Shown: one piece after another, positions 1 through 64,000 of the stretch
Position numbering within the stretch: the stretch's first letter is position 1
Layout: the number at the start of each line of letters is the position of its first letter
The notes under the pieces: generated by a model
Seen by the model: only the letters and a program-made list of their open reading frames with translations
Told to the model about the DNA's origin: nothing
Databases searched by the model: none
Assembly: GCF_004361735.1 (NCBI RefSeq)
Contig: NZ_SNVV01000013.1
Coordinates: 1-64,000 of the forward strand
DNA: 64,000 nucleotides
Direction of reading: 5' to 3'
From: Azoarcus indigens
Lineage (GTDB): Bacteria > Pseudomonadota > Gammaproteobacteria > Burkholderiales > Rhodocyclaceae
Position numbers and translations under genes: made by a program

Positions 1-629
1 CGCAGCGCCGGGCCGGCGGGGTCGCCGCCGGCGGTGGCGTTGTAGAGGACGGGCCCGCCCTCGATCCCGCCCTGGCCCTGGAGGCTGTCGCCGTGGAGGA
101 GGGTGCAGCCGTCGGCGTGGTGGTCGAAGCGGTGGAAGAGGCCCTCTTCGGCGGCCAGGCGCAGGAGGAAGTCGAGGTCGGTGTCGCCGGCCTGCACGCA
201 GTACTCGCGGGGCAGGTGGGGCTCGGTGAGGTGCTGGGCGTAGGCGCTGAGGCCGTGGCCGGCGAGCAGGCGCTGGAGGATCGCGGGCACGGTCTGGTGC
301 TGGAAGATGCGCCAGTTGGCACAGAGCGAGAGGCGGGCGAGGCGGGGTTCGACCAGGGCGCGGTAGCGGGTGCGGCGAAAGCCGGTGTCGGCCTGTTCGA
401 AGGTGGAGACCTGGCCCCAGAGGTGGCGCAGGGGGGTGCCGGCGTGCCAGAGGGTGAAGTGGGCGGGGGCGTCGAGGAGGGTGGCGAAGTCGAGGGCGGG
501 GTCGGGGCTGGCGAGTTCGAGTTCCAGGCGGTCGCCCTGGGAGAGGCCTTCGTCGAGGGTGAATTCGATGACCTCGAAGGCGGTGTCACCGAGGGTGACG
601 GTGAAGCGCAGGGCGGACTGGTGGGGCAT
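1..629 (-). CDS. vgrG: VgrG/TssI type VI secretion spike protein, N-terminal part (runs off left edge)
   Basis: About 209 residues of the N-terminus are visible; the reading frame stays open to the window edge. The start MPHQSALRFTVTLG is preceded by AAGGA eight bases upstream. The sequence follows the VgrG N-terminal (gp27-like) domain order: an LSQGDRLELELASPD stretch, DFATLLDAPAHFTLW, a conserved RLSLCANWRIFQHQTVPAIL block, then REYCVQAGDTDLDFL and LAAEEGLFHRFDHH. In the family these form the base of the trimeric spike that caps the Hcp tube of the T6SS or contractile injection device. The gp5-like needle and any C-terminal effector domain lie outside the window, so cargo cannot be judged. 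Recognition is by motif order; family assignment is strong, phage versus T6SS origin is open. Confidence 0.88.
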   Translation of the reverse strand, partial: MPHQSALRFTVTLGDTAFEVIEFTLDEGLSQGDRLELELASPDPALDFATLLDAPAHFTLWHAGTPLRHLWGQVSTFEQADTGFRRTRYRALVEPRLARLSLCANWRIFQHQTVPAILQRLLAGHGLSAYAQHLTEPHLPREYCVQAGDTDLDFLLRLAAEEGLFHRFDHHADGCTLLHGDSLQGQGGIEGGPVLYNATAGGDPAGPAL

Positions 630-716
630 GGGGGCGGTCCTTGCAGGCCGCGCGGGGGGCTGGAGGGCGCGCCGGGAGGGCGCTGCGCTGGGAACTGCTA
701 TGGCGGCAATGCAAAA

Positions 717-745
717 ATCATAATGCGTGTTACAGGATATGACAA
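717..745 (-). promoter_or_regulatory. sigma70-type promoter for vgrG
   Basis: On the minus strand TTGTCA (745-740) and TATGAT (722-717) are separated by exactly 17 bases, in a short AT-rich patch inside very GC-rich surroundings. It lies roughly 90 bases upstream of the vgrG start, leaving a long leader. The remainder of the 630-996 interval holds only small hairpins (for example GCAGCCGGGCTGC at 923-935) and no gene I can support. Confidence 0.6.
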
Positions 746-996
746 TAAGGTTGTCCGGCCCGGCCTTGAGGAAGGCGCTGGCTGGACCACCGGTGGCCTT
801 GATCGGGTTTTTCCGTTCGGGAGAAGGTGGTGGATGCGCCGTTGGTACGCAGCGCGTCTGCGCCTGGCCCTAATGCGGCTGCAACAGGTTCGCCGCCGCC
901 GGACCGTGTTCATCTGGTGAGAGCAGCCGGGCTGCACTGTGTCAGCCACGGCCCGGCATCGAAATCGCTGGAGTATCCGGACGCGCTTTTCAGCTG

Positions 997-3081
997 TCAT
1001 CGCGCATCGGCCACGCCGGCGGTGTTCTCCAGCAGGGCGGCGGTGGCGGTCTGGATGTAGGCGTCCAGCTGGCGTTTCAGTTCGGCTTCGTCGGCGGCAC
1101 CTTCCAGGCGCTGGCTGGCGGGGTTGGCGCCGAGGCGGTAGGCGTACTCGCGCACCGGCAGGCCCTTGGGCTGAACCAGGATGTGGTCGCCGCGGACGAT
1201 GGCCACCGTCTGGTCGCTGCCGGAGGGCTTGATGATGCCGAAGCCGGGGTCGTCCGCCGGTAGCGCCAGCAGGTCGCGGCCCCAGCACTGGTGGCGGGTG
1301 TCGCCGAGGCGGCCGGCGATGGTGGGCACGATGTCTACCTGGGTGCCGACGGTGTCGCGGGTGCTGCCGAAGCGTTCCTGAAGGCCGGGGGCGATGAGCA
1401 GCAGCGGCACGTTGAAGCGGTGCAGGTCCATCTCGGTGAGCTGTTCCGGGCTGCCGAAGCCGTGGTCGCCGACGACGACGAACAGGGTGTGCTTGTAGTA
1501 GGGCGACCTGCGCGCCTGTTCGAAGAAGCGGCCCAGCGCCCAGTCGGCGTAGCGCATGGCGGTGAGGTGTTCGTCCAGCGAGCCATGGCCGCTCACCTTC
1601 TCCACCGGCAGTTCCTTGGGCAGGGCGTAGGGCGTGTGGTTGGAGAGCGTCTGCAGCAGGGCGTAGAAGGGTTTGTCGGCGGGCAGCCGGGCCAGCTCCT
1701 GGGCGGCGCGATCGAACATGTCCTGGTCGGAGACGCCCCAGGTGGGGTCGGAGAACACCGGGTTGTCGTAGTCGGCGCGGCCGATGAAGGTGGTCATGCC
1801 CTGGTTGCTGAAGAAGCCGGACTGGTTGTCCCAGGCGAAGTCGCCGTTGTAAACGTAGAGGTCGCGGTAGCCGCGCGGGCTCAGCAGCTGCGGCAGGCCG
1901 GAGAACTTGTGGCCGCCTTCCGGCGTTTGCATCAGGTATTCGAAGCCGGGCAGGTTGGGGAAGCAGGCCATGGTGGCGAACATGCCCTGGTGGGTATGGG
2001 TGCCGTTGGAGAAGAAGCGGGTGAACAGCAGGCCTTCCTTCGCCAGGGCGTCGAAGGCCGGGGTGATGGCGTCGCGGCTGCCGAGGGCGCCGACGTAGTG
2101 GCCGGCGAAGCTCTCCATCAGGATGACGACCACGTTGCGCACTTCCGGCAGCGCGGTGTCGGCGGGCGGATGGTCGTCGCGCCGCACCGGCGCGGTGCCG
2201 GCATCCACCAGGGTGTCGGCAGGCGTCAGCAGCAGGCCGCGGGTGATGTCCTTGGCTTCGTCCGGCGGCAGGCTGCCGTGGAAGATCTTGTCGCGCTGTT
2301 CGGACATGCGGCTCTGGGCGGCGGCGATCAGCGTCAGCGTGCCGTTGAGGCCGAGCTGGTTGGCGAACATGGAGTCGGTGGTGTAGGCGTCGCCCCAGCG
2401 CAGCGGCGGGCTGCCCTGGCGCAGGGTGCCGCGGGCGGCGACCACGGTGGCGAACAGGCACAGCAGCAGCGCGGCGGCGCGGCGGATGGCGGGGGCGCTG
2501 TTGTGGCCGGGCTTGTCTGCGGCGGCGATGGGGTTGAGGTAGTCCAGCGCAGCGAAGGCCTGTGCCAGCAGCCAGCTCAGCAGCGCCCAGCCGAGCAGGT
2601 AGCGCGCTACCGGGAAGCCGTACCAGATCATGCTTAGCACCGTCTTCGGGTCCTCCGCCATGTACTGGAAGACGAGGCCGTTCAGCCGTTGGTGGAATTC
2701 GCGGTAGAAGTCCAGTTCCATCACCCCCAGCAACAGGCAGAGGCTGGCACTGGCGGTGAGCCACCAGCGCAGCGGCCGCCGCGCGGCCATGCTGCGCAGC
2801 GAGACGGTGGCCAGCACCAGCGGCAGCAGCAGATAGGCCACCAGCCGCAGATCGAAACGCAGGCCGTTGAGGAAGGCCTCCATCACTGTGGGCAGCGAGG
2901 CGTGGCCGATCTGCTCCCGGTTGTAGATCAGCAAGGCCACCCGCAGCAGGGTGAATAGCAGCAGCAGAACCAGGCCGGATTGCAGGGTGAAGCGGAGGTG
3001 GCTGTGGAGGGGGCTGCGGCGCTGCGGGGAAAGGGGGGCGGGCGCGGCTGTGTCGTTGGTCTGGGGGGCGTTGAGCGGCAT
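997..3081 (-). CDS. LTA synthase-like membrane sulfatase / phosphoglycerol transferase family protein
   Basis: About 694 residues. The N-terminal third has several hydrophobic helices (for example SGLVLLLLFTLLRVALLIY and LVAYLLLPLVLATVSL). A soluble alkaline-phosphatase-superfamily domain follows, beginning NVVVILMESFAGHYVGALGS. The catalytic threonine of LtaS-type enzymes is visible as T361 in NGTHTHQG, and the metal site as VVVGDHGFG. In Gram-negatives such proteins transfer phosphoglycerol or phosphoethanolamine groups to periplasmic glycans or lipid A; the acceptor cannot be read from sequence. The frame is open further upstream, but hydrophobicity and family alignment begin just after MPLNAPQ, so that ATG is taken although its Shine-Dalgarno is weak. 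It lies 92 bases downstream of the beta-propeller gene, probably co-transcribed. Confidence 0.8.
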   Translation of the reverse strand: MPLNAPQTNDTAAPAPLSPQRRSPLHSHLRFTLQSGLVLLLLFTLLRVALLIYNREQIGHASLPTVMEAFLNGLRFDLRLVAYLLLPLVLATVSLRSMAARRPLRWWLTASASLCLLLGVMELDFYREFHQRLNGLVFQYMAEDPKTVLSMIWYGFPVARYLLGWALLSWLLAQAFAALDYLNPIAAADKPGHNSAPAIRRAAALLLCLFATVVAARGTLRQGSPPLRWGDAYTTDSMFANQLGLNGTLTLIAAAQSRMSEQRDKIFHGSLPPDEAKDITRGLLLTPADTLVDAGTAPVRRDDHPPADTALPEVRNVVVILMESFAGHYVGALGSRDAITPAFDALAKEGLLFTRFFSNGTHTHQGMFATMACFPNLPGFEYLMQTPEGGHKFSGLPQLLSPRGYRDLYVYNGDFAWDNQSGFFSNQGMTTFIGRADYDNPVFSDPTWGVSDQDMFDRAAQELARLPADKPFYALLQTLSNHTPYALPKELPVEKVSGHGSLDEHLTAMRYADWALGRFFEQARRSPYYKHTLFVVVGDHGFGSPEQLTEMDLHRFNVPLLLIAPGLQERFGSTRDTVGTQVDIVPTIAGRLGDTRHQCWGRDLLALPADDPGFGIIKPSGSDQTVAIVRGDHILVQPKGLPVREYAYRLGANPASQRLEGAADEAELKRQLDAYIQTATAALLENTAGVADAR

Positions 3082-3173
3082 GGAGGAAGCGGGCGGAGGG
3101 TGAGGGGCGGATCGGGTGGGGAGTTGGCTCGGCCGCCCCGGGGTGACGCGGGGTAGCGGGCCTGGCGGGCGCC

Positions 3174-4034
3174 TCAGGAGGCGTCGTCTGCCGGCGCGAT
3201 TTCGAGGATGCGGTTGCGGCCCTGTTCGGCCAGCAGGTAGTGGCCGTGGCCTTCGGGCAGGATGGTCTGCGCCGAGCGCAGGTGGCTGAGCACCGTCTCC
3301 AGCTCGCCGTCCGGCTTGAGCAGCAGCAGGCGGGCCATGTGGGTGGTGTCCTCGGTGATCCACACGCCTTTGGTATCGCACAGCAGGAAGCCGGGTTCGT
3401 TGAGGCCGCCGACCAGCGTGTTGTCCTCGCCCCTGGCCTGCCATTGCTTCACATGGCCCTTCTTTTTCTCGGTGTAGAGCAGGCGGCCATCCGGGCAGAC
3501 GGCGATGGCTTCGGCTTGCTGCAGGTGCTCGCGCAGCACCTCGACCTTGCCGGTGGTGGCGTCGTAGCGCAGCAGGCGGCCGTCGTCGCGGTCCTCGATG
3601 GCGTAGAGCAGTTTGCCGTCGCTGGCGACGCCTTCGATGCTGTTGCCGGTGAACAGCGGCTCGGTCTTGCCCTCATGCAGCCACAGCAGTTCCTTGCCGT
3701 CGTTTTCCTGGCCGATGGCGATGCCGCCGCGATAGCTGGCGAAACCGTCCGGCTTGTACAGGCCGGTGACGATGGCGGTGCGCTTGCCGTCGGCGGTGAG
3801 CCGCAGCACCGTGCCTTTGCCGTGCAGGTATTCCTGCGAGGCCAGCAGCACACCGTCGGTGTCGCGTATCAGGGCGCTGACGCGTTCAATCTCGTCGGCG
3901 TAGACGCGCGACTGCCAGCCGTCGCCGGTCACCGTCGGATAGAGGTGCTTCCAGCCGGCCAGCCCCAGCGGCGGAAAGACCAGCACGGCGGCGGCGATGA
4001 GCAGCCAGTTCAGGGGTTTACGAGGCAGGCGCAT
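3174..4034 (-). CDS. Membrane-anchored beta-propeller (SMP-30/gluconolactonase-like) protein
   Basis: About 286 residues. After a basic MRLPRKP comes one hydrophobic segment (LLIAAAVLVFPPLGLAGW), an uncleaved anchor or signal peptide. The rest is a chain of short beta repeats with glycine/aspartate turns, such as RDTDGVLLASQEYLHG, KPDGFASYRGGIAIGQ and SIEGVASDGKLLYAIE, as in strictosidine-synthase/SMP-30 propellers. The ATG is preferred over a GTG 36 bases upstream because GGAG lies six bases before it. No catalytic motif was identified, so a binding or assembly role is as likely as hydrolysis. It directly precedes the LtaS-like gene, suggesting a shared envelope function. Confidence 0.6.
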   Translation of the reverse strand: MRLPRKPLNWLLIAAAVLVFPPLGLAGWKHLYPTVTGDGWQSRVYADEIERVSALIRDTDGVLLASQEYLHGKGTVLRLTADGKRTAIVTGLYKPDGFASYRGGIAIGQENDGKELLWLHEGKTEPLFTGNSIEGVASDGKLLYAIEDRDDGRLLRYDATTGKVEVLREHLQQAEAIAVCPDGRLLYTEKKKGHVKQWQARGEDNTLVGGLNEPGFLLCDTKGVWITEDTTHMARLLLLKPDGELETVLSHLRSAQTILPEGHGHYLLAEQGRNRILEIAPADDAS

Positions 4035-4132
4035 GGAAGGCTCCGGCAAGCGCGGCAGCTTTCTTTCCACTCCCGCGGCAGGAGTATTCCCCAGGGCTTG
4101 TGAAAATTTCGTTGGATGGGGGAGGAGGGGCG

Positions 4133-4157
4133 CCCCTCTCCTTTTGCGGGAGAGGGG
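4133..4157. repeat. CCCCTCTCC...GGAGAGGGG inverted repeat (dispersed element)
   Basis: Nine-base perfect arms (4133-4141 and 4149-4157) around TTTTGCG. Related palindromes with CCCTC...GAGGG arms recur at 12981-13010 and 28814-28836, always between genes, so this is a dispersed intergenic repeat and not a gene-specific site. It sits between the convergent end of the AraC gene and the start of the propeller gene. Confidence 0.5.
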
Positions 4158-4235
4158 GGGAACGCCGGCGTGCTGGTAATTCGGGCGGCTGGGCTGAAGC
4201 AGCCGCCTTGTGGCTACGGGCTGCTGCGTTCTGGC

Positions 4236-5192
4236 CTACTCCGACAGCCCCCGCCGCCAGGTTTGCGGCGCTACGCCGTAGCGGCTCTTGAAGGCGCGGC
4301 TGAACTGGGCGTTGTCGGTGAAGCCGTGGTCCAGGGCGATGTCGGTGATGGTGCGGTGTTGCCGGGCGGGGTCCGCCAAGGCGGCGCGGCAGCGTTCCAG
4401 GCGGGTGTCGAGGATGAAGCCGGCCGGGGTGAGGCCGTGGTCGCGGAACAGCAGGAAGAGGGAGCGGCGGGAAACGTGCAGGGCGGCGGCGAGGCTGTCG
4501 GGGCCGAGGGCGGGGTCATCCAGGTGGTCCAGCACATGGCGGCGGGCTTCGGCGAGGCGGCGGCCGCCGCGGTCCCCGGCGGCGCGGGTGGCGGCCTGTT
4601 GCAGCAGGGAGAGCGATAGCAGCTGGGTGGCGGCGTCGACCACCGCATCCGCACCGCGCAGCCCCTCGGGCGCGGCATTGCCGGCGAGGGAGAGCAGGGC
4701 GTAGAGGGCGCCGCGGGAGGCGGCGTCCGCCTGCAGCGCGGCGCCGCACAGGTGGTCGGCCACGCCTCGCCATTCGGGGCAGCGCTCGTGCGGCAGCAGG
4801 AGCACGGCGAAGCGGGCGCCGTCGTCGATGTCCACCCGGTAGGGCAGGGCGGTGTCGTACACCGTCCAGTCGCCGGCCTGCAGGCTTGCCCGGTTGCGAC
4901 CCTGGGCGATTTCGCTGCGGCCGTCGATCTGCCACAGCGCCTTGAACCAGCCGCGCTCGGCGTGGGCGGCGTGGTGAGCGGTGCGCTCCACCCGATGGGC
5001 GTCGGACTGCACCAGCGCGAGCAGCGCGGATTCACCGGCCACCACGTCGAGCTGGGCGCGGAAGCGGTCGCGCCGGCGCGGCTGAACCTCCAGCGGCAGG
5101 AAGCGGGTGTTGACGAGATCGGCCCAGCGGGCTGGGGAGTTGACGGCGACGCCGGACGTGCCGGCTGCTGCCTCCGGTCGGGGGAAGTCCAT
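4236..5192 (-). CDS. AraC-family transcriptional regulator (FeaR-like architecture)
   Basis: About 318 residues from an ATG with AAGGAG eight bases upstream; an in-frame ATG 60 bases further up is less well placed. The N-terminal two-thirds resembles the AraC-binding-like domain found in FeaR-type regulators. The C-terminus has the two helix-turn-helix motifs: DDPALGPDSLAAALHVSRRS, and DIALDHGFTDNAQFSRAFK followed by the typical YGVAPQTWRR ending. It lies next to hpaR and the aromatic-acid locus, so a role as activator of aromatic amine or hydroxyphenylacetate use is plausible but not shown. Downstream, a 7-base-arm hairpin (GGCGGCT/AGCCGCC) lacks a T-run. Confidence 0.85.
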   Translation of the reverse strand: MDFPRPEAAAGTSGVAVNSPARWADLVNTRFLPLEVQPRRRDRFRAQLDVVAGESALLALVQSDAHRVERTAHHAAHAERGWFKALWQIDGRSEIAQGRNRASLQAGDWTVYDTALPYRVDIDDGARFAVLLLPHERCPEWRGVADHLCGAALQADAASRGALYALLSLAGNAAPEGLRGADAVVDAATQLLSLSLLQQAATRAAGDRGGRRLAEARRHVLDHLDDPALGPDSLAAALHVSRRSLFLLFRDHGLTPAGFILDTRLERCRAALADPARQHRTITDIALDHGFTDNAQFSRAFKSRYGVAPQTWRRGLSE

Positions 5193-5332
5193 GCTCTGTC
5201 TCCTTGCGTCGCGGTCTTTGCCGCGCGCTTGTTTTTTCTTTGCGGTCGCCAAGCTTAAGCCCTTGGCCGGCTTTTCGGCAGCCCTGTGCGCGGGGCGTTT
5301 TCATTGCGCGCTGCAGCGGAACCGCGGGGAGT

Positions 5333-5923
5333 TCAGTCGCGTGCTTCGTCCTCGTTCGCCGCCTTGCGCCGGCGGGCCGGGGCGCTCATCGGCGCGTCAC
5401 AGGGCGGCAGCTCCACCGTGGCTACCGCGTCCAGCCGGGTGGAGAGCAGGCGGTCGAGCTGGGCGTAGGTTTCGTCCAGCAGCGGCTTGCCCACCGCTTC
5501 TTCCAGCCGGCGGTACTGCTGTTCGATCAGCGGCGCCATGCGCCCGATGATGTCCAGGCTGCGGGCGGTGAGGCTGACCAGCATGCGGCGCTGGTCTTCC
5601 GGCACCCGGCGGCGCTCCACCAGGCCGAGTTCCTCCATGCGCAGCAGCACGCCGGTGAGGCTGGGGCTGAGGATCTGACAGGCTTCGCAGATCTGCCGCG
5701 GCTCCATCTCGCCCTGTTCGCTCAGCGTGCGCATCACCCGCCACTGCTGCTCGGTGAGACCGAAGTGGGTGATGATCGGGCGGAAGTGGGCGAGCAGGGT
5801 TTCGCGTGCTTTCAGCAGCAACTGCGGCAGGTTGCGGTGGGCGATGGGGGCGCTCATTGGGTTGCCTTGTCCTGTCTCTGCTGCGGCTTTGCGGGCCGCG
5901 CTGCGGGGAATGCGGTCATTCAT
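5333..5923 (-). CDS. hpaR: MarR-family repressor of homoprotocatechuate degradation, HpaR
   Basis: About 196 residues from the second of two adjacent ATGs, seven bases after AAGGAG; the conserved domain begins about 20 residues later near MSAPIAHRNLPQLL. It shows the winged-helix order of the HpaR subfamily: HFGLTEQQWRVMRTL, then ICEACQILSPSLTGVLLRMEELGLVERRR, then the beta-wing PEDQRRMLVSLT. In E. coli HpaR represses the meta-cleavage operon and is relieved by hydroxyphenylacetates. Here it diverges from dctPQM-hpaG1G2EDFHI, with a palindromic operator in between. Longer than E. coli HpaR because of N- and C-terminal extensions, the latter basic then acidic (ARRRKAANEDEARD). Confidence 0.88.
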   Translation of the reverse strand: MNDRIPRSAARKAAAETGQGNPMSAPIAHRNLPQLLLKARETLLAHFRPIITHFGLTEQQWRVMRTLSEQGEMEPRQICEACQILSPSLTGVLLRMEELGLVERRRVPEDQRRMLVSLTARSLDIIGRMAPLIEQQYRRLEEAVGKPLLDETYAQLDRLLSTRLDAVATVELPPCDAPMSAPARRRKAANEDEARD

Positions 5924-5953
5924 CATAAATCTCCTTGGCCTCGATTCTAGCAG

Positions 5954-6002
5954 TTGACTCACTAATATCTTAGTGATCAAATTGCTAACATATTAAGTAA
6001 TC
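5954..6002. promoter_or_regulatory. hpaR/dctP divergent control region with HpaR-type operator
   Basis: A short AT-rich stretch between the divergent genes carries TCACTAA-TATC-TTAGTGA (5959-5976), a perfect 7-4-7 palindrome. It extends to TTGA...TCAA if one extra C on the left is allowed (5954-5980). Immediately beside it, ATTGCTAACATATTAAGTAAT (5981-6001, with GC-rich DNA after) looks like a degenerate second copy. TTGACT at 5954-5959 followed 17 bases later by TCAAAT could be the plus-strand promoter, so repressor binding would cover it. The palindrome is seen directly; binding by HpaR is inferred from position. Confidence 0.65.
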
Positions 6003-6039
6003 GTGCCGCCCAGGCACGTGTCAGGAGAGAGGAGAAGAG

Positions 6040-7056
6040 ATGAACAAGCGCCTGTTGGTCGCGGCGTCCGCCTGCGTGTTGTCCCTGCCCGCGTTCGCGC
6101 AGGAGGTGACCCTCAAGATCGCCCATTTCCTGCCCTCGGTGGCGCCGGCCCAGCAGCAGGTGATGCAGCCCTGGTGCGATGCGCTGGCCAAGGATTCCGG
6201 CGGCCGCATAAAGTGCCAGTTCTTCCCGGCGATGCAGCTCGGCGGCACCCCCGCCCAGCTCGCCGACCAGGTGAAGAACGGCGTGGCCGACGTGGTGTGG
6301 ACCGCGCCCGGCTACTCCGCCGGCCGCTTCCCGCTGGTCGAGGCGCTGGAACTGCCCTTCGTCGTCTCCGACGCCAGCAGCGGCAGCCGCGCGGCCTGGT
6401 CCTACTACGAGCAGTACGCCAAGGCGGAATTCGACGCCTACAAGGTGCTGGCGGTGCACGTGGATGGTGGTGTGGCGCTGCATACCGCGAAGAAGCCGGT
6501 GAAGGGCCTGGCGGACATCGCCGGCCTGAAGCTGCGCGCGCCCACCCGCATGGCCTCCAAGACCCTGGCCGCGCTCGGCGGCGAACCGGTGGCGATGCCG
6601 CCGGCGCAGGTCACCGAGGCTATCGCCAAGGGCGTGGTGGATGGCGCCATGGGCGCCTGGGAAGTGGTGCTGCCGACCAAGCTGGACGAAGTGGCCAAGT
6701 TCCACGCCCAGCCGGCGGCGGGCAAGCCCTATCCCTCCACCACGGTGCTGGCGCTGCTGATGAACAAGCAGAAGTACGACAGCCTGCCGGCCGATCTCAA
6801 GGCGGTGGTGGACAAGCACAGCGGCGCCGCGCTGGTGGCGAACTTCGGCCGCGTGTGGGACGAGGTGGCCACCGCCACCCGCGCCAAGGTGGCGAGCCAC
6901 GGCAACGCGGTGGTGCAACTCTCCGACGCCGACCTGGAAGCGATGAAGAAGGCCGCCCAGCCGGTTGAAGAAGAGTGGGTGAAGCAGGTGAGCGCCAAGG
7001 GCGTGGATGGCCGAAAGCTGGCCGATGCTGCCCGCGCGCTGGCCAGCGGCCAATAA
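6040..7056 (+). CDS. dctP: TRAP transporter solute-binding receptor DctP (first of three paralogues)
   Basis: 338 residues starting at an ATG after GGAGAGAGGAG. A Sec signal peptide (MNKRLLVAASACVLSLPAFA) ends at an AFA/QE cleavage site. The mature protein has DctP landmarks: LKIAHFLPS, IKCQFFPAMQLGGTP, NGVADVVWTAPGY, a central LKLRAPTRMASKTLAALG with the arginine that normally pairs with the substrate carboxylate, and MPPAQVTEAIAKGVVDGAMG. It is the first gene of the divergently controlled hpa transcript and is followed at once by its membrane subunits. Context points to import of 4-hydroxyphenylacetate, homoprotocatechuate or a related carboxylate; ligand not provable from sequence. Confidence 0.9.
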   Translation: MNKRLLVAASACVLSLPAFAQEVTLKIAHFLPSVAPAQQQVMQPWCDALAKDSGGRIKCQFFPAMQLGGTPAQLADQVKNGVADVVWTAPGYSAGRFPLVEALELPFVVSDASSGSRAAWSYYEQYAKAEFDAYKVLAVHVDGGVALHTAKKPVKGLADIAGLKLRAPTRMASKTLAALGGEPVAMPPAQVTEAIAKGVVDGAMGAWEVVLPTKLDEVAKFHAQPAAGKPYPSTTVLALLMNKQKYDSLPADLKAVVDKHSGAALVANFGRVWDEVATATRAKVASHGNAVVQLSDADLEAMKKAAQPVEEEWVKQVSAKGVDGRKLADAARALASGQ

Positions 7057-7080
7057 CAAGAAAGCACGGAGGAGACAGCC

Positions 7081-7656
7081 ATGAACGAACCCATGGGGCT
7101 GCCGCCCGAGTTGCGGCAGCGCGGCGCGGTGGAGGCCGCGCTGAGCGGGATCTGCAGGCTGCTGGCTTACGCCGGCGGTGCACTCTTTCTCGGCCTGATG
7201 GCGATGTCGCTGGTGTCCATCGTCGGCCGCAAGCTGGGCTTTGGCTCGGTGAACGGCGACATCGAGCTGATGCAGGCGGGCACCGCGGTCGCGGCTGCCG
7301 CCTTCCTGCCGTACTGCGCGCTGATGGGCGAGAACCTGAAGGTGGATTTCTTCACCGAGCACCTGCCGGCCGCGCGCAAGCGCTGGATGGACGGCAGCGC
7401 CGACCTCATCCTCGCCATCGCGGTGGCGGTGCTGGCCTGGCGCACCGCGCTGTCGGCCATCTCCATCCATGAGGCGGGCGAGGTGACCACGCTGGTATCG
7501 CTGCCGGTGTGGATTCCGGTGGCGGCGCTGGTGCCCAGCCTGGCGCTGACTTCGCTGTGCGCTTTCTACCGCGCGGCCAGCGCCTTCTTTTGCCGCCAGG
7601 CGATGCCGTTGGCCAGCGGGCTGGAACGGGCTGCCCGGCCGGAGGTGGCCAAATGA
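7081..7656 (+). CDS. dctQ: TRAP transporter small permease subunit DctQ
   Basis: 191 residues with an excellent GGAGGAGA Shine-Dalgarno. Four hydrophobic segments are apparent (LAYAGGALFLGLMAMSLVS, TAVAAAAFLPYCALM, LILAIAVAVLAWRTALSA, IPVAALVPSLALTSLCAFY). The family feature of a short polar loop before helix 2 (GFGSVNGDIELMQAG) is present. Begins 24 bases after dctP and overlaps dctM by four bases (ATGA), so translational coupling is expected. It is the only DctQ in the window, although two further dctP genes follow at 20 and 25.8 kb. Confidence 0.88.
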   Translation: MNEPMGLPPELRQRGAVEAALSGICRLLAYAGGALFLGLMAMSLVSIVGRKLGFGSVNGDIELMQAGTAVAAAAFLPYCALMGENLKVDFFTEHLPAARKRWMDGSADLILAIAVAVLAWRTALSAISIHEAGEVTTLVSLPVWIPVAALVPSLALTSLCAFYRAASAFFCRQAMPLASGLERAARPEVAK

Positions 7657-8981
7657 GCGGCACTGCGGTCGGCCTACTGGGCTTCGGCGCGCTGATGGCG
7701 ATGCTGTCGGTGCGCATCCACATCACCATGGCGATGTTCATCGCCGGTGCCGGCATCTACCTGGTGATGAACAGCGGCATGGCGGACGGTCTGCTGTACA
7801 CGCTGAACAACCTGGTCTATGCCCGGCTTTCCAACTACGACCTGGCGGTGATCCCGCTCTTCATCCTGATGGGCCAGTTCGCCACCCACGGCGGCCTGTC
7901 CAAGGCGTTGTTCCGTGCCGCCGGCACGCTGATCGGCCACTGGAAGGGCGGCATGGCGATGGCTTCCACCGCCGCCTGCGCTGCCTTTGGCGCCATCTGC
8001 GGCTCCTCGCTGGCCACCGCCGCCACCATGGGCCAGGTGGCGCTGCCGGAACTGCGCGAGCGCGGCTATTCCGGCAAGCTCGCCACCGCCACGCTGGCGG
8101 CCAGCGGCACGCTGGGCATCCTGATTCCGCCGTCGGTACCGCTGGTGATCTATGCGGTGCTGACGCAGGAGTCCATCGGCAAGCTGTTCGTCGCCGCGGT
8201 CATTCCCGGCATCGTCGCCGCGCTGGGCTACATCCTCGTCATCCGCATCATCGTCAGCCGCAACCCGGAAGCCGGCCCGGCCGGGGAGAAGGCCAGCGTG
8301 GCCGAGATGATCAAGGCGCAGGTCGGCATCATCCCGGTGCTGCTGGTGTTCCTGGTGGTCATCGTCGGCATCTACGGCGGCTGGGCCAATCCCACCGAAG
8401 CGGCCTCCATCGGCGCGGCAGCCTGCGGCGTGCTTGCCTTCGTCACCGGCGGCATGCGCTGGAAGGGCTTGTCGGCGAGCATTCTCGGCACCGCTCACGC
8501 CACTGCGATGATCTTCATGGTGCTGATCGGCGCCGATCTGCTGAATTCGGCGCTGGCGCTGTCGCAGATGCCCACCGAGCTGGCCAACTGGGCGCGCGAT
8601 TCCGGCATGCCGCCGCTGGCCATCCTGTTCGCGGTGCTGGCCATCTACGTGCTGCTGGGCTGCGTGATGGATTCGCTGGCGATGATCCTGCTCACCATTC
8701 CCATCTTCTACCCGATGATCATGGGCCTGGATTTCTTCGGCATGAGCCAGGCGGACAAGTCCATCTGGTTCGGCATCCTGGCGCTGATGGTGGTGGAGAT
8801 CGGCCTGGTGCATCCGCCGGTGGGCATGAACCTCTATGTGATCAACAAGCTGGCGCGCGACGTGCCGATGAAGGACACCGCCCTGGGGGTGATGCCTTTC
8901 CTGGCCTCCGACTTCGCGCGCATCATCCTGCTGGTGTTCGTGCCTGGCCTCGCGCTGTGGCTGGTGCATGCACTGGGTTGA
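7653..8981 (+). CDS. dctM: TRAP transporter large permease subunit DctM
   Basis: About 442 residues, predicted start at the ATGA overlap with dctQ after GGAGG. It is an almost continuous series of membrane helices. DctM hallmarks are visible: PLFILMGQFATHGGLSKALF, GGMAMASTAACAAFGAICGSS, TLAASGTLGILIPPSVPLVIY, ANPTEAASIGAAACG and VMDSLAMILLTIPIFYP. The family drives uptake with a sodium gradient, using solute delivered by DctP. Longer in-frame extensions upstream lie inside dctQ and are not used. The stop is 13 bases before hpaG1, keeping transport and catabolism on one message. Confidence 0.92.
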   Translation: MSGTAVGLLGFGALMAMLSVRIHITMAMFIAGAGIYLVMNSGMADGLLYTLNNLVYARLSNYDLAVIPLFILMGQFATHGGLSKALFRAAGTLIGHWKGGMAMASTAACAAFGAICGSSLATAATMGQVALPELRERGYSGKLATATLAASGTLGILIPPSVPLVIYAVLTQESIGKLFVAAVIPGIVAALGYILVIRIIVSRNPEAGPAGEKASVAEMIKAQVGIIPVLLVFLVVIVGIYGGWANPTEAASIGAAACGVLAFVTGGMRWKGLSASILGTAHATAMIFMVLIGADLLNSALALSQMPTELANWARDSGMPPLAILFAVLAIYVLLGCVMDSLAMILLTIPIFYPMIMGLDFFGMSQADKSIWFGILALMVVEIGLVHPPVGMNLYVINKLARDVPMKDTALGVMPFLASDFARIILLVFVPGLALWLVHALG

Positions 8982-8994
8982 GGAGACACACACG

Positions 8995-9657
8995 ATGACA
9001 AGCAAACCCCTGCCGCTGGCCGGCACGGTGTACGGCGTGGTGATGAACGACCGCGTCTCGGTGGCCCGCCTGGGTGCCGCTGCCGCTGAAGCGCCCTACA
9101 AGGGCGCACCCAGGGCGCCGGTGCTCTACATCAAGCCGGCCAATACCCTGGCGGCCGAGGGCGCCGCGGTGCGCCTGCCGCAGGGCGAGGCGCGGGTGGA
9201 AGTGGCGGCCACCGTCGGCATCGTCTTCGGCGCGCCGGCGGCGCGCCGCACGCCGGCCGATGCGCTGGAGACGGTGGCCGGCTACCTGCTGGTGGCCGAC
9301 CTCAGCCTGCCGCACGCCAGCTACTACCGGCCAGCGATCCGTGAGAAGTGCTTCGACGGCGCCTGCCCGGTCGCCGCCCGGGTGGTGCCGGTGGCGGAGG
9401 CGGGCACGCTGGCCCACCTCACGCTGCACACCTTCTTCGATGGCCTGCCGGTGGCCGAGCGCACGCTGGCGGACCTGCTGCGCGACGTGCCGCAGCTGAT
9501 CGCCGACGTGTCCGAGTTCATGACCCTGCACACCGGCGACGTGCTGCTGGTCGGCGTGGAATACCAGTCGCCGCAGGCTGCGCCCGGCACGAAGGTGCGC
9601 ATCGACGGCGGCGCGCTGGGCGCGCTGGCATTCAGCATTGCGGAGGAAGCACGATGA
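8995..9657 (+). CDS. hpaG1: 4-Hydroxyphenylacetate degradation isomerase/decarboxylase N-terminal subunit, HpaG1
   Basis: 220 residues, fumarylacetoacetate-hydrolase fold. E. coli HpaG is one two-domain protein; here the N- and C-terminal halves are separate overlapping genes, as in several other proteobacteria. This half has VEVAATVGIVFG where the catalytic half has the metal-binding ExE motif (ECELAVVIG), so the usual acidic ligands are missing and it is probably a structural or partly specialised subunit. The ATG nine bases after AGGAG is used; an upstream in-frame ATG lies inside the end of dctM. Its stop overlaps the hpaG2 start (ATGA). Confidence 0.82.
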   Translation: MTSKPLPLAGTVYGVVMNDRVSVARLGAAAAEAPYKGAPRAPVLYIKPANTLAAEGAAVRLPQGEARVEVAATVGIVFGAPAARRTPADALETVAGYLLVADLSLPHASYYRPAIREKCFDGACPVAARVVPVAEAGTLAHLTLHTFFDGLPVAERTLADLLRDVPQLIADVSEFMTLHTGDVLLVGVEYQSPQAAPGTKVRIDGGALGALAFSIAEEAR

Positions 9658-10439
9658 AGCGCGCACGCATCGCCTGGCAGGGCGGCATCCACGAGGCGCG
9701 GCCTCACGGTGCGGACCAGCTGCGGCTGGCCGATGGCCGCATCGTCGGCCAGGCGGAAGTCACCTGGCTGCCGCCGGTGCAGCCGCGCACCGTGTTCGCC
9801 CTCGGCCTCAATTACGCCGACCACGCCAAGGAGCTGGCCTTCAAGGCGCCGGAAGCGCCGCTGGTCTTCCTCAAGGGGCCGAACGCCTTCACCGGCCACC
9901 GCAGCTTCAGCCGCCGCCCGGCGGACGCCACCTACATGCACTACGAGTGCGAGCTGGCGGTGGTGATCGGCAAGGCCGGCTACCGGATTTCCAAGGCGGA
10001 TGCCTACGACCATGTCGCCGGCTACACCGTCGCCAACGACTACGCCATCCGCGACTACCTCGAAAACTGGTACCGCCCCAACCTGCGGGTGAAGAACCGC
10101 GACGCCTGCACGCCGCTCGGCCCCTGGCTTGTGGACCGCGCCGACGTGCCGGACCCGATGGCGCTGCGCCTCACCACCCGGGTGAACGGCGTCACCACCC
10201 AGCAAGGCACGACCGCCGACATGATCTTCGACGTGCCGACGCTGATCGAATACCTGTCGTCCTTCATGACGCTCTCGCCCGGCGACCTCATCCTCACCGG
10301 CACGCCGGAAGGGCTGGCCGACGTCAAGGCCGGCGACGTGGTCGACACCGAGATCGAGGGCATAGGCTGCCTCACCAACACCATCGTGGACGACGCCGGC
10401 TGGTTCGGCGCCGCCGGCCAGGGAGCACACGCACAATGA
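9654..10439 (+). CDS. hpaG2: HpaG2: 2-hydroxyhepta-2,4-diene-1,7-dioate isomerase / OPET decarboxylase C-terminal subunit
   Basis: 261 residues. The FAH-family active site is intact: VFALGLNYADHAKEL near the N-terminus, HYECELAVVIGK with the two metal-binding glutamates, VANDYAIRDY with the third acidic ligand, and the LTGTPEGLADVKAGD loop. The enzyme decarboxylates 5-oxo-pent-3-ene-1,2,5-tricarboxylate and isomerises the product in the homoprotocatechuate pathway. Start and stop both overlap their neighbours by four bases (hpaG1 and hpaE), a strongly coupled trio. Assignment to HpaG rather than another FAH enzyme rests on the surrounding hpa genes as much as on sequence. Confidence 0.88.
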   Translation: MKRARIAWQGGIHEARPHGADQLRLADGRIVGQAEVTWLPPVQPRTVFALGLNYADHAKELAFKAPEAPLVFLKGPNAFTGHRSFSRRPADATYMHYECELAVVIGKAGYRISKADAYDHVAGYTVANDYAIRDYLENWYRPNLRVKNRDACTPLGPWLVDRADVPDPMALRLTTRVNGVTTQQGTTADMIFDVPTLIEYLSSFMTLSPGDLILTGTPEGLADVKAGDVVDTEIEGIGCLTNTIVDDAGWFGAAGQGAHAQ

Positions 10440-11896
10440 GCACGATTCAACACCTCATCGGCGGCCGCGAAGTCGGCAGCGCCGAGACCTTCGACACCCT
10501 CAACCCCGCCACCGGCGAAGTGCTCGCCCGCGTCGCCAGCGGCGGCCAGGACGAAGTGAACGCCGCGGTGGCCGCCGCCAAGGCCGCCTTCCCCGCCTGG
10601 GCCGCCACCCCGGTGAAGGAGCGCGCCCGCCTGCTGCGCCGCCTGGGCGACCTCATCGCCGCCCATGTGCCGGAGCTGGCAGAGCTGGAAACGCGCGACT
10701 GCGGCCAGGTCATCGGCCAGACCAAGAAGGCGCTGATCCCGCGTGCGGCGGACAACTTCTACTACTTCGCCGAACTCATCCAGCACCAGCACGGCGAAAC
10801 CTACGATTCCGACACCGGCCACCTCAACTACACTCTGTGGCAGCCGGTGGGCGTGGTGGCGCTGATCTCGCCGTGGAACGTGCCCTTCATGACGGCCACC
10901 TGGAAGACCGCGCCCTGCCTGGCCTTCGGCAACACCGCGGTGATGAAGATGTCGGAACTCTCGCCGCTCACCGCCACGCGCCTCGCGCAGCTGGTGCTGG
11001 AGGCCGGCATTCCGCCGGGCGTGTTCAACCTGGTGCACGGCTACGGCCACACCGCCGGCGAGGCGCTGGTCAGCCACCCGGACGTGCGCGCCATCTCCTT
11101 CACCGGCTCCACCGTCACCGGCAACCGCATCGTCAAGTCCGCCGGGCTGAAGAAGTTCTCGATGGAGCTGGGCGGCAAGTCGCCCTTCGTGATCTTCGAC
11201 GATGCTGACTACGAACGCGCGTTGGATGCCGCGCTGTTCATGATCTTCTCCAACAACGGCGAACGCTGCACCGCCGGCAGCCGCATCATCGTCCAGCACA
11301 GCATCTACGAGCGCTTCGTCGCCGACTTTGCCGCCCGCGCGGCCAAGCTGACGGTGGGCGACCCGCTGGACCCCAACACCATCATTGGCCCGATGATCAG
11401 CCGCGGCCACTACGAGAAGGTCACGCGCTACATCGAGCTCGGCCAGGAAGAGGGCGCCCGCCTGGTGCTGGGCGGCGGCAAACCGGAGGTGGCGGCGCAC
11501 CTGGCCGGCGGCAACTGGGTGCAGCCCACAGTGTTCGCCGACGTGGATAACCGCATGACCATCGCCCAGGACGAGATCTTTGGCCCGGTGCCGTGCCTGA
11601 TCCCGTTCAAGACCGAGGAAGAGGCGGTGCGCATCGCCAACGACACCCCCTACGGTCTGTCCTCCTACCTGTGGACCGAGAACACCGGCCGCGTGCTGCG
11701 CATGGCCAAGGCCATCGAGGCTGGCATGACCTTCGTCAACAGCCAGAACGTGCGCGACCTGCGGCAGCCCTTCGGCGGTACCAAGGCCTCCGGCACCGGC
11801 CGCGAGGGCAACCACTACAGCTACGAAGTGTTCTGCGAGGCCAAGAACGTGGCGATTTCGTATGGCAGCCACCCGATTCCAAGGTGGGGCGTGTGA
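10436..11896 (+). CDS. hpaE: 5-Carboxymethyl-2-hydroxymuconate semialdehyde dehydrogenase, HpaE
   Basis: 486 residues, NAD-dependent aldehyde dehydrogenase. E244 (MELGGKSPF) and nucleophile C278 (NNGERCTAGSRII) are present, as are the cofactor-binding ISPWNVPF and FTGSTVTGN motifs. NNGERCTAGSR matches the HpaE subgroup better than general ALDHs. It oxidises the ring-fission product of HpaD to the tricarboxylic acid that HpaG decarboxylates. The ATG overlapping the hpaG2 stop, after GGGAG, is chosen; the frame extends upstream only through hpaG2. A hairpin follows the stop, separating this part of the operon from hpaD. Confidence 0.92.
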   Translation: MSTIQHLIGGREVGSAETFDTLNPATGEVLARVASGGQDEVNAAVAAAKAAFPAWAATPVKERARLLRRLGDLIAAHVPELAELETRDCGQVIGQTKKALIPRAADNFYYFAELIQHQHGETYDSDTGHLNYTLWQPVGVVALISPWNVPFMTATWKTAPCLAFGNTAVMKMSELSPLTATRLAQLVLEAGIPPGVFNLVHGYGHTAGEALVSHPDVRAISFTGSTVTGNRIVKSAGLKKFSMELGGKSPFVIFDDADYERALDAALFMIFSNNGERCTAGSRIIVQHSIYERFVADFAARAAKLTVGDPLDPNTIIGPMISRGHYEKVTRYIELGQEEGARLVLGGGKPEVAAHLAGGNWVQPTVFADVDNRMTIAQDEIFGPVPCLIPFKTEEEAVRIANDTPYGLSSYLWTENTGRVLRMAKAIEAGMTFVNSQNVRDLRQPFGGTKASGTGREGNHYSYEVFCEAKNVAISYGSHPIPRWGV

Positions 11897-11922
11897 GGGG
11901 CCTGTGAGTCGCTGCATCACCG

Positions 11923-11949
11923 CCACCGTCCCCCTGCGGACGGTGGTTT
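11923..11949 (+). terminator. Hairpin between hpaE and hpaD (attenuator or partial terminator)
   Basis: CCACCGTCC (11923-11931) and GGACGGTGG (11938-11946) form a perfect nine-base stem with a six-base loop, followed by TTT. It lies in a 179-base gap between genes of one pathway, so it may lower rather than end downstream expression, or stabilise the upstream message. Confidence 0.45.
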
Positions 11950-12075
11950 GACGGCCCGGCAGGGAAACAACAGCAACACGGCGGCCGAGCGCGCACAGAA
12001 CGCGGCCCGCCGCCGGCTCCGGCAGAGAGCGACCCGGAGTTCCATAACCACAGGAAAGCGCAAGAGGAGAACACC

Positions 12076-12924
12076 ATGGGCAAACTCGCCCTCGCCGCCA
12101 AGATCACCCACGTGCCGTCGATGTATCTGTCCGAGCTGGACGGCCCGCACAAGGGCTGTCGCCAGCCCGCCATCGACGGCCACATCGAGATCGGCCGCCG
12201 CTGCCGCGAACTCGGTGTGGACACCATCGTCGTCTTCGACACCCACTGGCTGGTGAACAGCGGCTACCACGTGAACTGCGCGCCGCACTTCGAAGGCATC
12301 TACACCAGCAACGAGCTGCCGCACTTCATCAAGAACATGCCCTACGCCTACCCGGGCAACCCGGCGCTGGGCAAGCTGCTGGCCGAGGTGTGCACCGCCG
12401 AGGGCGTGAATACCCGCGCCCACGATGCCACCACGCTGGCGCTGGAGTACGGCACCCTGGTGCCGATGCGTTACATGAACGCCGATCAGCATTTCAAGGT
12501 GGTGTCGGTATCGGCGCTGTGCACCGTGCATAACCTGGCGGACTCGGTACGCCTGGGCGCGGCCATGCGCAAGGCGGTGGAAGCCCACTACGATGGCAAG
12601 GTCGCCTTCTTCGCCAGCGGCTCGCTGTCGCACCGCTTCGCCCAGAACGGCGTCGCCGAAGAGTTCATGCACAAGATGTGGAGCCCCTTCCTGGAGACCA
12701 TGGACCACGCGGTGGTGGACATGTGGCAGCGCGGCGACTGGCAGACCTTCTGCGCGATGCTCCCCGAGTACGCCGACAAGTGCCACGGCGAAGGCTTCAT
12801 GCACGACACCGCGATGCTGCTGGGCGCGCTGGGCTGGGACGCATACCGCGGCAAGGTGGAAGTGGTCACCCCCTTCTTCGGCAGCTCCGGCACCGGCCAG
12901 ATCAACGCGGTGTTTCCGGTCTGA
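12076..12924 (+). CDS. hpaD: 3,4-Dihydroxyphenylacetate 2,3-dioxygenase, HpaD
   Basis: 282 residues, class III (LigB-type) extradiol dioxygenase. The N-terminal KITHVPSMYLSELDGPHKG, FDTHWLVNSGYHVNCAPHF and the later SGSLSHRFAQNG contain the histidines expected for the Fe(II) site and substrate pocket of this family. It opens homoprotocatechuate between C2 and C3 to 5-carboxymethyl-2-hydroxymuconate semialdehyde. GGAGAACACC-ATG is a good start site, and the same sequence precedes gabD. Placed centrally in the hpa cluster; assignment secure. Confidence 0.93.
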   Translation: MGKLALAAKITHVPSMYLSELDGPHKGCRQPAIDGHIEIGRRCRELGVDTIVVFDTHWLVNSGYHVNCAPHFEGIYTSNELPHFIKNMPYAYPGNPALGKLLAEVCTAEGVNTRAHDATTLALEYGTLVPMRYMNADQHFKVVSVSALCTVHNLADSVRLGAAMRKAVEAHYDGKVAFFASGSLSHRFAQNGVAEEFMHKMWSPFLETMDHAVVDMWQRGDWQTFCAMLPEYADKCHGEGFMHDTAMLLGALGWDAYRGKVEVVTPFFGSSGTGQINAVFPV

Positions 12925-12969
12925 GCTGAAGGCGGGAGGCGAGTTGAAACGCAATACCCCTCCGAGCCA

Positions 12970-13190
12970 CCGGCGCCTTTCCCCCTCCTCCCCTCGCGGG
13001 GAGGAGGGGGGAGAGGGGGCGCCCCGCAGGGGCTTACCCGGCCTGGAGTGCCGAACGGCCGTCCCCCTCTCTCCAACCCCCGCTCCGCACCCCGGCCCTG
13101 TTGCCTGCAGGCAACAGGGGGCTCTGGCGGGCGAAGCAGTGCTTCGCTTTCCCGCCTACCCCCCGCGAGGGAAGAGGGACTTAAAAGCCA
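12970..13190. repeat. Cluster of intergenic palindromic repeats between hpaD and hpaF
   Basis: The 347-base gap before hpaF has no gene but several palindromes. They are CCCCCTCCTCCCC/GGGGAGGAGGGGG (12981-13010, loop TCGC); a perfect 24-base palindrome at 13096-13119 centred on CCTGCAGG; and GCGAAGC-AGT-GCTTCGC (13131-13147). The last, with flanks GGCGGGCG and CCGCCT, recurs at 22396-22440, showing a dispersed element. The T-poor hairpins could still attenuate or protect the hpa message. Confidence 0.6.
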
Positions 13191-13271
13191 ACGCCGACTG
13201 AACCGCCTCCACTCCCATTTCCCCCGACCTTGCGAAGCCGCCCCCCAACACCTTCCACGGACTCCCGCACC

Positions 13272-13658
13272 ATGGCCCACCTCATCTTCGAATACTCCGC
13301 CAACCTCCGCGCCGAGGGCGACCTCCGCGGCCTGCTGAAAAAGGCCAACGCGGTGATGATCGCCCAGGGCGTGTTCCCGGTCGGCGGCATCCGCTCGCGC
13401 GCCATCGAACTCACCGACTTCTGCGTCGCCGACGGCAGCGCGGATGACGCCTTCGTCCATGCCACCGTCAAGATCGGCGCCGGCCGCAGCGCGGAGGCGC
13501 GGCAGAAGACCGGCGACGAGCTGTTCGACATGATGAAGGCCCACTTCGCCGCGCTCTTCGACCGCCGCTACCTGGCGCTGTCGCTGGAACTGCAGGAGTT
13601 CTCCGAGGCCGGCACCTGGAAGCACAACAACATCCACGCCCGCTACCGCAAGGCCTGA
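13272..13658 (+). CDS. hpaF: 5-Carboxymethyl-2-hydroxymuconate delta-isomerase, HpaF
   Basis: 128 residues, tautomerase-superfamily size and pattern: MAHLIFEYSANL with the catalytic-type N-terminal proline replaced by alanine as written (the family motif is usually MPH), then GIRSRAIELTDFCVADGSADDAFVH and the C-terminal LALSLELQEFSEAGTWKHNNIHARY. It tautomerises carboxymethylhydroxymuconate before decarboxylation. The start is fixed by the conserved beginning, not by a ribosome site, which is weak here. The apparent A instead of P at position 2 is worth noting, because Pro1 is the general base in CHMI. A start further upstream would not restore it. Confidence 0.85.
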   Translation: MAHLIFEYSANLRAEGDLRGLLKKANAVMIAQGVFPVGGIRSRAIELTDFCVADGSADDAFVHATVKIGAGRSAEARQKTGDELFDMMKAHFAALFDRRYLALSLELQEFSEAGTWKHNNIHARYRKA

Positions 13659-13691
13659 GCGGCCGGGCGCCCCACATCAGAGGACAAGACC

Positions 13692-14495
<804 letters not shown>

Positions 14496-14538
14496 GCCGC
14501 CGCGCGCCCAGCCCGTCCGCCTTCGCGAGAGTTCTCCC

Positions 14539-15342
14539 ATGCAGATGCCCGAAAACCGCTTCAAGCGCGCCCTGGCGGCGCCCACCGATGGCCAGCCGCT
14601 GATCGGCCTGTTCCTCGGCCTGGCCGACCCCTACAGCGCCGAGATCGTCGCCGGCACCGGCTACGACTGGCTGATGGTGGACGGCGAGCACGGCCCCAAC
14701 GAGCTGCGCACCGTCCTCGCCCAGCTGCAGGCCCTGGCCGCCTACCCGGTGAGCCCGGTGGTGCGCACCGCCGACCACAACACCGCCGCCATCAAGCGCC
14801 TGCTGGACATCGGCGCCCAGACCTTGCTGGTGCCCATGGTGGAATCCGGCGAGCAGGCCCGCGCCCTGGTCGCCGCCACCCGCTACCCGCCGGCCGGCAT
14901 CCGCGGCGTCGGCACCGCGCTGGCGCGGGCGGCGCGCTGGAACGGCGTGCCGGACTACTTCGCCCGCGCGGATGAAGAGGTCTGCCTGATCCTGCAGGTG
15001 GAATCCCGCGCCGGCCTCGCCGCCATCGAGGACATCGCCGCGGTGGAGGGCGTGGACGGCATCTTCGTCGGCCCCTCCGACCTCGCCGCCTCGCTCGGCT
15101 ACCTCGGCCAGCCCGGCCACCCGGAGGTGAAAGCCGCGGTGGAAGACGCGCTCGCCCGCATCGCCGCCGCCGGCAAGGCCGCCGGCGTATTCGCCTCCGA
15201 CCCCGCCACCGCCCGCGGCTATTGTGAGAAAGGGGCACGTTTCGCCGCCGTCGGCGTCGATACCCTGTTGCTGCGCAACGCCGCGCTGCGCCTGGCGCAG
15301 TCCTTCAAGGGCGAGAGCGGGGCGGCGGGGGCGGCTTATTGA
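14539..15342 (+). CDS. hpaI: 4-Hydroxy-2-oxo-heptane-1,7-dioate aldolase, HpaI
   Basis: 267 residues, HpcH/HpaI class II aldolase (TIM barrel). Visible motifs are the N-terminal GLFLGLADPYSAEIVAGTGYDWLMVDGEHGPN (split here over catalytic DGEH), VRTADHNTAAIKRLLD, TLLVPMVESGEQARALV, QVESRAGLAAIEDIA and GIFVGPSDLAASLG. It cleaves the hydroxy-oxo-dioate to pyruvate and succinate semialdehyde, using a divalent metal. The semialdehyde is the substrate of the gabD-type enzyme 217 bases downstream. Confidence 0.92.
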   Translation: MQMPENRFKRALAAPTDGQPLIGLFLGLADPYSAEIVAGTGYDWLMVDGEHGPNELRTVLAQLQALAAYPVSPVVRTADHNTAAIKRLLDIGAQTLLVPMVESGEQARALVAATRYPPAGIRGVGTALARAARWNGVPDYFARADEEVCLILQVESRAGLAAIEDIAAVEGVDGIFVGPSDLAASLGYLGQPGHPEVKAAVEDALARIAAAGKAAGVFASDPATARGYCEKGARFAAVGVDTLLLRNAALRLAQSFKGESGAAGAAY

Positions 15343-15559
15343 GCGGGAGGGGCGTGTGTGCCCATGCCGGCGGCGCCAGCCTGGCGCCACCGGAGCGGGC
15401 AGGCGGTGCTCCGGCTTGCCAGCCCTGTATTCCGGCGGCGCTCAGCCTGGCAGACCGGCCCTTTCTGCCTGAGCCTGGCCGGGCTTGCGGGGCAAAGAAC
15501 AACATCAGATCCATCTGCTGGCGCCAGTCCGCGCGCCGGCCCGTAACAAGGAGAACACC
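15343..15559 (+). other. Spacer between hpaI and gabD with hairpins
   Basis: No gene seen. Two inverted repeats lie near the hpaI end: GGCGCCAG-C-CTGGCGCC (15372-15388) and CGGAGC...GCTCCG around 15391-15413. They could stabilise or partly terminate the hpa message. The last 15 bases carry AAGGAGAACACC, the gabD ribosome-binding site. Confidence 0.4.
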
Positions 15560-17014
15560 ATGCTCCAGCTGAAGAATCCGGCGCTGCTGCGCCAGGCCTG
15601 CTACATCGCCGGCCAGTGGGTGGGCGCCGATGAGGGCGAGACCGTGCCGGTCACCGACCCCGCCACCGGCGAGACCATCGCCAGCGTGCCGCGCTGCGGC
15701 GCCGCCGAAACCCGCCGCGCCATCGAGGCTGCCGACCGCGCGCTGCCGGCCTGGCGCGAGACCACCGCCGCCGAACGCGCCAAGGTGCTGCGGCGCTGGT
15801 TCGAACTGATGATGGCCAACCAGGAAGACCTCGCCCGGCTGATGACCGCCGAGCAGGGCAAGCCGCTGGCCGAGGCCCGCGGCGAGATCGCCTACGCCGC
15901 CGCCTTCATCGAGTGGTTCGCCGAAGAAGGCAAGCGTGCCTACGGCGAGGTGGTGCCCTCGCCGCTGGCCGGCACCCGCATCGTCGTCACCCGCGAGCCG
16001 GTGGGCGTGTGCGCGGCGGTCACGCCGTGGAACTTCCCGGCGGCGATGATCACCCGCAAGGCCGGCCCGGCGCTGGCGGCCGGCTGCACCATGGTGGTCA
16101 AGCCGGCGGAGCAGACGCCGCTGTCGGCGCTGGCGCTGGCGGTGCTGGCGGAAGAGGCGGGCGTGCCGGCGGGCGTGTTCAGCGTCATCACCGGCAAGGC
16201 CAGCGCCATCGGCGGCGAATTCACCGCCAACCCGACGGTGCGCAAGCTCACCTTCACCGGCTCCACCGAGGTCGGCCGCCTGCTGATGGAGCTGTGCGCG
16301 CCGACGATCAAGAAGCTGTCGCTGGAACTGGGCGGCAATGCGCCCTTCATCGTCTTCGACGATGCCGACCTGGACGCGGCGGTGGCCGGCGCCATCGCCT
16401 CCAAGTACCGCAACACCGGCCAGACCTGCGTCTGCTCCAACCGCCTGCTGGTGCAGGCCGGTGTGTACGACGCCTTCGCCGAAAAGCTGGCCGCCGCGGT
16501 GGCGAAGCTGAAGGTGGGCAACGGCTTCGACGACGGCGTGACCCAGGGCCCCCTGATCGACGAGGCCGCCCTGGCCAAGGTCGAGGAACTGGTGGGCGAC
16601 GCGCTGGCCAAGGGCGCCCGGGTGGTGGCCGGCGGCAAGCGCCATGCGCTGGGCGGCACCTGGTACGAGCCCTCCATCCTGGCCGAGGTGACGCCGGCGA
16701 TGCGGGTGGCGAAGGAGGAAATCTTCGGCCCGGTGGCGCCGCTGTTCCGCTTCGACACCGAGGAAGAGGCCATCCGCCTGGCCAACGACACCGAGTTCGG
16801 CCTCGCCGCCTACTTCTACTCCCGCGACATCGGCCGGGTGTGGCGGGTGTCCGGCAAGCTGGAGTACGGCATGGTGGGCATCAACACCGGCCTGATCTCC
16901 ACCGAGGTGGCGCCCTTCGGCGGCATCAAGCAATCCGGCCTGGGCCGCGAAGGCTCCAGCCACGGCATCGACGAGTACCTGGAAACCAAGTACCTGGCGA
17001 TGGGCGGGCTGTAA
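15560..17014 (+). CDS. gabD: Succinate-semialdehyde dehydrogenase (GabD-type)
   Basis: 484 residues, aldehyde dehydrogenase with E256 (LELGGNAPF) and C290 (NTGQTCVCSNRLLV). TCVCSNR carries the second cysteine two residues after the catalytic one that is typical of GabD enzymes. The ATG with AAGGAG is chosen over an upstream extension. It probably oxidises the succinate semialdehyde released by HpaI to succinate, joining the aromatic pathway to the TCA cycle. NADP preference is usual for the subgroup but not proven here. A terminator follows directly. Confidence 0.87.
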   Translation: MLQLKNPALLRQACYIAGQWVGADEGETVPVTDPATGETIASVPRCGAAETRRAIEAADRALPAWRETTAAERAKVLRRWFELMMANQEDLARLMTAEQGKPLAEARGEIAYAAAFIEWFAEEGKRAYGEVVPSPLAGTRIVVTREPVGVCAAVTPWNFPAAMITRKAGPALAAGCTMVVKPAEQTPLSALALAVLAEEAGVPAGVFSVITGKASAIGGEFTANPTVRKLTFTGSTEVGRLLMELCAPTIKKLSLELGGNAPFIVFDDADLDAAVAGAIASKYRNTGQTCVCSNRLLVQAGVYDAFAEKLAAAVAKLKVGNGFDDGVTQGPLIDEAALAKVEELVGDALAKGARVVAGGKRHALGGTWYEPSILAEVTPAMRVAKEEIFGPVAPLFRFDTEEEAIRLANDTEFGLAAYFYSRDIGRVWRVSGKLEYGMVGINTGLISTEVAPFGGIKQSGLGREGSSHGIDEYLETKYLAMGGL

Positions 17015-17030
17015 GCCGGCGCGAGTAAGC

Positions 17031-17071
17031 AGCGCCGCCGCAACGGATCGACGGGCGGCGGCGCTTTGTTT
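17031..17071 (+). terminator. Terminator closing the hpa/gabD transcript
   Basis: AGCGCCGCCGC (17031-17041) pairs perfectly with GCGGCGGCGCT (17055-17065) across a 13-base loop, followed by TTGTTT. Position 17 bases after the gabD stop makes an intrinsic terminator likely. Confidence 0.7.
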
Positions 17072-17158
17072 CGAAGGGGGCGTGTGGCCGGCTTCCGCAC
17101 ATGCCGCTGCGGTGAGGCGGTGCCGCCATCCAGGCGGCGTCCGGATGGCTTGCCGGTT

Positions 17159-17863
17159 TCAGGCTTCCGGCGTGCAGCCATCCACGCCGCAGAAGGGCGC
17201 TTCCGCTTCCACTTGTGCCGGTGCGGTGGCGGGCAGGCGGCCGGCGAGGTGTTCGCGGAAGGCGTCCGGCTTGCCCAGCCAGGTGGAGAGGTCCAGCACC
17301 TGCAACTTGCGGTCGTCGGTCTCCAGCACCAGGGTGGGGAAGCCGCGGCCGCCGACCCGGGCCAGCAGCTCGCGGCTGGCGGCGACGTGGTTGCGGGTGG
17401 GGCCGCCTTCCAGGTCGGCATAGGCGTGGTCGAACTCCACCGGGCTCAGGCCCATGTCGGTGGCGATGGCGTGCAGTACCGCCGGCTCGGCGATGCGCCT
17501 GCCCTGCACGTAGTGGGCGCGCTGCAGTCGATCCAGCATGTCCAGGCCGCGGCCGGCGATGGCCTCGGCGGCGAGGATGGCGGTGGTTGGCGGTGCGGAG
17601 TCCATGACCGCGCCGCGGTCCAGCAGCAGGCCGTCGAAATAGGCCTCGCCGAAGGGCTGGCCGCTGACGGCGGCGATGCGGCGGTCGTGGGGAATCACGT
17701 ATTCCCGCCACTGCGGCGTGATCGGGCGGCGGTCGCCGTCCATCATCATGCCGCCGCCGTGGAATGCGACGCGCAGGCCAGGCAGGCTGCGCGCAGCCTT
17801 CACCAAGGGGGCCGCGGCGTAGCACCAGCCGCACAGGGGGTCGAAGATGTAATGCAGGGTCAT
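17159..17863 (-). CDS. DsbA-family (FrnE-like) thioredoxin-fold protein
   Basis: 234 residues without a signal peptide, so cytoplasmic. The extreme N-terminus MTLHYIFDPLCGWCY has a CxxC redox centre; the cis-proline region RGFPTLVLET and the helical insertion fit the DsbA/FrnE group. Two more cysteines sit at the very end (PFCGVDGC), five residues apart, which FrnE-like proteins use for metal or redox chemistry. It reads towards the hpa terminator and diverges from the AraC gene. A role in thiol repair under stress is plausible; a 2-hydroxychromene-type isomerase is less likely because of the CxxC. Confidence 0.8.
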   Translation of the reverse strand: MTLHYIFDPLCGWCYAAAPLVKAARSLPGLRVAFHGGGMMMDGDRRPITPQWREYVIPHDRRIAAVSGQPFGEAYFDGLLLDRGAVMDSAPPTTAILAAEAIAGRGLDMLDRLQRAHYVQGRRIAEPAVLHAIATDMGLSPVEFDHAYADLEGGPTRNHVAASRELLARVGGRGFPTLVLETDDRKLQVLDLSTWLGKPDAFREHLAGRLPATAPAQVEAEAPFCGVDGCTPEA

Positions 17864-18028
17864 GATGGTCTTTCCGGCGGGGCGGTGCCTGGCGGAAGGT
17901 CGAGTCGGGGCTTGCCATCATAGAAGGGTGCTCGGCGGGGAAAAAGCGGGTGGCGGATAAGGCACTGTTTCATGGACAGGACCAATCTCCCGGCGCCCGC
18001 CGGCGGCGGACGAAGCAAGGAGGCAGGG

Positions 18029-19063
18029 ATGCAGCAGCACGCTCACACCCGGGAACTCGGCCGCGAGGCCGCGTCGCTGTTTCGCCCCTGTGCGCAGGCG
18101 GCGGGGAATGCTGCCGCGGCCGCGGCGTCCTTCATCCGCTGCCGCGACCCGGCGGAGGCCTCAGCCCGCTTGCGCTCCGCCTACAGCCACCATCGCCTGA
18201 GCGTGCATGGCCGCCGCTTCGACATGCGTTTCGAGTGCCGCCGCCTGGGGGCGCTGGAGCTGGCGCGGCTACGCTTCGGCACCGAGGTTGAGCTGGACCA
18301 GCAGGCGGCCGGCGGTTTCACCCTGATCACCACCCAGCTGGAGGGCGCCTCCGAGATCGTCGCCGGCGGCGGTGTGCATCGCGGCGGCGCCGGCATGGTG
18401 GTGCTGGATTCCGCCGCCACGCCGGTGAGGAAGCGCTTTTCCGCCGACAGCTGCCGCCTCAACCTGCGCATCGAACAAGGCCTGCTGGCGGCCAAGTGGG
18501 CCGCGCTGAGCGGGCAGGCGGACGCTGCGCCGCCACTGTTCCAGCCGGCGCTGGCGGCGGGCCTGCCGGCGCAGGCGCGCTGGCTGGCGCTGCTGCGGCT
18601 GGTGCTGGGCTGGGCGCAGGTGGCGCCTGGCGCCGCCTTGTTGCGCCAACTGGAGGAAATGGTGGCGCTCTACCTGCTCACCGAAGTGCCCCACAGCCAG
18701 TCGGCGCTGCTGCACAGGCCACTGCCCGCGCCGGCGCCGCGCCACCTGCGCCGGGCCGAGGATTACATGCGCGCCCACGCCGGCCAGCCGCTGACCCTGG
18801 CCGACATCGCCACCGCCGCCGGCGTCGGCATCCGCACTCTCAGCGCCGCCTTCCGCGACAGCCGCGGCACCAGCCCGATGGCCTGGCTGCGCGAGCTGCG
18901 CCTGGAGGGCGCGCGGCAGGACCTGCTCGCTGCCGGCCCTGCCGACACCGTCGCCGAGATCGCCATCCGCCGCGGCTTCGGCAACCTAGGCCGCTTCGCC
19001 GCCGACTACCGCCGCCGCTACGGTGAAACACCATCGGCGACGCTGCGGCGGGGCAGCTATTGA
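18029..19063 (+). CDS. AraC-family transcriptional activator with AraC-binding-like domain
   Basis: 344 residues from an ATG six bases after AAGGAGG; a longer form would begin 57 bases upstream. The N-terminal part (SAYSHHRLSVHGRRFDMRFECRR split across a conserved block) is typical of the oxidase-regulator AraC subgroup (PF14525). The C-terminus carries PLTLADIATAAGVGIRTLSAAF and EIAIRRGFGNLGRFAADYRR, the two DNA-binding helices, ending RRRYGETPSATLRR. Diverges from the FrnE-like gene and faces the dioxygenase-like gene. Likely an activator of aromatic catabolism; its target promoters are not evident. Confidence 0.85.
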   Translation: MQQHAHTRELGREAASLFRPCAQAAGNAAAAAASFIRCRDPAEASARLRSAYSHHRLSVHGRRFDMRFECRRLGALELARLRFGTEVELDQQAAGGFTLITTQLEGASEIVAGGGVHRGGAGMVVLDSAATPVRKRFSADSCRLNLRIEQGLLAAKWAALSGQADAAPPLFQPALAAGLPAQARWLALLRLVLGWAQVAPGAALLRQLEEMVALYLLTEVPHSQSALLHRPLPAPAPRHLRRAEDYMRAHAGQPLTLADIATAAGVGIRTLSAAFRDSRGTSPMAWLRELRLEGARQDLLAAGPADTVAEIAIRRGFGNLGRFAADYRRRYGETPSATLRRGSY

Positions 19064-19085
19064 GCCGGCAATCAGATAAGGGAGA

Positions 19086-19126
19086 CCGAGCCTGTCGAAG
19101 AGCGTCGCGGACTTCGACAGGCTCGG
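19086..19126. terminator. Perfect 15-base-arm hairpin between convergent genes
   Basis: CCGAGCCTGTCGAAG (19086-19100) and CTTCGACAGGCTCGG (19112-19126) are exact inverse copies with an 11-base loop. GAGCCTGTCGAAG-type palindromes are a familiar dispersed repeat in many proteobacterial genomes. Here it lies between convergent genes and could act as a bidirectional terminator, although no long T-run follows. Confidence 0.6.
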
Positions 19127-19142
19127 CCCGAAGGGCTGTTGT

Positions 19143-19163
19143 GTATTCAACCGCCGGCTTAAC
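19143..19163. repeat. 21-base direct/inverted repeat copy 1
   Basis: GTATTCAACCGCCGG, one variable base, then TTAAC. The reverse complement of 35985-36005 matches it at 20 of 21 positions. Both copies are intergenic. Confidence 0.55.
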
Positions 19164-19215
19164 AAGAGCAGAGGGGCGCCCCGCGTGCTAGCGCTGCGGC
19201 TGCCATCGTCCAGCC

Positions 19216-19848
19216 TCAGGCCAGCATCTGCAGCACGAACACCACGCTGGCCTGCATGACGCCCCCGCGTTCCCGGAAGCTCAGCCAGCGGCAGTCTTCT
19301 GGGTTGCGGTCTACCGGGTCCCGGCGCGCCAGCGCGGTGTCGCGTTCGTCCTGCCAGTAGGTCTGGGTGACCAGCGGGCGGTGGCCGCCGGCGGAGAGGC
19401 GCCAGTGCAGGTGGCGGCGGCGGTTGGCGTAGTTGCCGGGAACGATGCTGGTGAAGGCGAAGCGGCCCTGGCCGTCGCTGCGGACCTGGCCGCGCAGGTT
19501 GATCTCCTCGGCGCGGTACCGGGAGATGTCGCCGTTGTCTTCCGGGTGGTAGCGGCCGTCGCTGTCGGCATGCCACAGCTCCACCACCGCGTTGGCGAGC
19601 GGCGTGCGGCCGTCGTTGCCGCCCAGCACCAGGCCGGCGACCTGCATCGGCGTGCCGGCGGCGCGCAGCAGGTTGATGTCCATGGTCGAGGGCGCGTTGG
19701 CGACATAGAAGGGGCCGGCGGTGGCGCTGCCGGTGGGGCCGCAGGTCTTGCACACCGCGGGGGCGCAGGCTTCGGCGGCGAGGCCGGGACGGCTGGCCAG
19801 CAGCAGGCCGGCGCCCAGGCCGAGGAGGAGGTCGCGGCGGTCGGTCAT
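19216..19848 (-). CDS. Exported intradiol ring-cleavage dioxygenase-like protein
   Basis: 210 residues. The N-terminus TDRRDLLLGLGAGLLLA with an RR pair and AAEACAP is a Tat- or Sec-type export signal. Intradiol family landmarks are present: GPFYV (first Tyr ligand), VVELWHADSDGRYHPED (second Tyr) and RRHLHWRLSAGGHRPLVTQTYW with two ligand histidines. So a protocatechuate 3,4-dioxygenase-like Fe(III) site is plausible, but the family also contains exported proteins of unknown substrate, and catechol enzymes are normally cytoplasmic. It precedes nothing in operon and faces the AraC activator. Confidence 0.75.
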   Translation of the reverse strand: MTDRRDLLLGLGAGLLLASRPGLAAEACAPAVCKTCGPTGSATAGPFYVANAPSTMDINLLRAAGTPMQVAGLVLGGNDGRTPLANAVVELWHADSDGRYHPEDNGDISRYRAEEINLRGQVRSDGQGRFAFTSIVPGNYANRRRHLHWRLSAGGHRPLVTQTYWQDERDTALARRDPVDRNPEDCRWLSFRERGGVMQASVVFVLQMLA

Positions 19849-19937
19849 GGCGGCACTTCCGGGCAGGGGATGGCCCTTGGTGGCGCGGAAGGCGGCGCGG
19901 GTTCCTTGCGCGCCGGAAGTGGCGGAGCCGGGAAGAC

Positions 19938-20020
19938 GAAAGGGCCGGGAAAGGGCCGGGAAAGGGGCTGAAAAGGGGCTGAAAAGGGGCCGGAGCGGGT
20001 GGTGCCCGCCCCGGCTCCGG
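19938..20020 (-). terminator. Terminator behind dctP2, with short tandem repeats
   Basis: On the minus strand a GC-rich hairpin (GCCGGAGCGGG paired with CCCGC..GGCTCCGG, about 19990-20020) follows the dctP2 stop and leads into CCCCTTTT runs. The downstream DNA consists of two imperfect tandem repeats, GAAAGGGCCGG twice and GGCTGAAAAGG twice (plus-strand reading), so the T-runs appear more than once. Confidence 0.6.
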
Positions 20021-20046
20021 GGCTTGTCGCTGGGCTGGCCGCCGCC

Positions 20047-21126
20047 TCAGGGCGCCGCGGCCAATTCCCTCGCGGTCGCGGCCAGCGCCTTGCCGTCCAG
20101 CCCCTTGCGGCTGACTTCGGCGATCCATTCCTCGTCCACCTTGGCGGTGGCGGCACGCATGGCGCGCATGTCGTCCTCGCTGAAGCGGTGGATCTTGCCG
20201 CCACCGGCCAGCACCTTGGCGCGGGCGGCCTCGGTTTCGTCGTCCCAGTTGCGGCCGGCGCGGACGACCAGGGCTTCGCCGCTGTGCTTATCGATGACGG
20301 CTTTGAGGTCGTCCGGCAGGCGCTCGTACTTGGCCTTGTTCATCAGGATGGTGAGCACGGTGGCGACCGGGAAGGGTTGGCCGGCCGGCGGATCGACATG
20401 GAAGCGGGTGACTTCGTCCAGCTTGGTCGAGGGCACGAACTCCCAGCCGCCCATGGCGCCGTCCACCACGCCCTTGGCGATGGCCTCGGTCATCTGCGCC
20501 GGCGGCATCGCCACCGGCTGGCCGCCGAGCGCGGCCAGGGTCTTGGAGGCCATGCGGCCGGGGGCGCGCAACTTGAGGCCTTCGATGTCGGCCGGCGCCT
20601 TGATCTCCTTGCGGCCGGTGTGCAGGGTGACGCCGCCGTCGATGAACATCGCCAGCACCTTGTAGGCTTCGAACTCCTTCTGTGCGTGGCGCTGGTAGTA
20701 CTGCCAGGTGGCGAGCCCGCCGCGGCTGGCGTCGCTGATGACGAAGGGCAGCTCCATGGCCTCGATGGCGGGGAAGCGGCCGGCGGAGTAGCCGGGCACC
20801 GTCCACACCACGTCGGCGACGCCGTTCTTGACCTGGTCCACCAGCTGCGCCGGCGTGCCGCCCAGTTGCATCGCCGGGTAGAACTGGCAGGCGATGCGGC
20901 CCTGGGAGTCGCGGGCGATGTCGGCACACCAGGGCACCAGCACCTTCTGGTGGCCGGAGACGTTGGCCGGCAGGAAGTGGGCGACCTTGAGGGTGACTTC
21001 CTGGGCGTGGGCGGCCGGGAGGGCGAGGGCGGCCAGCGCGGCGGCCAGCGTGAGCACGGCGGCGCGGGGTTTGCGGCTGGGGCGGGCGGCCGGCGCGGCC
21101 GGCGTGGGTTGGCGGGTGGATTTCAT
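20047..21126 (-). CDS. dctP2: Orphan TRAP solute-binding receptor DctP (second paralogue)
   Basis: 359 residues with a longer basic leader and a Sec signal (LTLAAALAALALPAAHA). The mature part is closely related to the 6-kb DctP: LKVAHFLPA, ACQFYPAMQLGGTP, NGVADVVWTVPGY, LKLRAPGRMASKTLAALG, MPPAQMTEAIAKGVVDGAMG. No DctQ or DctM gene accompanies it. It is the last gene of the Rieske oxygenase-reductase-dctP group read from 23.7 kb, so it probably collects the aromatic acid attacked by that oxygenase and shares a permease encoded elsewhere. AAGGAG precedes the start. Confidence 0.87.
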   Translation of the reverse strand: MKSTRQPTPAAPAARPSRKPRAAVLTLAAALAALALPAAHAQEVTLKVAHFLPANVSGHQKVLVPWCADIARDSQGRIACQFYPAMQLGGTPAQLVDQVKNGVADVVWTVPGYSAGRFPAIEAMELPFVISDASRGGLATWQYYQRHAQKEFEAYKVLAMFIDGGVTLHTGRKEIKAPADIEGLKLRAPGRMASKTLAALGGQPVAMPPAQMTEAIAKGVVDGAMGGWEFVPSTKLDEVTRFHVDPPAGQPFPVATVLTILMNKAKYERLPDDLKAVIDKHSGEALVVRAGRNWDDETEAARAKVLAGGGKIHRFSEDDMRAMRAATAKVDEEWIAEVSRKGLDGKALAATARELAAAP

Positions 21127-21208
21127 GCTGTCGTCTCCTTCTTCTCTGGTGGGTGCTGCTGCCGCCGCGGCCGGCGGCCGGGGCGGTGGAACGGCGCTGC
21201 CGGCGGGA

Positions 21209-22210
21209 TCAGAGATCCAGCTTCAGCAGCGGGCCTCGGGCGCGTGAGCAGCAGGGCAGGAAGTGGTCTGCTGCGGCGCGCTCTTCTGCGGTGAGGAACT
21301 GGTCGCGGTGGTCCGGCTGGCCGGCGAGCACCCGCGTGAGGCAGGTGCCGCACACGCCTTGCTCGCAGGAGGTCGGGATGTCGATGCCGGCGCGGGCCAG
21401 GGCCTGGGTGACGGATTCGTCCGCCGCCACCGGGATGCGGGCGCCGGTGCTGGCGAGCTCGATTTCGAAGGGCAGGTCGCCGCTGTCGACGACGGCCGGG
21501 GCGCGGCCGAAGTGCTCGCGGTGCAGGCGGTCCGCCTCCCAGCCCAGGTTGAGGGCGGTGGTGGCGAGGTGGTCCATGAAGCCGGCTGGGCCGCAGACAT
21601 AGAGGTGCGCGCCGGCCGGCGCCCCGGCCAGCGCGGCGGCGGCGTCGAAGGGCTGTTCGTCGTCGAAATGCAGCCGGCTGCGGGCAGCGTGCGGCGCCGT
21701 GGCCAGGCGGGAGAGGAAGGCGGCCTGGGAGCGGCGGCGGGCGCAGTAGTGCAGGCGGTAGTCGCGCCCGGCGGCGGTCAGCGCTTCGGCCATGGCGAGG
21801 ATGGGCGTGATGCCGATGCCGCCGGCCACCAGCAGCGCCGGCGCGGGTTCCGGCGCGAGGGCGAAGAGGTTGCGCGGCGCCGAGATGCGCAGCCGCCGGC
21901 CTTCTTCCAGCTGCCGGCACAGGGCGCGCGAGCCGCCGCGGGAGGCGGGGTCGTCCAGCACGCCGATGAGGTAGTGGTCGGCGGCGCCGGCGGGCGGCGG
22001 GTTGCACAGGGAGTATTGGCGGATGAGCTGGCGGCCGGGGCGGGCGCCGAGTGGGTCGTCGGGCGCGCCCTCGTCGGCGATGTCTATGGTGAGGTCGATG
22101 TGGGCACCGGCCTCGAAGGCCGGCAGGGCGCCGCCGTCGGGGCGTTCCAGGCGGAAGCTGAAGATGCCTTCGGCTTCCCGCTGCTTGCGGGTGAGCACGA
22201 CTTCGTACAT
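21209..22210 (-). CDS. Ferredoxin-NAD reductase component of Rieske oxygenase (VanB-type)
   Basis: 333 residues. Order is FAD/FMN domain (RQYSLCNPP), NAD domain (LLVAGGIGITPILAMAEAL, ending YVCGPAGFM) and C-terminal plant-type [2Fe-2S] ferredoxin (SCEQGVCGTCLTRVLAG with a fourth Cys near LPCCSRA). This is the phthalate/vanillate reductase arrangement with the ferredoxin at the C-terminus. It passes electrons from NAD(P)H to the neighbouring Rieske oxygenase. The gap to the oxygenase gene (about 340 bases) contains a dispersed repeat, so co-transcription is likely but not certain. Confidence 0.9.
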   Translation of the reverse strand: MYEVVLTRKQREAEGIFSFRLERPDGGALPAFEAGAHIDLTIDIADEGAPDDPLGARPGRQLIRQYSLCNPPPAGAADHYLIGVLDDPASRGGSRALCRQLEEGRRLRISAPRNLFALAPEPAPALLVAGGIGITPILAMAEALTAAGRDYRLHYCARRRSQAAFLSRLATAPHAARSRLHFDDEQPFDAAAALAGAPAGAHLYVCGPAGFMDHLATTALNLGWEADRLHREHFGRAPAVVDSGDLPFEIELASTGARIPVAADESVTQALARAGIDIPTSCEQGVCGTCLTRVLAGQPDHRDQFLTAEERAAADHFLPCCSRARGPLLKLDL

Positions 22211-22319
22211 GTCTCTCTCTCCGGGGGGCCGCGCCTCTGCTGGGTGCGTGCCGGGGGTGGGGGTGGGCGGCCCAGCTAGAACGCTTGCCCACGTTTGGGT
22301 TGGTCAATGGAGGAACGAT

Positions 22320-22460
22320 TGGGCTGGCGCAGCCGGCCCTTCAGGGCGCCCCTCCCCCGGGTCCGCGGGCCATGTGGCCTGCATGCCCCAGGGCGCTCCG
22401 GCGGGCGAAGCAGTGCTTCGCTCTTCCGCCTGCCCCCCGAGGGGATAGGGGGAAAAGATG
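22320..22460. repeat. Dispersed intergenic repeat copy between reductase and oxygenase genes
   Basis: GGCGGGCGAAGCAGTGCTTC and flanking bases (22396-22440) match 13126-13165 almost exactly; in reverse reading both encode RR-SEALLRPPE, which shows extended similarity over about 75 bases. The element includes the small palindrome GCGAAGC-AGT-GCTTCGC. The rest of 22211-22553 shows no gene. Confidence 0.6.
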
Positions 22461-22553
22461 CGGTCGCCGTGGGGTGAGGGCTTATCTCAACCATGGGGGG
22501 CAGCAAGGGCGGTTTGTGTGAATGCTTGGACCGCAGTCACCGTATCCGCTTCT

Positions 22554-23705
22554 TCACGCCGGCTGCGGCTGCGCCCGTGCCGCCACGCTGCCCTCCGCCT
22601 GCCTCGCCGCCGCCCGCGCAGCCATCTCCGCCTCCGCCCGCGCCTTGATGTAGCGGCGCATCGCGATCGCCGGCCCGTCCGCCGCCAGCGACATCTCGTG
22701 GAAGTCCTCGTCGGCGCTGGCCAGCAGTTCTTCCTGCAGCGCCAGGCCGACCACGTCCTCGTGGAAGGCGGCGAACAGGCGTTCGTGCATGGCGTGGGTG
22801 ATGGCGGCGTCCTGCTGGGCGAAGTCGCGGCCGTGCACCACGAAGTAATGGGTGCTGGTGGCGGTTTCCGGGGTGGGCAGGTGGGCGGTGCGGATGCGGA
22901 ACTCCGGCCGGCTTTCGGCGGGCAGGGCGGTATCGTAGAAGGCCACGTTCACCTCATGCATGGCCGGCGAGTGGAACTCGGAGCGGGCGATGCGGGCGGC
23001 GGTGGGCTTGCCGTAGAGGCCAGTGGGCTCGCCCCACACCGGCGGCAGCGAGGTCGGCACCACGTTGCGCACCAGGGCGAAGCGGCCGTCGCCCAGTTCG
23101 GTCTGGTAGGCGGCGCCGGCATAGTCGGGCGTGCCTATGGTGGCGGCGTGCAGGAAGCTGAGGTGGGTGAGGTCCAGCAGGTTCTCGTGCAGGCGCACGT
23201 AGCTGGCGCGCAGGTCCATGTAGCCGTGGGAGGTTTCCCAGGCGGGGTCGGTGATCCAGGCGGCGGGCGGCAGTTGCGCCGGGTCGGCCTCGGCTGGGTC
23301 GCCCATCCAGATCCACAGCAGCGGGCCGTGCTCCACCACCGCGTAGGCGCGCACCCCTATGCCCTTGGGACAGGGCGACTGCGACGGCGCTTCCACGCAG
23401 TCGCCGTGGCTGTCGAAGCGCAGGCCGTGGTAGCCGCAGACGATGGTGTCGCCGTCGCGGCGGCTGGCGGAGAGGGGGAAGGAGCGGTGCGGGCAGCGGT
23501 CGTCCAGCACCACCGCGCGGCCCTCGCTGGTGCGGAACATCACCACCCGCTTGCCCAGCAGGGTGCGGCGGAGCAGGGCCTCGCCGACTTCCTCGGCGAA
23601 GGCGGCGACGTACCAGGCGTTGTAGATGAAGGGGGTGTCGCGGTCGGCGAGGCGGCGGGAAGCGGCCTGGGCGGCCTGGATGAGCTTGGCGCTGGGGCGG
23701 GTCAT
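22554..23705 (-). CDS. Rieske non-haem iron oxygenase, VanA/O-demethylase type
   Basis: 383 residues. The Rieske [2Fe-2S] ligands are C71, H73 (CPHRSFPLS), C90 and H93 (CGYHG). The mononuclear iron site is the D178-x2-H181-x4-H186 pattern in HENLLDLTHLSFLH. FYNAWYV-like IYNAWYVAAFAEEV at the start is typical of vanillate demethylase oxygenases. With the adjacent VanB-type reductase it forms a two-component monooxygenase. Substrate is unknown: vanillate, or in this context a methoxylated phenylacetate such as homovanillate. Divergent LysR gene upstream. GGAG precedes the start. Confidence 0.9.
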   Translation of the reverse strand: MTRPSAKLIQAAQAASRRLADRDTPFIYNAWYVAAFAEEVGEALLRRTLLGKRVVMFRTSEGRAVVLDDRCPHRSFPLSASRRDGDTIVCGYHGLRFDSHGDCVEAPSQSPCPKGIGVRAYAVVEHGPLLWIWMGDPAEADPAQLPPAAWITDPAWETSHGYMDLRASYVRLHENLLDLTHLSFLHAATIGTPDYAGAAYQTELGDGRFALVRNVVPTSLPPVWGEPTGLYGKPTAARIARSEFHSPAMHEVNVAFYDTALPAESRPEFRIRTAHLPTPETATSTHYFVVHGRDFAQQDAAITHAMHERLFAAFHEDVVGLALQEELLASADEDFHEMSLAADGPAIAMRRYIKARAEAEMAARAAARQAEGSVAARAQPQPA

Positions 23706-23810
23706 GTCTCTGTCTCCTCGTTCTTGTGTTGCCGCGCCCTGCGCTGAGGGGCCGGCGATGGAGGCAAGTCTAGGAAGGGGCGGCGGGGGTGGTAAATGCG
23801 CTGGCGGACA

Positions 23811-23832
23811 TGTCTAATATGTTAGTGATTCA
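23811..23832. promoter_or_regulatory. HpaR-type operator copy in oxygenase/lysR divergon
   Basis: CTAATAT-G-TTAGTGAT (23814-23829) matches the hpaR-dctP operator core (5962-5977: CTAATAT-C-TTAGTGAT) at 15 of 16 positions. The left arm is less symmetric here (ATGTCTAA against ATCACTAA). It lies in the only AT-rich patch between the divergent genes, about 45 bases before the lysR start. Shared control by HpaR or by a LysR/MarR protein with the same site is inferred. Confidence 0.5.
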
Positions 23833-23875
23833 TGTTGTCCCGCAGCACGACCGCGTTCCCATGCATGGAGGCCGG

Positions 23876-24790
23876 ATGTCCTTCCGCGAACTGGACCTCA
23901 ACCTGATGCCGGTGCTGGATGCCTTGCTCACCCACGGCAGCGTGTCGCGCGCCGGCGAGGCGCTGGGCATGACGCAGCCGACGATGAGCCATGCGCTGCG
24001 CCGGTTGCGCGTCTATTTCAACGATCCGCTGTTCGTCCGCAGCGGCGCCCGCATGGTGGCGACGCAGAAGGCCCTGGAGCTGGCGCCGGTGGTGGCGGAG
24101 ATGATGGAGGGCGTGCGCGCCCGCCTGGTGCCGGGAGCGGGCTTCGACCCCGCGCAGTCGCGGCGGGTGTTCTCGCTGAGCATGACCGACATGGCCGAGC
24201 TGGTGTTCATGCCGCGGCTGGTGCCGCGCTTCCGCGAGCGGGCGCCGCATGCGCGCCTGCGGGTGCTGCGGCTGATGCCGCGCGAGCTGCCGGCGGCGCT
24301 GGAGCGGCGCGACATCGACCTCGCCATCGGCAGTCTGCCGCTGACCGCCGACGGCCTGTACCAGCAGCAGCTGGTGCGCCATCCGCTGGTGTGCATCGTC
24401 AGCCGCGACAACCCGCGCTACGGCGAGCGCATCGCGCGCGAGGCCTACCTCGCCGCCGAGCACGTCGGCGTGATGCCCTTCGGCCGCGACGAGGACATCT
24501 TCGAATGGGCGCTGCAGGCGCAGGGCCTGAAGCGGCGCTTCTTCATGATGACCCAGGGCTTCCTGACGCTGCCGATGCTGATCGAGGGCAGCGACCTGAT
24601 CGCCACCGTGCCGGAGCACATGGCGCGGGTGTTTGGCACCCACGCCGGCATTCGCTGCCTGCCGCCGCCGGTGGAGCTGCCGGCACTGGCGCTGCGCCAG
24701 AGCTGGCATCCGCGCTTCCAGCACGACCCCGGCAACGCCTGGCTGCGGGCGCTGTTCTTCGAGACCTTCTCGGCCGACCGGGCGGGGTGA
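23876..24790 (+). CDS. LysR-family transcriptional regulator (NodD/NahR-like)
   Basis: 304 residues from an ATG four bases after GGAGG. The N-terminal HTH reads FRELDLNLMPVLDALLTHGSVS, then AGEALGMTQPTMSHALRRLR, with the LNLL-type start and YFNDPLFVRSGARM linker of the NahR/NodD branch, which usually senses aromatic acids. It diverges from the Rieske oxygenase gene and is probably its activator. The divergent spacer also holds a copy of the hpaR-region palindrome, suggesting two layers of control. Confidence 0.88.
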   Translation: MSFRELDLNLMPVLDALLTHGSVSRAGEALGMTQPTMSHALRRLRVYFNDPLFVRSGARMVATQKALELAPVVAEMMEGVRARLVPGAGFDPAQSRRVFSLSMTDMAELVFMPRLVPRFRERAPHARLRVLRLMPRELPAALERRDIDLAIGSLPLTADGLYQQQLVRHPLVCIVSRDNPRYGERIAREAYLAAEHVGVMPFGRDEDIFEWALQAQGLKRRFFMMTQGFLTLPMLIEGSDLIATVPEHMARVFGTHAGIRCLPPPVELPALALRQSWHPRFQHDPGNAWLRALFFETFSADRAG

Positions 24791-24856
24791 ACGCGGCAGC
24801 CCCGCGGCCGGCGGGGTGCCGGCGGCGGGGCTGGGGGTGCCGGGCGTGCTGGCGGG

Positions 24857-25444
24857 TCAGACGATGCGGGCGACTTCGTCGAAGGCCAGGCGCGGGCCGC
24901 GCGGGTAGTTGCCGGCGGCGTCGCCGTGGCCGAGGTTCACCAGCAGGTTGGTCTTGTAGTCGCCGCCGGGGAAGAACTCGGCGTCCACCTTGGCGGCGTC
25001 GAAGCCGCTCATGGGGCCGCAGTCCAGGCCCAGCGCGCGGGCGGCGATGATCAGGTAGGCGGCCTGCAGGCTGCTGTTGCGGAAGGCGGTGGCTTCGGCC
25101 AGCGCGGCGTTGCCGGCGAACATATCGTGGGCGCCGGGAATGGCCGGGCACTGGGTGGGCAGCTGCTCGTAGAAGCGGGTGTCCAGGCCGACGATGACGG
25201 TGGCCGGCGCCGCCATGGTCTTGTCCACGTTGCCGCCCATCAGCGCCGGCTTGAGCCTGGCCTTGGCCTCGGCGCTCTTGACGAACACATAGCGCGCCGG
25301 CTGGCAGTTCATCGAGGTCGGGCCCCACTTCAGCAACTCGTAGAGCTGGCGCAGGGTGTCGTCGGACACCGGCTGGTCGGTGAAGCGGTTAACGCTGCGG
25401 GCGTTGCGGAAGATGAGGTCGAGGGCGGCGTCGTTGGCGCTCAT
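24857..25444 (-). CDS. RutE/HadB-like nitroreductase-family FMN enzyme (malonic semialdehyde reductase type)
   Basis: 195 residues. [43 protein letters not shown] is the family start (FMN-binding arginine and the [10 protein letters not shown] block). A central [25 protein letters not shown] and terminal NLGHGD complete the fold. RutE reduces malonic semialdehyde in pyrimidine use, but relatives reduce other aldehydes, enones or nitro groups, and no rut genes are nearby. Start at MSANDAAL with AAGGAAA upstream. Convergent with lysR; diverges from dctP3. Confidence 0.82.
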
Positions 25445-25784
25445 GGTGTTTCCTTGCTTTTGTTTTGAGGGGCCGGGGTGGGCCCCCGGAGCATGGCGGT
25501 GATTGTCGCCGTATCCACCGGCGGGAAAAACCGCGGCTGGCGAATCACACTGTTCCGCGGGAGGAATCAATCGGCTGGTCGCTCCTGGGGTGAAGGCCCT
25601 GCCGGGAGGACTGGGCAAGGGAAGGCGCCCCACTGCGGTGGCGGCCTGCTCCCGTGAATATTTCGGCCGGATCCGTACAGCGTCCGCCGTTTTCGGGTAG
25701 CCGGCGGTTGGGCCGGATTCCTAGCATGGCGATGCCGCCCGCGCATCCGTTCGCCGGCGGTTTCTGCCCATAAAGGAGACAACC
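25445..25784. other. Divergent control region before dctP3
   Basis: About 340 bases with no gene that can be supported. No clear -35/-10 pair or palindrome comparable to the 5.95-kb operator is seen. The 3' end has AAAGGAGACAACC, the dctP3 ribosome-binding site. The promoter for dctP3 and for the nitroreductase presumably lies here. Confidence 0.4.
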
Positions 25785-26852
25785 ATGCGCGGACCGCGTC
25801 TTTCCCGTTTCGCCCTGCTCACCGCCTCGGCCCTGATTACCGCCGCTGCCAGCCTGCCCGCCACCGCCGCCGAGGAAGTCACCCTGCGCCTCGCCCACTT
25901 CCTGCCCGGCGTCGCGCTGGCGCAGAAAGAGGTGCTGGCGCCGTGGTGCGACACCCTGACCCGGGAATCCGCCGGCCGCATCAAGTGCCAGTTCTTCCCG
26001 GCGATGCAGCTCGGCGGCACCCCCGGCCAGCTCGCCGACCAGGCGAGGAACGGCGTGGCCGACGTGGTATGGACCGCGCCCGGCTACTCGCCCGGCCGTT
26101 TCCCCCGCACCGAGGCGCTGGAGCTGCCCGGCGTGATGCCGCTGGGCGGCACCGCGCAGGCCAGGATGGTCTGGGCCTTCTACGAGCAGAACCTGCGCGA
26201 GGAGTATGCCGGCTACAAGGTGCTCGCCATGCATGGCGACGGCGGCATGAACATCCACACCGCCAACAAGCCGGTGAACAGCCCGGACGATCTGCGCGGC
26301 ATGAAGCTGCGCGCGCCCAACCGCGCCATCTCCCGCACGCTGGCGGCGCTGGGCGCGATGCCGGTGGCGATGCCGCCGGCGCAGATGACCGAGGCCATCG
26401 CCAAGGGCGTGGTGGACGGCGCCTCGGCGGTGTGGGAAGTCATCGTGCCGACCAAGCTGGACGAGGTCACCCGCTTCCACATGGAGACCCCGGCGGACCA
26501 GCCGGCGCTGGGCGCCACCGTGCTGGTGGTGCTGATGAACAAGGACAAGTACGCCGCGCTGCCGGCAGACCTGCGCGAGATCCTCGACCGCAACAGCGGC
26601 GCCGCGCTGTCGGCCCGCTTCGGCACCGCCTGGGATGGTGCCATCGAGGCGGCGCGAACCAAGGTCAAGGCCGCCGGCCACGCCGTCACCCTGCTCGACG
26701 GCGCCGACTACGAGCAACTGCGCCAGCGTAGCGCCACCGTGGAGCGCGACTGGGTGGAGGAGGTGCGCGCCAAGGGCGTGGATGGCGCTGCCCTGCTCGC
26801 CGCCGCACGGGCGCTGGCGGGCCGGAACCCGGCGGCCACCGCCGCACGCTGA
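25785..26852 (+). CDS. dctP3: Orphan TRAP solute-binding receptor DctP (third paralogue)
   Basis: 355 residues; signal peptide ends near PATAAEE. It shares IKCQFFPAMQLGGTP, NGVADVVWTAPGY, MKLRAPNRAISRTLAALG and MPPAQMTEAIAKGVVDGAS with the other two receptors. The binding-pocket segment differs (GVMPLGGTAQ in place of PFVVSDASSG), so ligand preference has probably changed. No DctQM genes follow; instead it heads a run with a class II aldolase and an ApbA/PanE-type reductase, suggesting a separate hydroxy- or oxo-acid pathway. Strong ribosome site. Confidence 0.87.
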   Translation: MRGPRLSRFALLTASALITAAASLPATAAEEVTLRLAHFLPGVALAQKEVLAPWCDTLTRESAGRIKCQFFPAMQLGGTPGQLADQARNGVADVVWTAPGYSPGRFPRTEALELPGVMPLGGTAQARMVWAFYEQNLREEYAGYKVLAMHGDGGMNIHTANKPVNSPDDLRGMKLRAPNRAISRTLAALGAMPVAMPPAQMTEAIAKGVVDGASAVWEVIVPTKLDEVTRFHMETPADQPALGATVLVVLMNKDKYAALPADLREILDRNSGAALSARFGTAWDGAIEAARTKVKAAGHAVTLLDGADYEQLRQRSATVERDWVEEVRAKGVDGAALLAAARALAGRNPAATAAR

Positions 26853-26924
26853 ACGCCTGGTCGCCGGGCGGAAGCGCTCGCCCGGCGCCGGGCAATCGAT
26901 AGACAGGAACGGAGGAAGGACGAC

Positions 26925-27695
26925 ATGGAAAACAATAGACGCGACTACAACCGCCCGGCGCGCTTCGGCGCCGCCGAATGGCAGGCGCGGGTGGAACTGG
27001 CGGCGATGTACCGCATCTTCGCCTACCTCAGGTGGGACGAATCCATCTACAACCATATCTCGCTGCGGGTACCGGGCGAGCCGCAGCACTTCCTCATCAA
27101 CCCCTTCGGCCTGCACTACAGCGAGGTCTGCGCCTCCAACCTGGTCAAGGTGGACATCGATGGCAACGTCGTCGGCCACGCCGACTGGCCCATCAACCCG
27201 GCCGGCTTCACCTTCCACAGCGCCATCCATGCGCAGGTGGAAGGCGCCCACTGCGTCATGCATGTGCATACCACCGCCACCCAGGCGGTGTGCTGCCTCA
27301 GGCAGGGTCTCTCCTTCAGCAACTTCTACGCCGCCCAGCTCTACGGCAAGGTGGCCTACCACGAGTTCGAGGGCATCACGGTGCACATGGACGAGGGCGA
27401 GCGCATCCTCGCCAGCGCCGGCGGCAAGCCGGTGCTGCTGCTGCGCAACCACGGCCCGGTGGTGATGGGCGCCACGCCGGCGCAGGCCTTCGCCCTGCTG
27501 TGGCTGGTGCAGCGCGCCTGCGAGGTGCAGCTGGCGGCGCAGTCCATGGGTGAGGTGATAACGCTGCCGCGGCCGGTGCTGGAAAAGTGCGTGGCGGATT
27601 CGCTCAACTTCGACCCCCGCTTCGGCGCCGGCGAAGATGCGCTGGCGGCCTTCACCCGGCTGGTCGAGCGCGTCGATCCCGGCTACCGTTATTGA
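26925..27695 (+). CDS. Class II aldolase/adducin-family protein
   Basis: 256 residues. NHISLRVPGEPQHFLINPFG, then a zinc-site segment HVHTTATQAVCCL (HxH) and LLLRNHGPVVMG (third histidine) are the standard class II aldolase pattern; the catalytic acid would lie around VEGAHCVMHVHT. The group includes fuculose-phosphate aldolases, ribulose-phosphate epimerases and decarboxylases of aromatic or oxo acids, and many orthologues occur beside catabolic operons without a known substrate. GGAGGAAGG precedes the ATG. Probably in one transcript with dctP3 and the reductase gene. Confidence 0.82.
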   Translation: MENNRRDYNRPARFGAAEWQARVELAAMYRIFAYLRWDESIYNHISLRVPGEPQHFLINPFGLHYSEVCASNLVKVDIDGNVVGHADWPINPAGFTFHSAIHAQVEGAHCVMHVHTTATQAVCCLRQGLSFSNFYAAQLYGKVAYHEFEGITVHMDEGERILASAGGKPVLLLRNHGPVVMGATPAQAFALLWLVQRACEVQLAAQSMGEVITLPRPVLEKCVADSLNFDPRFGAGEDALAAFTRLVERVDPGYRY

Positions 27696-27748
27696 GGCGC
27701 GGCCGGCGAGCGGCGCGCGATAAGGACAAGACGAGGAGGATTCCCGCA

Positions 27749-28729
27749 GTGAAGATCTGTCTCTACGGCGTCGGCGCGGTCGGCGGACTCATAGGCACCC
27801 GGCTGGCCGCCGCCGGCCACGGCCTCAACGCGGTGGCGCGCGGCGACACCCTGGCCGCGCTGCGCGAGCAGGGCCTGGGGCTGGAGGAAGCCGACGGCAG
27901 CCGCCGTTACTTCCCCATCCACGCGGTGGCCGAGCCGGTCGAACTCGGGCCGCAGGATCTGGTGATCGTGGCGGTGAAGCAGCCGGCGCTGGCGGCGGTG
28001 GCGGATGCCATCGGCCCGCTGCTCGGCCCGCATACCAAGGTGCTGCTGGCCATGAACGGCGTGCCCTGGTGGTTCTTCGACGGACTCCCCGGCCCGCTGG
28101 CCGGCGCCACGCTGGACACGGTGGACCCGGACGGCGGCCTGCGCCGGCGCATTCCCAGCAATCAGGTGATCGGCTGCGTGGTGCACATCGCCTGCAACAC
28201 CCCGGCGCCGGGCGTGTGCCGCCACGGCTTCGGCAACGGCCTGATCCTGGGCGAACCGGCCGGCGGCGCGCCCTCGGCGCCACTGCGCGCGGCGGCGGAA
28301 CTGCTGTCCGGCGCCGGGTTGGAGGTGAAGCTGTCCGAGCGCATCCAGCAGGACATCTGGTTCAAGCTGTGGGGCAACATGACCATGAACCCCATCTCCG
28401 CCCTCACCGGCGCCACCTCCGATCGCATGCTGGACGACCCGCTGGTGAACGATTTCTGCGTGGCGGTGATGCGCGAGGCGGCCGAGGTCGGCGAACGCAT
28501 CGGCTGTCCGGTGGCGCAGTCGCCGCAGGAGCGCAATGCCGTCACCCGCAAGCTGGGTGCGATGAAGACCTCCATGCTGCAGGACGTGGAAGCCGGCCGC
28601 CGGCTGGAGGTGGATGCGCTGATCGGCGTGGTGCACGAGATCGCCGGCCGGGTTGGCGTGCAGGTGCCCAGCATCGCGGCGCTGTTCGGTTTGCTGCGGT
28701 TGTTCGCGGAGACGCGCGGCTTGCGTTGA
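27749..28729 (+). CDS. ApbA/PanE-type 2-dehydropantoate 2-reductase family protein
   Basis: 326 residues from a GTG eight bases after GAGGAGGA. The Rossmann fold starts KICLYGVGAVGGLIGTRLAAAG. The middle holds MNGVPWWFFDGL and IQQDIWFKLWGNMTMNPISALTG, the conserved catalytic lysine/asparagine region, and ends with SMLQDVEAGRRLEVDALIG. Family members reduce ketopantoate with NADPH for coenzyme A, but many paralogues reduce other 2-oxo acids in catabolic clusters. The position after an orphan TRAP receptor and an aldolase favours the latter here. Confidence 0.8.
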   Translation: MKICLYGVGAVGGLIGTRLAAAGHGLNAVARGDTLAALREQGLGLEEADGSRRYFPIHAVAEPVELGPQDLVIVAVKQPALAAVADAIGPLLGPHTKVLLAMNGVPWWFFDGLPGPLAGATLDTVDPDGGLRRRIPSNQVIGCVVHIACNTPAPGVCRHGFGNGLILGEPAGGAPSAPLRAAAELLSGAGLEVKLSERIQQDIWFKLWGNMTMNPISALTGATSDRMLDDPLVNDFCVAVMREAAEVGERIGCPVAQSPQERNAVTRKLGAMKTSMLQDVEAGRRLEVDALIGVVHEIAGRVGVQVPSIAALFGLLRLFAETRGLR

Positions 28730-28813
28730 AGGTGATGAGGAGTTGAGGCTGGGAGGTGAAGGCCAGGTGGGAGGAACGCCGCGGCCAAGCCAAGCTTCAT
28801 CGCGGGTGTTACC

Positions 28814-28836
28814 CCCTCTTCCCTCGCGGGAGAGGG
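28814..28836. repeat. CCCTC-type inverted repeat copy
   Basis: CCCTCTTCCC-TCGC-GGGAGAGGG, almost perfect, between panE-like and the convergent VWA gene. Same loop (TCGC) and arm type as 12981-13010. No gene in 28730-28910 otherwise. Confidence 0.5.
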
Positions 28837-28910
28837 ATAAGGGAGAAACCATGCCGCGTCCGGTTGATTGGCTGAAATGCGGCCGGCCCACCCATTCAGG
28901 CCCGCAGTCC

Positions 28911-29939
28911 TCAGGCGTACCGATTCACCCGCGTCAGCGACACCAGCGCCGCCGCCAGCATCAGCGCGGCGGCGGCCGCCGCGAACAGGGCGGTGATTTC
29001 GGTGCCTCTGCGCTCCAGCACGAAGCGGGCGTTGAGGTCCTGGTAGACCTGCTGCAGTTCCGCCGCGGTGCCGGCGTGGAAGTAGCGCGCCTGGGTGATG
29101 TCGGCAATGGCCTTCAGCGTGTCCTCGTCGAAGCGCATGAACACCGACCAGCCTTCGTTGCTCACCATCGCACCTTCCGAGGTGCCGAAGCCGACGGTGA
29201 AGACGCGCACGCCGTGCTCGGCGGCCATGCGGGCGGCGTCCACCGGGTCGGGGCCGGTAGTGCGGCGGCCATCGGTGAGCAGGATCACCGCCGCGGAGTT
29301 GAACGAGGCCGGCGCCACCGCGTCCGCCGCCGGCGGGGGGGCGGCCGAGGGCGGGCCGCCGCGGCGGCCATTGATCAGCGTCTGGTCCGGGTCTATCGCG
29401 CGCTCGGGGAACAGGGTGGCGAGGGAGACGATGATGCCGCTGCCGATGGCGGTGTGGCGGTCCAGCTGCAGGCGGTCGATGGCGGCGATGAGGTCGTCGC
29501 GGTTGTCAGTGGGCGGCTGCACCACGGTGGCGGTACCGGCGAAGGAGACGATGCCGACGCGCACGTCCGAGGGCTGGGCGCGGACGAACTCCCGGGCCGC
29601 GGCCTGGGCTGCGGCAAGCCGGTCGGGCGCGATGTCGGTGGCGCTCATGCTCAGCGACACGTCGATGGCAAGGATGATGGTGCGCTGCTCCGAGGGCAGG
29701 GTGACCACTGCGCTCGGCCGCGAGATGGCCACCACCGCGGCGGCAATGGCCAGCAGGAGCAGCAGCGCGGGCAGGTGGCGCATCAGCCATTGGGCGCGCC
29801 CCAGCGCCGGCCGCAGCAGCGCCAGGCTGGCATAGCGCAGTGGCGCGCGGCGGCGCCGCCGCAGCAGTAATACGTATGCCGCCACCAGCGCCGGCAGGGC
29901 CAGCGCCAGCCAGATCAGATCGGGCCACATCAGGGTCAT
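28911..29939 (-). CDS. BatA/VWA-domain membrane protein (first copy)
   Basis: 342 residues from an ATG six bases after AAGGAG. Layout: a TM helix (LIWLALALPALVAAYVLLL), a basic linker, a second TM (LPALLLLLAIAAAVVAIS), a von Willebrand factor A domain with the MIDAS DxSxS motif (LAIDVSLSMSATD) and VILLTDGRRTTGPDP, and a C-terminal TM (TALFAAAAAALMLAAALVSLT). Such BatA-like proteins work with MoxR ATPases as periplasmic-facing adaptors. It diverges from the protease-MoxR-DUF58-VWA run, giving the locus two similar VWA proteins. Confidence 0.85.
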   Translation of the reverse strand: MTLMWPDLIWLALALPALVAAYVLLLRRRRRAPLRYASLALLRPALGRAQWLMRHLPALLLLLAIAAAVVAISRPSAVVTLPSEQRTIILAIDVSLSMSATDIAPDRLAAAQAAAREFVRAQPSDVRVGIVSFAGTATVVQPPTDNRDDLIAAIDRLQLDRHTAIGSGIIVSLATLFPERAIDPDQTLINGRRGGPPSAAPPPAADAVAPASFNSAAVILLTDGRRTTGPDPVDAARMAAEHGVRVFTVGFGTSEGAMVSNEGWSVFMRFDEDTLKAIADITQARYFHAGTAAELQQVYQDLNARFVLERRGTEITALFAAAAAALMLAAALVSLTRVNRYA

Positions 29940-30222
29940 GGCGTCTCCTTCCGGCAGGGCGCCGGCCTGAACATCCGCCACCGGCGTGTCCGGTGCCTCC
30001 GTTTCACTGTAGCACCGCGTTCCGGCTTCGCCGCCCGCATCGGCCGCAGGGACAAGGGCGGCGGAAGGCGCTCGCAGGCAGGCCCCTGGGGCGCTTTCGG
30101 AGCTTATTGCGGCGGCGACGGAATTTCTCCGAAGCGCTACAGTCACACCTGCCATCGCCCCGCTGACGGCCCGCTCCTGCGCGCCCCGGTGCCGGGCCGA
30201 CCGACCGGTGGAGGATTGCCAC
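29940..30222. other. Divergent spacer between VWA gene and S1C protease gene
   Basis: 283 bases without a supportable gene. No strong promoter pair was recognised; TACAGT near 30134 is a weak candidate for the protease-moxR run. The last bases carry GGAGG eight bases before the protease ATG. Confidence 0.35.
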
Positions 30223-31308
30223 ATGGGAAGAACGCCGCTCTACAGCAGCAGCGCAGCTTCGTTCCGCGGGAAGGGGCGTGCGCGCACACCGGCCGGCGGG
30301 GCTCCCGCGGCTTCCACCTCGGTTTCCACCTCTCCTGCAAGCTCCCCCGATTCCACTGCGTCCCGCCCCTGTCCGCCGGCGGCGCCCGCCGCGACCGCAG
30401 CACCGGTGGCGGCGGCCCGGCCCCGCGGCCTGCGTGCCTTCTTCGGGCGTAAGCCGGTGCTGTTCTTCGCCGGCCTGCTGGCCGCCTTGCTGCCGGTGGG
30501 TGTCTATGTGGGCATGCAGACCGCGCCGCATGTTCCCGCCGCCGAGGATATCGAGAAGGTGGTGGCGAAGACGCTGGAGCAGCGCGGAGTGGCCGCGCCC
30601 GCGGCCAAGGCCTACGACAAGATCCGGCCCTCGGTGGTGCGGGTGCGCGCCTACGCCAGCGCGGCGCCACCGCAGCACCAGGCGAAGAGCGACAAGCCAG
30701 GCAAGGGCAAGGGCGGCGGCGCCGACAAGGCCGGCGACGGCAAGACGGAGCCGGACGCGGTCAAGGACGAGGCGCAGAGCATAGGCTCGGGCGTGGTCAT
30801 CGTGGACAGCGGCATCATCCTCACCAACCTCCATGTGGTGGCCGGCTCCAAGCGGCTGAAGGTGATCTTCCACGACGGCATGGAAGCCTCCGCCACCCTG
30901 ATCGGCGCCCGCCCGGAGCACGACCTCGCGGTGCTGCAGGCCGGCGCGATTCCGGACGACCTGGTGGCCGCCACCATGGCGCCGGCCAGCGAGCTCGCCC
31001 TCGGCCAGCCGGTGATGGCGGTGGGCTTCCCCTTCGACATCGGCCCCTCGGTGACCACCGGCGTGGTCTCCGGCCTCAACCGTGAATTCCGTGCCGCCGA
31101 CGACCGCGAGCCGCTTACCCGCCTGATCCAGTTCGACGCCGCTGCCAACCCGGGCAGCTCCGGCGGCCCGCTGGTGACCATGGAGGGCGACGTGGTGGGC
31201 ATCGTCACCGGCATCCTCAATCCCACCGACCAGGGTTTCTTCGTCGGCATCGCCTTCGCGGTGCCGATAGAAAGCGCGGCGGGGGCGGCGGGTCTGTCGC
31301 CGTTCTGA
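30223..31308 (+). CDS. Membrane-anchored S1C (HtrA/Deg-like) serine protease lacking a PDZ domain
   Basis: 361 residues. A long proline/alanine/serine-rich N-terminus (about 70 residues) precedes one TM helix (VLFFAGLLAALLPVGVYVGM). The chymotrypsin-fold domain has the triad H204 (LTNLHVVAG), D234 (EHDLAVLQ) and S313 (NPGSSGGPL). A lysine/glycine-rich insert (about 155-190) lies between the TM region and the first strand. No PDZ domain follows the catalytic domain, unlike DegP/DegS. The frame could start five codons earlier at GTG, but GGAGG points to MGRTPLYS. It heads the MoxR-DUF58-VWA transcript. Confidence 0.85.
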   Translation: MGRTPLYSSSAASFRGKGRARTPAGGAPAASTSVSTSPASSPDSTASRPCPPAAPAATAAPVAAARPRGLRAFFGRKPVLFFAGLLAALLPVGVYVGMQTAPHVPAAEDIEKVVAKTLEQRGVAAPAAKAYDKIRPSVVRVRAYASAAPPQHQAKSDKPGKGKGGGADKAGDGKTEPDAVKDEAQSIGSGVVIVDSGIILTNLHVVAGSKRLKVIFHDGMEASATLIGARPEHDLAVLQAGAIPDDLVAATMAPASELALGQPVMAVGFPFDIGPSVTTGVVSGLNREFRAADDREPLTRLIQFDAAANPGSSGGPLVTMEGDVVGIVTGILNPTDQGFFVGIAFAVPIESAAGAAGLSPF

Positions 31309-31390
31309 CGCTTGGGGAGGTGCCCGCGGGCACCGCATGCGGCCGTGGCCGCGATCATCGCTGCGGCCACCGGCCGCCAGGGGGAAGCGC

Positions 31391-32381
<991 letters not shown>

Positions 32382-32404
<23 letters not shown>

Positions 32405-33314
32405 CCCGGAGTGCCTGCTGCGGCGCCTGGAATGGACGGTGATCCGCCGTCTGGACGGCCTGCTGCAGGGCGACTACCGTTCCCTCTTCCGCGGCTTCGG
32501 CCTGGACCTCGCCGACCTGCGCGAGTACCAGCACCACGACGACGTGCGCCACATCGACTGGAACGTCACCGCCCGCCTGCAGACGCCCTACCTGCGCCAG
32601 TACAACGAGGACAGGGAGGTGGCGGCCTGGTTTCTGCTCGACCTCAGCCCCTCGGTGGATTTCGGCTCCCAGGCCAAGAAGCGCACCGTGCTGGTGGAGT
32701 TCGTCACCGTGCTGGCGCGGCTGTTCACCCGCAACGGCAACCGGGTGGGCGCGGTACTGTGCGGCGACAAGGTGGACAAGGTAATCGCCGCCCGCGGCGG
32801 CCGGCGCCACGTGCTGCACCTGCTGCGCACCCTCACCAACCGGCCGGAAAGCGAGGCCAGCGGCGAGACCGACCTCGCCGCTTTCTTCGCCAGCGCGCTC
32901 AAGGTGGTGCCGCGGCGCTCGCTGGTGTTCGTCGTCTCCGACTTCATCGGCGCCGCCGGCTGGGAGCGCCCGCTGCACCAGCTCACGCAGCGCCACGAGC
33001 TGCTGTCGGTGCGGGTACACGACCCGCTGGAACACGAACTGCCGGATCTCGGCCTGCTGGTGTTCGAGGACGCCGAAACCGGCGAACAGCTGCAGGTGGA
33101 TACCCACGACCGCCGCTTCCGCGAGCGCTTCGTCGCACAGGCGGAGGCGCGGGAGGCCGGGCTGCGCCGCAGCTTCGCCGCCGCCGGGGTGGACGTGCTG
33201 GAGCTGGGTACCGAGGATGACCTTGCCGACGCGGTGATGCGCTTCGCCGAGCTGCGGCGCTGGCGCAGCCGCAGCGCCGGCGGCGGCCTGCCCGGGCACC
33301 TGGGCGCCGGCTAG
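32382..33314 (+). CDS. DUF58-domain protein of the MoxR cluster
   Basis: 310 residues. The conserved DUF58 block is visible: GDYRSLFRGFGLDLADLREYQ, then DDVRHIDWNVTARLQTPYLRQY and FLLDLSPSVDFGS, the degenerate VWA-like strand. The last third lacks an obvious catalytic motif. DUF58 proteins occur next to MoxR and VWA proteins and are thought to be partners or clients, but no biochemical role is established. The coding overlap with moxR indicates translational coupling. Confidence 0.88.
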
Positions 33315-33326
33315 GAGAGGTGCGCG

Positions 33327-34370
33327 ATGAGTTTCGTCTGGCCCCGTCTGCTCTGGCTGCTGTTGTTACTGCCGCTGCTGGTGCTGCTCTACGTGAGCAT
33401 CCTGCGCCAGCAGCACGCCACCATGCTGCGCCACGCCGGCCTCGCCCTGGTACAGGAGGCCTTGAGCCGCAACCGCGGCTGGCGCCGCCATTTGCCGCCG
33501 CTGCTGTTCCTGCTCGGCCTGGCGGCGATGATGGTGGCGATGGCGCGGCCGGTGGCGGTGCTCACGCTGCCGCAAGAGGAACGCACCATCATCCTGGCGA
33601 TGGACATCTCCGGCAGCATGCGCGCCGCCGATGTCGGCCCCAACCGCCTCGCCGCCGCCCAGGCGGCCGCTCACAGTTTCGTTGCCGCGGTGCCCAAGAG
33701 CACCCGGGTGGGCGTGGTCGCCTTCGCCGCCACCGCCGCGCTGGTGCAGCCGCCCACCCGCAACCATGAGGAAATCGACGCCGCCATAGACCGCTTCCAG
33801 CTGCAACGCGGCACCGCGGTGGGCAGCGGCCTGCTGGTGGCGCTGGCGGCCATCTTTCCCGAAGCCGGCATCGACATCCAGGCCCTCACCGGCGAAGGCG
33901 AGGCGCCGCCGCTGCGCCCCGGCAGCACGCCGCCGCCACCCAAGCCGCCGAAGCCGCCGCCGGTGGCGCCCGGCTCCTACCCGGATGCCGCCATCGTGCT
34001 GCTCAGCGACGGTCAGCGCACCGCCGGCCCGGCGGTGGAGGAGGCGGCGCAGTTCGTGGCCGACCGTGGCGTGCGCGTCTACACCGTGGGCATCGGCACG
34101 CCGGAAGGCGAGGTGGTGGGCTACGAAGGCTGGTCCATGCGGGTGCGGCTGGACGAGGCAACGCTGAAGGGCGTGGCCGACGCCACCCGTGGCGACTACT
34201 TCCATGCCACCAGCGCCAGCGAGTTGGAGCAGATCTACCGCAACCTAGGCAGCCGGCTGGTGATGAAGACGCAGCAGACCGAGGTGAGCGCGCTGTTCTC
34301 GGCGCTCGGCGTGTTGCTGGCGCTGCTGGCGGCCTTCCTGTCGCTGTACTGGTTCAAGCGGGTGTTGTGA
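33327..34370 (+). CDS. BatA-like VWA membrane protein (second copy)
   Basis: 347 residues, GGAGAGG upstream. TM helices at both ends (LLWLLLLLPLLVLLYVSIL and FSALGVLLALLAAFLSLYWF) flank a VWA domain with MIDAS DISGSM in ILAMDISGSMRAAD and IVLLSDGQRTAGPAVEEA. A proline-rich insert (PPPPKPPKPPPVAPG) in the domain is distinctive. The first VWA protein across the divergent promoter has the same plan, including matching DGRRTTGP and DGQRTAGP segments, so the two are paralogues that may form a heteromer. Terminated by a hairpin after the stop. Confidence 0.87.
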   Translation: MSFVWPRLLWLLLLLPLLVLLYVSILRQQHATMLRHAGLALVQEALSRNRGWRRHLPPLLFLLGLAAMMVAMARPVAVLTLPQEERTIILAMDISGSMRAADVGPNRLAAAQAAAHSFVAAVPKSTRVGVVAFAATAALVQPPTRNHEEIDAAIDRFQLQRGTAVGSGLLVALAAIFPEAGIDIQALTGEGEAPPLRPGSTPPPPKPPKPPPVAPGSYPDAAIVLLSDGQRTAGPAVEEAAQFVADRGVRVYTVGIGTPEGEVVGYEGWSMRVRLDEATLKGVADATRGDYFHATSASELEQIYRNLGSRLVMKTQQTEVSALFSALGVLLALLAAFLSLYWFKRVL

Positions 34371-34404
34371 GGGCGCGCCCGGTGCGGCGGGGCGCCCGGA
34401 GAAC

Positions 34405-34431
34405 GTGGCCGGCGGGTTTCCCGCTGGCCAC
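34405..34431. terminator. Bidirectional hairpin terminator between convergent genes
   Basis: GTGGCCGGCGGG (34405-34416) and CCCGCTGGCCAC (34420-34431) form a 12-base stem with a single mismatch and TTT loop, followed by GGCTGTTTC. Serves the VWA gene on plus and the peptidoglycan-binding gene on minus. Confidence 0.65.
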
Positions 34432-34438
34432 GGCTGTT

Positions 34439-35083
34439 TCATAACGTCCGGGTGGCCTTGGGCGCGATGCGGGCCAGCGCCGCATCGAAGCTGCGGCCCA
34501 GTTGCAGCGCATCGAATACCAGGTCCACAAAGGTGGCGATGATCCGGCCCTCGGTCTCCTCCGACAGCAGCGGCACGTTGATTGCCCGGTTCAACTGCTC
34601 GCCCAGGCGGCGCTTGACCGCAGCAAGGTCGCCGTCCAGCCCTTGGGAGAGATCGTTGATGAAGGCCAGCACATGCGGCGGCAGCAGCTTGGCCAGTGCG
34701 CCATCCAGCTTCTCCACCAGCCAGGCGATGGCGCGGTCGTCGAACAGGTCCAGCGGGCCGGTGGGCAGCAGGCCATCCACAAGTTCGGCGAGCTTTTTCA
34801 GTTGGGCGGCGGTGAACACATGCTTGGCTTTGGGCTCGGCCTGGGGTTCGGGGGCGGGCAGGTCCAGCGCGGCAGAGGTGTTCGGGCCGACCAGGCCGTC
34901 GGGATAGAGGCCGTGCTTGTTCTGCAGTTCAATCACCGCCTGCCGGGTGATCTGGCCGAAGCGGCCGTCCACGTTGGACGAGCCGTCGGCGGCGGTGGCC
35001 TTGAGGGCGCCGATGTCCACCAGCCTCTGCTGCAGGGCGGACACTGCCTGGCCGCTGGATCCGGGTTTGAGTACGAAAGCCAT
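34439..35083 (-). CDS. Peptidoglycan-binding (PG_binding_1) domain protein with C-terminal helical domain
   Basis: 214 residues, ATG seven bases after AGGAG. The first 75 residues are one PG_binding_1 repeat (SGQAVSALQQRLVDIGALKA, DGRFGQITRQAVIELQNKHGL, DGLVGPNTSAAL). A proline-rich linker (PAPEPQAEPK) leads to a helical domain of about 110 residues with no recognised family, rich in leucine and alanine. There is no signal peptide or TM helix, so export would need a special route or the protein acts inside, as in phage-like or T6SS-associated proteins. No partner gene is adjacent. Confidence 0.7.
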   Translation of the reverse strand: MAFVLKPGSSGQAVSALQQRLVDIGALKATAADGSSNVDGRFGQITRQAVIELQNKHGLYPDGLVGPNTSAALDLPAPEPQAEPKAKHVFTAAQLKKLAELVDGLLPTGPLDLFDDRAIAWLVEKLDGALAKLLPPHVLAFINDLSQGLDGDLAAVKRRLGEQLNRAINVPLLSEETEGRIIATFVDLVFDALQLGRSFDAALARIAPKATRTL

Positions 35084-35264
35084 GAGGACACTCCTGTCGG
35101 GTGGCGGCCGCCGGTTGGCGGCTGCGCCGGCAGCAAAGGGCGCCGGCCGGCAGGAGCAAGATAGGAAAACGCGCTGGTGGTGGAATCCCACGAATCAGGT
35201 ATGAATCCGCGGCGCGCGGCGCCCGCTGCCTTTCCGCCCGGGCGCGCCGCTGGAGCTGGGGAAT

Positions 35265-35942
35265 TCAGCCGCCCAGCACCTGCGCCAGCCAGGCCTCCAC
35301 ATCCCGGATTTCTTCCAGGCACAGGCTGTGCTCGGTGAAGTAGGGATGCCAGGCCAGCGGGTAGCCGGCGTCCTGTAGCAGCCGGGCGGAGCGTTCGGCG
35401 AAGTCGTAGGGGATCACGGTGTCGCCGTGGCCGTGGGCCATGAAGATGGGTAGGTCCTTGTTGGCCGGCGCGGCTTCGGCGGCCAGGGTGTCGGGCAGCG
35501 GCAGGTAGGTGGACAGCGCCAGCACGCCGGCCAGCCGCCGCGGGTGGCGCAGGGCGGTGTGCAGCGCCACCGCGCCGCCCTGGGAGAAGCCGGCGAGCAC
35601 GATGCGCTCGTCGGCGATGCCGCGCTCGTTCTCGTGGGCGATCAGCGCCGTCAGCTGTTGCGCGGATTCGTGCACGCCGGCCGGGTCTTCGCGGCGGCGG
35701 GAGAAGTCGCTGGTGACGAGGTCGTACCAGGCGCGCATCCGGTAGCCGCCGTTGATGGTCACCGGCCGCACCGGCGCATGCGGGAAGACGAAGCGGGTAG
35801 GCGGCAGCACCGAGGGGTCCAACTCATCCACCACCGGTTCGAAGTCGTGGCCGTCGGCGCCCAGGCCGTGTAGCCAGATCACCGCATGGGTGGGGTGGGC
35901 GGCGGTCGTGATCTCGACCGCGGGCAGCAGGGCGGTGCTCAT
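35265..35942 (-). CDS. Carboxylesterase/phospholipase-type alpha/beta hydrolase
   Basis: 225 residues. Oxyanion segment [16 protein letters not shown], nucleophile elbow [11 protein letters not shown], aspartate in [13 protein letters not shown] and histidine in TEHSLCLEE complete the triad of the YpfH/acyl-protein-thioesterase-like carboxylesterase family. Cytoplasmic (no signal). The GGAG seven bases before MSTALLPA sets the start; the frame is open further up through a repeat copy. Likely cleaves small aliphatic or phenolic esters. Divergent from the aldehyde dehydrogenase gene. Confidence 0.85.
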
Positions 35943-35984
35943 GGGCGGGCTCCGGAGGCAAGGGCAAGAGTTGGATTTTCCATG

Positions 35985-36005
35985 GTTAACCCGGCGGTTG
36001 AATAC
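35985..36005. repeat. 21-base repeat copy 2
   Basis: The reverse complement reads GTATTCAACCGCCGG, one base, TTAAC, matching 19143-19163 at 20 of 21 positions. It lies in the spacer between divergent carboxylesterase and dehydrogenase genes, which also holds TACAAT (36103-36108), a possible -10 for the latter without a good -35. Confidence 0.5.
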
Positions 36006-36137
36006 CCAGCTGCTGGTCTTGCCTTGCGCGCCGGGTCGCGCGTCGCGCACCGGCCGTCGCCCGGCGCGGGAGGTGCCGCCGGCCGTGTCATCCGGCCCCG
36101 GCTACAATCGCCGCAGACTTTATTCAGGAGCGCTGAA

Positions 36138-37571
36138 ATGACGCTGGTACGCGACACCCTCTACATCGGCGGCCGCTGGGTCGCACCCGCCGGCGGCGGG
36201 CTGATCGACGTCATCGACCCCAGTGACGGCAGCCTCTATGCCCGCATCCCGGAAGGCTCGGTGGCGGATGCGGAGGCGGCGGTGGCCGCGGCCCGCGCCG
36301 CCTTCGACGGCTGGGCGGCGACGCCGGTGTCCGAGCGCGCGGCGGCCATCGCCCGCATCGCCGCCGGGGTGGAGGCGCGCAGCGGCGAGCTGGCGGAGGC
36401 CATCGCTCACGAGGTTGGCATGCCGCTGAAGCTCGCCGCCCGGGTGCAGGTGGGCGGCCCGCTGTGGCACTGGCGGCATTACGCCGAACTGGCGGACGGC
36501 TTCGAGTGGGAGCGGCGCGTCGGCAACTCGCTGGTGGTGCGCGAGCCGGTGGGCGTGGTCGGCGCCATCACGCCGTGGAACTTCCCGCTCAATCAGATCA
36601 CCCTCAAGGTGGCGCCGGCGCTGCTGGCCGGCTGCACCGTGGTGCTGAAGCCCTCCGAGGTGGCGCCGATCAATGCTTTCCTGCTGGCGGAGATCATCGC
36701 CGCAGCCGGCCTGCCGCCGGGCGTGTTCAACCTGGTGACCGGCTACGGGCCGGTGGTGGGCGAGGTGCTGGCCGCCGATCCGCGGGTGGACATGGTGTCC
36801 TTCACCGGCTCTACCCGCGCCGGCCGCCGCGTCGCCGAACTGGCCGCGGCCACGGTGAAGAAGGTGGCGCTGGAGCTAGGCGGCAAGTCCGCCGCGGTGG
36901 TGCTGGAGGATGCCGACCTGGGCGCGGCGGTGAAGGCCACCGTGTCCAACTGCCTGCTCAATTCCGGCCAGACCTGCTCCGCCCACACCCGGCTGCTGGT
37001 GCCGCGCGCGCGGCTGGACGAGGCGGCGGCGTTGGCTGCTGGGGCGATGGCGAAGATGACGTCCGGCCCGGCCTTCGCCGACGGCAGCCGCCTCGGCCCG
37101 CTGGTGTCGGCGGCGCAGCGCGAGCGGGTGCAGGGCTACATCCGCCGCGGTGTCGAGGAGGGCGCCCGCCTGGTCTGCGGCGGCGCCGAGCCGCCGGCGG
37201 GGCTGGAGCAGGGCTACTTCGTTGCCCCCACCGCGCTGGTGTGCGAGGACACCCGCGCCACCGTGGCACAGGAGGAAATCTTCGGCCCGGTGCTGGTGAT
37301 CCTGCCGCACGACGGCGATGACGATGCGGTGCGCATCGCCAACGATTCCGCCTACGGCCTGGGCGGCGCGGTGTGGGCCGGCAGCGATGCGCGGGCGCTG
37401 GCGGCGGCGCGGCGCATCCGCAGCGGCCAGGTGGACATCAACGGCGGCGCCTGGAATCCGCGCGCGCCTTTCGGCGGCTACCGCCAGTCGGGCCTGGGGC
37501 GGGAGAACGGCGTGTATGGGCTGGAGGAGTTCCTGGAGTACAAGGCGCTGCAGTTGCGCGATGGCGCTTGA
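36138..37571 (+). CDS. NAD-dependent aldehyde dehydrogenase family protein
   Basis: 477 residues. Substrate and cofactor motifs include [38 protein letters not shown] (general-base glutamate) and C280 in [13 protein letters not shown]. The sequence is of the general aromatic/aliphatic ALDH class and does not show the GabD or HpaE hallmarks, so the substrate is open. ATG after AGGAG, chosen over a long upstream extension lying across the divergent spacer. A transglutaminase gene follows 66 bases later but in a different functional category. Confidence 0.87.
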
Positions 37572-37637
37572 GCCGGCGGCCGGCGGAGAGGAACACGGGC
37601 GGCGCGCGATGCGACGCCGGATCAAGGGGAGCGCGGC

Positions 37638-38681
37638 ATGTCGGTCTTCATCGAGGTCGAGCACATCACCACCTACCGCTACGCCAACCCGGTGGCGTTC
37701 TCGCCGCACAAGCTGATGTTCCGGCCGCGCGCCGCGCATGACCTGCGGGTGCTGCAGGCCGGGCTGGTGGTATCGCCGCCGGCGCGCCAGTACTGGATAC
37801 ACGACGTGTTCTCCAACTCGGTGGCGGTGGTGGAGCCGGTGGGGCCGGCGACCGAGCTGCGGTTGGCGGCGCGCTTCGTCATCGAGCATTTCGGCGTGCA
37901 CAACCTGGAGTTGCCGGTGGCGCCGGAGGCGCAGGATTACCCCTTCGAATATTCCTCCGACGACAAGCTGGATCTCGCCCCCTTCCTGCCGCTGCAATAC
38001 CCGGACGACGCGGCGGCGGTCAGCGCCTGGGTGCAGCCCTTCCTGCCGGCGCGCGGCGTCATCCACACCCAGGACGTGCTGCGCAACATCGCCGAAGGCA
38101 TACGCGCCGATTTCCGCTATGCCGCCCGCGACGCCATGGGCACCCAGCGCCCGGCGCAGACGCTGGCGCTGGGCAGCGGCACCTGCCGCGACTTCGCCCT
38201 GCTGATGATGGAAGCCGCCCGCGGCCTCGGCCTGGCTGCCCGCTTCGTCTCCGGCTACCTGTACGACAAGGCGCTGGACGACGGCAGCGGCGCGCCTGCT
38301 TCTCCCGCGGCTCCAGCCGCCGGCGGACTGCAGCAGGGCGCCCGCCAGCCGGAAAGCGCGGATACGGGCGCCGTCACCCGCGGCGCCGGCGCCACCCATG
38401 CCTGGCTGCACGTCTATCTGCCCGGTGCCGGCTGGGTGCCTTTCGATCCCACCAATACGCTCTATGGCGGCACCGATCTCATCCGCGTCGCCTACACCCG
38501 CACGCCGGAGCAGGCGGCGCCGGTGGCCGGCGCCTGGTTCGGTGCGGCGGACGACTACCTGGGCATGTCGGTGGACGTCGCGGTGCGGCAGCTGACGCCG
38601 GAGGCCGCCGCCGTCATCCTGGCCGCAGACCTCCAACTGCCGCTGCCAGCCGACGCCGACCCCGCATGCGAGGCGGTGTAA
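37638..38681 (+). CDS. Transglutaminase-like cysteine-protease-superfamily protein
   Basis: 347 residues. The N-terminal beta domain (VFIEVEHITTYRYANPVAFSPHKL, split here) is that of bacterial transglutaminase-like proteins. The catalytic core is intact: GSGTCRDFALLMMEAARGLG (Cys), THAWLHVYLPGAGWVPFDPTN (His and Asp). Between Cys and His is a roughly 35-residue alanine/glycine/proline-rich insert absent from typical members. Such proteins accompany DUF403/A-alpha proteins or MoxR-type loci; here it follows the MoxR region by 3 kb. Likely a cytoplasmic peptidase or transamidase, substrate unknown. Confidence 0.85.
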   Translation: MSVFIEVEHITTYRYANPVAFSPHKLMFRPRAAHDLRVLQAGLVVSPPARQYWIHDVFSNSVAVVEPVGPATELRLAARFVIEHFGVHNLELPVAPEAQDYPFEYSSDDKLDLAPFLPLQYPDDAAAVSAWVQPFLPARGVIHTQDVLRNIAEGIRADFRYAARDAMGTQRPAQTLALGSGTCRDFALLMMEAARGLGLAARFVSGYLYDKALDDGSGAPASPAAPAAGGLQQGARQPESADTGAVTRGAGATHAWLHVYLPGAGWVPFDPTNTLYGGTDLIRVAYTRTPEQAAPVAGAWFGAADDYLGMSVDVAVRQLTPEAAAVILAADLQLPLPADADPACEAV

Positions 38682-38760
38682 CGCGCGTTACGCCGGCTCC
38701 GTACCGATCGCGGTGGGAGCAGGGCGGACAATCGCCGCTTCTTACGCTGGAGCGCGCTTG

Positions 38761-40233
38761 ATGATCGATGTCGAACTCGGTGTCCGCGGCCTGCTGATCG
38801 CCGGCAGGCCGCTGCCGGGGCGCATGCTTTCCCTGCTGCTGGCGGCGCTGCTGGAAGTGCGCGGCGAGGGCGGCGCCACGCCGCAGCGGCCTTGCAGCCG
38901 GGCGGAACTGCGCGACCGCATCGGCGGCCTTGCCGAGCTGCATCGCACCCAGCTGTGGCGCGCGCTGCGCAGCCTCGCCGGCACGCCGCTGCAAGGCCTG
39001 GTTGGCCATGCGGCGGCCAGCGCCGGCCCTTACTGGCTGGACGAAGCGCTGGCGGCGCGCTGCGCCTTCCGCATCGCCGGCCAGCCGGCGAGCCCTTCCG
39101 CCCTGGCCGCGCTGCTGCGTCCGCCGCGCGTGGGCGGCGAGGCGACGAGCGCGCCGGTGACGCTGCCGCCGCTGGCCTACATCGACGCCCTCGCCCAGGC
39201 CGACCACCTGCTGGACCGTGGTGAGCTCTACCCGGCGCGCCAGCAACTCGCCCGCGCCCTGAGCCAGCTGTCGGCGGACGACGTCGCCGACCGCGCCGCC
39301 ATCGCCGTGCGCCGCGCCCGCATCTCCCGCCGCCTGGCCGACTGGGCGGCGCTGCAGGACGACCTCCGCGAACTCTCCGCCCTCGCCACCAGCCCGCGGC
39401 TGGTGCCACAGCAGCGCCGCCTGATCGAAGCGCGCATCCAGCTGCTGTCCGCCTGGCACATCTACGGCGGCCTGGGCAACGCCGCCGCCGCGCTGGCACG
39501 GCTGGACGAAGTGGAACCGGCCAGCCTGGCGGTGGACCTCGCCCTGCGCAACGACTACCTCAACCTGCGCGGCATGGTGCTGCGCGAACTGGCGCTGCGG
39601 CAGCGCGCGGCGCCGCAGGCCGCCGCCGCGGTCGCCTGCTTCGGCGAGGCCATACGCTGCGCCGCGCTGGCGGCAGCGCCCGAGCAGTTGCAGGTGACTG
39701 CCGCCAACCTCGCCAACACCCTGGGGCGGCTGTATGAAGCCGGCCTGTTCGGCGGCGAGGAGGGTGACCAACCCGCCGAGGGCGGCCCGGTGCGCGAGGC
39801 GGTGCGCTGGCTGCTGCTCAGCGACGCCATTTGCGCCCGCTGGCAGATCGCCACCCGCTCGCTGCTCAATGTTGTCTTCCTGCTGCGGCTCACTGCGGTG
39901 AATCGCCTGCCCTATGCCGAACTCGCCGCGCTGGCGGCGGAGCAGGGCATGCCGCTGGCGGCGGCCGGCTATACCGACTTCGCCGAGCAGGCCTGGCGCG
40001 GCCGGCGGGCGGTGCATTCGCAGATCCCGGTGGACCAGCGCTGCGCCTTCTTCCTGGTCTGGGCCACCCATGCGGCGCGCGAGCAGCGGCGGGTGGAATG
40101 CGCCGAGCTGTGCCGCCGCATCGCCCACGAAGTGCGCAAGCTGCGCGATGCCGCGCTGCGCCGTTCCTACGCGCAGGAGCTGGCGCAACTGCGCGCCGAA
40201 CTGGTGAGCCTGCCGGTGTTGCAACGGGCGTAA
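38761..40233 (+). CDS. Uncharacterised helical-repeat (TPR-like) protein with N-terminal winged-helix-like region
   Basis: 490 residues from MIDVELGVRG; GGAG lies nine bases upstream. Not recognised as a family. The first 100 residues alternate short helices and strands; SRAELRDRIGGLAELHRTQL resembles a winged-helix motif as in SARP/BTAD regulators. The remainder is strongly helical with paired helices of about 35 residues (LAYIDALAQADHLLDRGELY, ARQQLARALSQLSADDVADR), as in TPR solenoids. No TM or signal. It sits between transglutaminase and beta-lactamase genes, 75 bases from the latter, without clear functional link. Regulatory scaffold is a guess. Confidence 0.5.
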   Translation: MIDVELGVRGLLIAGRPLPGRMLSLLLAALLEVRGEGGATPQRPCSRAELRDRIGGLAELHRTQLWRALRSLAGTPLQGLVGHAAASAGPYWLDEALAARCAFRIAGQPASPSALAALLRPPRVGGEATSAPVTLPPLAYIDALAQADHLLDRGELYPARQQLARALSQLSADDVADRAAIAVRRARISRRLADWAALQDDLRELSALATSPRLVPQQRRLIEARIQLLSAWHIYGGLGNAAAALARLDEVEPASLAVDLALRNDYLNLRGMVLRELALRQRAAPQAAAAVACFGEAIRCAALAAAPEQLQVTAANLANTLGRLYEAGLFGGEEGDQPAEGGPVREAVRWLLLSDAICARWQIATRSLLNVVFLLRLTAVNRLPYAELAALAAEQGMPLAAAGYTDFAEQAWRGRRAVHSQIPVDQRCAFFLVWATHAAREQRRVECAELCRRIAHEVRKLRDAALRRSYAQELAQLRAELVSLPVLQRA

Positions 40234-40307
40234 CCGGGAAGAGGGCAGCGGCGCGCCTGGCCGCTGCCGATACTGGCGCTGCCTTTCAACCCTTTCCGGA
40301 GTTCGTC

Positions 40308-41141
40308 ATGAAATCTGCATTCCTTGGGCGGTACGCCAGCCGCGCTGCCGCTGTCCTGCTGTTGCTGGCGGCAAACCTCGTCCCGCCCGCCGCGGCCGCC
40401 GGCGTGGAGCGCTGGGAAGACCGGCCGGCGCTGGAACGCCACTTCCAGGCCGCCGGCGTGCGCGGCACCATCGTCGTCATGGACGAGGCCAGCGGCCGCT
40501 GGATCGCTTCCGACTCCCGCCGCGCCCATGCGCGCTACCTGCCGGCCTCCACCTTCAAGATTCCCAACACCTTGATCGCGCTGGAAACCGGTGTCGCCGC
40601 CGACGCCGCCCAGCCCTGGCGGTGGGACGGCGTGCAGCGCGAGTTTCCCGACTGGAACCGCGACCAGACGCTGGAGAGCGCCTTCAAGGTGTCCGCGGTG
40701 TGGGTCTATCAGGACATCGCCCGCAAGGTCGGCGCCGAACGCATGGCCGCCTTCGTGCGCGACTTCCGCTATGGCAACGCCGAGACCGGCCCGGTATTGG
40801 AGCGCTTCTGGCTGGATGGCGGGCTGCGCATCTCGGCGGTGGAGCAGGTGGATTTCCTGCGCCGTTTCCTCGCCGGCTCGCTGCCTTTGTCCGAACGCAG
40901 CCAGCGCCTGGGCCGCGAGCTGATGCTGCGGGAGGAAACGCCGGCCTATCGCCTGTACGCCAAGACCGGCTGGACCGGCGGCGGCCGGGATTCGCTGGGC
41001 TGGTACGTCGGCTGGGTAGAGCGCGGCACGCAGCGCAGCTACTTCGCCCTCAACATCGACATGCCCGATGGCATCGCCCAGGCGCCCTTGCGCGAGCGCC
41101 TGGTGCGAACCGTGCTGGGGGAATTGGGCTTGATGCAATAG
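40308..41141 (+). CDS. Class D (OXA-type) beta-lactamase
   Basis: 277 residues with signal peptide (AAAVLLLLAANLVPPAAA). The four class D motifs are in order and spacing: S81-TFK84 (PASTFKIPN), S129-AV (KVSAVWVYQ), Y155-GN (FRYGNAE) and K219-TG (AKTGWTGG). FPDWNRDQTL before the SxV motif is typical of OXA enzymes. It hydrolyses beta-lactams in the periplasm; spectrum cannot be read from the sequence. GGAG precedes the ATG. It is embedded in chromosomal housekeeping DNA, with no integron, transposase or attC nearby, so it appears intrinsic to the species. Confidence 0.93.
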   Translation: MKSAFLGRYASRAAAVLLLLAANLVPPAAAAGVERWEDRPALERHFQAAGVRGTIVVMDEASGRWIASDSRRAHARYLPASTFKIPNTLIALETGVAADAAQPWRWDGVQREFPDWNRDQTLESAFKVSAVWVYQDIARKVGAERMAAFVRDFRYGNAETGPVLERFWLDGGLRISAVEQVDFLRRFLAGSLPLSERSQRLGRELMLREETPAYRLYAKTGWTGGGRDSLGWYVGWVERGTQRSYFALNIDMPDGIAQAPLRERLVRTVLGELGLMQ

Positions 41142-41171
41142 GTGGCTCGCCATGCTGATGGCGATATGATT

Positions 41172-41194
41172 AGCTGCCATATAATATGGCGGCT
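41172..41194. promoter_or_regulatory. Palindromic operator overlapping a -10 box, marR autoregulation
   Basis: GCCATAT-A-ATATGGC (41176-41190) is a perfect palindrome, extended by AGC...GCT on the outside to 23 bases. It contains TATAAT (41180-41185), a consensus -10 box; the expected start of transcription falls within two or three bases of the marR ATG at 41195, so the mRNA is probably leaderless. The -35 region is poor, which fits tight repressor control. Confidence 0.6.
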
Positions 41195-41731
41195 ATGAAT
41201 GAAATCACTTCCAATCCCGCGCAAGGCCTCGAACAGAAATACCTTGCCCTGCTGGACGAAGCGAACCGCCGCCAGTTGCCGGACGTGGACGGCATCCGCC
41301 TGTGCTTCCAGCTGCTGTCGGTGGCTGCCGCGATAGACCGCGACTGCGCCGTGTTGCTGGCGCCGCACGGGCTGTCGGAAGGCCGCTTCATCCTGCTCTT
41401 CCTGCTCGACGCTGCCGAGCGGGGCCTGCCGCCCAATCTGCTCGCCGAACGCGCCGGCGTCAGCCGCGCCACGGTCACCGGCCTGGTGGATGGGCTGGAG
41501 CGGGAAGGGCTGGTGGCGCGCCGCGCCGAACTGGCCGACCGCCGCAGCCTCGCCGTCTGCCTCACCCCTGCCGGCAAGCGCCTGGCGAGGCGTTTGTTCG
41601 CCCAGCATGCGCAGTGGATCGCCGGCCTGCTGGGTGACATCGGCGCGGAGGAGCGGCGGGTGTTGTCCGACCTGCTTGCCCGCGTTGCCGCCCGTACCGG
41701 CGCGGTCGCGGCCGGGGAGGCGCAGCGATGA
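41195..41731 (+). CDS. MarR-family transcriptional repressor
   Basis: 178 residues. MarR order: DGIRLCFQLLSVAAAIDRDCA, then LLAERAGVSRATVTGLVDGLEREGLVARR (recognition helix) and the wing DRRSLAVCLTPAGKRLA. The second of two ATGs (MNEITSNP) is used because the first lies just after the -10 box. Stop overlaps the AlkD-like gene (ATGA). The operator over its own promoter indicates autorepression; ligand unknown. Confidence 0.87.
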   Translation: MNEITSNPAQGLEQKYLALLDEANRRQLPDVDGIRLCFQLLSVAAAIDRDCAVLLAPHGLSEGRFILLFLLDAAERGLPPNLLAERAGVSRATVTGLVDGLEREGLVARRAELADRRSLAVCLTPAGKRLARRLFAQHAQWIAGLLGDIGAEERRVLSDLLARVAARTGAVAAGEAQR

Positions 41732-42537
41732 GCCCGCCGAGGAGTCCGCATGCGGCGCCAGCCAGTACGCCGCCCACAGCCAGACCCCGCACCGGCGCCA
41801 ACCGGGTCGCCGCGGTGCCGCCGGAACATCTGGCTGCGCTGGAAGCCGGCACGCTGGCCAGCGCTACCCTGTCCGAGATTCTCGCGCTGGATCAGCAGCG
41901 GCTACTGCTGGCGGTCTTCCCCGGCTTGCCGGCCGATGATCTGCCCGGCAAGGAAGCGGGCATCCTCAAGCGCATGAGCGCCATCGGCACGCTGCTGCAG
42001 CGGCACGGCGGCGAGGCAGCCCTGGCGCGCTGTCTGGCGCACTCCTCGGACACCGTCCGCGGCTGGGCCTGCTTCCTGCTCGCCGCCACGCCCGGTGCCG
42101 GACTGGCCGCGCGCCTGGACGCCATCCGCCCGCTGGCGGACGACCCCCACTTCGGCGTGCGCGAATGGGCCTGGCTGGCGCTGCGCGGCCATCTCGCGGC
42201 GGAACTGGAAACCGCCCTCGCGCTGCTCACCCGGTGGACCACCGAGCCCTCCGAGCGCCTTCGCCGCTTCGCCTGCGAGGCACTGCGGCCGCGCGGCGTC
42301 TGGTGCGCCCACATCGCCCGCCTCAAGAGCGCTCCCGAACTGGCCTTGCCCATCCTGCAGGCGCTCCGCGCCGATCCGGCGGCCTATGTGCAGGATTCCG
42401 TCGGCAACTGGCTGAACGACGCCGGCAAGACCCGACCCGACTGGGTCGCCGCCCTGTGCGCAGGCTGGCTCGCGGAAGGCGACCATCCGGCGACGGCGCG
42501 CATTTGCAAGCGGGCGCTGCGGAATCTCAAGCAATAG
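41728..42537 (+). CDS. HEAT-repeat DNA alkylation repair (AlkD-like, COG4335) protein
   Basis: 269 residues. After a poorly conserved proline-rich N-terminus the protein is a helical repeat. Family blocks are DSDTVRGWACFLLA-type HSSDTVRGWACFLLAATPG, DDPHFGVREWAWLALRGHL, SERLRRFACEALRPRGVWCAHI and DPAAYVQDSVGNWLNDAGKTRP. The ALRPRGVWCAHIARLK and YVQDSVGNWLND stretches match COG4335 proteins, which resemble the AlkD 3-methyladenine glycosylase but lack shown activity in many cases. Translationally coupled to the marR gene, so its dose is set by that repressor. Start by ATGA overlap, GGGGAGG upstream. Confidence 0.78.
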   Translation: MSPPRSPHAAPASTPPTARPRTGANRVAAVPPEHLAALEAGTLASATLSEILALDQQRLLLAVFPGLPADDLPGKEAGILKRMSAIGTLLQRHGGEAALARCLAHSSDTVRGWACFLLAATPGAGLAARLDAIRPLADDPHFGVREWAWLALRGHLAAELETALALLTRWTTEPSERLRRFACEALRPRGVWCAHIARLKSAPELALPILQALRADPAAYVQDSVGNWLNDAGKTRPDWVAALCAGWLAEGDHPATARICKRALRNLKQ

Positions 42538-42618
42538 ATGCGCGCCGGCGCGGAAAAGGGGGCGCCCGGCGGGCGTCCCACTTTTCCCGGACGGGGGCAG
42601 GCGGTTTCCCAAGCGGTG

Positions 42619-42666
42619 CGCGTCAGTAATTTCTGTGTTGACAGAAATTACTGACGCGACTAGATT
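42619..42666 (+). promoter_or_regulatory. gbsR-type gene promoter with large palindromic operator
   Basis: CGCGTCAGTAATTTCTGT (42619-42636), spacer GTTG, then the exact reverse complement (42641-42658): an 18-base-arm perfect palindrome. TTGACA (42638-42643) overlaps it and TAGATT (42661-42666) follows 17 bases later, a strong sigma70 promoter. Predicted transcription starts within a base or so of the ATG at 42674, giving a leaderless transcript. The operator covers the -35 and spacer, so the encoded regulator probably represses itself. Confidence 0.75.
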
Positions 42667-42673
42667 CCAGCGC

Positions 42674-43204
42674 ATGGAACTCAAACCGATCGCTGAACGC
42701 TTCATCCTGCACTGGGGCGAGATGGGCTCCCGCTGGGGCGTCAATCGCACAGTGGCGCAGATACATGCGTTGCTCTACCTCGCCGGGCGGCCGCTGGATG
42801 CGGAGGAAATCGCCCAGACCCTGAATGTGGCGCGCTCCAATGTCAGCACCAGCCTCAAGGAGCTGCAGGCGTGGAAGCTGGTGCGCATGGTGCACCTGCT
42901 GGGCGACCGCAAGGACCACTTCGAGACCTCCACCGACGTCTGGGAGCTGTTCAAGCTCATCGTCGAGGGACGGCGGCAGCGCGAGATCGACCCGACGCTG
43001 GGCGTGCTGCGCGCCTGCCTGGACGATCCGCAACTCCCGGCGGAGGACGATGGCACCGAGCGGCGCATCCGCGAGACCCTGGAGTTCATGGAGATCCTGA
43101 CCACCTGGTCGGACGAGATGCTCAGGCTGAAGCCGGAAACGCTGATGAAAACCCTGGGTGTGGGCGCCAAGCTGAGCCGGGCGGTGAGAAAGAAGGATGC
43201 TTGA
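42674..43204 (+). CDS. GbsR/MarR-family (COG1510) transcriptional regulator
   Basis: 176 residues. LKPIAERFILHWGEMGSRWG is the family opening, followed by AQIHALLYLAGRPLDAEEIA, then LNVARSNVSTSLKELQAWKLV (recognition helix) and the wing DRKDHFETSTDVWELFK. Proteins of this group control osmolyte or envelope-related genes. The ATG at the transcription start is chosen because the promoter -10 lies only 8 bases upstream; a GTG 39 bases up would be before the promoter. Followed by a terminator and a second copy of the operator before a membrane-protein operon, its likely target. Confidence 0.88.
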   Translation: MELKPIAERFILHWGEMGSRWGVNRTVAQIHALLYLAGRPLDAEEIAQTLNVARSNVSTSLKELQAWKLVRMVHLLGDRKDHFETSTDVWELFKLIVEGRRQREIDPTLGVLRACLDDPQLPAEDDGTERRIRETLEFMEILTTWSDEMLRLKPETLMKTLGVGAKLSRAVRKKDA

Positions 43205-43208
43205 GGCG

Positions 43209-43265
43209 CAAGCGGTCCGGGCATTGGACCGCTTGCAGCAGTACGGGCGGATCGCCCGTTTTTTT
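43209..43265 (+). terminator. Tandem hairpins ending in T7, behind the gbsR-type gene
   Basis: CAAGCGGTCC/GGACCGCTTG (43209-43235, perfect, 7-base loop) is followed by ACGGGCG-GAT-CGCCCGT (43243-43259) running straight into seven T residues. A textbook intrinsic terminator, so the next operon has its own promoter. Confidence 0.88.
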
Positions 43266-43270
43266 GGCTG

Positions 43271-43298
43271 AGTTATTTCTGTTTTTACAGAAATAACT
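43271..43298 (+). promoter_or_regulatory. Second GbsR-type operator, before membrane/SDR operon
   Basis: AGTTATTTCTGT (43271-43282), TTTT, ACAGAAATAACT (43287-43298): a perfect 12-base-arm palindrome. It shares AGTNATTTCTGT-N4-ACAGAAATNACT with the operator at 42619-42658. TTTACA (43284-43289) and a weak TAGATG 16 bases later could be the promoter. The matching site two operons apart links the regulator to the following three genes. Confidence 0.72.
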
Positions 43299-43420
43299 GC
43301 ATTTATAGATGGGCGCAGCTTTTCGCAGGGCGCCCCGCGGCAAGCGCCCACAGCCCAGCGAGTGCTGTTCTCCGGTGCAGGGATATCGCGGTTTTCTTCT
43401 CGTTGATGAAGGAGTCTTCC

Positions 43421-43756
43421 ATGTCTTCGCTGCTGTTCTTCCTGTTGGTGCAAATGGCGCTGCCGCCGCTGCTGGGCTATCTGGTTCATCTCCATCTGAA
43501 GGAGGCGACCCGCGGCATCCTGCTGGATCTGTGCGGTACCGAGGCGCGTGCCGATTACTGGGTGCGCACGCTGGGCCTGCTGATGGTGCTGACGCCGCTG
43601 TGCGCGGTGCTGCTGTTCGGCGGCACGCTGAGCGCCGCCCCCTTGCAGGAGGCGCTCAGGCGGGTGGCTTCCCTGAGCGTGCTCGGCGTGCTGGCGGCGG
43701 TGGCGGTGACGACGCGCGCGGTGTGGCGGCGGCTGCCGCAGCGGGAGCTGCCGTGA
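43421..43756 (+). CDS. Small membrane protein of GbsR-linked operon
   Basis: 111 residues from an ATG six bases after AAGGAG. Hydrophobic segments are MSSLLFFLLVQMALPPLLGYLVHL, LGLLMVLTPLCAVLLFGG and ASLSVLGVLAAVAVTTRAV, hence three TM helices. I do not recognise a named family. The stop overlaps the next gene by one base (TGATG). The same order of small membrane protein, SDR-DoxX fusion and DUF2269 gene suggests one complex in the inner membrane. Confidence 0.7.
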   Translation: MSSLLFFLLVQMALPPLLGYLVHLHLKEATRGILLDLCGTEARADYWVRTLGLLMVLTPLCAVLLFGGTLSAAPLQEALRRVASLSVLGVLAAVAVTTRAVWRRLPQRELP

Positions 43757-45012
43757 TGCGCATCATGGTCTGTGGCGCGGGCGGCTTCCTCGGCGGGGAG
43801 ATCGCCGGACGGCTGGAAATGGCCGGGCACGAGGTGCTGAGGGCGGTGCGCAGGCCGGCGCGGCAGGGCGAAGTCGAGGTCGACTTTGGCCGCATGCTCG
43901 GCGTCGAAGACTGGCTCCCTCTGCTGCGGAGTGTGGATGCGGTGGTCAATGCGGCGGGGATCCTGATGGAGCGGGGCGGGCAGCGCTTCGACGCCATCCA
44001 CCACCGCGCCCCGGCGGCGCTGTTCGCCGCCTGCGCGCGCAGCGGCGTCTCGCGCGTGCTGCAGATCTCCGCGCTGGGGGTGGAGAGCGGCCAGAGCGCC
44101 TACTTCACCAGCAAGCTGGCGGCGGACACGTTCCTGATGTCGTGCCCCATCGGCTGGCAGGTCCTGCGGCCGGGGCTGGTCTATGGCCCGAGGGGGAAGT
44201 CCGCGAGCTTCTTCCGCTTGCTGGCGAGTTCTCCGCTGCTGCCATTGCCCTCCGGCGGCAAGCAGCCGCTGCGGGCCGTGCATATCGACGATGTGGCCGA
44301 AGCTGCGCTGCGCCTGCTGGATCCGGCCACGCCGGCGCGACAGTGCGTGGCGCTGGTGGGGGCCGAAATCTGCACCTACCGGCAGATGCTGGCGTACTAC
44401 CGCGCGGCGATGGGTTTTCCGCCGGCCTGGACTTTCCCGATGCCCGCCTGGGCGATGCGGCTGGCCGCAAGCCTAGGGGAACACCTCCCCGGCTCGCTGC
44501 TCACCCGCGACACCCTGTCGATGCTGGAAGCCGGCAACACGACCGACGATGGCGCCAGCCGCCAGCTGTTGCAGCGGCCGCCCAGGGGCGTGAGCGATTT
44601 CGTGTCCGCTGCTGAAGCGGAAACGGCCCGCGTGCAGGCCCTCGCCAGCTGGCGACCCATGCTGCTCCGGCTGGCGCTGGCGGCGGTCTGGCTGGGCACT
44701 GCACTGGTCTGCCTGTTCGTCTATCCCCGTAGCGGCAGCCTGGCGCTGCTGGCCGACGTCGGACTGCAGGGCGCGCCGGCGCTGGCCGCTTTCCACGGCG
44801 CGGTATTGCTGGACCTGGGCATGGGCCTTGCCACGCTGTTCCGGCCGGGTCGGCGGCTATGGCTGGCGCAGATGCTGCTGGTGGCTGCTTACTCCATCGT
44901 CATCGCGATTGCCCTGCCGGCCTTCCTTGCCCACCCCTTCGGTCCGGTGCTGAAGAACCTGCCGATACTCGCAATCCTGTTCCTGCTCTACGCGGAGGAA
45001 AGGCGGCCATGA
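43756..45012 (+). CDS. NAD(P)-binding SDR protein with C-terminal DoxX-like membrane domain
   Basis: 418 residues. The N-terminal Rossmann domain begins MVCGAGGFLGGEIAGRLEMAG with atypical-SDR features (DAVVNAAGIL, and LRPGLVYGPRGKS for the nucleotide-sugar-type cleft). The last 130 residues hold four TM helices (LLRLALAAVWLGTALVCLFVY, ALAAFHGAVLLDLGMGLATLF) as in DoxX-like fusions. The fusion itself is a known architecture, often next to DUF2269. Probably a membrane-associated oxidoreductase or carbohydrate/lipid-modifying protein. Starts at ATG overlapping the previous stop. Confidence 0.8.
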   Translation: MRIMVCGAGGFLGGEIAGRLEMAGHEVLRAVRRPARQGEVEVDFGRMLGVEDWLPLLRSVDAVVNAAGILMERGGQRFDAIHHRAPAALFAACARSGVSRVLQISALGVESGQSAYFTSKLAADTFLMSCPIGWQVLRPGLVYGPRGKSASFFRLLASSPLLPLPSGGKQPLRAVHIDDVAEAALRLLDPATPARQCVALVGAEICTYRQMLAYYRAAMGFPPAWTFPMPAWAMRLAASLGEHLPGSLLTRDTLSMLEAGNTTDDGASRQLLQRPPRGVSDFVSAAEAETARVQALASWRPMLLRLALAAVWLGTALVCLFVYPRSGSLALLADVGLQGAPALAAFHGAVLLDLGMGLATLFRPGRRLWLAQMLLVAAYSIVIAIALPAFLAHPFGPVLKNLPILAILFLLYAEERRP

Positions 45013-45488
45013 CGCTCTATGCCTTCATCAAGACGCTGCACATCCTGTCCTCGGTGCTGCTGGTGGGCACCGGCTTCGGCACCGCCTTCTACCTGTTCTT
45101 CGCCAACCGCTCCGGTTCGGTGGCCTCCATCGCCACCGTCTCCAGGCTGGTGGTGCGCGCTGACTGGTGGTTCACCACGCCCGCTGCCTTCATCCAGCCG
45201 CTGACTGGTCTCTGGTTGATGCATATCGCAGGCTGGCCCTGGCGCACGCCCTGGCTGATGGCCTCGATTGCGCTCTACCTGCTGGCCGGCGCGTGCTGGC
45301 TGCCGGTAGTGTGGCTGCAGCTGCGGTTGGCGACCATGGCGAAAGAGGCTGCCGCCGCCGGCACCGCGTTGCCGCCCCTGTACTGGCGCTACGCCCGTTA
45401 CTGGGAGTGGCTGGGCTATCCCGCCTTCGTCGCCATGGTCGGGGTGTATTTCCTGATGGTGGGCAAGCCGGCCCTGCCGCTGCCGTAG
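45009..45488 (+). CDS. DUF2269 integral membrane protein
   Basis: 159 residues with four predicted TM helices: LHILSSVLLVGTGFGTAFYLF, TPAAFIQPLTGLWLMHIAGW, LMASIALYLLAGACWLPVVW and YPAFVAMVGVYFLMVGK. The leading histidine region KTLHILSSVLLVGTGFG is the DUF2269 hallmark, which resembles cytochrome- or copper-related membrane proteins. Start overlaps the SDR gene stop by four bases. Function not known. Confidence 0.85.
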   Translation: MTLYAFIKTLHILSSVLLVGTGFGTAFYLFFANRSGSVASIATVSRLVVRADWWFTTPAAFIQPLTGLWLMHIAGWPWRTPWLMASIALYLLAGACWLPVVWLQLRLATMAKEAAAAGTALPPLYWRYARYWEWLGYPAFVAMVGVYFLMVGKPALPLP

Positions 45489-45809
45489 CGGAAGCCGGAT
45501 GCGGCAGCGCAGCGTTTTCTTCCTGCCCGCGGTTCTCGGGCGCCGGCGGCGGCGCTACAATCCGCGCCATGGTCTGTATCGCCCACCTTTCCCCCGCCAT
45601 CGTTGCCGTTTCCGGCAGCGCTGCGCTCGCAGGTGCGATGCAGTCCAAAAAAGCCAAAAAACAGCCGCTCGTCTGACCGGAGCTGCTGTTCCGTCGGACG
45701 GGCGACGGGACGGCAGGACCGGATGGCAGCGCGCCCTCCAGGTACCCACGTAGTCTCGCCGCATGATCCGACGGCATTCATGCCGGTCTTTGCGTAGGAG
45801 TACGTTTCC
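45489..45809. other. Spacer before dapA
   Basis: 321 bases with no gene. TACAAT at 45556-45561 in GGCGCTACAATCCGCGCC resembles a housekeeping -10, without a good -35. The end has TAGGAGTACG, the dapA ribosome site. No structured RNA was recognised; no lysine riboswitch features seen. Confidence 0.35.
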
Positions 45810-46682
45810 ATGTCGGATTTCTCCGGTATCTGGGTTGCCCTGGTGACACCCTTCAAGGCAGATGCCAGCTTCAGTGTTGACCATGCGGCGCTGCGTCGGC
45901 TGGTGGAGCATTACCGCGCCGCCGGCGTGGCCGGCGTGGTGGCGCTGGGCTCCACCGGCGAAGCCGCCGCGCTGGACGAAGGCGAGCAGGACGCGGTGCT
46001 GGACTGCGTGCTCGCCGCCGCGGGCAAGCTGCCGGTGATGTGCGGCCTGGCCGGCAACAACACCACGCGGCTGCACGCCCGGCTGGCGCGGCTCAACCAG
46101 CTGCCGCTGGCCGCGGTGCTGTGCCCCGCGCCCTACTATGTGCGCCCCTCGCAGGCGGCGCTGGTCGCCCATTTCCACGAACTGGCCGAGCGCTCGCGGG
46201 CGCCATTGGTGCTGTACGACATTCCCTATCGCACCGGCGTGGCCCTGGCCACCGATACGCTGCTGACGCTGGCGGCCCATCCCAACATCCGCGCGGTGAA
46301 GGACTGCGGCGGCTCGGCGGAGAAGACCCGCGCGCTGATCGTGGACGGCCGGCTGCAGGTGCTGGCCGGCGAGGACGCGCAGATATTCCCCACGCTTTGC
46401 CTGGGCGGTGCTGGCGCCATCTCGGCGGCGGCGCATCTGTTGCCGGAGCGCTTCGTGGCGATGCAGCGCGCGGTGGCGGCCGAACGGCTGGCCGAGGCCA
46501 GGGCGCTGCACCACGCGCTGGTGCCGCTGATCGAAGCCCTGTTCGCCGAGCCCAATCCCTGCATCATCAAGGCCATGCTGGCGCGCCAGGCGCTGCTGGA
46601 GGACGTGCTGAGGCCGCCGCTGCTGCGCGCCGGCGACGAGGCGCTGGCGCGGGCCGCCCGCGTGCTCGCCGCCTTGTTCTGA
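45810..46682 (+). CDS. dapA: 4-Hydroxy-tetrahydrodipicolinate synthase (DapA)
   Basis: 290 residues. GIWVALVTPFKADASF start, ALGSTGEAAALDEGEQ substrate loop, Y136 in PLVLYDIPYRTG and Schiff-base K164 in IRAVKDCGG, matching E. coli Tyr133 and Lys161. It condenses pyruvate and aspartate semialdehyde in lysine/diaminopimelate synthesis. The sequence is a little less canonical than housekeeping DapA (AVKDCGGSAEKT), so a paralogous N-acetylneuraminate-lyase-type aldolase cannot be excluded. AGGAG seven to ten bases upstream. No downstream dap gene. Confidence 0.82.
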   Translation: MSDFSGIWVALVTPFKADASFSVDHAALRRLVEHYRAAGVAGVVALGSTGEAAALDEGEQDAVLDCVLAAAGKLPVMCGLAGNNTTRLHARLARLNQLPLAAVLCPAPYYVRPSQAALVAHFHELAERSRAPLVLYDIPYRTGVALATDTLLTLAAHPNIRAVKDCGGSAEKTRALIVDGRLQVLAGEDAQIFPTLCLGGAGAISAAAHLLPERFVAMQRAVAAERLAEARALHHALVPLIEALFAEPNPCIIKAMLARQALLEDVLRPPLLRAGDEALARAARVLAALF

Positions 46683-46864
46683 TCCTGGACGGCGGGCGCG
46701 CCGTCACCACCGGAGCCGGGGCGTGCAGTGCTGCATGGCAGAGGCCCGGCGGATGCCGATATGATTATGCGTCTTCATCTTTTCGTCATGCGTGGAACGG
46801 CGGCCCGAGGTGCGCTGAATGGCTTCCAGCCATCGTTCCACATCAAAGGGGGCAGGGCGCGAAC

Positions 46865-48088
46865 ATGGACAGAGTGCATAGCTGCGCGGCGCGTGGCGGG
46901 GATACCGCGGAGGTTTTCCGCAAACTGACGGCGCAATTGCCCGAGGGCGCCCGCGGGGCGCAGATGGTAGTGGCCTTCTACGGCTGCGGGCACGACGACA
47001 ACCTGTTGGCCGCCGAGCTGCGACGCCATTTTCCGCAGGCCGCCCTGGTGGGCGGCAGCTCCGCCGGTGGGCTGATGACCGAACGCGGCGTCATCGACGA
47101 GCAGGGCATAGGCCTGCTGGTGCTGGAGGATGCCGCCGGCGAATACGGCGCCGCCGCCGGGCCGCTGGGACACGATCCGGCGGCGGCGGCCGAGGCGCTG
47201 CTGGGGCAGGCGCTGGCAAGCTGCGGCTGCGAAGGGCAGTTGCCCGAGCTGGTATGGATCTACCAGGCGCCCGGTCAAGAGGAGGCGGTACTGGAGGGGC
47301 TGCGGCGGGTGGTGGGCAACACCTGCCCCATCATCGGCGGCACCTCGGCCGACGAAACGGTGGCCGGGCGCTGGCGCCAGCTGGGGCCGACGGGTGCCCT
47401 GAGCGACGGTCTGGTCGTCGGCGTGCTGTTCCCCTCCGCCGCGGTCGGCTTCGCTTTCCAGGGCGGCTATGAACCGGCAGGGCCCAGCGGGGTGGTGACC
47501 GGCATCGGTTTCCAGCCCGACGGTGCCAGCGGCGTGGTCACCCAGGGGCATGGGCGGGAGATCCTCTCCATCGACGGCGAACCTGCCGCCGCGGTGTACA
47601 ACCGCTGGACCGGCGGGGTGATCGCCGCCGAACTGGAACGCGGCGGCTCCATCCTGCAGCAGACCACGATGTTTCCGCTTGCCACCGATGGCGGCCGCAT
47701 CGATGGCGTCACCCACTACCTGCTGATACACCCGGAGTCGGTCACGCCGGCAGGCGGCCTGCGGGTGTTCCGCGATGTGGCCGCCGGCACGCGGCTCTTC
47801 GCCATGCGCGGCGATCGCCGCCGCCTGATAGAGCGCGCCGGCCGCGTCAGCCGCCAGGCCCGCCGCAGCCTGCCAGACGCGCTGGCGGTGGCCGGCGCGC
47901 TGGTGGTGTATTGCGGCGGCTGCAAGATGGCGGTGGACAAGGAAATCGGCGAGGTCGCCGGCGCCATCGCCGAAAGCCTGCATGGCGCGCCCTTCCTCGG
48001 CTGCTTTACCTTCGGCGAACAGGGCTGCCTGATAGACAGCAATGTGCACGGCAACCTGATGATCTCGGCGGTGGTCTTCGCCCGCTGA
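46865..48088 (+). CDS. FIST-domain sensor protein (NosP-like candidate)
   Basis: 407 residues. FIST_N region: VVAFYGCGHDDNLLAAELRRHFPQAALVGGSSAGGLM and PIIGGTSADETVAGRWRQLG. FIST_C region: YLLIHPESVTPAGGLRVFRDVAAG and ALVVYCGGCKMAVDKEIGEVA with FLGCFTFGEQGCL. FIST proteins are sensory; NosP, a FIST haemoprotein that binds nitric oxide, is typically beside a kinase or a c-di-GMP enzyme. Here a GGDEF-EAL gene starts 29 bases later, which is exactly that arrangement. Haem binding is not shown by sequence alone. The ribosome site is weak. Confidence 0.85.
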   Translation: MDRVHSCAARGGDTAEVFRKLTAQLPEGARGAQMVVAFYGCGHDDNLLAAELRRHFPQAALVGGSSAGGLMTERGVIDEQGIGLLVLEDAAGEYGAAAGPLGHDPAAAAEALLGQALASCGCEGQLPELVWIYQAPGQEEAVLEGLRRVVGNTCPIIGGTSADETVAGRWRQLGPTGALSDGLVVGVLFPSAAVGFAFQGGYEPAGPSGVVTGIGFQPDGASGVVTQGHGREILSIDGEPAAAVYNRWTGGVIAAELERGGSILQQTTMFPLATDGGRIDGVTHYLLIHPESVTPAGGLRVFRDVAAGTRLFAMRGDRRRLIERAGRVSRQARRSLPDALAVAGALVVYCGGCKMAVDKEIGEVAGAIAESLHGAPFLGCFTFGEQGCLIDSNVHGNLMISAVVFAR

Positions 48089-48117
48089 ACGAACCGGCCC
48101 CGCTTCTGGACTTCTTC

Positions 48118-50424
48118 ATGTCATTCGACTCCCCCGTCCCGCCCGCCGAGAGCAACGAGGCCCTGCGCGAGGCGCTGCTCTCCCTGCGGCGGGACTACGA
48201 CGCCCTGCGCCAGGCTGGCGCGGACGTGCAGCAACTGCTGGAAGCGCTCGAGTCCCTGCTCGGCGTGGAGGGCGAGGAAGACCCCTTCGTCCGCGTCTTC
48301 TCCTCGCTGCGCAAGGTCTTCACCTTCTCCCAGGCGCTGATGCTGGCCGAGCCGGAAGGGGGCGGCGAGGCGCTGGAGTGCATCGTCGCCGAAGACGCGC
48401 GGCTGCTGCATTCGCGCTGGCCGGTGGCGGCCCTGTTCCGCAAGGTGATGGGCGGCAAGGTGGTGGCCACCTTCTCCACTTCCGGGCTGCCGGAATGGGA
48501 GGTGGCCGCCGGCCTCGGCCTGTCGCCGGCCGGCTCGGCGCTGCTGGTGCCGGTGCGCGTGCGCGAGCGGCGCGGCATCCTGCTGTTGCTGCGCGAGCCG
48601 GGGCTGCCGGGCTTCGACCGCGGCAATGTCGCACTGGCGCGGCGCTACTCGGTGCTGGTGTCCCACGCGCTGGCCAGCCGCTACGCCGCCGAGAGCGCGG
48701 CCGAGAGCCGGCGCCTGCTGGAGCTGAGCCGGCAGCTGCGCCAGAGCGAGCAGGTGGCCAAGCGCAACGCCGACCTGCTGCAGGAGCTGGTGCGGGCGAT
48801 GCCGGTGGGCGTGGCGGTGCAGGACGAAGCCGGGCGGCTGCTGGTCGTCAACGACGCCGGCGCCCGGCTGCTGGGTGCCAGGGTGGAGGAGGTGCTCGGC
48901 GAACTGCCGCCGCACCTGCGGCCGGAAGGCGAGCAGGCTCAGGAGGCCCAGTTGCGCCTCACCCGCTACCGGGAGCGCCTGGCCGGTGGCCTGCCCTACA
49001 CCCGCGAGCGCAGCGTGACGCTGGATGGAGAGGCGCGCACCGTGCTGCTCACCGGCACGCCGGTGCGCATCTTCGATGAATACCTGATGCTCTCCACCTC
49101 GCTGGACATCACCGAGCGCAAACGCTTCGAGGAGGAGATGCAGCGCCACGCCTTCCACGATCCGCTCACCGGCCTGGCCAACCGCGCGCTGATGAACGAG
49201 ATCGTAGACAAGGCGGTGCGCGCCCACCAGGAGCGCGGCATGTTCGCGCTGGCCTTCATCGACATCGACAACTTCAAGCAGGTGAATGACTACTACAGCC
49301 ACGGCATGGGCGACCAGTTGCTGATCGCCTTCTCCCGCCGGGTGGCGGAGGCGCTGCGGCCCAGCGACACGCTGGCGCGCATCAGCGGCGACGAGTTCTT
49401 GCTGCTGGTCGATCCGGCGCAGAACGAAGCCGAGGTGGCACGGGTGATAGAGCGGGTGCTGGAAGCCTGCCGCCGGCCCTTCGTGGTGGAAGGCCACGAA
49501 CTGCTGACCTCCGCCTCCATGGGGGTGAGTTTCTACCCGGCGCACGGCGGCGACTACGAGACCCTGAGGCGCTGCGCCGACAGCGCCATCTACCAGGCCA
49601 AGAGCCTGCGCAAGGGCAGCGTGGCCTACTTCGATGCCAGCATGGGCCACGCGCTCACCGCGCGCATGGACCTGGAGCAGAGCCTGCGCGCCGCGGTCCG
49701 CGACCGCCATTTCCGCAACGCCTACCAGCCCAAGGTGCGGCTGGCGGATGAGGCAGTGGTCGGCTTCGAGGCGCTGGTGCGCTGGGTGGAGCCGGATGGC
49801 CGTATCCAGCCGCCGGGCGTGTTCATAGAGATGGCTGGCGAACTCGGCCTGCTGGACGAAATCACCCTACAGGTGCTGGACGACATCGCCCGCGAACTGC
49901 CGTGCCTGAGTCGCCACTATGGCGCCGGTATCAGCGTGAGCTTCAACGTTTCCGCCCAGCAGGCGGGCGACATGCAGTTCATCGACCGCCTGCTGGCCGC
50001 CATCTCCGCCAGCGGCATTGCCCGGCGGCTGGTGGTGGAACTCACCGAGGATGCGCTGGTCGCCGCCCAGCAGTTCCAGGACGCGGTGCTGCCACGGCTG
50101 CGCGCGCTCGGCGTGCGGGTGTCCATCGACGATTTCGGCACCGGCTACTCCTCGCTGTCCACGCTGGCCGACATCACCGCCGACGAGTTGAAGGTGGATC
50201 GCGCCTTCATCACCGGCATCCATGAGCGGGCCCGCAGCCAGGGCATCCTCAAGGCCATCGAGTCGGTCTGCCGCGCGCTGCAGATCAGCATGGTGGCCGA
50301 GGGGGTGGAAGAGGTGGAGGAGTTGGACTACCTGCGCAGCCACACCGGCATCGCCACCGTGCAGGGTTACTGCTTCGGCCGGCCGGCCTTCCTGGAGGAC
50401 TTGCTGCCGCGCAGCGGCGCTTGA
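48118..50424 (+). CDS. GAF-PAS-GGDEF-EAL bifunctional c-di-GMP enzyme
   Basis: 768 residues, no TM. Order: N-terminal coiled-coil helix (SNEALREALLSLRRDYDALR), GAF domain (about 40-200), PAS domain (QELVRAMPVGVAVQDEAGRLL) and PAC, GGDEF with SGDEF at 423-427 and inhibition site RPSD five residues before, then EAL with E551-AL, D671-DFGTGYSS, KVDRAFITG and EGVEE. The EAL residues are complete, so it is a probable phosphodiesterase; SGDEF variants can retain cyclase activity. Its place after the FIST gene suggests a signal-receiver pair. Confidence 0.9.
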   Translation: MSFDSPVPPAESNEALREALLSLRRDYDALRQAGADVQQLLEALESLLGVEGEEDPFVRVFSSLRKVFTFSQALMLAEPEGGGEALECIVAEDARLLHSRWPVAALFRKVMGGKVVATFSTSGLPEWEVAAGLGLSPAGSALLVPVRVRERRGILLLLREPGLPGFDRGNVALARRYSVLVSHALASRYAAESAAESRRLLELSRQLRQSEQVAKRNADLLQELVRAMPVGVAVQDEAGRLLVVNDAGARLLGARVEEVLGELPPHLRPEGEQAQEAQLRLTRYRERLAGGLPYTRERSVTLDGEARTVLLTGTPVRIFDEYLMLSTSLDITERKRFEEEMQRHAFHDPLTGLANRALMNEIVDKAVRAHQERGMFALAFIDIDNFKQVNDYYSHGMGDQLLIAFSRRVAEALRPSDTLARISGDEFLLLVDPAQNEAEVARVIERVLEACRRPFVVEGHELLTSASMGVSFYPAHGGDYETLRRCADSAIYQAKSLRKGSVAYFDASMGHALTARMDLEQSLRAAVRDRHFRNAYQPKVRLADEAVVGFEALVRWVEPDGRIQPPGVFIEMAGELGLLDEITLQVLDDIARELPCLSRHYGAGISVSFNVSAQQAGDMQFIDRLLAAISASGIARRLVVELTEDALVAAQQFQDAVLPRLRALGVRVSIDDFGTGYSSLSTLADITADELKVDRAFITGIHERARSQGILKAIESVCRALQISMVAEGVEEVEELDYLRSHTGIATVQGYCFGRPAFLEDLLPRSGA

Positions 50425-50579
50425 GACGACGGGAATGTCGGCAGCCGGCAAACCGCAAAGTGTTCGCGAGGGGCGCAAGGCCCGCCGTGCGAGTGGCGCT
50501 GACTGCTGCATCGTCCTGCAGCCGTGCCAGCGGCCAGGCCTCCCCTGGGCTGTCTGCCTTGCCCTGCCGGCTGGCGGAT

Positions 50580-51362
50580 TCAGAATTCCCAGCTCAGCCC
50601 CAGGTTCCAAATTGCCACGCCGTCGCTGCGGCCGGCTGCGCCATAGAGTTTGAGCGCCTCGCTGGCAAGGTGACGCAGACCGATCTGGTAGCCCGGCCAG
50701 GCATGCGTCTGGCCGAAGCGCTCCAGCGTCAGGCTGCTGGTTTCGCTCAGTGGCAGGTCCAGGCCCAGCCCCCAGCGGGTGGCGTCTTCCGCCTCGCCGG
50801 CGGTGCGCGTCCATTCGTGGCCGAGGTTGAGATGCAGCAGCGAACCGTGCGGCTGTTGCCAGCTCAGCAGCAGATCCGCGGAGCGGCCATGCTCGTCGTC
50901 GCCGTCTTCCTTGTCGTCCGGCCGCAGCGCGTAGTACTGGAGCAGCAGACCGGCGGCGAGGCCGGCCTCCGTCTGCCAGGGAACCCATTTCATGCCGAGG
51001 CCGCCGTGGGCCATCCGGGCGTCCGTGCCCTGTCCATGGGCGCGCGAGGCCGCCAGCGCCAGTTGCAGTTCCAGCGTTTCGCTCAGCCCGTAGGCAAGGC
51101 TGGCGCCCATGCCGTGGTGGCTGCCGTCGTCGAAGCCAGCGGTTTCCAGGTTGCCCCTGCCGCGGCCGGAAGTGGCGGCGTCGTCCACCAGCATCGGGCT
51201 CTCCGCCCAAGCGCTTCCTCCGGTCAGCGTACAGGCGGTCAGCATCATGAGCGCCGCGGATAGGATGCTGCGGTTGCGGGACGCTTCGCAGCCGGGGCGG
51301 GCGGCAAGAAGCCGACGGGGGGCCGGGCCTGGATTCCGGCCTGGGTGGGTGGGCATGGGCAT
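50580..51362 (-). CDS. Outer-membrane beta-barrel protein
   Basis: 260 residues. A long basic leader precedes the signal peptide ILSAALMMLTACTLTGGSAWA. The mature part shows alternating polar/hydrophobic strands (MGASLAYGLSETLELQLALA, AGLAAGLLLQYYALR) and ends NLGLSWEF, with a terminal phenylalanine typical of OMPs. No named family recognised; similar small barrels are annotated as porin- or transporter-like. ATG positions at both 51362 and 51356 are possible; AAGGA suits the inner one. Faces the GGDEF-EAL gene. Confidence 0.65.
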   Translation of the reverse strand: MPMPTHPGRNPGPAPRRLLAARPGCEASRNRSILSAALMMLTACTLTGGSAWAESPMLVDDAATSGRGRGNLETAGFDDGSHHGMGASLAYGLSETLELQLALAASRAHGQGTDARMAHGGLGMKWVPWQTEAGLAAGLLLQYYALRPDDKEDGDDEHGRSADLLLSWQQPHGSLLHLNLGHEWTRTAGEAEDATRWGLGLDLPLSETSSLTLERFGQTHAWPGYQIGLRHLASEALKLYGAAGRSDGVAIWNLGLSWEF

Positions 51363-51771
51363 GAGTCCTTGTTTTTCTGCATGCGCCGGGGGGCGAAGGT
51401 GGAGCAGTGGAGGCTGTGCTTATCGCATGATCATAGATTTAACGCACTGTTTTCGCTGGCGTGCGCCGCAAGTCTCTCGCGGGGTCGGCGTTGCTCCGGT
51501 GGCAGCCTGCCGGGTGGATGCGGCTGGGAGAGGTTCGAGTGGAGCTCCGGGGCTGGACACGGCTGAGGTCGCGGCCGCCTCACTTTCGTCCTAGCCGATG
51601 CCTGCCCCGGGCGGCGTGCGTGCATCGCCCGGCGGGGGCGTTCCTGCCACGAACAGAATGCGTGACTCCGTGATTTATTCTTTTCTTCAAGGAGTTGATA
51701 TTTTGCATAATCCAAATGGACTAGTACGCAGATAATCGCGGCCCGCTGGCTAGGGGCAGCCTGGAGGGGGC
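51363..51771. other. AT-richer divergent spacer between OMP and diguanylate cyclase genes
   Basis: 409 bases without a gene. It has two AT-rich patches, 51420-51450 (with palindromic ATGATCAT) and 51670-51735 (TGATTTATTCTTTTCTTC, GATATTTTGCATAATCC). The second is the likely promoter of the cyclase gene, with CATAAT at 51706-51711 and no good -35 at 17 bases. GGAGG lies just before the cyclase ATG. Confidence 0.45.
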
Positions 51772-53637
51772 ATGAATCTCAATCGCAAGATCACTCTGCT
51801 GTTCGTCTGCGTTGCGCTGGGCATCCTGGTCATGCTGATCGCGATCAGCCTTTACGCATTCCGCAGCTATTCCATTGCCTCCTCGACCGCGCATGTGCGC
51901 ACCGCCGCCGAGGTGGTGCGGGTGCACCTCACCGAAGCCATGATCCATGGCGTGATCGACAAGCGGGAGCAGTTCCTCGAGCGTCTGATGGAGGTGAAGG
52001 GCCTGCACAGCGCGCGGGTGGTGCGCTCGCCGGAGGTGACGCGGCAGTTCGGTGCCGGCCTGCTGCGCGAACTGCCGGCGGACGAGATTGAGCGCCTGGT
52101 GCTGGCGGACGGCAAGGCGCGCTACATCCTCACCGACGAACTGGGCACGCCGATGTTCCGCGGCACCATTCCTTTCGCCGCCTCTGCCCGCGGTACGCCC
52201 AACTGCCTGCAGTGCCACCAGGTGCCGGAGGGCTCGGTGCTGGGCGCGGTGACCATGGAGTTGTCGCTGGAAGAGCTGAAGCGCCAGGCGCTGTACACCA
52301 TCGCCGGGCTGATCCTCACCGTCGGCCTGTTCTCCTTCTTCGCCATCCTGATTGCCCGCCGCCTCATCCTGCCGGTAGGCCGCACCGCGCAGGCCGTGGA
52401 GCAGGCGGTGGAGCGGGCGCTCAAGGGCGACTTCAAAGGCGAGGTGGCTTGTCGCACCGACGACGAGATCGGCCACATCGCGGTGCAGACCAACCGCCTG
52501 CTGGGCTTCCTGGACGATGGGCTGAGCCGCATCAGCGGCCGGGTGTCGCAGCTCACCGGCCGGACCCCGCAGGCGGACGAGAACCAGCTGGAAACCACCA
52601 TAGACATGGTGAACGGCCTGGCCGATGCCTCCACCTTCAAGCAGGCCATCGAGGAAGACGAAACCAAGGCGGAGATCTTCGACCGCTTCGGCCAGGTGCT
52701 GGCGGAGCGATTCGACATCCGCAGCTACACCCTCTACGACGTCACCGGCCCCAAGCAACTCGACCCGGTGATGGTGGATGGCGAGGCCGGCGCGCCCTGC
52801 CGCTGGTGCGATCCGCAGATCCTGGTGCGCAGCGACATGTGCCGCGTCAAACGTTCCGGCCATGCGGTGGACGGGCTGGCGCGGCCGGGCATCTGCTATG
52901 CCTTCCGCTCGACCACCGAGGGCAACGAGCCGTTGCGCCACTACTGCGTGCCCATCATGCAGTCTGGCTCGGTGGGCAGCGTGGTGCAGCTGGTGGCGCC
53001 GGCCAGCCAGTCGGCCAGGCTGGAGAGCTGCATCCCCTACATCAACGTCTATCTGCGCGAGATGGCGCCGGTGCTGGAGGCCAAGCGCCTCACCGAAACC
53101 CTGCGCGATTCCTCGCTGCGCGATGCCCTCACCGGCCTCAACAACCGCCGCTTCCTGGAGGAGTACGTCGATACGCTGATGGCCAACGCCCACCGCCGCA
53201 ACATCCCGCTGGCGGTGCTGCTGCTGGACCTGGACTACTTCAAGGTAGTGAACGACACCCTGGGTCATGACGCCGGCGACGTGGTGCTGAAGGCGCTGTC
53301 GGGCGTGCTGCGGCAGTCGGTGCGGGCCTCGGACATGGTGATCCGCTTCGGTGGCGAGGAATTCCTGGTGGTGCTGCAGGATGCCCCTCCGGAGGCGGCG
53401 CTGGGCGTGGCGGAGAACATCCGCAGCGCGGTGGAGAGGCTGCGCACTCCGGTGGGCGGCACCATGCTGCAGAAGACCATCTCCATCGGTGTTGCCATGT
53501 ACCCGGAAGACAGCGAAACCTTCTGGCAGGCGGTGAAGTTCGCCGACGTGGCGCTCTACCGGGCGAAGGAGAGCGGTCGCAACCGGGTGGTGCGCTTCAC
53601 CGCCGACATGTGGGAAGGGCACGCCGAGGCCTATTGA
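51772..53637 (+). CDS. Membrane diguanylate cyclase with periplasmic haem-c motif and cysteine cluster
   Basis: 621 residues. TM1 (LLFVCVALGILVMLIAISLY), periplasmic domain with a CxxCH site (C145, C148, H149 in PNCLQCHQVPEG), TM2 about 173-195 (IAGLILTVGLFSFFAILIAR), HAMP (RLILPVGRTAQAVEQAVE), a GAF-like domain with five cysteines (C343, C346, C357, C375, C392), then GGDEF with GGEEF at 527-531 and inhibition site RASD before it. All residues needed for cyclase activity are present. The periplasmic haem-c would make it a redox or gas sensor; the cytoplasmic cysteines could bind metal or sense redox. Confidence 0.85.
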   Translation: MNLNRKITLLFVCVALGILVMLIAISLYAFRSYSIASSTAHVRTAAEVVRVHLTEAMIHGVIDKREQFLERLMEVKGLHSARVVRSPEVTRQFGAGLLRELPADEIERLVLADGKARYILTDELGTPMFRGTIPFAASARGTPNCLQCHQVPEGSVLGAVTMELSLEELKRQALYTIAGLILTVGLFSFFAILIARRLILPVGRTAQAVEQAVERALKGDFKGEVACRTDDEIGHIAVQTNRLLGFLDDGLSRISGRVSQLTGRTPQADENQLETTIDMVNGLADASTFKQAIEEDETKAEIFDRFGQVLAERFDIRSYTLYDVTGPKQLDPVMVDGEAGAPCRWCDPQILVRSDMCRVKRSGHAVDGLARPGICYAFRSTTEGNEPLRHYCVPIMQSGSVGSVVQLVAPASQSARLESCIPYINVYLREMAPVLEAKRLTETLRDSSLRDALTGLNNRRFLEEYVDTLMANAHRRNIPLAVLLLDLDYFKVVNDTLGHDAGDVVLKALSGVLRQSVRASDMVIRFGGEEFLVVLQDAPPEAALGVAENIRSAVERLRTPVGGTMLQKTISIGVAMYPEDSETFWQAVKFADVALYRAKESGRNRVVRFTADMWEGHAEAY

Positions 53638-53755
53638 AGGCAAGGTGGCCGGGGCGGGGCATATCGCTGGCCACCGTGGCCGCCTGCCGGGGCGCGGGCA
53701 AGCCGATGTTCAGCCCGCGGGCGTGCGCGTCAAGCGGTGCCTGCGGCGGTTCGGC

Positions 53756-54172
53756 TCACACCCGGCCGAAGCCCAGGTACTGGCGTTCGAAACGCTGCTT
53801 GCCTTCGGCCAGGAAACCGTCGAAATCCCACTCGCCAGCGACTAGCAGATGGGCGAATTCGGGGCGGAAAACGTAGGTGTCTGCGTCCTCGATACGGCCA
53901 TCGGCCAGTTCCACCTTCACCTGGAGCCGCAGGTATTGCTCGCCTTCGAAGGCATCCAGGCGAGCGAGGGCGGTGGACGGAACGTTGCGGTAGAGCACGC
54001 CGGCCACGTGCGCGCCTGCGGCGGGAACCATGCCGGGATAGGCTTCGCCCCGCACGGGATGGCGTCGGTGCCCATGCAGGATGGCGGCTTCGTATTCCAG
54101 TACCAAGCCGGCCACGCCGAACATGATGTCGGAGCACATCAGGGAGCCATAGGTGAAGCAGTGCCGGCTCAC
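53756..54172 (-). CDS. AIG2-like gamma-glutamylcyclotransferase-family protein
   Basis: 138 residues. CFTYGSLMCSDIMF is the family opening (YGSLM glycine-rich loop), followed by HGHRRHPVRGEAYPGMVP, GVLYRNVPSTALARLDAFEGEQY with the acidic catalytic residue (E in DAFEGEQY), and TYVFRPEF. Members cyclise gamma-glutamyl amines or amides. Overlaps the upstream gene by four bases (ATGA), so is co-translated with it. Confidence 0.85.
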   Translation of the reverse strand: MSRHCFTYGSLMCSDIMFGVAGLVLEYEAAILHGHRRHPVRGEAYPGMVPAAGAHVAGVLYRNVPSTALARLDAFEGEQYLRLQVKVELADGRIEDADTYVFRPEFAHLLVAGEWDFDGFLAEGKQRFERQYLGFGRV

Positions 54173-54858
54173 GGCTTGCCTTCTCCGGCTTGCCAGGCGG
54201 CTTGCAGCAGCGCGCGGTGGCGTGCCAGCTCCATTACCGCGACCTCAATCACCGGCCCACTCAAGGTCTGACCCGCGCAGCTGGCTGGCAGGCGGGCGCT
54301 GGCTCCGCCGTGGACGACGATGACTTCCAGCGCTTCCTGCTTGGGGTGCAGGCGCTGCTGGCGGTCGCGTTCGCCCACCAGCACGCTGCCGTTGGTGAGA
54401 TTGAGCCGAGCCGCCAACTCGGCATCCGTCCCGGAGGTGAGCCTGGCGCTGACCACGCAGGGCACCATGCGGTATTCGTTAACCAGGGCCAGGGCTTGCC
54501 GGCGCAGGAAGGCGCGCTGCTCTTCCTCGCCGTTGGGCAGGCGGCCGGCGGCGCGGCGGGCGAGCTGCGGCAACTCCTCGTCGGTGAGATGGGGCGCGGC
54601 CTCCGCGAGCAGGGCCGGGGCGAGCGTCGGCGTGCCGAGGTCGGTGGCCTCCAGGTGGTGGTGGTGAGCGAGGATGCGGCCGCCTACCTGGGCCAGCTGC
54701 TTGCCGGTAACGGTGGGCATGCCCTGGAACACCATGCTGCCCAGCAACTGGTGCAACTGCTTGCACAAAGCCTCATGACCGCCCTGGGTCAGTGACTCGG
54801 GTAGCGCGAGGTCGAATTCGAAGGTGACGCTGAGTTTGACGTTGGGCTTGCCGGACAT
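54169..54858 (-). CDS. Conserved hypothetical protein
   Basis: 229 residues from MSGKPNVKLS (GGAAAG upstream), chosen over a longer form 33 bases up. Mixed alpha/beta; VTFEFDLALPESLTQGG near the start, then AHHHHLEATDLGTPTL (four histidines in a row) and VIEVAVMELARHRALLQAAW at the end. I recognise no family or catalytic motif; the polyhistidine stretch could bind metal. Probably cytoplasmic. Coupled to the AIG2-like gene. Confidence 0.6.
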   Translation of the reverse strand: MSGKPNVKLSVTFEFDLALPESLTQGGHEALCKQLHQLLGSMVFQGMPTVTGKQLAQVGGRILAHHHHLEATDLGTPTLAPALLAEAAPHLTDEELPQLARRAAGRLPNGEEEQRAFLRRQALALVNEYRMVPCVVSARLTSGTDAELAARLNLTNGSVLVGERDRQQRLHPKQEALEVIVVHGGASARLPASCAGQTLSGPVIEVAVMELARHRALLQAAWQAGEGKP

Positions 54859-54949
54859 GATCGCTTTCCGTGCTCCGGTAGGGGTATGCACGGCGGGATT
54901 ATGCGGCAGGCGGGTGGCGTCGGAGAGCGTGCGTATTACGCGGCAGACG

Positions 54950-54979
54950 AAAAAAAACCGCCCGGCGGCTGCCGGGCGG
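54950..54979 (-). terminator. Intrinsic terminator behind fba
   Basis: On the minus strand CCGCCCGGC-AGCC-GCCGGGCGG is followed by eight T residues. Lies 22 bases after the fba stop. Confidence 0.9.
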
Positions 54980-55000
54980 CCGGGTGTCGCTCGTGGCCGT

Positions 55001-56065
55001 TCAGCGCACGACCTGTGTCAGCTCGCCAGCCTTGTAGCGGGCGGCAATCTTCTCCAGCGGCACCGGCTTGATCTTCGACGCTTGGCCGGCGCTGCCGAAT
55101 GCCTCGAAGCGGGCCTTGCATACCAGCTTGGCGGCTTCGCGGGCGGGCTTCAGGAACTCGCGCGGGTCGAACTTGGAGGGGTTCTCGACGAAGAACTTGC
55201 GGATGGCGCCGGTCATCGCCAGGCGAATGTCGGTGTCGATGTTGATCTTGCGCACGCCGTACTTGATGCCCTGGACGATTTCCTCGACCGGCACGCCGTA
55301 GGTCTCCTTCATGTCGCCGCCGTACTGGCGGATGATCTCCAGCAGTTCCTGCGGCACCGAGCTGGAGCCGTGCATCACCAGGTGGGTGTTCGGCAGGCGG
55401 GCGTGGATGGCCTTGATGCGGTCGATGGCGAGGATGTCGCCAGTGGGCTTGCGGGTGAACTTGTAGGCGCCGTGGCTGGTGCCGATGGCGATGGCGAGCG
55501 CGTCGCAGTCGGTCTTCTTGACGAAGTCGGCGGCCTGGTCCGGGTCGGTAAGGAGGGCGCTGTGGTCCAGTTTGCCTTCGGCACCGATGCCGTCTTCCTC
55601 GCCGGCCATGCCGGTTTCCAGGGAGCCGAGGCAGCCGAGCTCGGCTTCCACGGTGACGCCGATGGCGTGGCTCATCTCGACGACCTTGCGCGAGACTTCG
55701 ACGTTGTACTCATAGGAGGAGGGCGTCTTGCCGTCTTCCATCAGCGAGCCGTCCATCATCACGCTGGAGAAGCCGGAGCGGATGGCGGCCAGGCACACTG
55801 CCGGGCTCTGGCCATGGTCCTGGTGCATGACGACCGGAATCTGCGGATAGGCTTCGACGGCGGCGTCGATCAGGTGGCGCAGGAAAGCCTCGCCGGCGTA
55901 TTTACGCGCACCGGCGGAGGCCTGCATGATCACCGGGCTGTCGCATTCGGCCGCCGCCTCCATGATGGCCTGGACCTGCTCGAGATTGTTCACATTGAAC
56001 GCGGGCAGGCCGTAGCCGTTCTCGGCGGCGTGGTCCAGCAGCTGGCGCATGGAAACGAGGGGCAT
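55001..56065 (-). CDS. fba: Fructose-bisphosphate aldolase, class II
   Basis: 354 residues, the usual length. [18 protein letters not shown] start, zinc site [28 protein letters not shown] and the glycine-rich phosphate loop region, then the [14 protein letters not shown] motif. It interconverts fructose 1,6-bisphosphate with the triose phosphates, and in autotrophs also serves the Calvin cycle. Last gene of a minus-strand central carbon cluster; the gap from pyk (about 165 bases) may carry its own promoter, with GATAAAAT as a possible -10 near 56142. Confidence 0.95.
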
Positions 56066-56232
56066 TGGAATTCTCCGAGGGTGCCGGCGGGGGCCGGACT
56101 GGGCTGTTGGATTGAATGCGTGGGCGTAGTTAGATGCGCATTTTATCGCGCCCGGCCCAGCCGCCGTAAGCGGCATATACGCTTTGAGACAAAGCGGCCG
56201 GGGCGGTGCGCAGCGCCGGCCGGAGGCAGCGG

Positions 56233-57675
56233 TCACTCGTGGCCGGGTGCCTTGTGCTCGCCGACGCGCACGATCTTGAGGGTGTTGGTGCCACCGGACG
56301 CGCCTATGGGTTCGCCTATGGTGAGCACGATGAGATCGCCGTAATCCACCACGCCTTGGTCGAGCAGCACCTGCTCGGCTTCCCACAGCAACAGGTCGCG
56401 GTCGTAGTGGGTCTGGCTCATCAGCAGCGGATAGACCTCGCGGTACAGCGTCATCTGGTTGCGGGCGCGGATCTCAGGGGTGAGGGCATAGATGGGCACG
56501 CCGCTGTTGAGCCGGCTCATCCATAGCGCGGTGGAGCCGGTCTGGGTCAGCGAGGCGATGGCCTTCACCTTGAGGTGCCAGGCGGTCCAGATGGCGGCCA
56601 TGGCGATGGACTGGTCGATGCGGGTGAACACCCGGTTGAGCACCTCCCGGTCCAGGCTGACTTCGGCGGAACGCTCCGCCTCCAGGCAGACGCGGCTCAT
56701 CGCTTCCACCACCTCCACCGGGTACTTGCCGGCGGCGGTCTCGGCCGACAGCATCACCGCGTCGGTGCCGTCCAGCACCGCGTTGGCCACGTCCGAGACT
56801 TCAGCGCGCGTGGGGACCGGGCTGGTGATCATGGATTCCATCATCTGGGTCGCGGTGATGGTGAGCTTGTTGCGGTCGCGGGCGGCACGGATCATCTTCT
56901 TCTGCAGCGCCGGCACCGCGGCGTCGCCCACCTCCACCGCCAGGTCGCCGCGGGCCACCATGATGCCGTCGGAGGCGTCCAGGATCTCTTCCAGGTTGGC
57001 CACCGCTTCGGTGCGCTCTATTTTGGCGATCAGCAGCGCATCGCCGCCGGCGGCGCGCATCAGCTGGCGCGCCATGTACATGTCGGCGGCGCTCTTGGGG
57101 AAGGAGATGGCGAGGAAATCGACGCCGATCTGCGCTGCCGTCTTGATGTCGTCCATGTCCTTGGCGGTCAGCGCCGGCGCGGTCAGGCCGCCGCCCTGGC
57201 GGTTGATGCCCTTGTTGTTGGAGAGTTCGCCGCCCACCCGCACCACGGTGTGGATCTCGCTGCCGCGTACCTGGCTGACGATGAGCTTGAGCCTTCCGTC
57301 GTCCAGCAGCAGCACGTCGCCCGGCTTCACATCGCGCGGCAGGTCCTTGTAGTCCAGGCCGACGCGCTGCTCGTTGCCTGTCACGCACTGGGCGTCGAGG
57401 ATGAACTCAGCATCCCGGCTCAGCGTCACCTTGCCATTCTCGAAGCGGCCAACGCGGATCTTGGGGCCCTGCAGGTCGGCGAGAATGCCCACAGGGCGGC
57501 CCGCCAGGGCGGCGGCTTCGCGGATCAGATTGGCGCGGGCGATGTGGTCTTCCGCCTTGCCGTGGGAGAAGTTCATGCGCACGACGTCAATGCCGGCGTG
57601 GACCATGCGCTCCAGCACCTGAGGGTCGGAAGAGGCCGGCCCAAGGGTGGCGACGATCTTGGTGTGGCGGGACAT
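56233..57675 (-). CDS. pyk: Pyruvate kinase
   Basis: 480 residues. [20 protein letters not shown] start, [10 protein letters not shown], the catalytic K in [19 protein letters not shown], and [11 protein letters not shown] with [33 protein letters not shown] (split by the page) are all standard. Uses phosphoenolpyruvate and ADP; the C-terminal domain with allosteric site is complete. GGAG five bases before the ATG. Between pgk/tpm and fba in the glycolytic gene run. Confidence 0.96.
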
Positions 57676-57849
57676 GCTGTCTCCTGTGTTTTTCCTGTGC
57701 CGCGCGGCCTCCCGGGCCGGGGCGCCGCCGGAAATGCCCGGCTGGCGGGGATTCTAGCGCTACCGCCGGCAGGCGTCCCGGCGATCTCCGCGGCGAGGCG
57801 AAAAACCGACGATGTCCTATGCTGATGATGTGGAAGGAGGATCCATGAA

Positions 57850-58257
57850 ATGGACGCTGCAATGTTCTTTGCCCTGCTGGCAGCGGGAATGCTGGTAGCC
57901 GTGGTGCTGATGCTGATGCGCCGCGAACAGGAGGAGGGGATGCCGGTGCGTCACAACCCCTACAAGGCTTCCTATCATGCTGTATGCATCCAGTCCGGCA
58001 GCCAGGCCTGCGAGGCCGCCCGCCATGTGCGCGGCCGCCGCTTCCTCGCCGCCGAGGCGCCGCGCCTGCCGATGCCGAACTGCTCGCGGGGGGACTGCAA
58101 CTGCGTCTACGTCCATTTCGACGACAGGCGGGTGCGCAACCGGCGCGATGTGTATGCGAACAAGAGCTACATGATCGGCGAGCAGGGCCATGAGGAGCGG
58201 CGCCAGGCGAGCGGCCGGCGCAAGACCGACCTGGCGCGTTTCCACCCGATCAATTGA
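57850..58257 (+). CDS. Single-TM conserved hypothetical protein with CxC motif
   Basis: 135 residues; nine bases after GGAGG. A nearby out-of-frame ATG (57845) opens only a short reading frame. TM helix MFFALLAAGMLVAVVLMLM, then a cytoplasmic domain with YHAVCIQSGSQACEAARHVRG, a cysteine-rich PNCSRGDCNCVYVHFDDRR and a basic tail. Pattern CxGxCNC suggests a metal site. The C-terminus is convergent and overlaps the tpm end by eight bases. I know similar hypothetical proteins from betaproteobacteria but no function. Confidence 0.65.
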   Translation: MDAAMFFALLAAGMLVAVVLMLMRREQEEGMPVRHNPYKASYHAVCIQSGSQACEAARHVRGRRFLAAEAPRLPMPNCSRGDCNCVYVHFDDRRVRNRRDVYANKSYMIGEQGHEERRQASGRRKTDLARFHPIN

Positions 58258-58984
58258 TGGCGGGTCCGCCGCCGGGAAAGGGCGCGGCTTGCGGGCCGCC
58301 CATTCTGCCCCTGAGTAGATAGACCTTCTCGTCGAGCGGGATCAGGGTGCCGGTCTGGCCGGGAATGGCTTCACCCACCACGTGTTCCACATGGCTCAGC
58401 GCGATGTCGAAGCCGGCCGCATACAGCCGGCTCACTTCCTCGGCGACCTGCGGCGACGCGCCCGTTTCGTCCCCCTCGGGGTCTTCGGTGGTCAGCAACA
58501 TCATTCTGATGGCAGGCGGCAGCAGATGGTGGAGATGGGCGGCGTATTGCAGCCGCAGCTCTTCGGGCAGCGCAGTGAGGGAGGCGCGGTCGTAGACGCC
58601 GGCGACGTTCGCCAGGTCCGCCTGAGCGAGGTCGAAGAAGTCGCCGCAGAGTATTTCCAGCCTTTCACTGTGCCAGCGGGTGAAGGCGCCATGCTTCTTG
58701 CGCGTGGGGCGGATGCGGTTCTCGCGGAAGAAGGCGCGGACGGCGACCGGGCTGAGCTCGACGCCGAGCACGCGGTGGCCCTGCTCCAGCAGCCACACGA
58801 TGTCCAGGCTCTTGCCGCACAGCGGCACGAAGATCTGGGCTTTCTCGTCCAGCTTCAGTTCATGCCAGAAACGGCGCAGGTGAGGATTGACCTCGTCCTG
58901 ATGAAAGGGGGTTGCACCTTCGCGCCAGCAGCGCGCCCACAGCTCCTTGTCCATCGCATTGGTGGCCGTAGCCGTGGTGGTCAT
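58250..58984 (-). CDS. tpm: Thiopurine S-methyltransferase-family protein
   Basis: 244 residues. MDKELWARCWREGATPFHQ and FVPLCGKSLDIVWLLEQGH (SAM site) are characteristic, followed by GVELSPVAVRAFF and GDFFDL. Bacterial Tpm enzymes methylate thiol, selenium or tellurium compounds. A start at the internal MDKELWARC (58954) would fit most homologues; neither start has a strong ribosome site. Positioned between pgk and pyk but convergent only with the small CxC gene. Confidence 0.88.
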   Translation of the reverse strand: MTTTATATNAMDKELWARCWREGATPFHQDEVNPHLRRFWHELKLDEKAQIFVPLCGKSLDIVWLLEQGHRVLGVELSPVAVRAFFRENRIRPTRKKHGAFTRWHSERLEILCGDFFDLAQADLANVAGVYDRASLTALPEELRLQYAAHLHHLLPPAIRMMLLTTEDPEGDETGASPQVAEEVSRLYAAGFDIALSHVEHVVGEAIPGQTGTLIPLDEKVYLLRGRMGGPQAAPFPGGGPAIN

Positions 58985-59040
58985 GGCTCAGCATACACCT
59001 GTGGGCCGCCCGGGCCTGCTTTTACTGGCGATGCAAGCAA

Positions 59041-59062
59041 AGGGCCGCCCGCGGGCGGCCCT
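59041..59062 (-). terminator. Palindromic hairpin behind pgk
   Basis: AGGGCCGCCC-GC-GGGCGGCCCT is a perfect inverted repeat 24 bases past the pgk stop; on the minus strand TTTGCTTGC follows, a weak T-tract. Likely ends the tkt-gap-epd-pgk message or reduces read-through into tpm. Confidence 0.6.
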
Positions 59063-59085
59063 CCTTCATGTTGCGGCCAGGGGCT

Positions 59086-60270
59086 TCAGCCGGGGAAGCG
59101 GGCTTCCAGCGCGGCGATGGCGGGCAGCTTCTTGCCTTCCAGGAATTCGAGGAAGGCGCCCCCGCCGGTGGAGATGTAGCCCACGTCGTCGGCAATGTGG
59201 AACTTGGCGATGGCCGCCAGGGTGTCGCCGCCGCCGGCGATGGAGAAGGCCTCCGAGTGGGCGATGGCCGAGGCCATCATCTTGGTCCCGCCGGCGAATT
59301 GCGAGTGTTCGAATACGCCGACCGGGCCGTTCCAGACGATGGTGCCGGCGTGGGCGATGATCTCCGCCAGCTTGGCCGCGCTCTTCGGGCCGAAATCCAG
59401 GATGCGGTCGTGCGGGCCGACTTCGTCCACCGGGATGCGGTTGGCGCGGGCCAAGGCGGAGACTTCGTCCGCCACCACTACATCCACCGGCAGCGGCACT
59501 TCCGCGCCGCGGGCCTTCATGATGTCCATCACCTGGTGGGCCTCGCGCACCATCTCCGGCTCGGCCAGGGATTCGCCGATGCGCTTGCCGGCGGCGAGCA
59601 GGAAGGTGTTGGCGATGCCGCCGCCGACGATGAGTTGGTCCACCTTCTGCGCCAGGGTCTTGAGGATGGTGAGCTTGGTGGACACCTTGGCGCCGCCGAC
59701 GATGGCCACCAGCGGGCGAGCGGGCTCGTGCAGGGCCTTGGACAGGGCGTCGATCTCGGCGCCCATCAGGATGCCGGCGCAGGCCACCGGCGCGAAGCGG
59801 GCGATGCCGTGGGTGGTGGCTTCGGCGCGGTGGGCGGTGCCGAAGGCGTCATTCACGTAAACATCGCACAGCGCGGCCATCTTGGTCGCCAGCGTTTCGT
59901 CGTCCTTCTTCTCGCCCTTGTTGCAGCGGCAGTTCTCCAGCAGCACGATCTGGCCGGGTTCGACGGTGAAGCCGCCATCCACCCAGTCGGTGATCAGCTT
60001 CACTGGCTTGTGCAGCAGTTGCCCCAGGCGCACCGCGACCGGCGCCAGGGTGTCGTCCGGCCCCACCGTGCCCTCGGTCGGGCGGCCGAGGTGAGAGGTC
60101 ACCATCACCGCCGCGCCATTGTCCAGGCAGTACTGGATGGACGGGATGGAGGCGCGGATGCGGGTGTCCTCGGTGATGTTGCCGGCCTCGTCCTGCGGGA
60201 CGTTGAGGTCGGCACGGATGAAGACCTTCTTGCCGCGTACGTCGATGTCGGTGAGCTTGAGTACTTTCAT
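59086..60270 (-). CDS. pgk: Phosphoglycerate kinase
   Basis: 394 residues. [26 protein letters not shown] start, the N-domain [12 protein letters not shown] and the C-domain [19 protein letters not shown] and [12 protein letters not shown] with the terminal [14 protein letters not shown] are all in place. The GGAG seven bases upstream marks MKVLKLTD. Produces ATP from 1,3-bisphosphoglycerate; 32 bases downstream of epd. Confidence 0.96.
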
Positions 60271-60302
60271 TCCGGGGCTCCAGGGTGGTTTTTGTTGCGG
60301 CT

Positions 60303-61355
60303 TCAGCCGGCCGGCTGCCAGCGCGCGCGCCAGTGGCGGGCGACGTCGACCAGGCGGCTGGCGAAGCCCCATTCGTTGTCGAACCAGATGAAGAGACTGG
60401 CCATGCGCGGGCCTCCCACCCGCGTCTGGCCGCCGTCCACGATGGCGGAATAGGCCTCGTGGTTGAAGTCGATGGAGGCGTGCGGCTGCTCGGAGTAGGA
60501 GAGCAGGCCGGCGTGGCTGCTGCCGGCGGCCCCGCGCAGCAAGGCGTTGAGCGCGGCCACGTCCACCGCCTCGCGCAGCGACAGCGCGATGTCGATGGCC
60601 GATACATTGGTGGTCGGTACCCGCAGCGCCTTGGCCTGCACCCGGCCGGCCAGGCGCGGCAGCAGGCGTTCCACGCCGCGCGCCAGCCCGGTGGAGACCG
60701 GGATGATGGACTGCATGGCGGAGCGGGTGCGGCGCAGGTCGGTGTGGTGGTAGCCGTCGATCAGCGGCTGGTCGTTCATCACCGAATGCACGGTGGTGAG
60801 GATGACGTGCTCGACGCCGAAGGCGCGGTCCAGCAGTTCCAGCACCGGGACCACCGCATTGGTGGTGCAGGAGGCATTGGAGACGATGCGTTCGTTGCCG
60901 CGCAGGGCGTCGTGGTTGATGCCGAAGACCACGGTGGCGTCCACATCCTCGCCGCTGTTGGCCGGGTGGGAGAGCAACAGCCGCGGGCAGCCGGCGTCGA
61001 TGAAGCGCTGCAGTTCGGCGCGACTGGCGTAGCGGCCGGAGCATTCGACCACCAGGTCGATGCCCAGCGCCGCCCAGTCGACTTCCTCCGGCGTGGTCGC
61101 ATGGCTGACGGCGATGCGGCGGCCGTCGATCAGCAGTGCGTCCGCTGTGGCGTCCACCTGGCCGGGGAAGCGGCCGTGGGTGGAGTCGAAGCGGGTCAGG
61201 TAGACGATGCTGGCGAGGTCGGCCGGCTCGTTGATGGCGACTACTTCGAATTCATCGCGCCAGGGAGATTCGTACAGCGCGCGCAGGAAGCAGCGGCCGA
61301 TGCGGCCGTAGCCGTTGATGGCGATGCGAACCGGGTTGGAGGCGTTGCGGGGCAC
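60303..61355 (-). CDS. epd: Erythrose-4-phosphate dehydrogenase-type GAPDH homologue
   Basis: 350 residues from a GTG with a weak ribosome site (no in-frame ATG near). NAD domain [18 protein letters not shown], active-site [51 protein letters not shown] follows the Epd subfamily (E. coli TIHSAMHDQQVID and LRRTRAASQSIIP) and not the GapA YTNDQxxxD form. Epd oxidises erythrose 4-phosphate for PLP synthesis but can act as GAPDH in some bacteria. It lies next to gap, so the pair share one transcript. Confidence 0.8.
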
Positions 61356-61470
61356 GGGAGGACCGGGTCAGTGGCCGGGAAAGCGCCGTATTCTAGCGTG
61401 TATGCCATCTGTCGTCCGACCGGCGGAGAGGGCGGGTGGAGCGGCCTGTGCCGCGCCGGCCGGCGACATG

Positions 61471-61499
61471 AAAAAAGCCCGCCCGGATGCCGGGCGGGC
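61471..61499 (-). terminator. Intrinsic terminator behind gap
   Basis: Minus-strand GCCCGCCCGG-CAT-CCGGGCGGGC is followed by six T. Lies 19 bases after the gap stop, which separates gap from epd-pgk to some extent. Confidence 0.9.
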
Positions 61500-61518
61500 C
61501 GTTTGCCCAGGGCTGTGG

Positions 61519-62547
61519 TCAGCGCGCTGCCATCCAGGCGCGCGCCGCGTCCAGCATGCGGCAGGAATAGCCCCATTCGTTGTCGTACCAGGACAGCACC
61601 TTGACCAGCACCGAGCCATCCTCGCCCTTGATCACGCGGGTCTGGGTGGCGTCGAAGGTGGAGGACACCGTGGTGTGGTTGAAGTCGGAGGACACCAGCG
61701 GCTCGGTGTTCACCGCCAGGATGCCCTTCAGCGGGCCCTTGGCGGCGGCGGTCATCAGCTCGTTGATCTCTTCCTTGGTGGTGGCCCGCTCGGCGGTGAA
61801 GGTGAGGTCCACCAGCGAAACGTTGAGCGTGGGCACGCGCAGCGCGAAGCCGTCGAACTTGCCCACCAGTTGCGGCAGCACCAGGCCGACGGCCTTGGCT
61901 GCGCCGGTCTTGGTGGGGATGATGTTGGCGGCGGCGGCACGGGCGCGGCGCAGGTCCTTGTGGCGCACGTCCACCGTGACCTGGTCGTTGGTGTAGGCGT
62001 GCACCGTGGTCATCAGGCCTTGCTTGATGCCGACGCTCTCGGCCAGCACCTTGGCCACCGGGGCCAGGCAGTTGGTGGTGCAGGAGGCGTTGGAAACCAC
62101 CGTCATGCCGGCATTGAGCACGTTCTCGTTCACGCCCATGACGATGGTGGCGTCCACATCGTCGCCGCCCGGCGCGGAGATCAGCACGCGCTTGGCGCCC
62201 TGCTCCAGCAGCGCCTGGGCCTTGGCCTTGGTGGTGTAGGCACCGGTGCACTCCAGCAGCACGTCCACGCCGTGGCTGGCCCAGTTCACGCCCTTCGGAT
62301 CCTTGGTGGAGTAGAAGGGGATCTTGCGGCCGTCGAGGATGAGGGTGTTCTCGCCTTCGGTGTCCACTGCGGTGGCGAAGCGGCCGTGGGTGGTGTCGTA
62401 CTTCAGCAGGTGGGCGTTGGTGGCCAGGTCACCGGACGCATTGATGGCGACGACTTCAAGTTCGCTCTGCAGGCCTTGCTCGTAAATGGCACGCAGGGTG
62501 CAGCGGCCGATGCGGCCGAAGCCGTTGATCGCAACCTTGATGGACAT
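61519..62547 (-). CDS. gapA: Glyceraldehyde-3-phosphate dehydrogenase
   Basis: 342 residues. [21 protein letters not shown] motif, nucleophile C156 in [24 protein letters not shown], then [22 protein letters not shown] and [12 protein letters not shown]. Typical type I GAPDH in the Calvin/glycolysis arrangement following transketolase. AGGAG before the ATG. A strong terminator follows, so epd and pgk may have weaker expression or their own promoter. Confidence 0.96.
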
Positions 62548-62590
62548 GGGGGTCTCTCCTCTCTACGAATCTGTGTGATGGCCGGCGCGC

Positions 62591-64000
62591 TCAGAGCACG
62601 GCCTTGACCGCGGCGGCCACTGCCTCGGCAGTGATACCGAAATACTTGAACAGCTCGCTGGCGGGCGCGGATTCGCCGAAGCGGTCGATGCCGACCACCG
62701 CGCCTTCCAGGCCCACGTACTTGCGCCAGCCGTCGGTGACGCCGGCTTCCACCGCCACCCGCGGCACGCCTGCCGGCAGCACGCTGGCGCGCCAGGCGCC
62801 TTCCTGGCGGTCGAACACATTGGTGCTGGGCATGGAGACCACGCGCACCGCGATGCCTTCGCCGGCCAGCGCCTTCTGCGCCGCCATGGCCAGCGCCACT
62901 TCAGAGCCGGTGGCGATGATGACCGCGGCCGGCTTGCCGCCGGCAGCCTCGGACAGCACGTAGCCGCCGCGGCGGATGTCGGCGACCTGGGCCGCGTCGC
63001 GGGTCTGGAAGGGCAGGTTCTGGCGCGAGAACAGCAGGCAGGAGGGGCCGTCGGCACGCTCGATGGCGTGGGCCCAGGCGACGGCCGATTCCACCGTGTC
63101 GCAGGGGCGCCAGACGTCCATGTTGGGGATCAGGCGCAGGGTGGCGGTCTGTTCCACCGGTTGGTGGGTGGGGCCGTCCTCGCCGAGGCCAATGGAGTCG
63201 TGGGTGAACACGAAGAGTTGGCGCACCTTCATCAGTGCCGCCATGCGCAGGGCGTTGCGGGCGTACTCGCTGAACATCAGGAAGGTGGCGGTGTAGGGAA
63301 TCAGGCCACCGTGCAGCGCGATGCCGTTGGCAATGGCCGCCATGCCGAACTCGCGCACGCCGTAGTAGATGTAGTTGCCGCCGCTGTCGCGGCTGACGCC
63401 CTTGGCGCCGGACCACAGCGTGAGGTTGGAGCCGGCCAGGTCGGCCGAGCCGCCGATGAGTTCAGGGAGCTTGGGCGCATAGGCTTCGATGCTGTTCTGG
63501 CTGGCCTTGCGGGTGGCGATGGTCTCGCCCTTTTCGGTGACCTTCGTGAGCACCGCTTCGACGTGGGCGGCCCAGTCGGCCGGCAGCTTGCGCTCCTGCA
63601 CCCGGCGCTTGAACTCGGCGGCGAGTTCGGGGAAGGCTGCGGCGTAGGCGGCGAACTTGTCGTTCCATGCAGATTCGGCGCTGGCGCCGGCCGGGCGTGC
63701 ATCCCAGGCAGCATAGACGTCGGCCGGGATCTCGAACGCGGGATGGCTCCAGCCGATGTAGGCGCGGCAGGCTTCGATCTCGGCGGCTCCCAGCGGCGCA
63801 CCGTGCACATCATGGCCACCCTGCTTGTTGGGCGCGCCGGCGCCGATCACCGTCTTGCAGCAGATCAGCGTGGGCTGGGAGGTGTTCGCTTTGGCCTGCT
63901 GGATGGCGGCTTCGATTTCGGCGGCGTCGTGGCCCTGCACGTCACGGATAACCTGCCAGCCGTAGGCTTCGAAGCGCTTCGGCGTGTCGTCGGTGAACCA
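62591..64000 (-). CDS. tkt: Transketolase, C-terminal portion (runs off right edge)
   Basis: About 470 of the roughly 660 residues expected. Visible: [19 protein letters not shown] (end of the thiamine-diphosphate PP domain), [38 protein letters not shown] (Pyr domain with catalytic glutamate in REFGM), [18 protein letters not shown] and the C-terminal transketolase domain [16 protein letters not shown]. The N-terminus lies outside the window. It starts the minus-strand tkt-gap-epd-pgk set, a gene order common in betaproteobacteria for pentose/glycolysis/Calvin use. Confidence 0.95.

Follow-up and report, generated by a model that had tools for sequence, protein, structure and literature searches.

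The gene at positions 51772 to 53637 of the window, by which we mean the whole stretch of 64,000 nucleotides that was analysed, encodes what we read, with moderate confidence, as a one-component, membrane-spanning diguanylate cyclase with two inputs: a periplasmic heme-c domain responding to redox state or NO, and a cytoplasmic GAF domain carrying four invariant cysteines. The product of such enzymes, c-di-GMP, governs whether cells swim or live in a biofilm.

Reading of the open reading frame gives an intact gene of 621 codons plus a stop, with its ATG at 51772 and its end at 53637 on the + strand. Sequence, hydropathy and Pfam together give the order, from N to C terminus, of a first transmembrane (TM) helix, a periplasmic domain with a CLQCH motif, a second TM helix, a weak HAMP match, a Cys-rich domain and a GGEEF cyclase. 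The ten cysteines of the 621-aa protein lie at 13, 145, 148, 227, 343, 346, 357, 375, 392 and 420; the CxxCH that the preliminary description had located at C145-C148-H149 is plainly there, as CLQCH at 145-149. Pfam strongly recognised GGDEF alone, the two sensor regions having no convincing match. That description had also claimed two TM helices and a HAMP domain: the helices are borne out as hydrophobic stretches at about 7-29 and 176-199, and HAMP (PF00672) stays sub-threshold (16.6 bits vs. a cut-off of 25, E 0.0097). The features are as follows.

51772-53637, + strand: whole gene, predicted 621-aa membrane diguanylate cyclase (ORF, Pfam)
51790-51858, + strand: TM helix 1, about residues 7-29 (hydropathy)
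51859-52296, + strand: predicted periplasmic heme-c Cache-like sensor domain, about residues 30-175 (AlphaFold2 model, Foldseek, second structure aligner)
51940-51942, + strand: Met57, putative distal heme ligand (conservation, alignment to Met60 of GSU0935)
52204-52218, + strand: CLQCH heme-c attachment motif, residues 145-149 (59 of 59 full-length sequences; 115 of 115 heme-domain rows)
52297-52368, + strand: TM helix 2, about residues 176-199 (hydropathy)
52348-52482, + strand: HAMP-like linker, residues 193-237 (sub-threshold PF00672)
52609-53091, + strand: cytoplasmic four-cysteine GAF domain, about residues 280-440 (AlphaFold2 model, fold match)
52798-52800, + strand: C343, outside the invariant core (Cys in 86 of 106)
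52807-52809, + strand: C346, core cysteine 1 (106 of 106)
52840-52842, + strand: C357, core cysteine 2 (106 of 106)
52894-52896, + strand: C375, core cysteine 3 (106 of 106)
52945-52947, + strand: C392, core cysteine 4 (106 of 106)
53116-53586, + strand: GGDEF diguanylate cyclase domain, residues 449-605 (PF00990)
53323-53334, + strand: RxxD inhibitory I-site (RASD), residues 518-521 (sequence motif)
53350-53364, + strand: GGEEF active-site motif, residues 527-531 (sequence motif)

Scanning contigs with residues 1-440 returned 50 loci, of which 44 (L033-L076) cover the whole query at 53-98% identity and come from Azoarcus, Aromatoleum, Pseudothauera, Azonexus, Dechloromonas, Magnetospirillum, Allochromatium, Thiorhodovibrio and others; because these loci were found via six peptides, one holding C148-H149 and one holding C392, they are biased toward keeping those residues. 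The closest relative found, from Azoarcus sp. TTM-91, is 98% identical over residues 1-440, which suggests an Azoarcus-like bacterium as the source of the window. An order-level search of 300 genomes, which has a first step of its own in place of the six peptides, gave 57 genomes with any match and 15 with an essentially full-length one. A profile of the inner domain was found in 69 of 398 phylum-wide genomes and in 5 of 369 genomes drawn from the class, where one of the five is a fragment (L087); both counts include the own genome, and the own genome holds a single copy of this domain.

Loss of CxxCH among homologues had been put forward as the observation that would speak against a heme sensor. 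The motif is kept in all 59 aligned full-length sequences (query included and duplicates kept; a few rows are apparently one organism in two collections), as in members of the PF11845 family (DUF3365/Tll0287, sCache_heme), and in 115 of 115 heme-domain rows. Judged by its sequence, the window protein very probably binds heme c; its genome encodes CcmF, part of heme-c maturation. The earlier suggestion of a DUF3365-like domain comes near, but the window domain falls short of the PF11845 cut-off (12.6 vs. 24.1 bits). Among 40 homologues, weak matches were to PF11845 in 19 (E ≤ 1, best E 0.011), to GAPES3 in 14 (best E 0.004) and to Mcp40H-20_sensor in 3 (best E 0.0049); no Pfam family passed its cut-off for the outer domain in the window protein or in these 40 homologues.

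An AlphaFold2 model of the outer domain, built from 40 sequences, has a pLDDT of 81.9. Foldseek ranked the GSU0935 heme-c sensor first in the PDB (3b42, E 1.4e-5, TM 0.48, rmsd 13.5), followed by WalK Cache domains with better TM scores (0.60-0.62); 3b42 is a domain-swapped dimer (PMC8396549). A second structure aligner put the WalK Cache domain first (Z 13.0), gave the heme protein Tll0287 (5b82) a Z of 9.9 and had neither 3b42 nor 3b47 among its best 50 matches. In the predicted model, CxxCH (116-120 in model numbering) precedes the last strand (127-136) of a Cache fold, which is the arrangement of the PF11845 family. The sCache_heme domains of PMC12889525 likewise carry CxxCH before the last Cache strand, and GGDEF fusions are reported for them; they differ from the window domain in that it scores below the PF11845 cut-off. 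The word GAF is absent from the main text of that preprint.

Neither of two profiles (A1 and A2) brought up a convincing match among PDB sequences, and a phmmer search of the PDB with the periplasmic domain of one paralogue gave nothing useful. A third profile combines 28 related domains, of which 20 belong to proteins that are not members of the window-protein family (30-40% identity), and contains 13 invariant columns, including Met57, Cys145, Cys148 and His149. Against PDB sequences it ranked 3b42 (GSU0935) first (E 0.016) and 3b47 (GSU0582) fourth (E 0.12), both matches spanning the whole domain with CxxCH aligned on CxxCH; since gp41 constructs, which are unrelated, reach 0.085-0.15 in that listing, these E-values alone prove little. 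In this alignment, the invariant Met57 pairs with residue 26 of the 3b42 chain; with Cys140 at chain position 106, this residue is Met60, so that a Met occupies the sixth-ligand position as in GSU0935, on a profile match that is itself weak (E 0.016). All 90 ungapped rows with the Cys-GAF have Met at position 57, and so do all 24 rows in which no Cys-GAF is in frame, one of these 24 being the broken frame of L085.

GSU0935 and GSU0582 resemble the window protein in their periplasmic Cache/PAS-like fold, their CxxCH, their TM-HAMP linkage and, for GSU0935, Met60 at the place of Met57; they differ in their chemotaxis-domain output and in that no GAF domain is described for them, and their sequence match to the window protein is weak. 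A chemoreceptor with an MCPsignal output, encoded in the own genome (L002, contig C17), bears a similar CxxCH periplasmic domain, with 30% identity over query positions 22-264.

The outer domain may detect a gas (NO) or redox state (PMC12889525, PMC8396549). It is a serious possibility that it senses O2 or redox poise, and not NO, as proposed for the Geobacter chemoreceptors: in the crystal dimer of GSU0935, Met60 serves as an axial ligand to one heme of the two, and the signal proposed for GSU0935 and GSU0582 is a redox-linked loss of the axial Met from the iron upon oxidation (PMC8396549). Against this, tight binding of NO and no stable complex with O2 were reported for a signalling-type relative from P. 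azotoformans (PMC12889525).

The inner domain was described beforehand as GAF-like, and the fold agrees with this while the Pfam score does not. Its AlphaFold2 model has a pLDDT of 90.6 and takes a GAF fold, with a Foldseek E of 3.1e-5 to the cAMP-bound Lcd1 GAF domain and a Z of 13.8 to 4g3v (rmsd 3.2 over 155 residues). The fold matches also include phosphodiesterase (PDE) GAF domains and fRMsr, a GAF-fold enzyme with thiol chemistry (3mmh Z 13.2, 3ksf Z 12.8). No Pfam family, those of GAF domains included, passed its cut-off for the inner domain; 1 of 40 homologues weakly matched GAF_2 (E 0.086), and the distant homologue L121 scored 17.2 bits for Pfam GAF vs. a cut-off of 28.6.

Five cysteines, C343 to C392, had been proposed as one centre, their loss in homologues again counting against it. 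C346, C357, C375 and C392 are each Cys in 59 of 59 full-length sequences and C343 in 58, and the three bystanders C13, C227 and C420 are each found as Cys in 2 of the 59; as far as these alignments tell, the conservation of CxxCH and of the core cysteines exceeds chance. The larger set, 112 profile matches at E 1e-5 minus low-coverage and identical rows, holds 106 distinct homologues: here the four are invariant (106/106), and C343 is another residue in 20 and Cys in 86. Four of the five cysteines are thus kept, and C343, with it the CxxC pair, is not; a five-cysteine centre with a CxxC knuckle was accordingly rejected as the core. The conserved core, in the aligned sequences, is four cysteines without a CxxC pair. 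They make up half of the eight positions that never vary in residues 280-439 of the 106 homologues (E294, D296, C346, C357, C375, F378, C392 and P394). Their spacing is x10 in all 106, x17 in 104 and x19 in 2, with a last gap of x12-20; residue 364 is His in 94 of the 106.

Several observations lie at the edges of this set. E294 and D296, in the N-terminal helix of the GAF domain, are as invariant as the cysteines and could be a signalling or ligand element. Outside the 106, L131 (472 aa, no match to any Pfam family, GGDEF included) keeps CxxCH and has Ile at C346, and the 129-aa fragment match L087 lacks most of the cysteines. Eight weak GAF matches (L137-L144) were left out of the Cys-GAF membership counts; seven of them align only from about profile position 131 and can therefore be compared only in the region of C392 (HYC-x-P-[IV]). 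In L138, the C346 and C392 columns are Cys and the C375 column is His, and Gly stands at C357, directly preceded by a Cys. These eight look like a different GAF group in other signalling proteins, which may be distantly related; the HYC-x-P-[IV] around C392 is common to both.

The inner domain behaves as a separate module. CxxCH lies upstream in 90 of the 106 Cys-GAF homologues and is absent in 16, the four cysteines being kept in all. L085 has its heme domain in another frame of the same locus and L100 starts at the edge of the fetched stretch, so that, of the 16 heme-less rows, the other 14 are counted as genuine. Three of them (L117-L119; two of the three Pfam-scanned) have a bare TM hairpin with a short loop, and eleven (L120-L130) combine a different periplasmic domain with the four-cysteine GAF: Pfam recognises sCache_2 in L121, L127 and L130, the three scanned, and the other eight were judged by eye; the start of L120 is cut too, but part of its other sensor is visible. 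It is the persistence of the four cysteines in these 14 proteins that marks the GAF as separate, and a GAF domain that stays while the heme input is missing or replaced is what one would expect of two separate inputs. The converse is seen in L002, where the heme module goes with an MCPsignal output. On a midpoint-rooted tree of the 106, with long branches flagged and used only for placing the heme label, this label changes four times, two of the changes being the artefacts L085 and L100; L117-L119 fall inside a heme-bearing clade and L120-L130 form their own supported branch.

The four cysteines probably form a cofactor or redox centre, to judge from their conservation. Our tentative first choice for it is an iron-sulfur (Fe-S) cluster, on account of the invariance, the spacing without a CxxC knuckle, the cytoplasmic place and the Fe-S precedents, AirS and CSK. 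AirS of Staphylococcus aureus is a four-Cys [2Fe-2S] sensor that reacts with oxidants and with a nitrosating agent; it differs in its histidine kinase output and in its spacing (C-x7-C-x-C-x17-C, PMC4601167), which does not recur in the Cys-GAF (x10, x17 or x19, x12-20). In CSK/Hik2, a redox [3Fe-4S] centre is tied to a GAF domain, as we propose for the window protein, whereas only one Cys ligand has been identified and the output is a kinase (PMC6949291). NorR senses NO with a mononuclear non-heme iron in a GAF domain, the proposed ligands being Arg, Asp and one Cys, not four Cys (PMC4601167). The likeness to fRMsr is one of fold alone (3mmh Z 13.2), without residue alignment. GSU2622 (HAMP/GAF/HD-GYP) has a heme-c motif, a HAMP, a GAF and a c-di-GMP-type output (PMC8396549); this output is of the hydrolase type, and the likeness is one of domain description.

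Two other readings of the cysteines seem unlikely to us, each to a similar degree. The cysteines could bind structural zinc, leaving the heme domain alone to sense and the GAF domain as a connector or as the binding site of an unrelated small ligand. Four invariant cysteines do fit a Zn(Cys)4 site too, and GAF domains often bind small molecules, the fold matches including the cAMP-bound Lcd1 GAF and PDE GAFs; yet the core, once C343 is dropped, has no CxxC knuckle, which most zinc ribbons have, and in L117-L119, which lack a sizeable periplasmic part, the GAF domain is the only candidate input seen. The cysteines could also act as a metal-free thiol/disulfide or persulfide switch, in keeping with fRMsr among the fold matches and with the cysteine-based redox control of the c-di-GMP enzymes PdeC and HmsCD (PMC8846402). 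The cytoplasmic location argues against such a switch, as does a four-way invariance with a fixed x10 and a near-fixed x17, where a simple switch needs only two cysteines.

The cyclase was described as complete, and so it proves: PF00990 (GGDEF) scores 163.5 bits vs. a cut-off of 23.8, and both the active site (GG[DE]EF, here GGEEF at 527-531) and the I-site (RxxD, here RASD at 518-521) are present, with RxxD five residues ahead of GGEEF in every homologue that has a recognisable motif (104 of 106). From its sequence, we predict with high confidence that the window protein is an active cyclase. Two homologues with heme and Cys-GAF domains, L132 and L133, have good Pfam GGDEF scores without a recognisable GG[DE]EF and may therefore be non-catalytic; that the window protein is likewise degenerate, its motifs being relics, is very improbable, given that GGEEF and RxxD are kept in 104 of 106 homologues and that the window protein is intact.

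Put together, the protein might work as follows. Outside, a Cache-fold sensor would hold a covalent heme c on C145 and C148. The ligands of this heme would follow the pattern of GSU0935, His149 on the proximal side and a labile Met57 on the distal one; once the iron is oxidised or takes up NO, Met57 would come off, and TM2 and the HAMP-like linker would shift. Inside, C346, C357, C375 and C392 would bind the GAF centre, by first choice an Fe-S cluster sensitive to O2, NO or redox state, with zinc or a thiol switch as the other possibilities. Both inputs would act via the helix that leads from the GAF domain into the GGEEF cyclase, an enzyme that would also be product-inhibited through its RxxD I-site. 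The domain order, the conservation, the predicted folds and the modular nature of the inner domain are what the analysis shows; heme loading, ligation by Met57, the type of cluster, the identity of the signals and the direction of regulation are inferred from these, as are the two redox-linked signals of the preliminary description.

Heme-c Cache sensors with GGDEF outputs have already been reported as a class (PMC12889525). Among the papers brought up by full-text searches of an open-licence collection, most of them judged by title and the start of the abstract, we found no description of a Cys4-GAF paired with heme c, or of an Fe-S-gated diguanylate cyclase. In a 2022 census of c-di-GMP sensors, the inputs given in the oxygen/redox table are heme, hemerythrin, flavin and disulfide, and neither iron-sulfur nor Fe-S appears as a term in the main text (PMC8846402). 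A conserved Cys4-GAF in the cyclases of Azoarcus, Aromatoleum, Magnetospirillum, Dechloromonas, Chromatiaceae and others would bring in a novel class of internal input. Combined with a heme domain on the outside, these proteins would offer a natural system for studying how one enzyme weighs periplasmic against cytoplasmic signals, and the 14 homologues with another or no periplasmic sensor are ready-made controls. If the two-sided input is true, the enzyme could report chemical conditions on both membrane faces. More speculatively, and with rather less confidence than we have in the two-input reading itself, the Cys4-GAF may be a new Fe-S sensor domain and the family the first Fe-S-gated diguanylate cyclase, forming with heme c a two-sided detector that compares redox state or NO across the inner membrane before c-di-GMP synthesis.

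Clustering of the ORFs around 44 loci and the window gave, among the 40 largest clusters, no neighbour family that exceeds 14 of the 45 loci; clusters above that size (20, 44, 44, 44 and 45 loci) consist of the gene itself and overlapping frames, by their window coordinates. No sigma-70-like promoter was seen in 51200-54000. FNR-like sites with at most 2 mismatches number 10 in the whole window vs. 3.7 expected, a count that 1 of 100 shuffles reaches; most of the 10 look coding, none lies upstream of the 51772 gene, and the sole nearby match, at 51835, is inside it. A second c-di-GMP-type protein, with SGDEF and EAL-type motifs, is encoded at 47911-50424 on the + strand, the same strand as the cyclase gene, and ends about 1.3 kb upstream; an ORF on the opposite strand (50580-51362) lies between the two, and a shared operon is not evident.

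A cytochrome d1-type gene is present in 13 of the 15 genomes with a full-length homologue vs. 65 of the 285 without (Fisher p 7e-7), in apparently the same order-level draw of 300 genomes, with genomes counted singly and kinship ignored. Within the own family, cytochrome d1 is in all 9 genomes and a full-length homologue in only 5. The association with cytochrome d1 (nirS-type) fits denitrifiers exposed to NO, but is confounded.

On the tree, the copies of the Azoarcus group are placed with two Chromatiaceae copies (100/100), and those of Azonexus and Dechloromonas beside Magnetospirillum (94/63, not strong); the Chromatiaceae and Magnetospirillum groupings hint at horizontal transfer. One copy nested among the Magnetospirillum-type sequences (L062) is filed under a metagenome-assembled genome of Stygiobacter (Ignavibacteriota), from either a mis-binned contig or a transfer.
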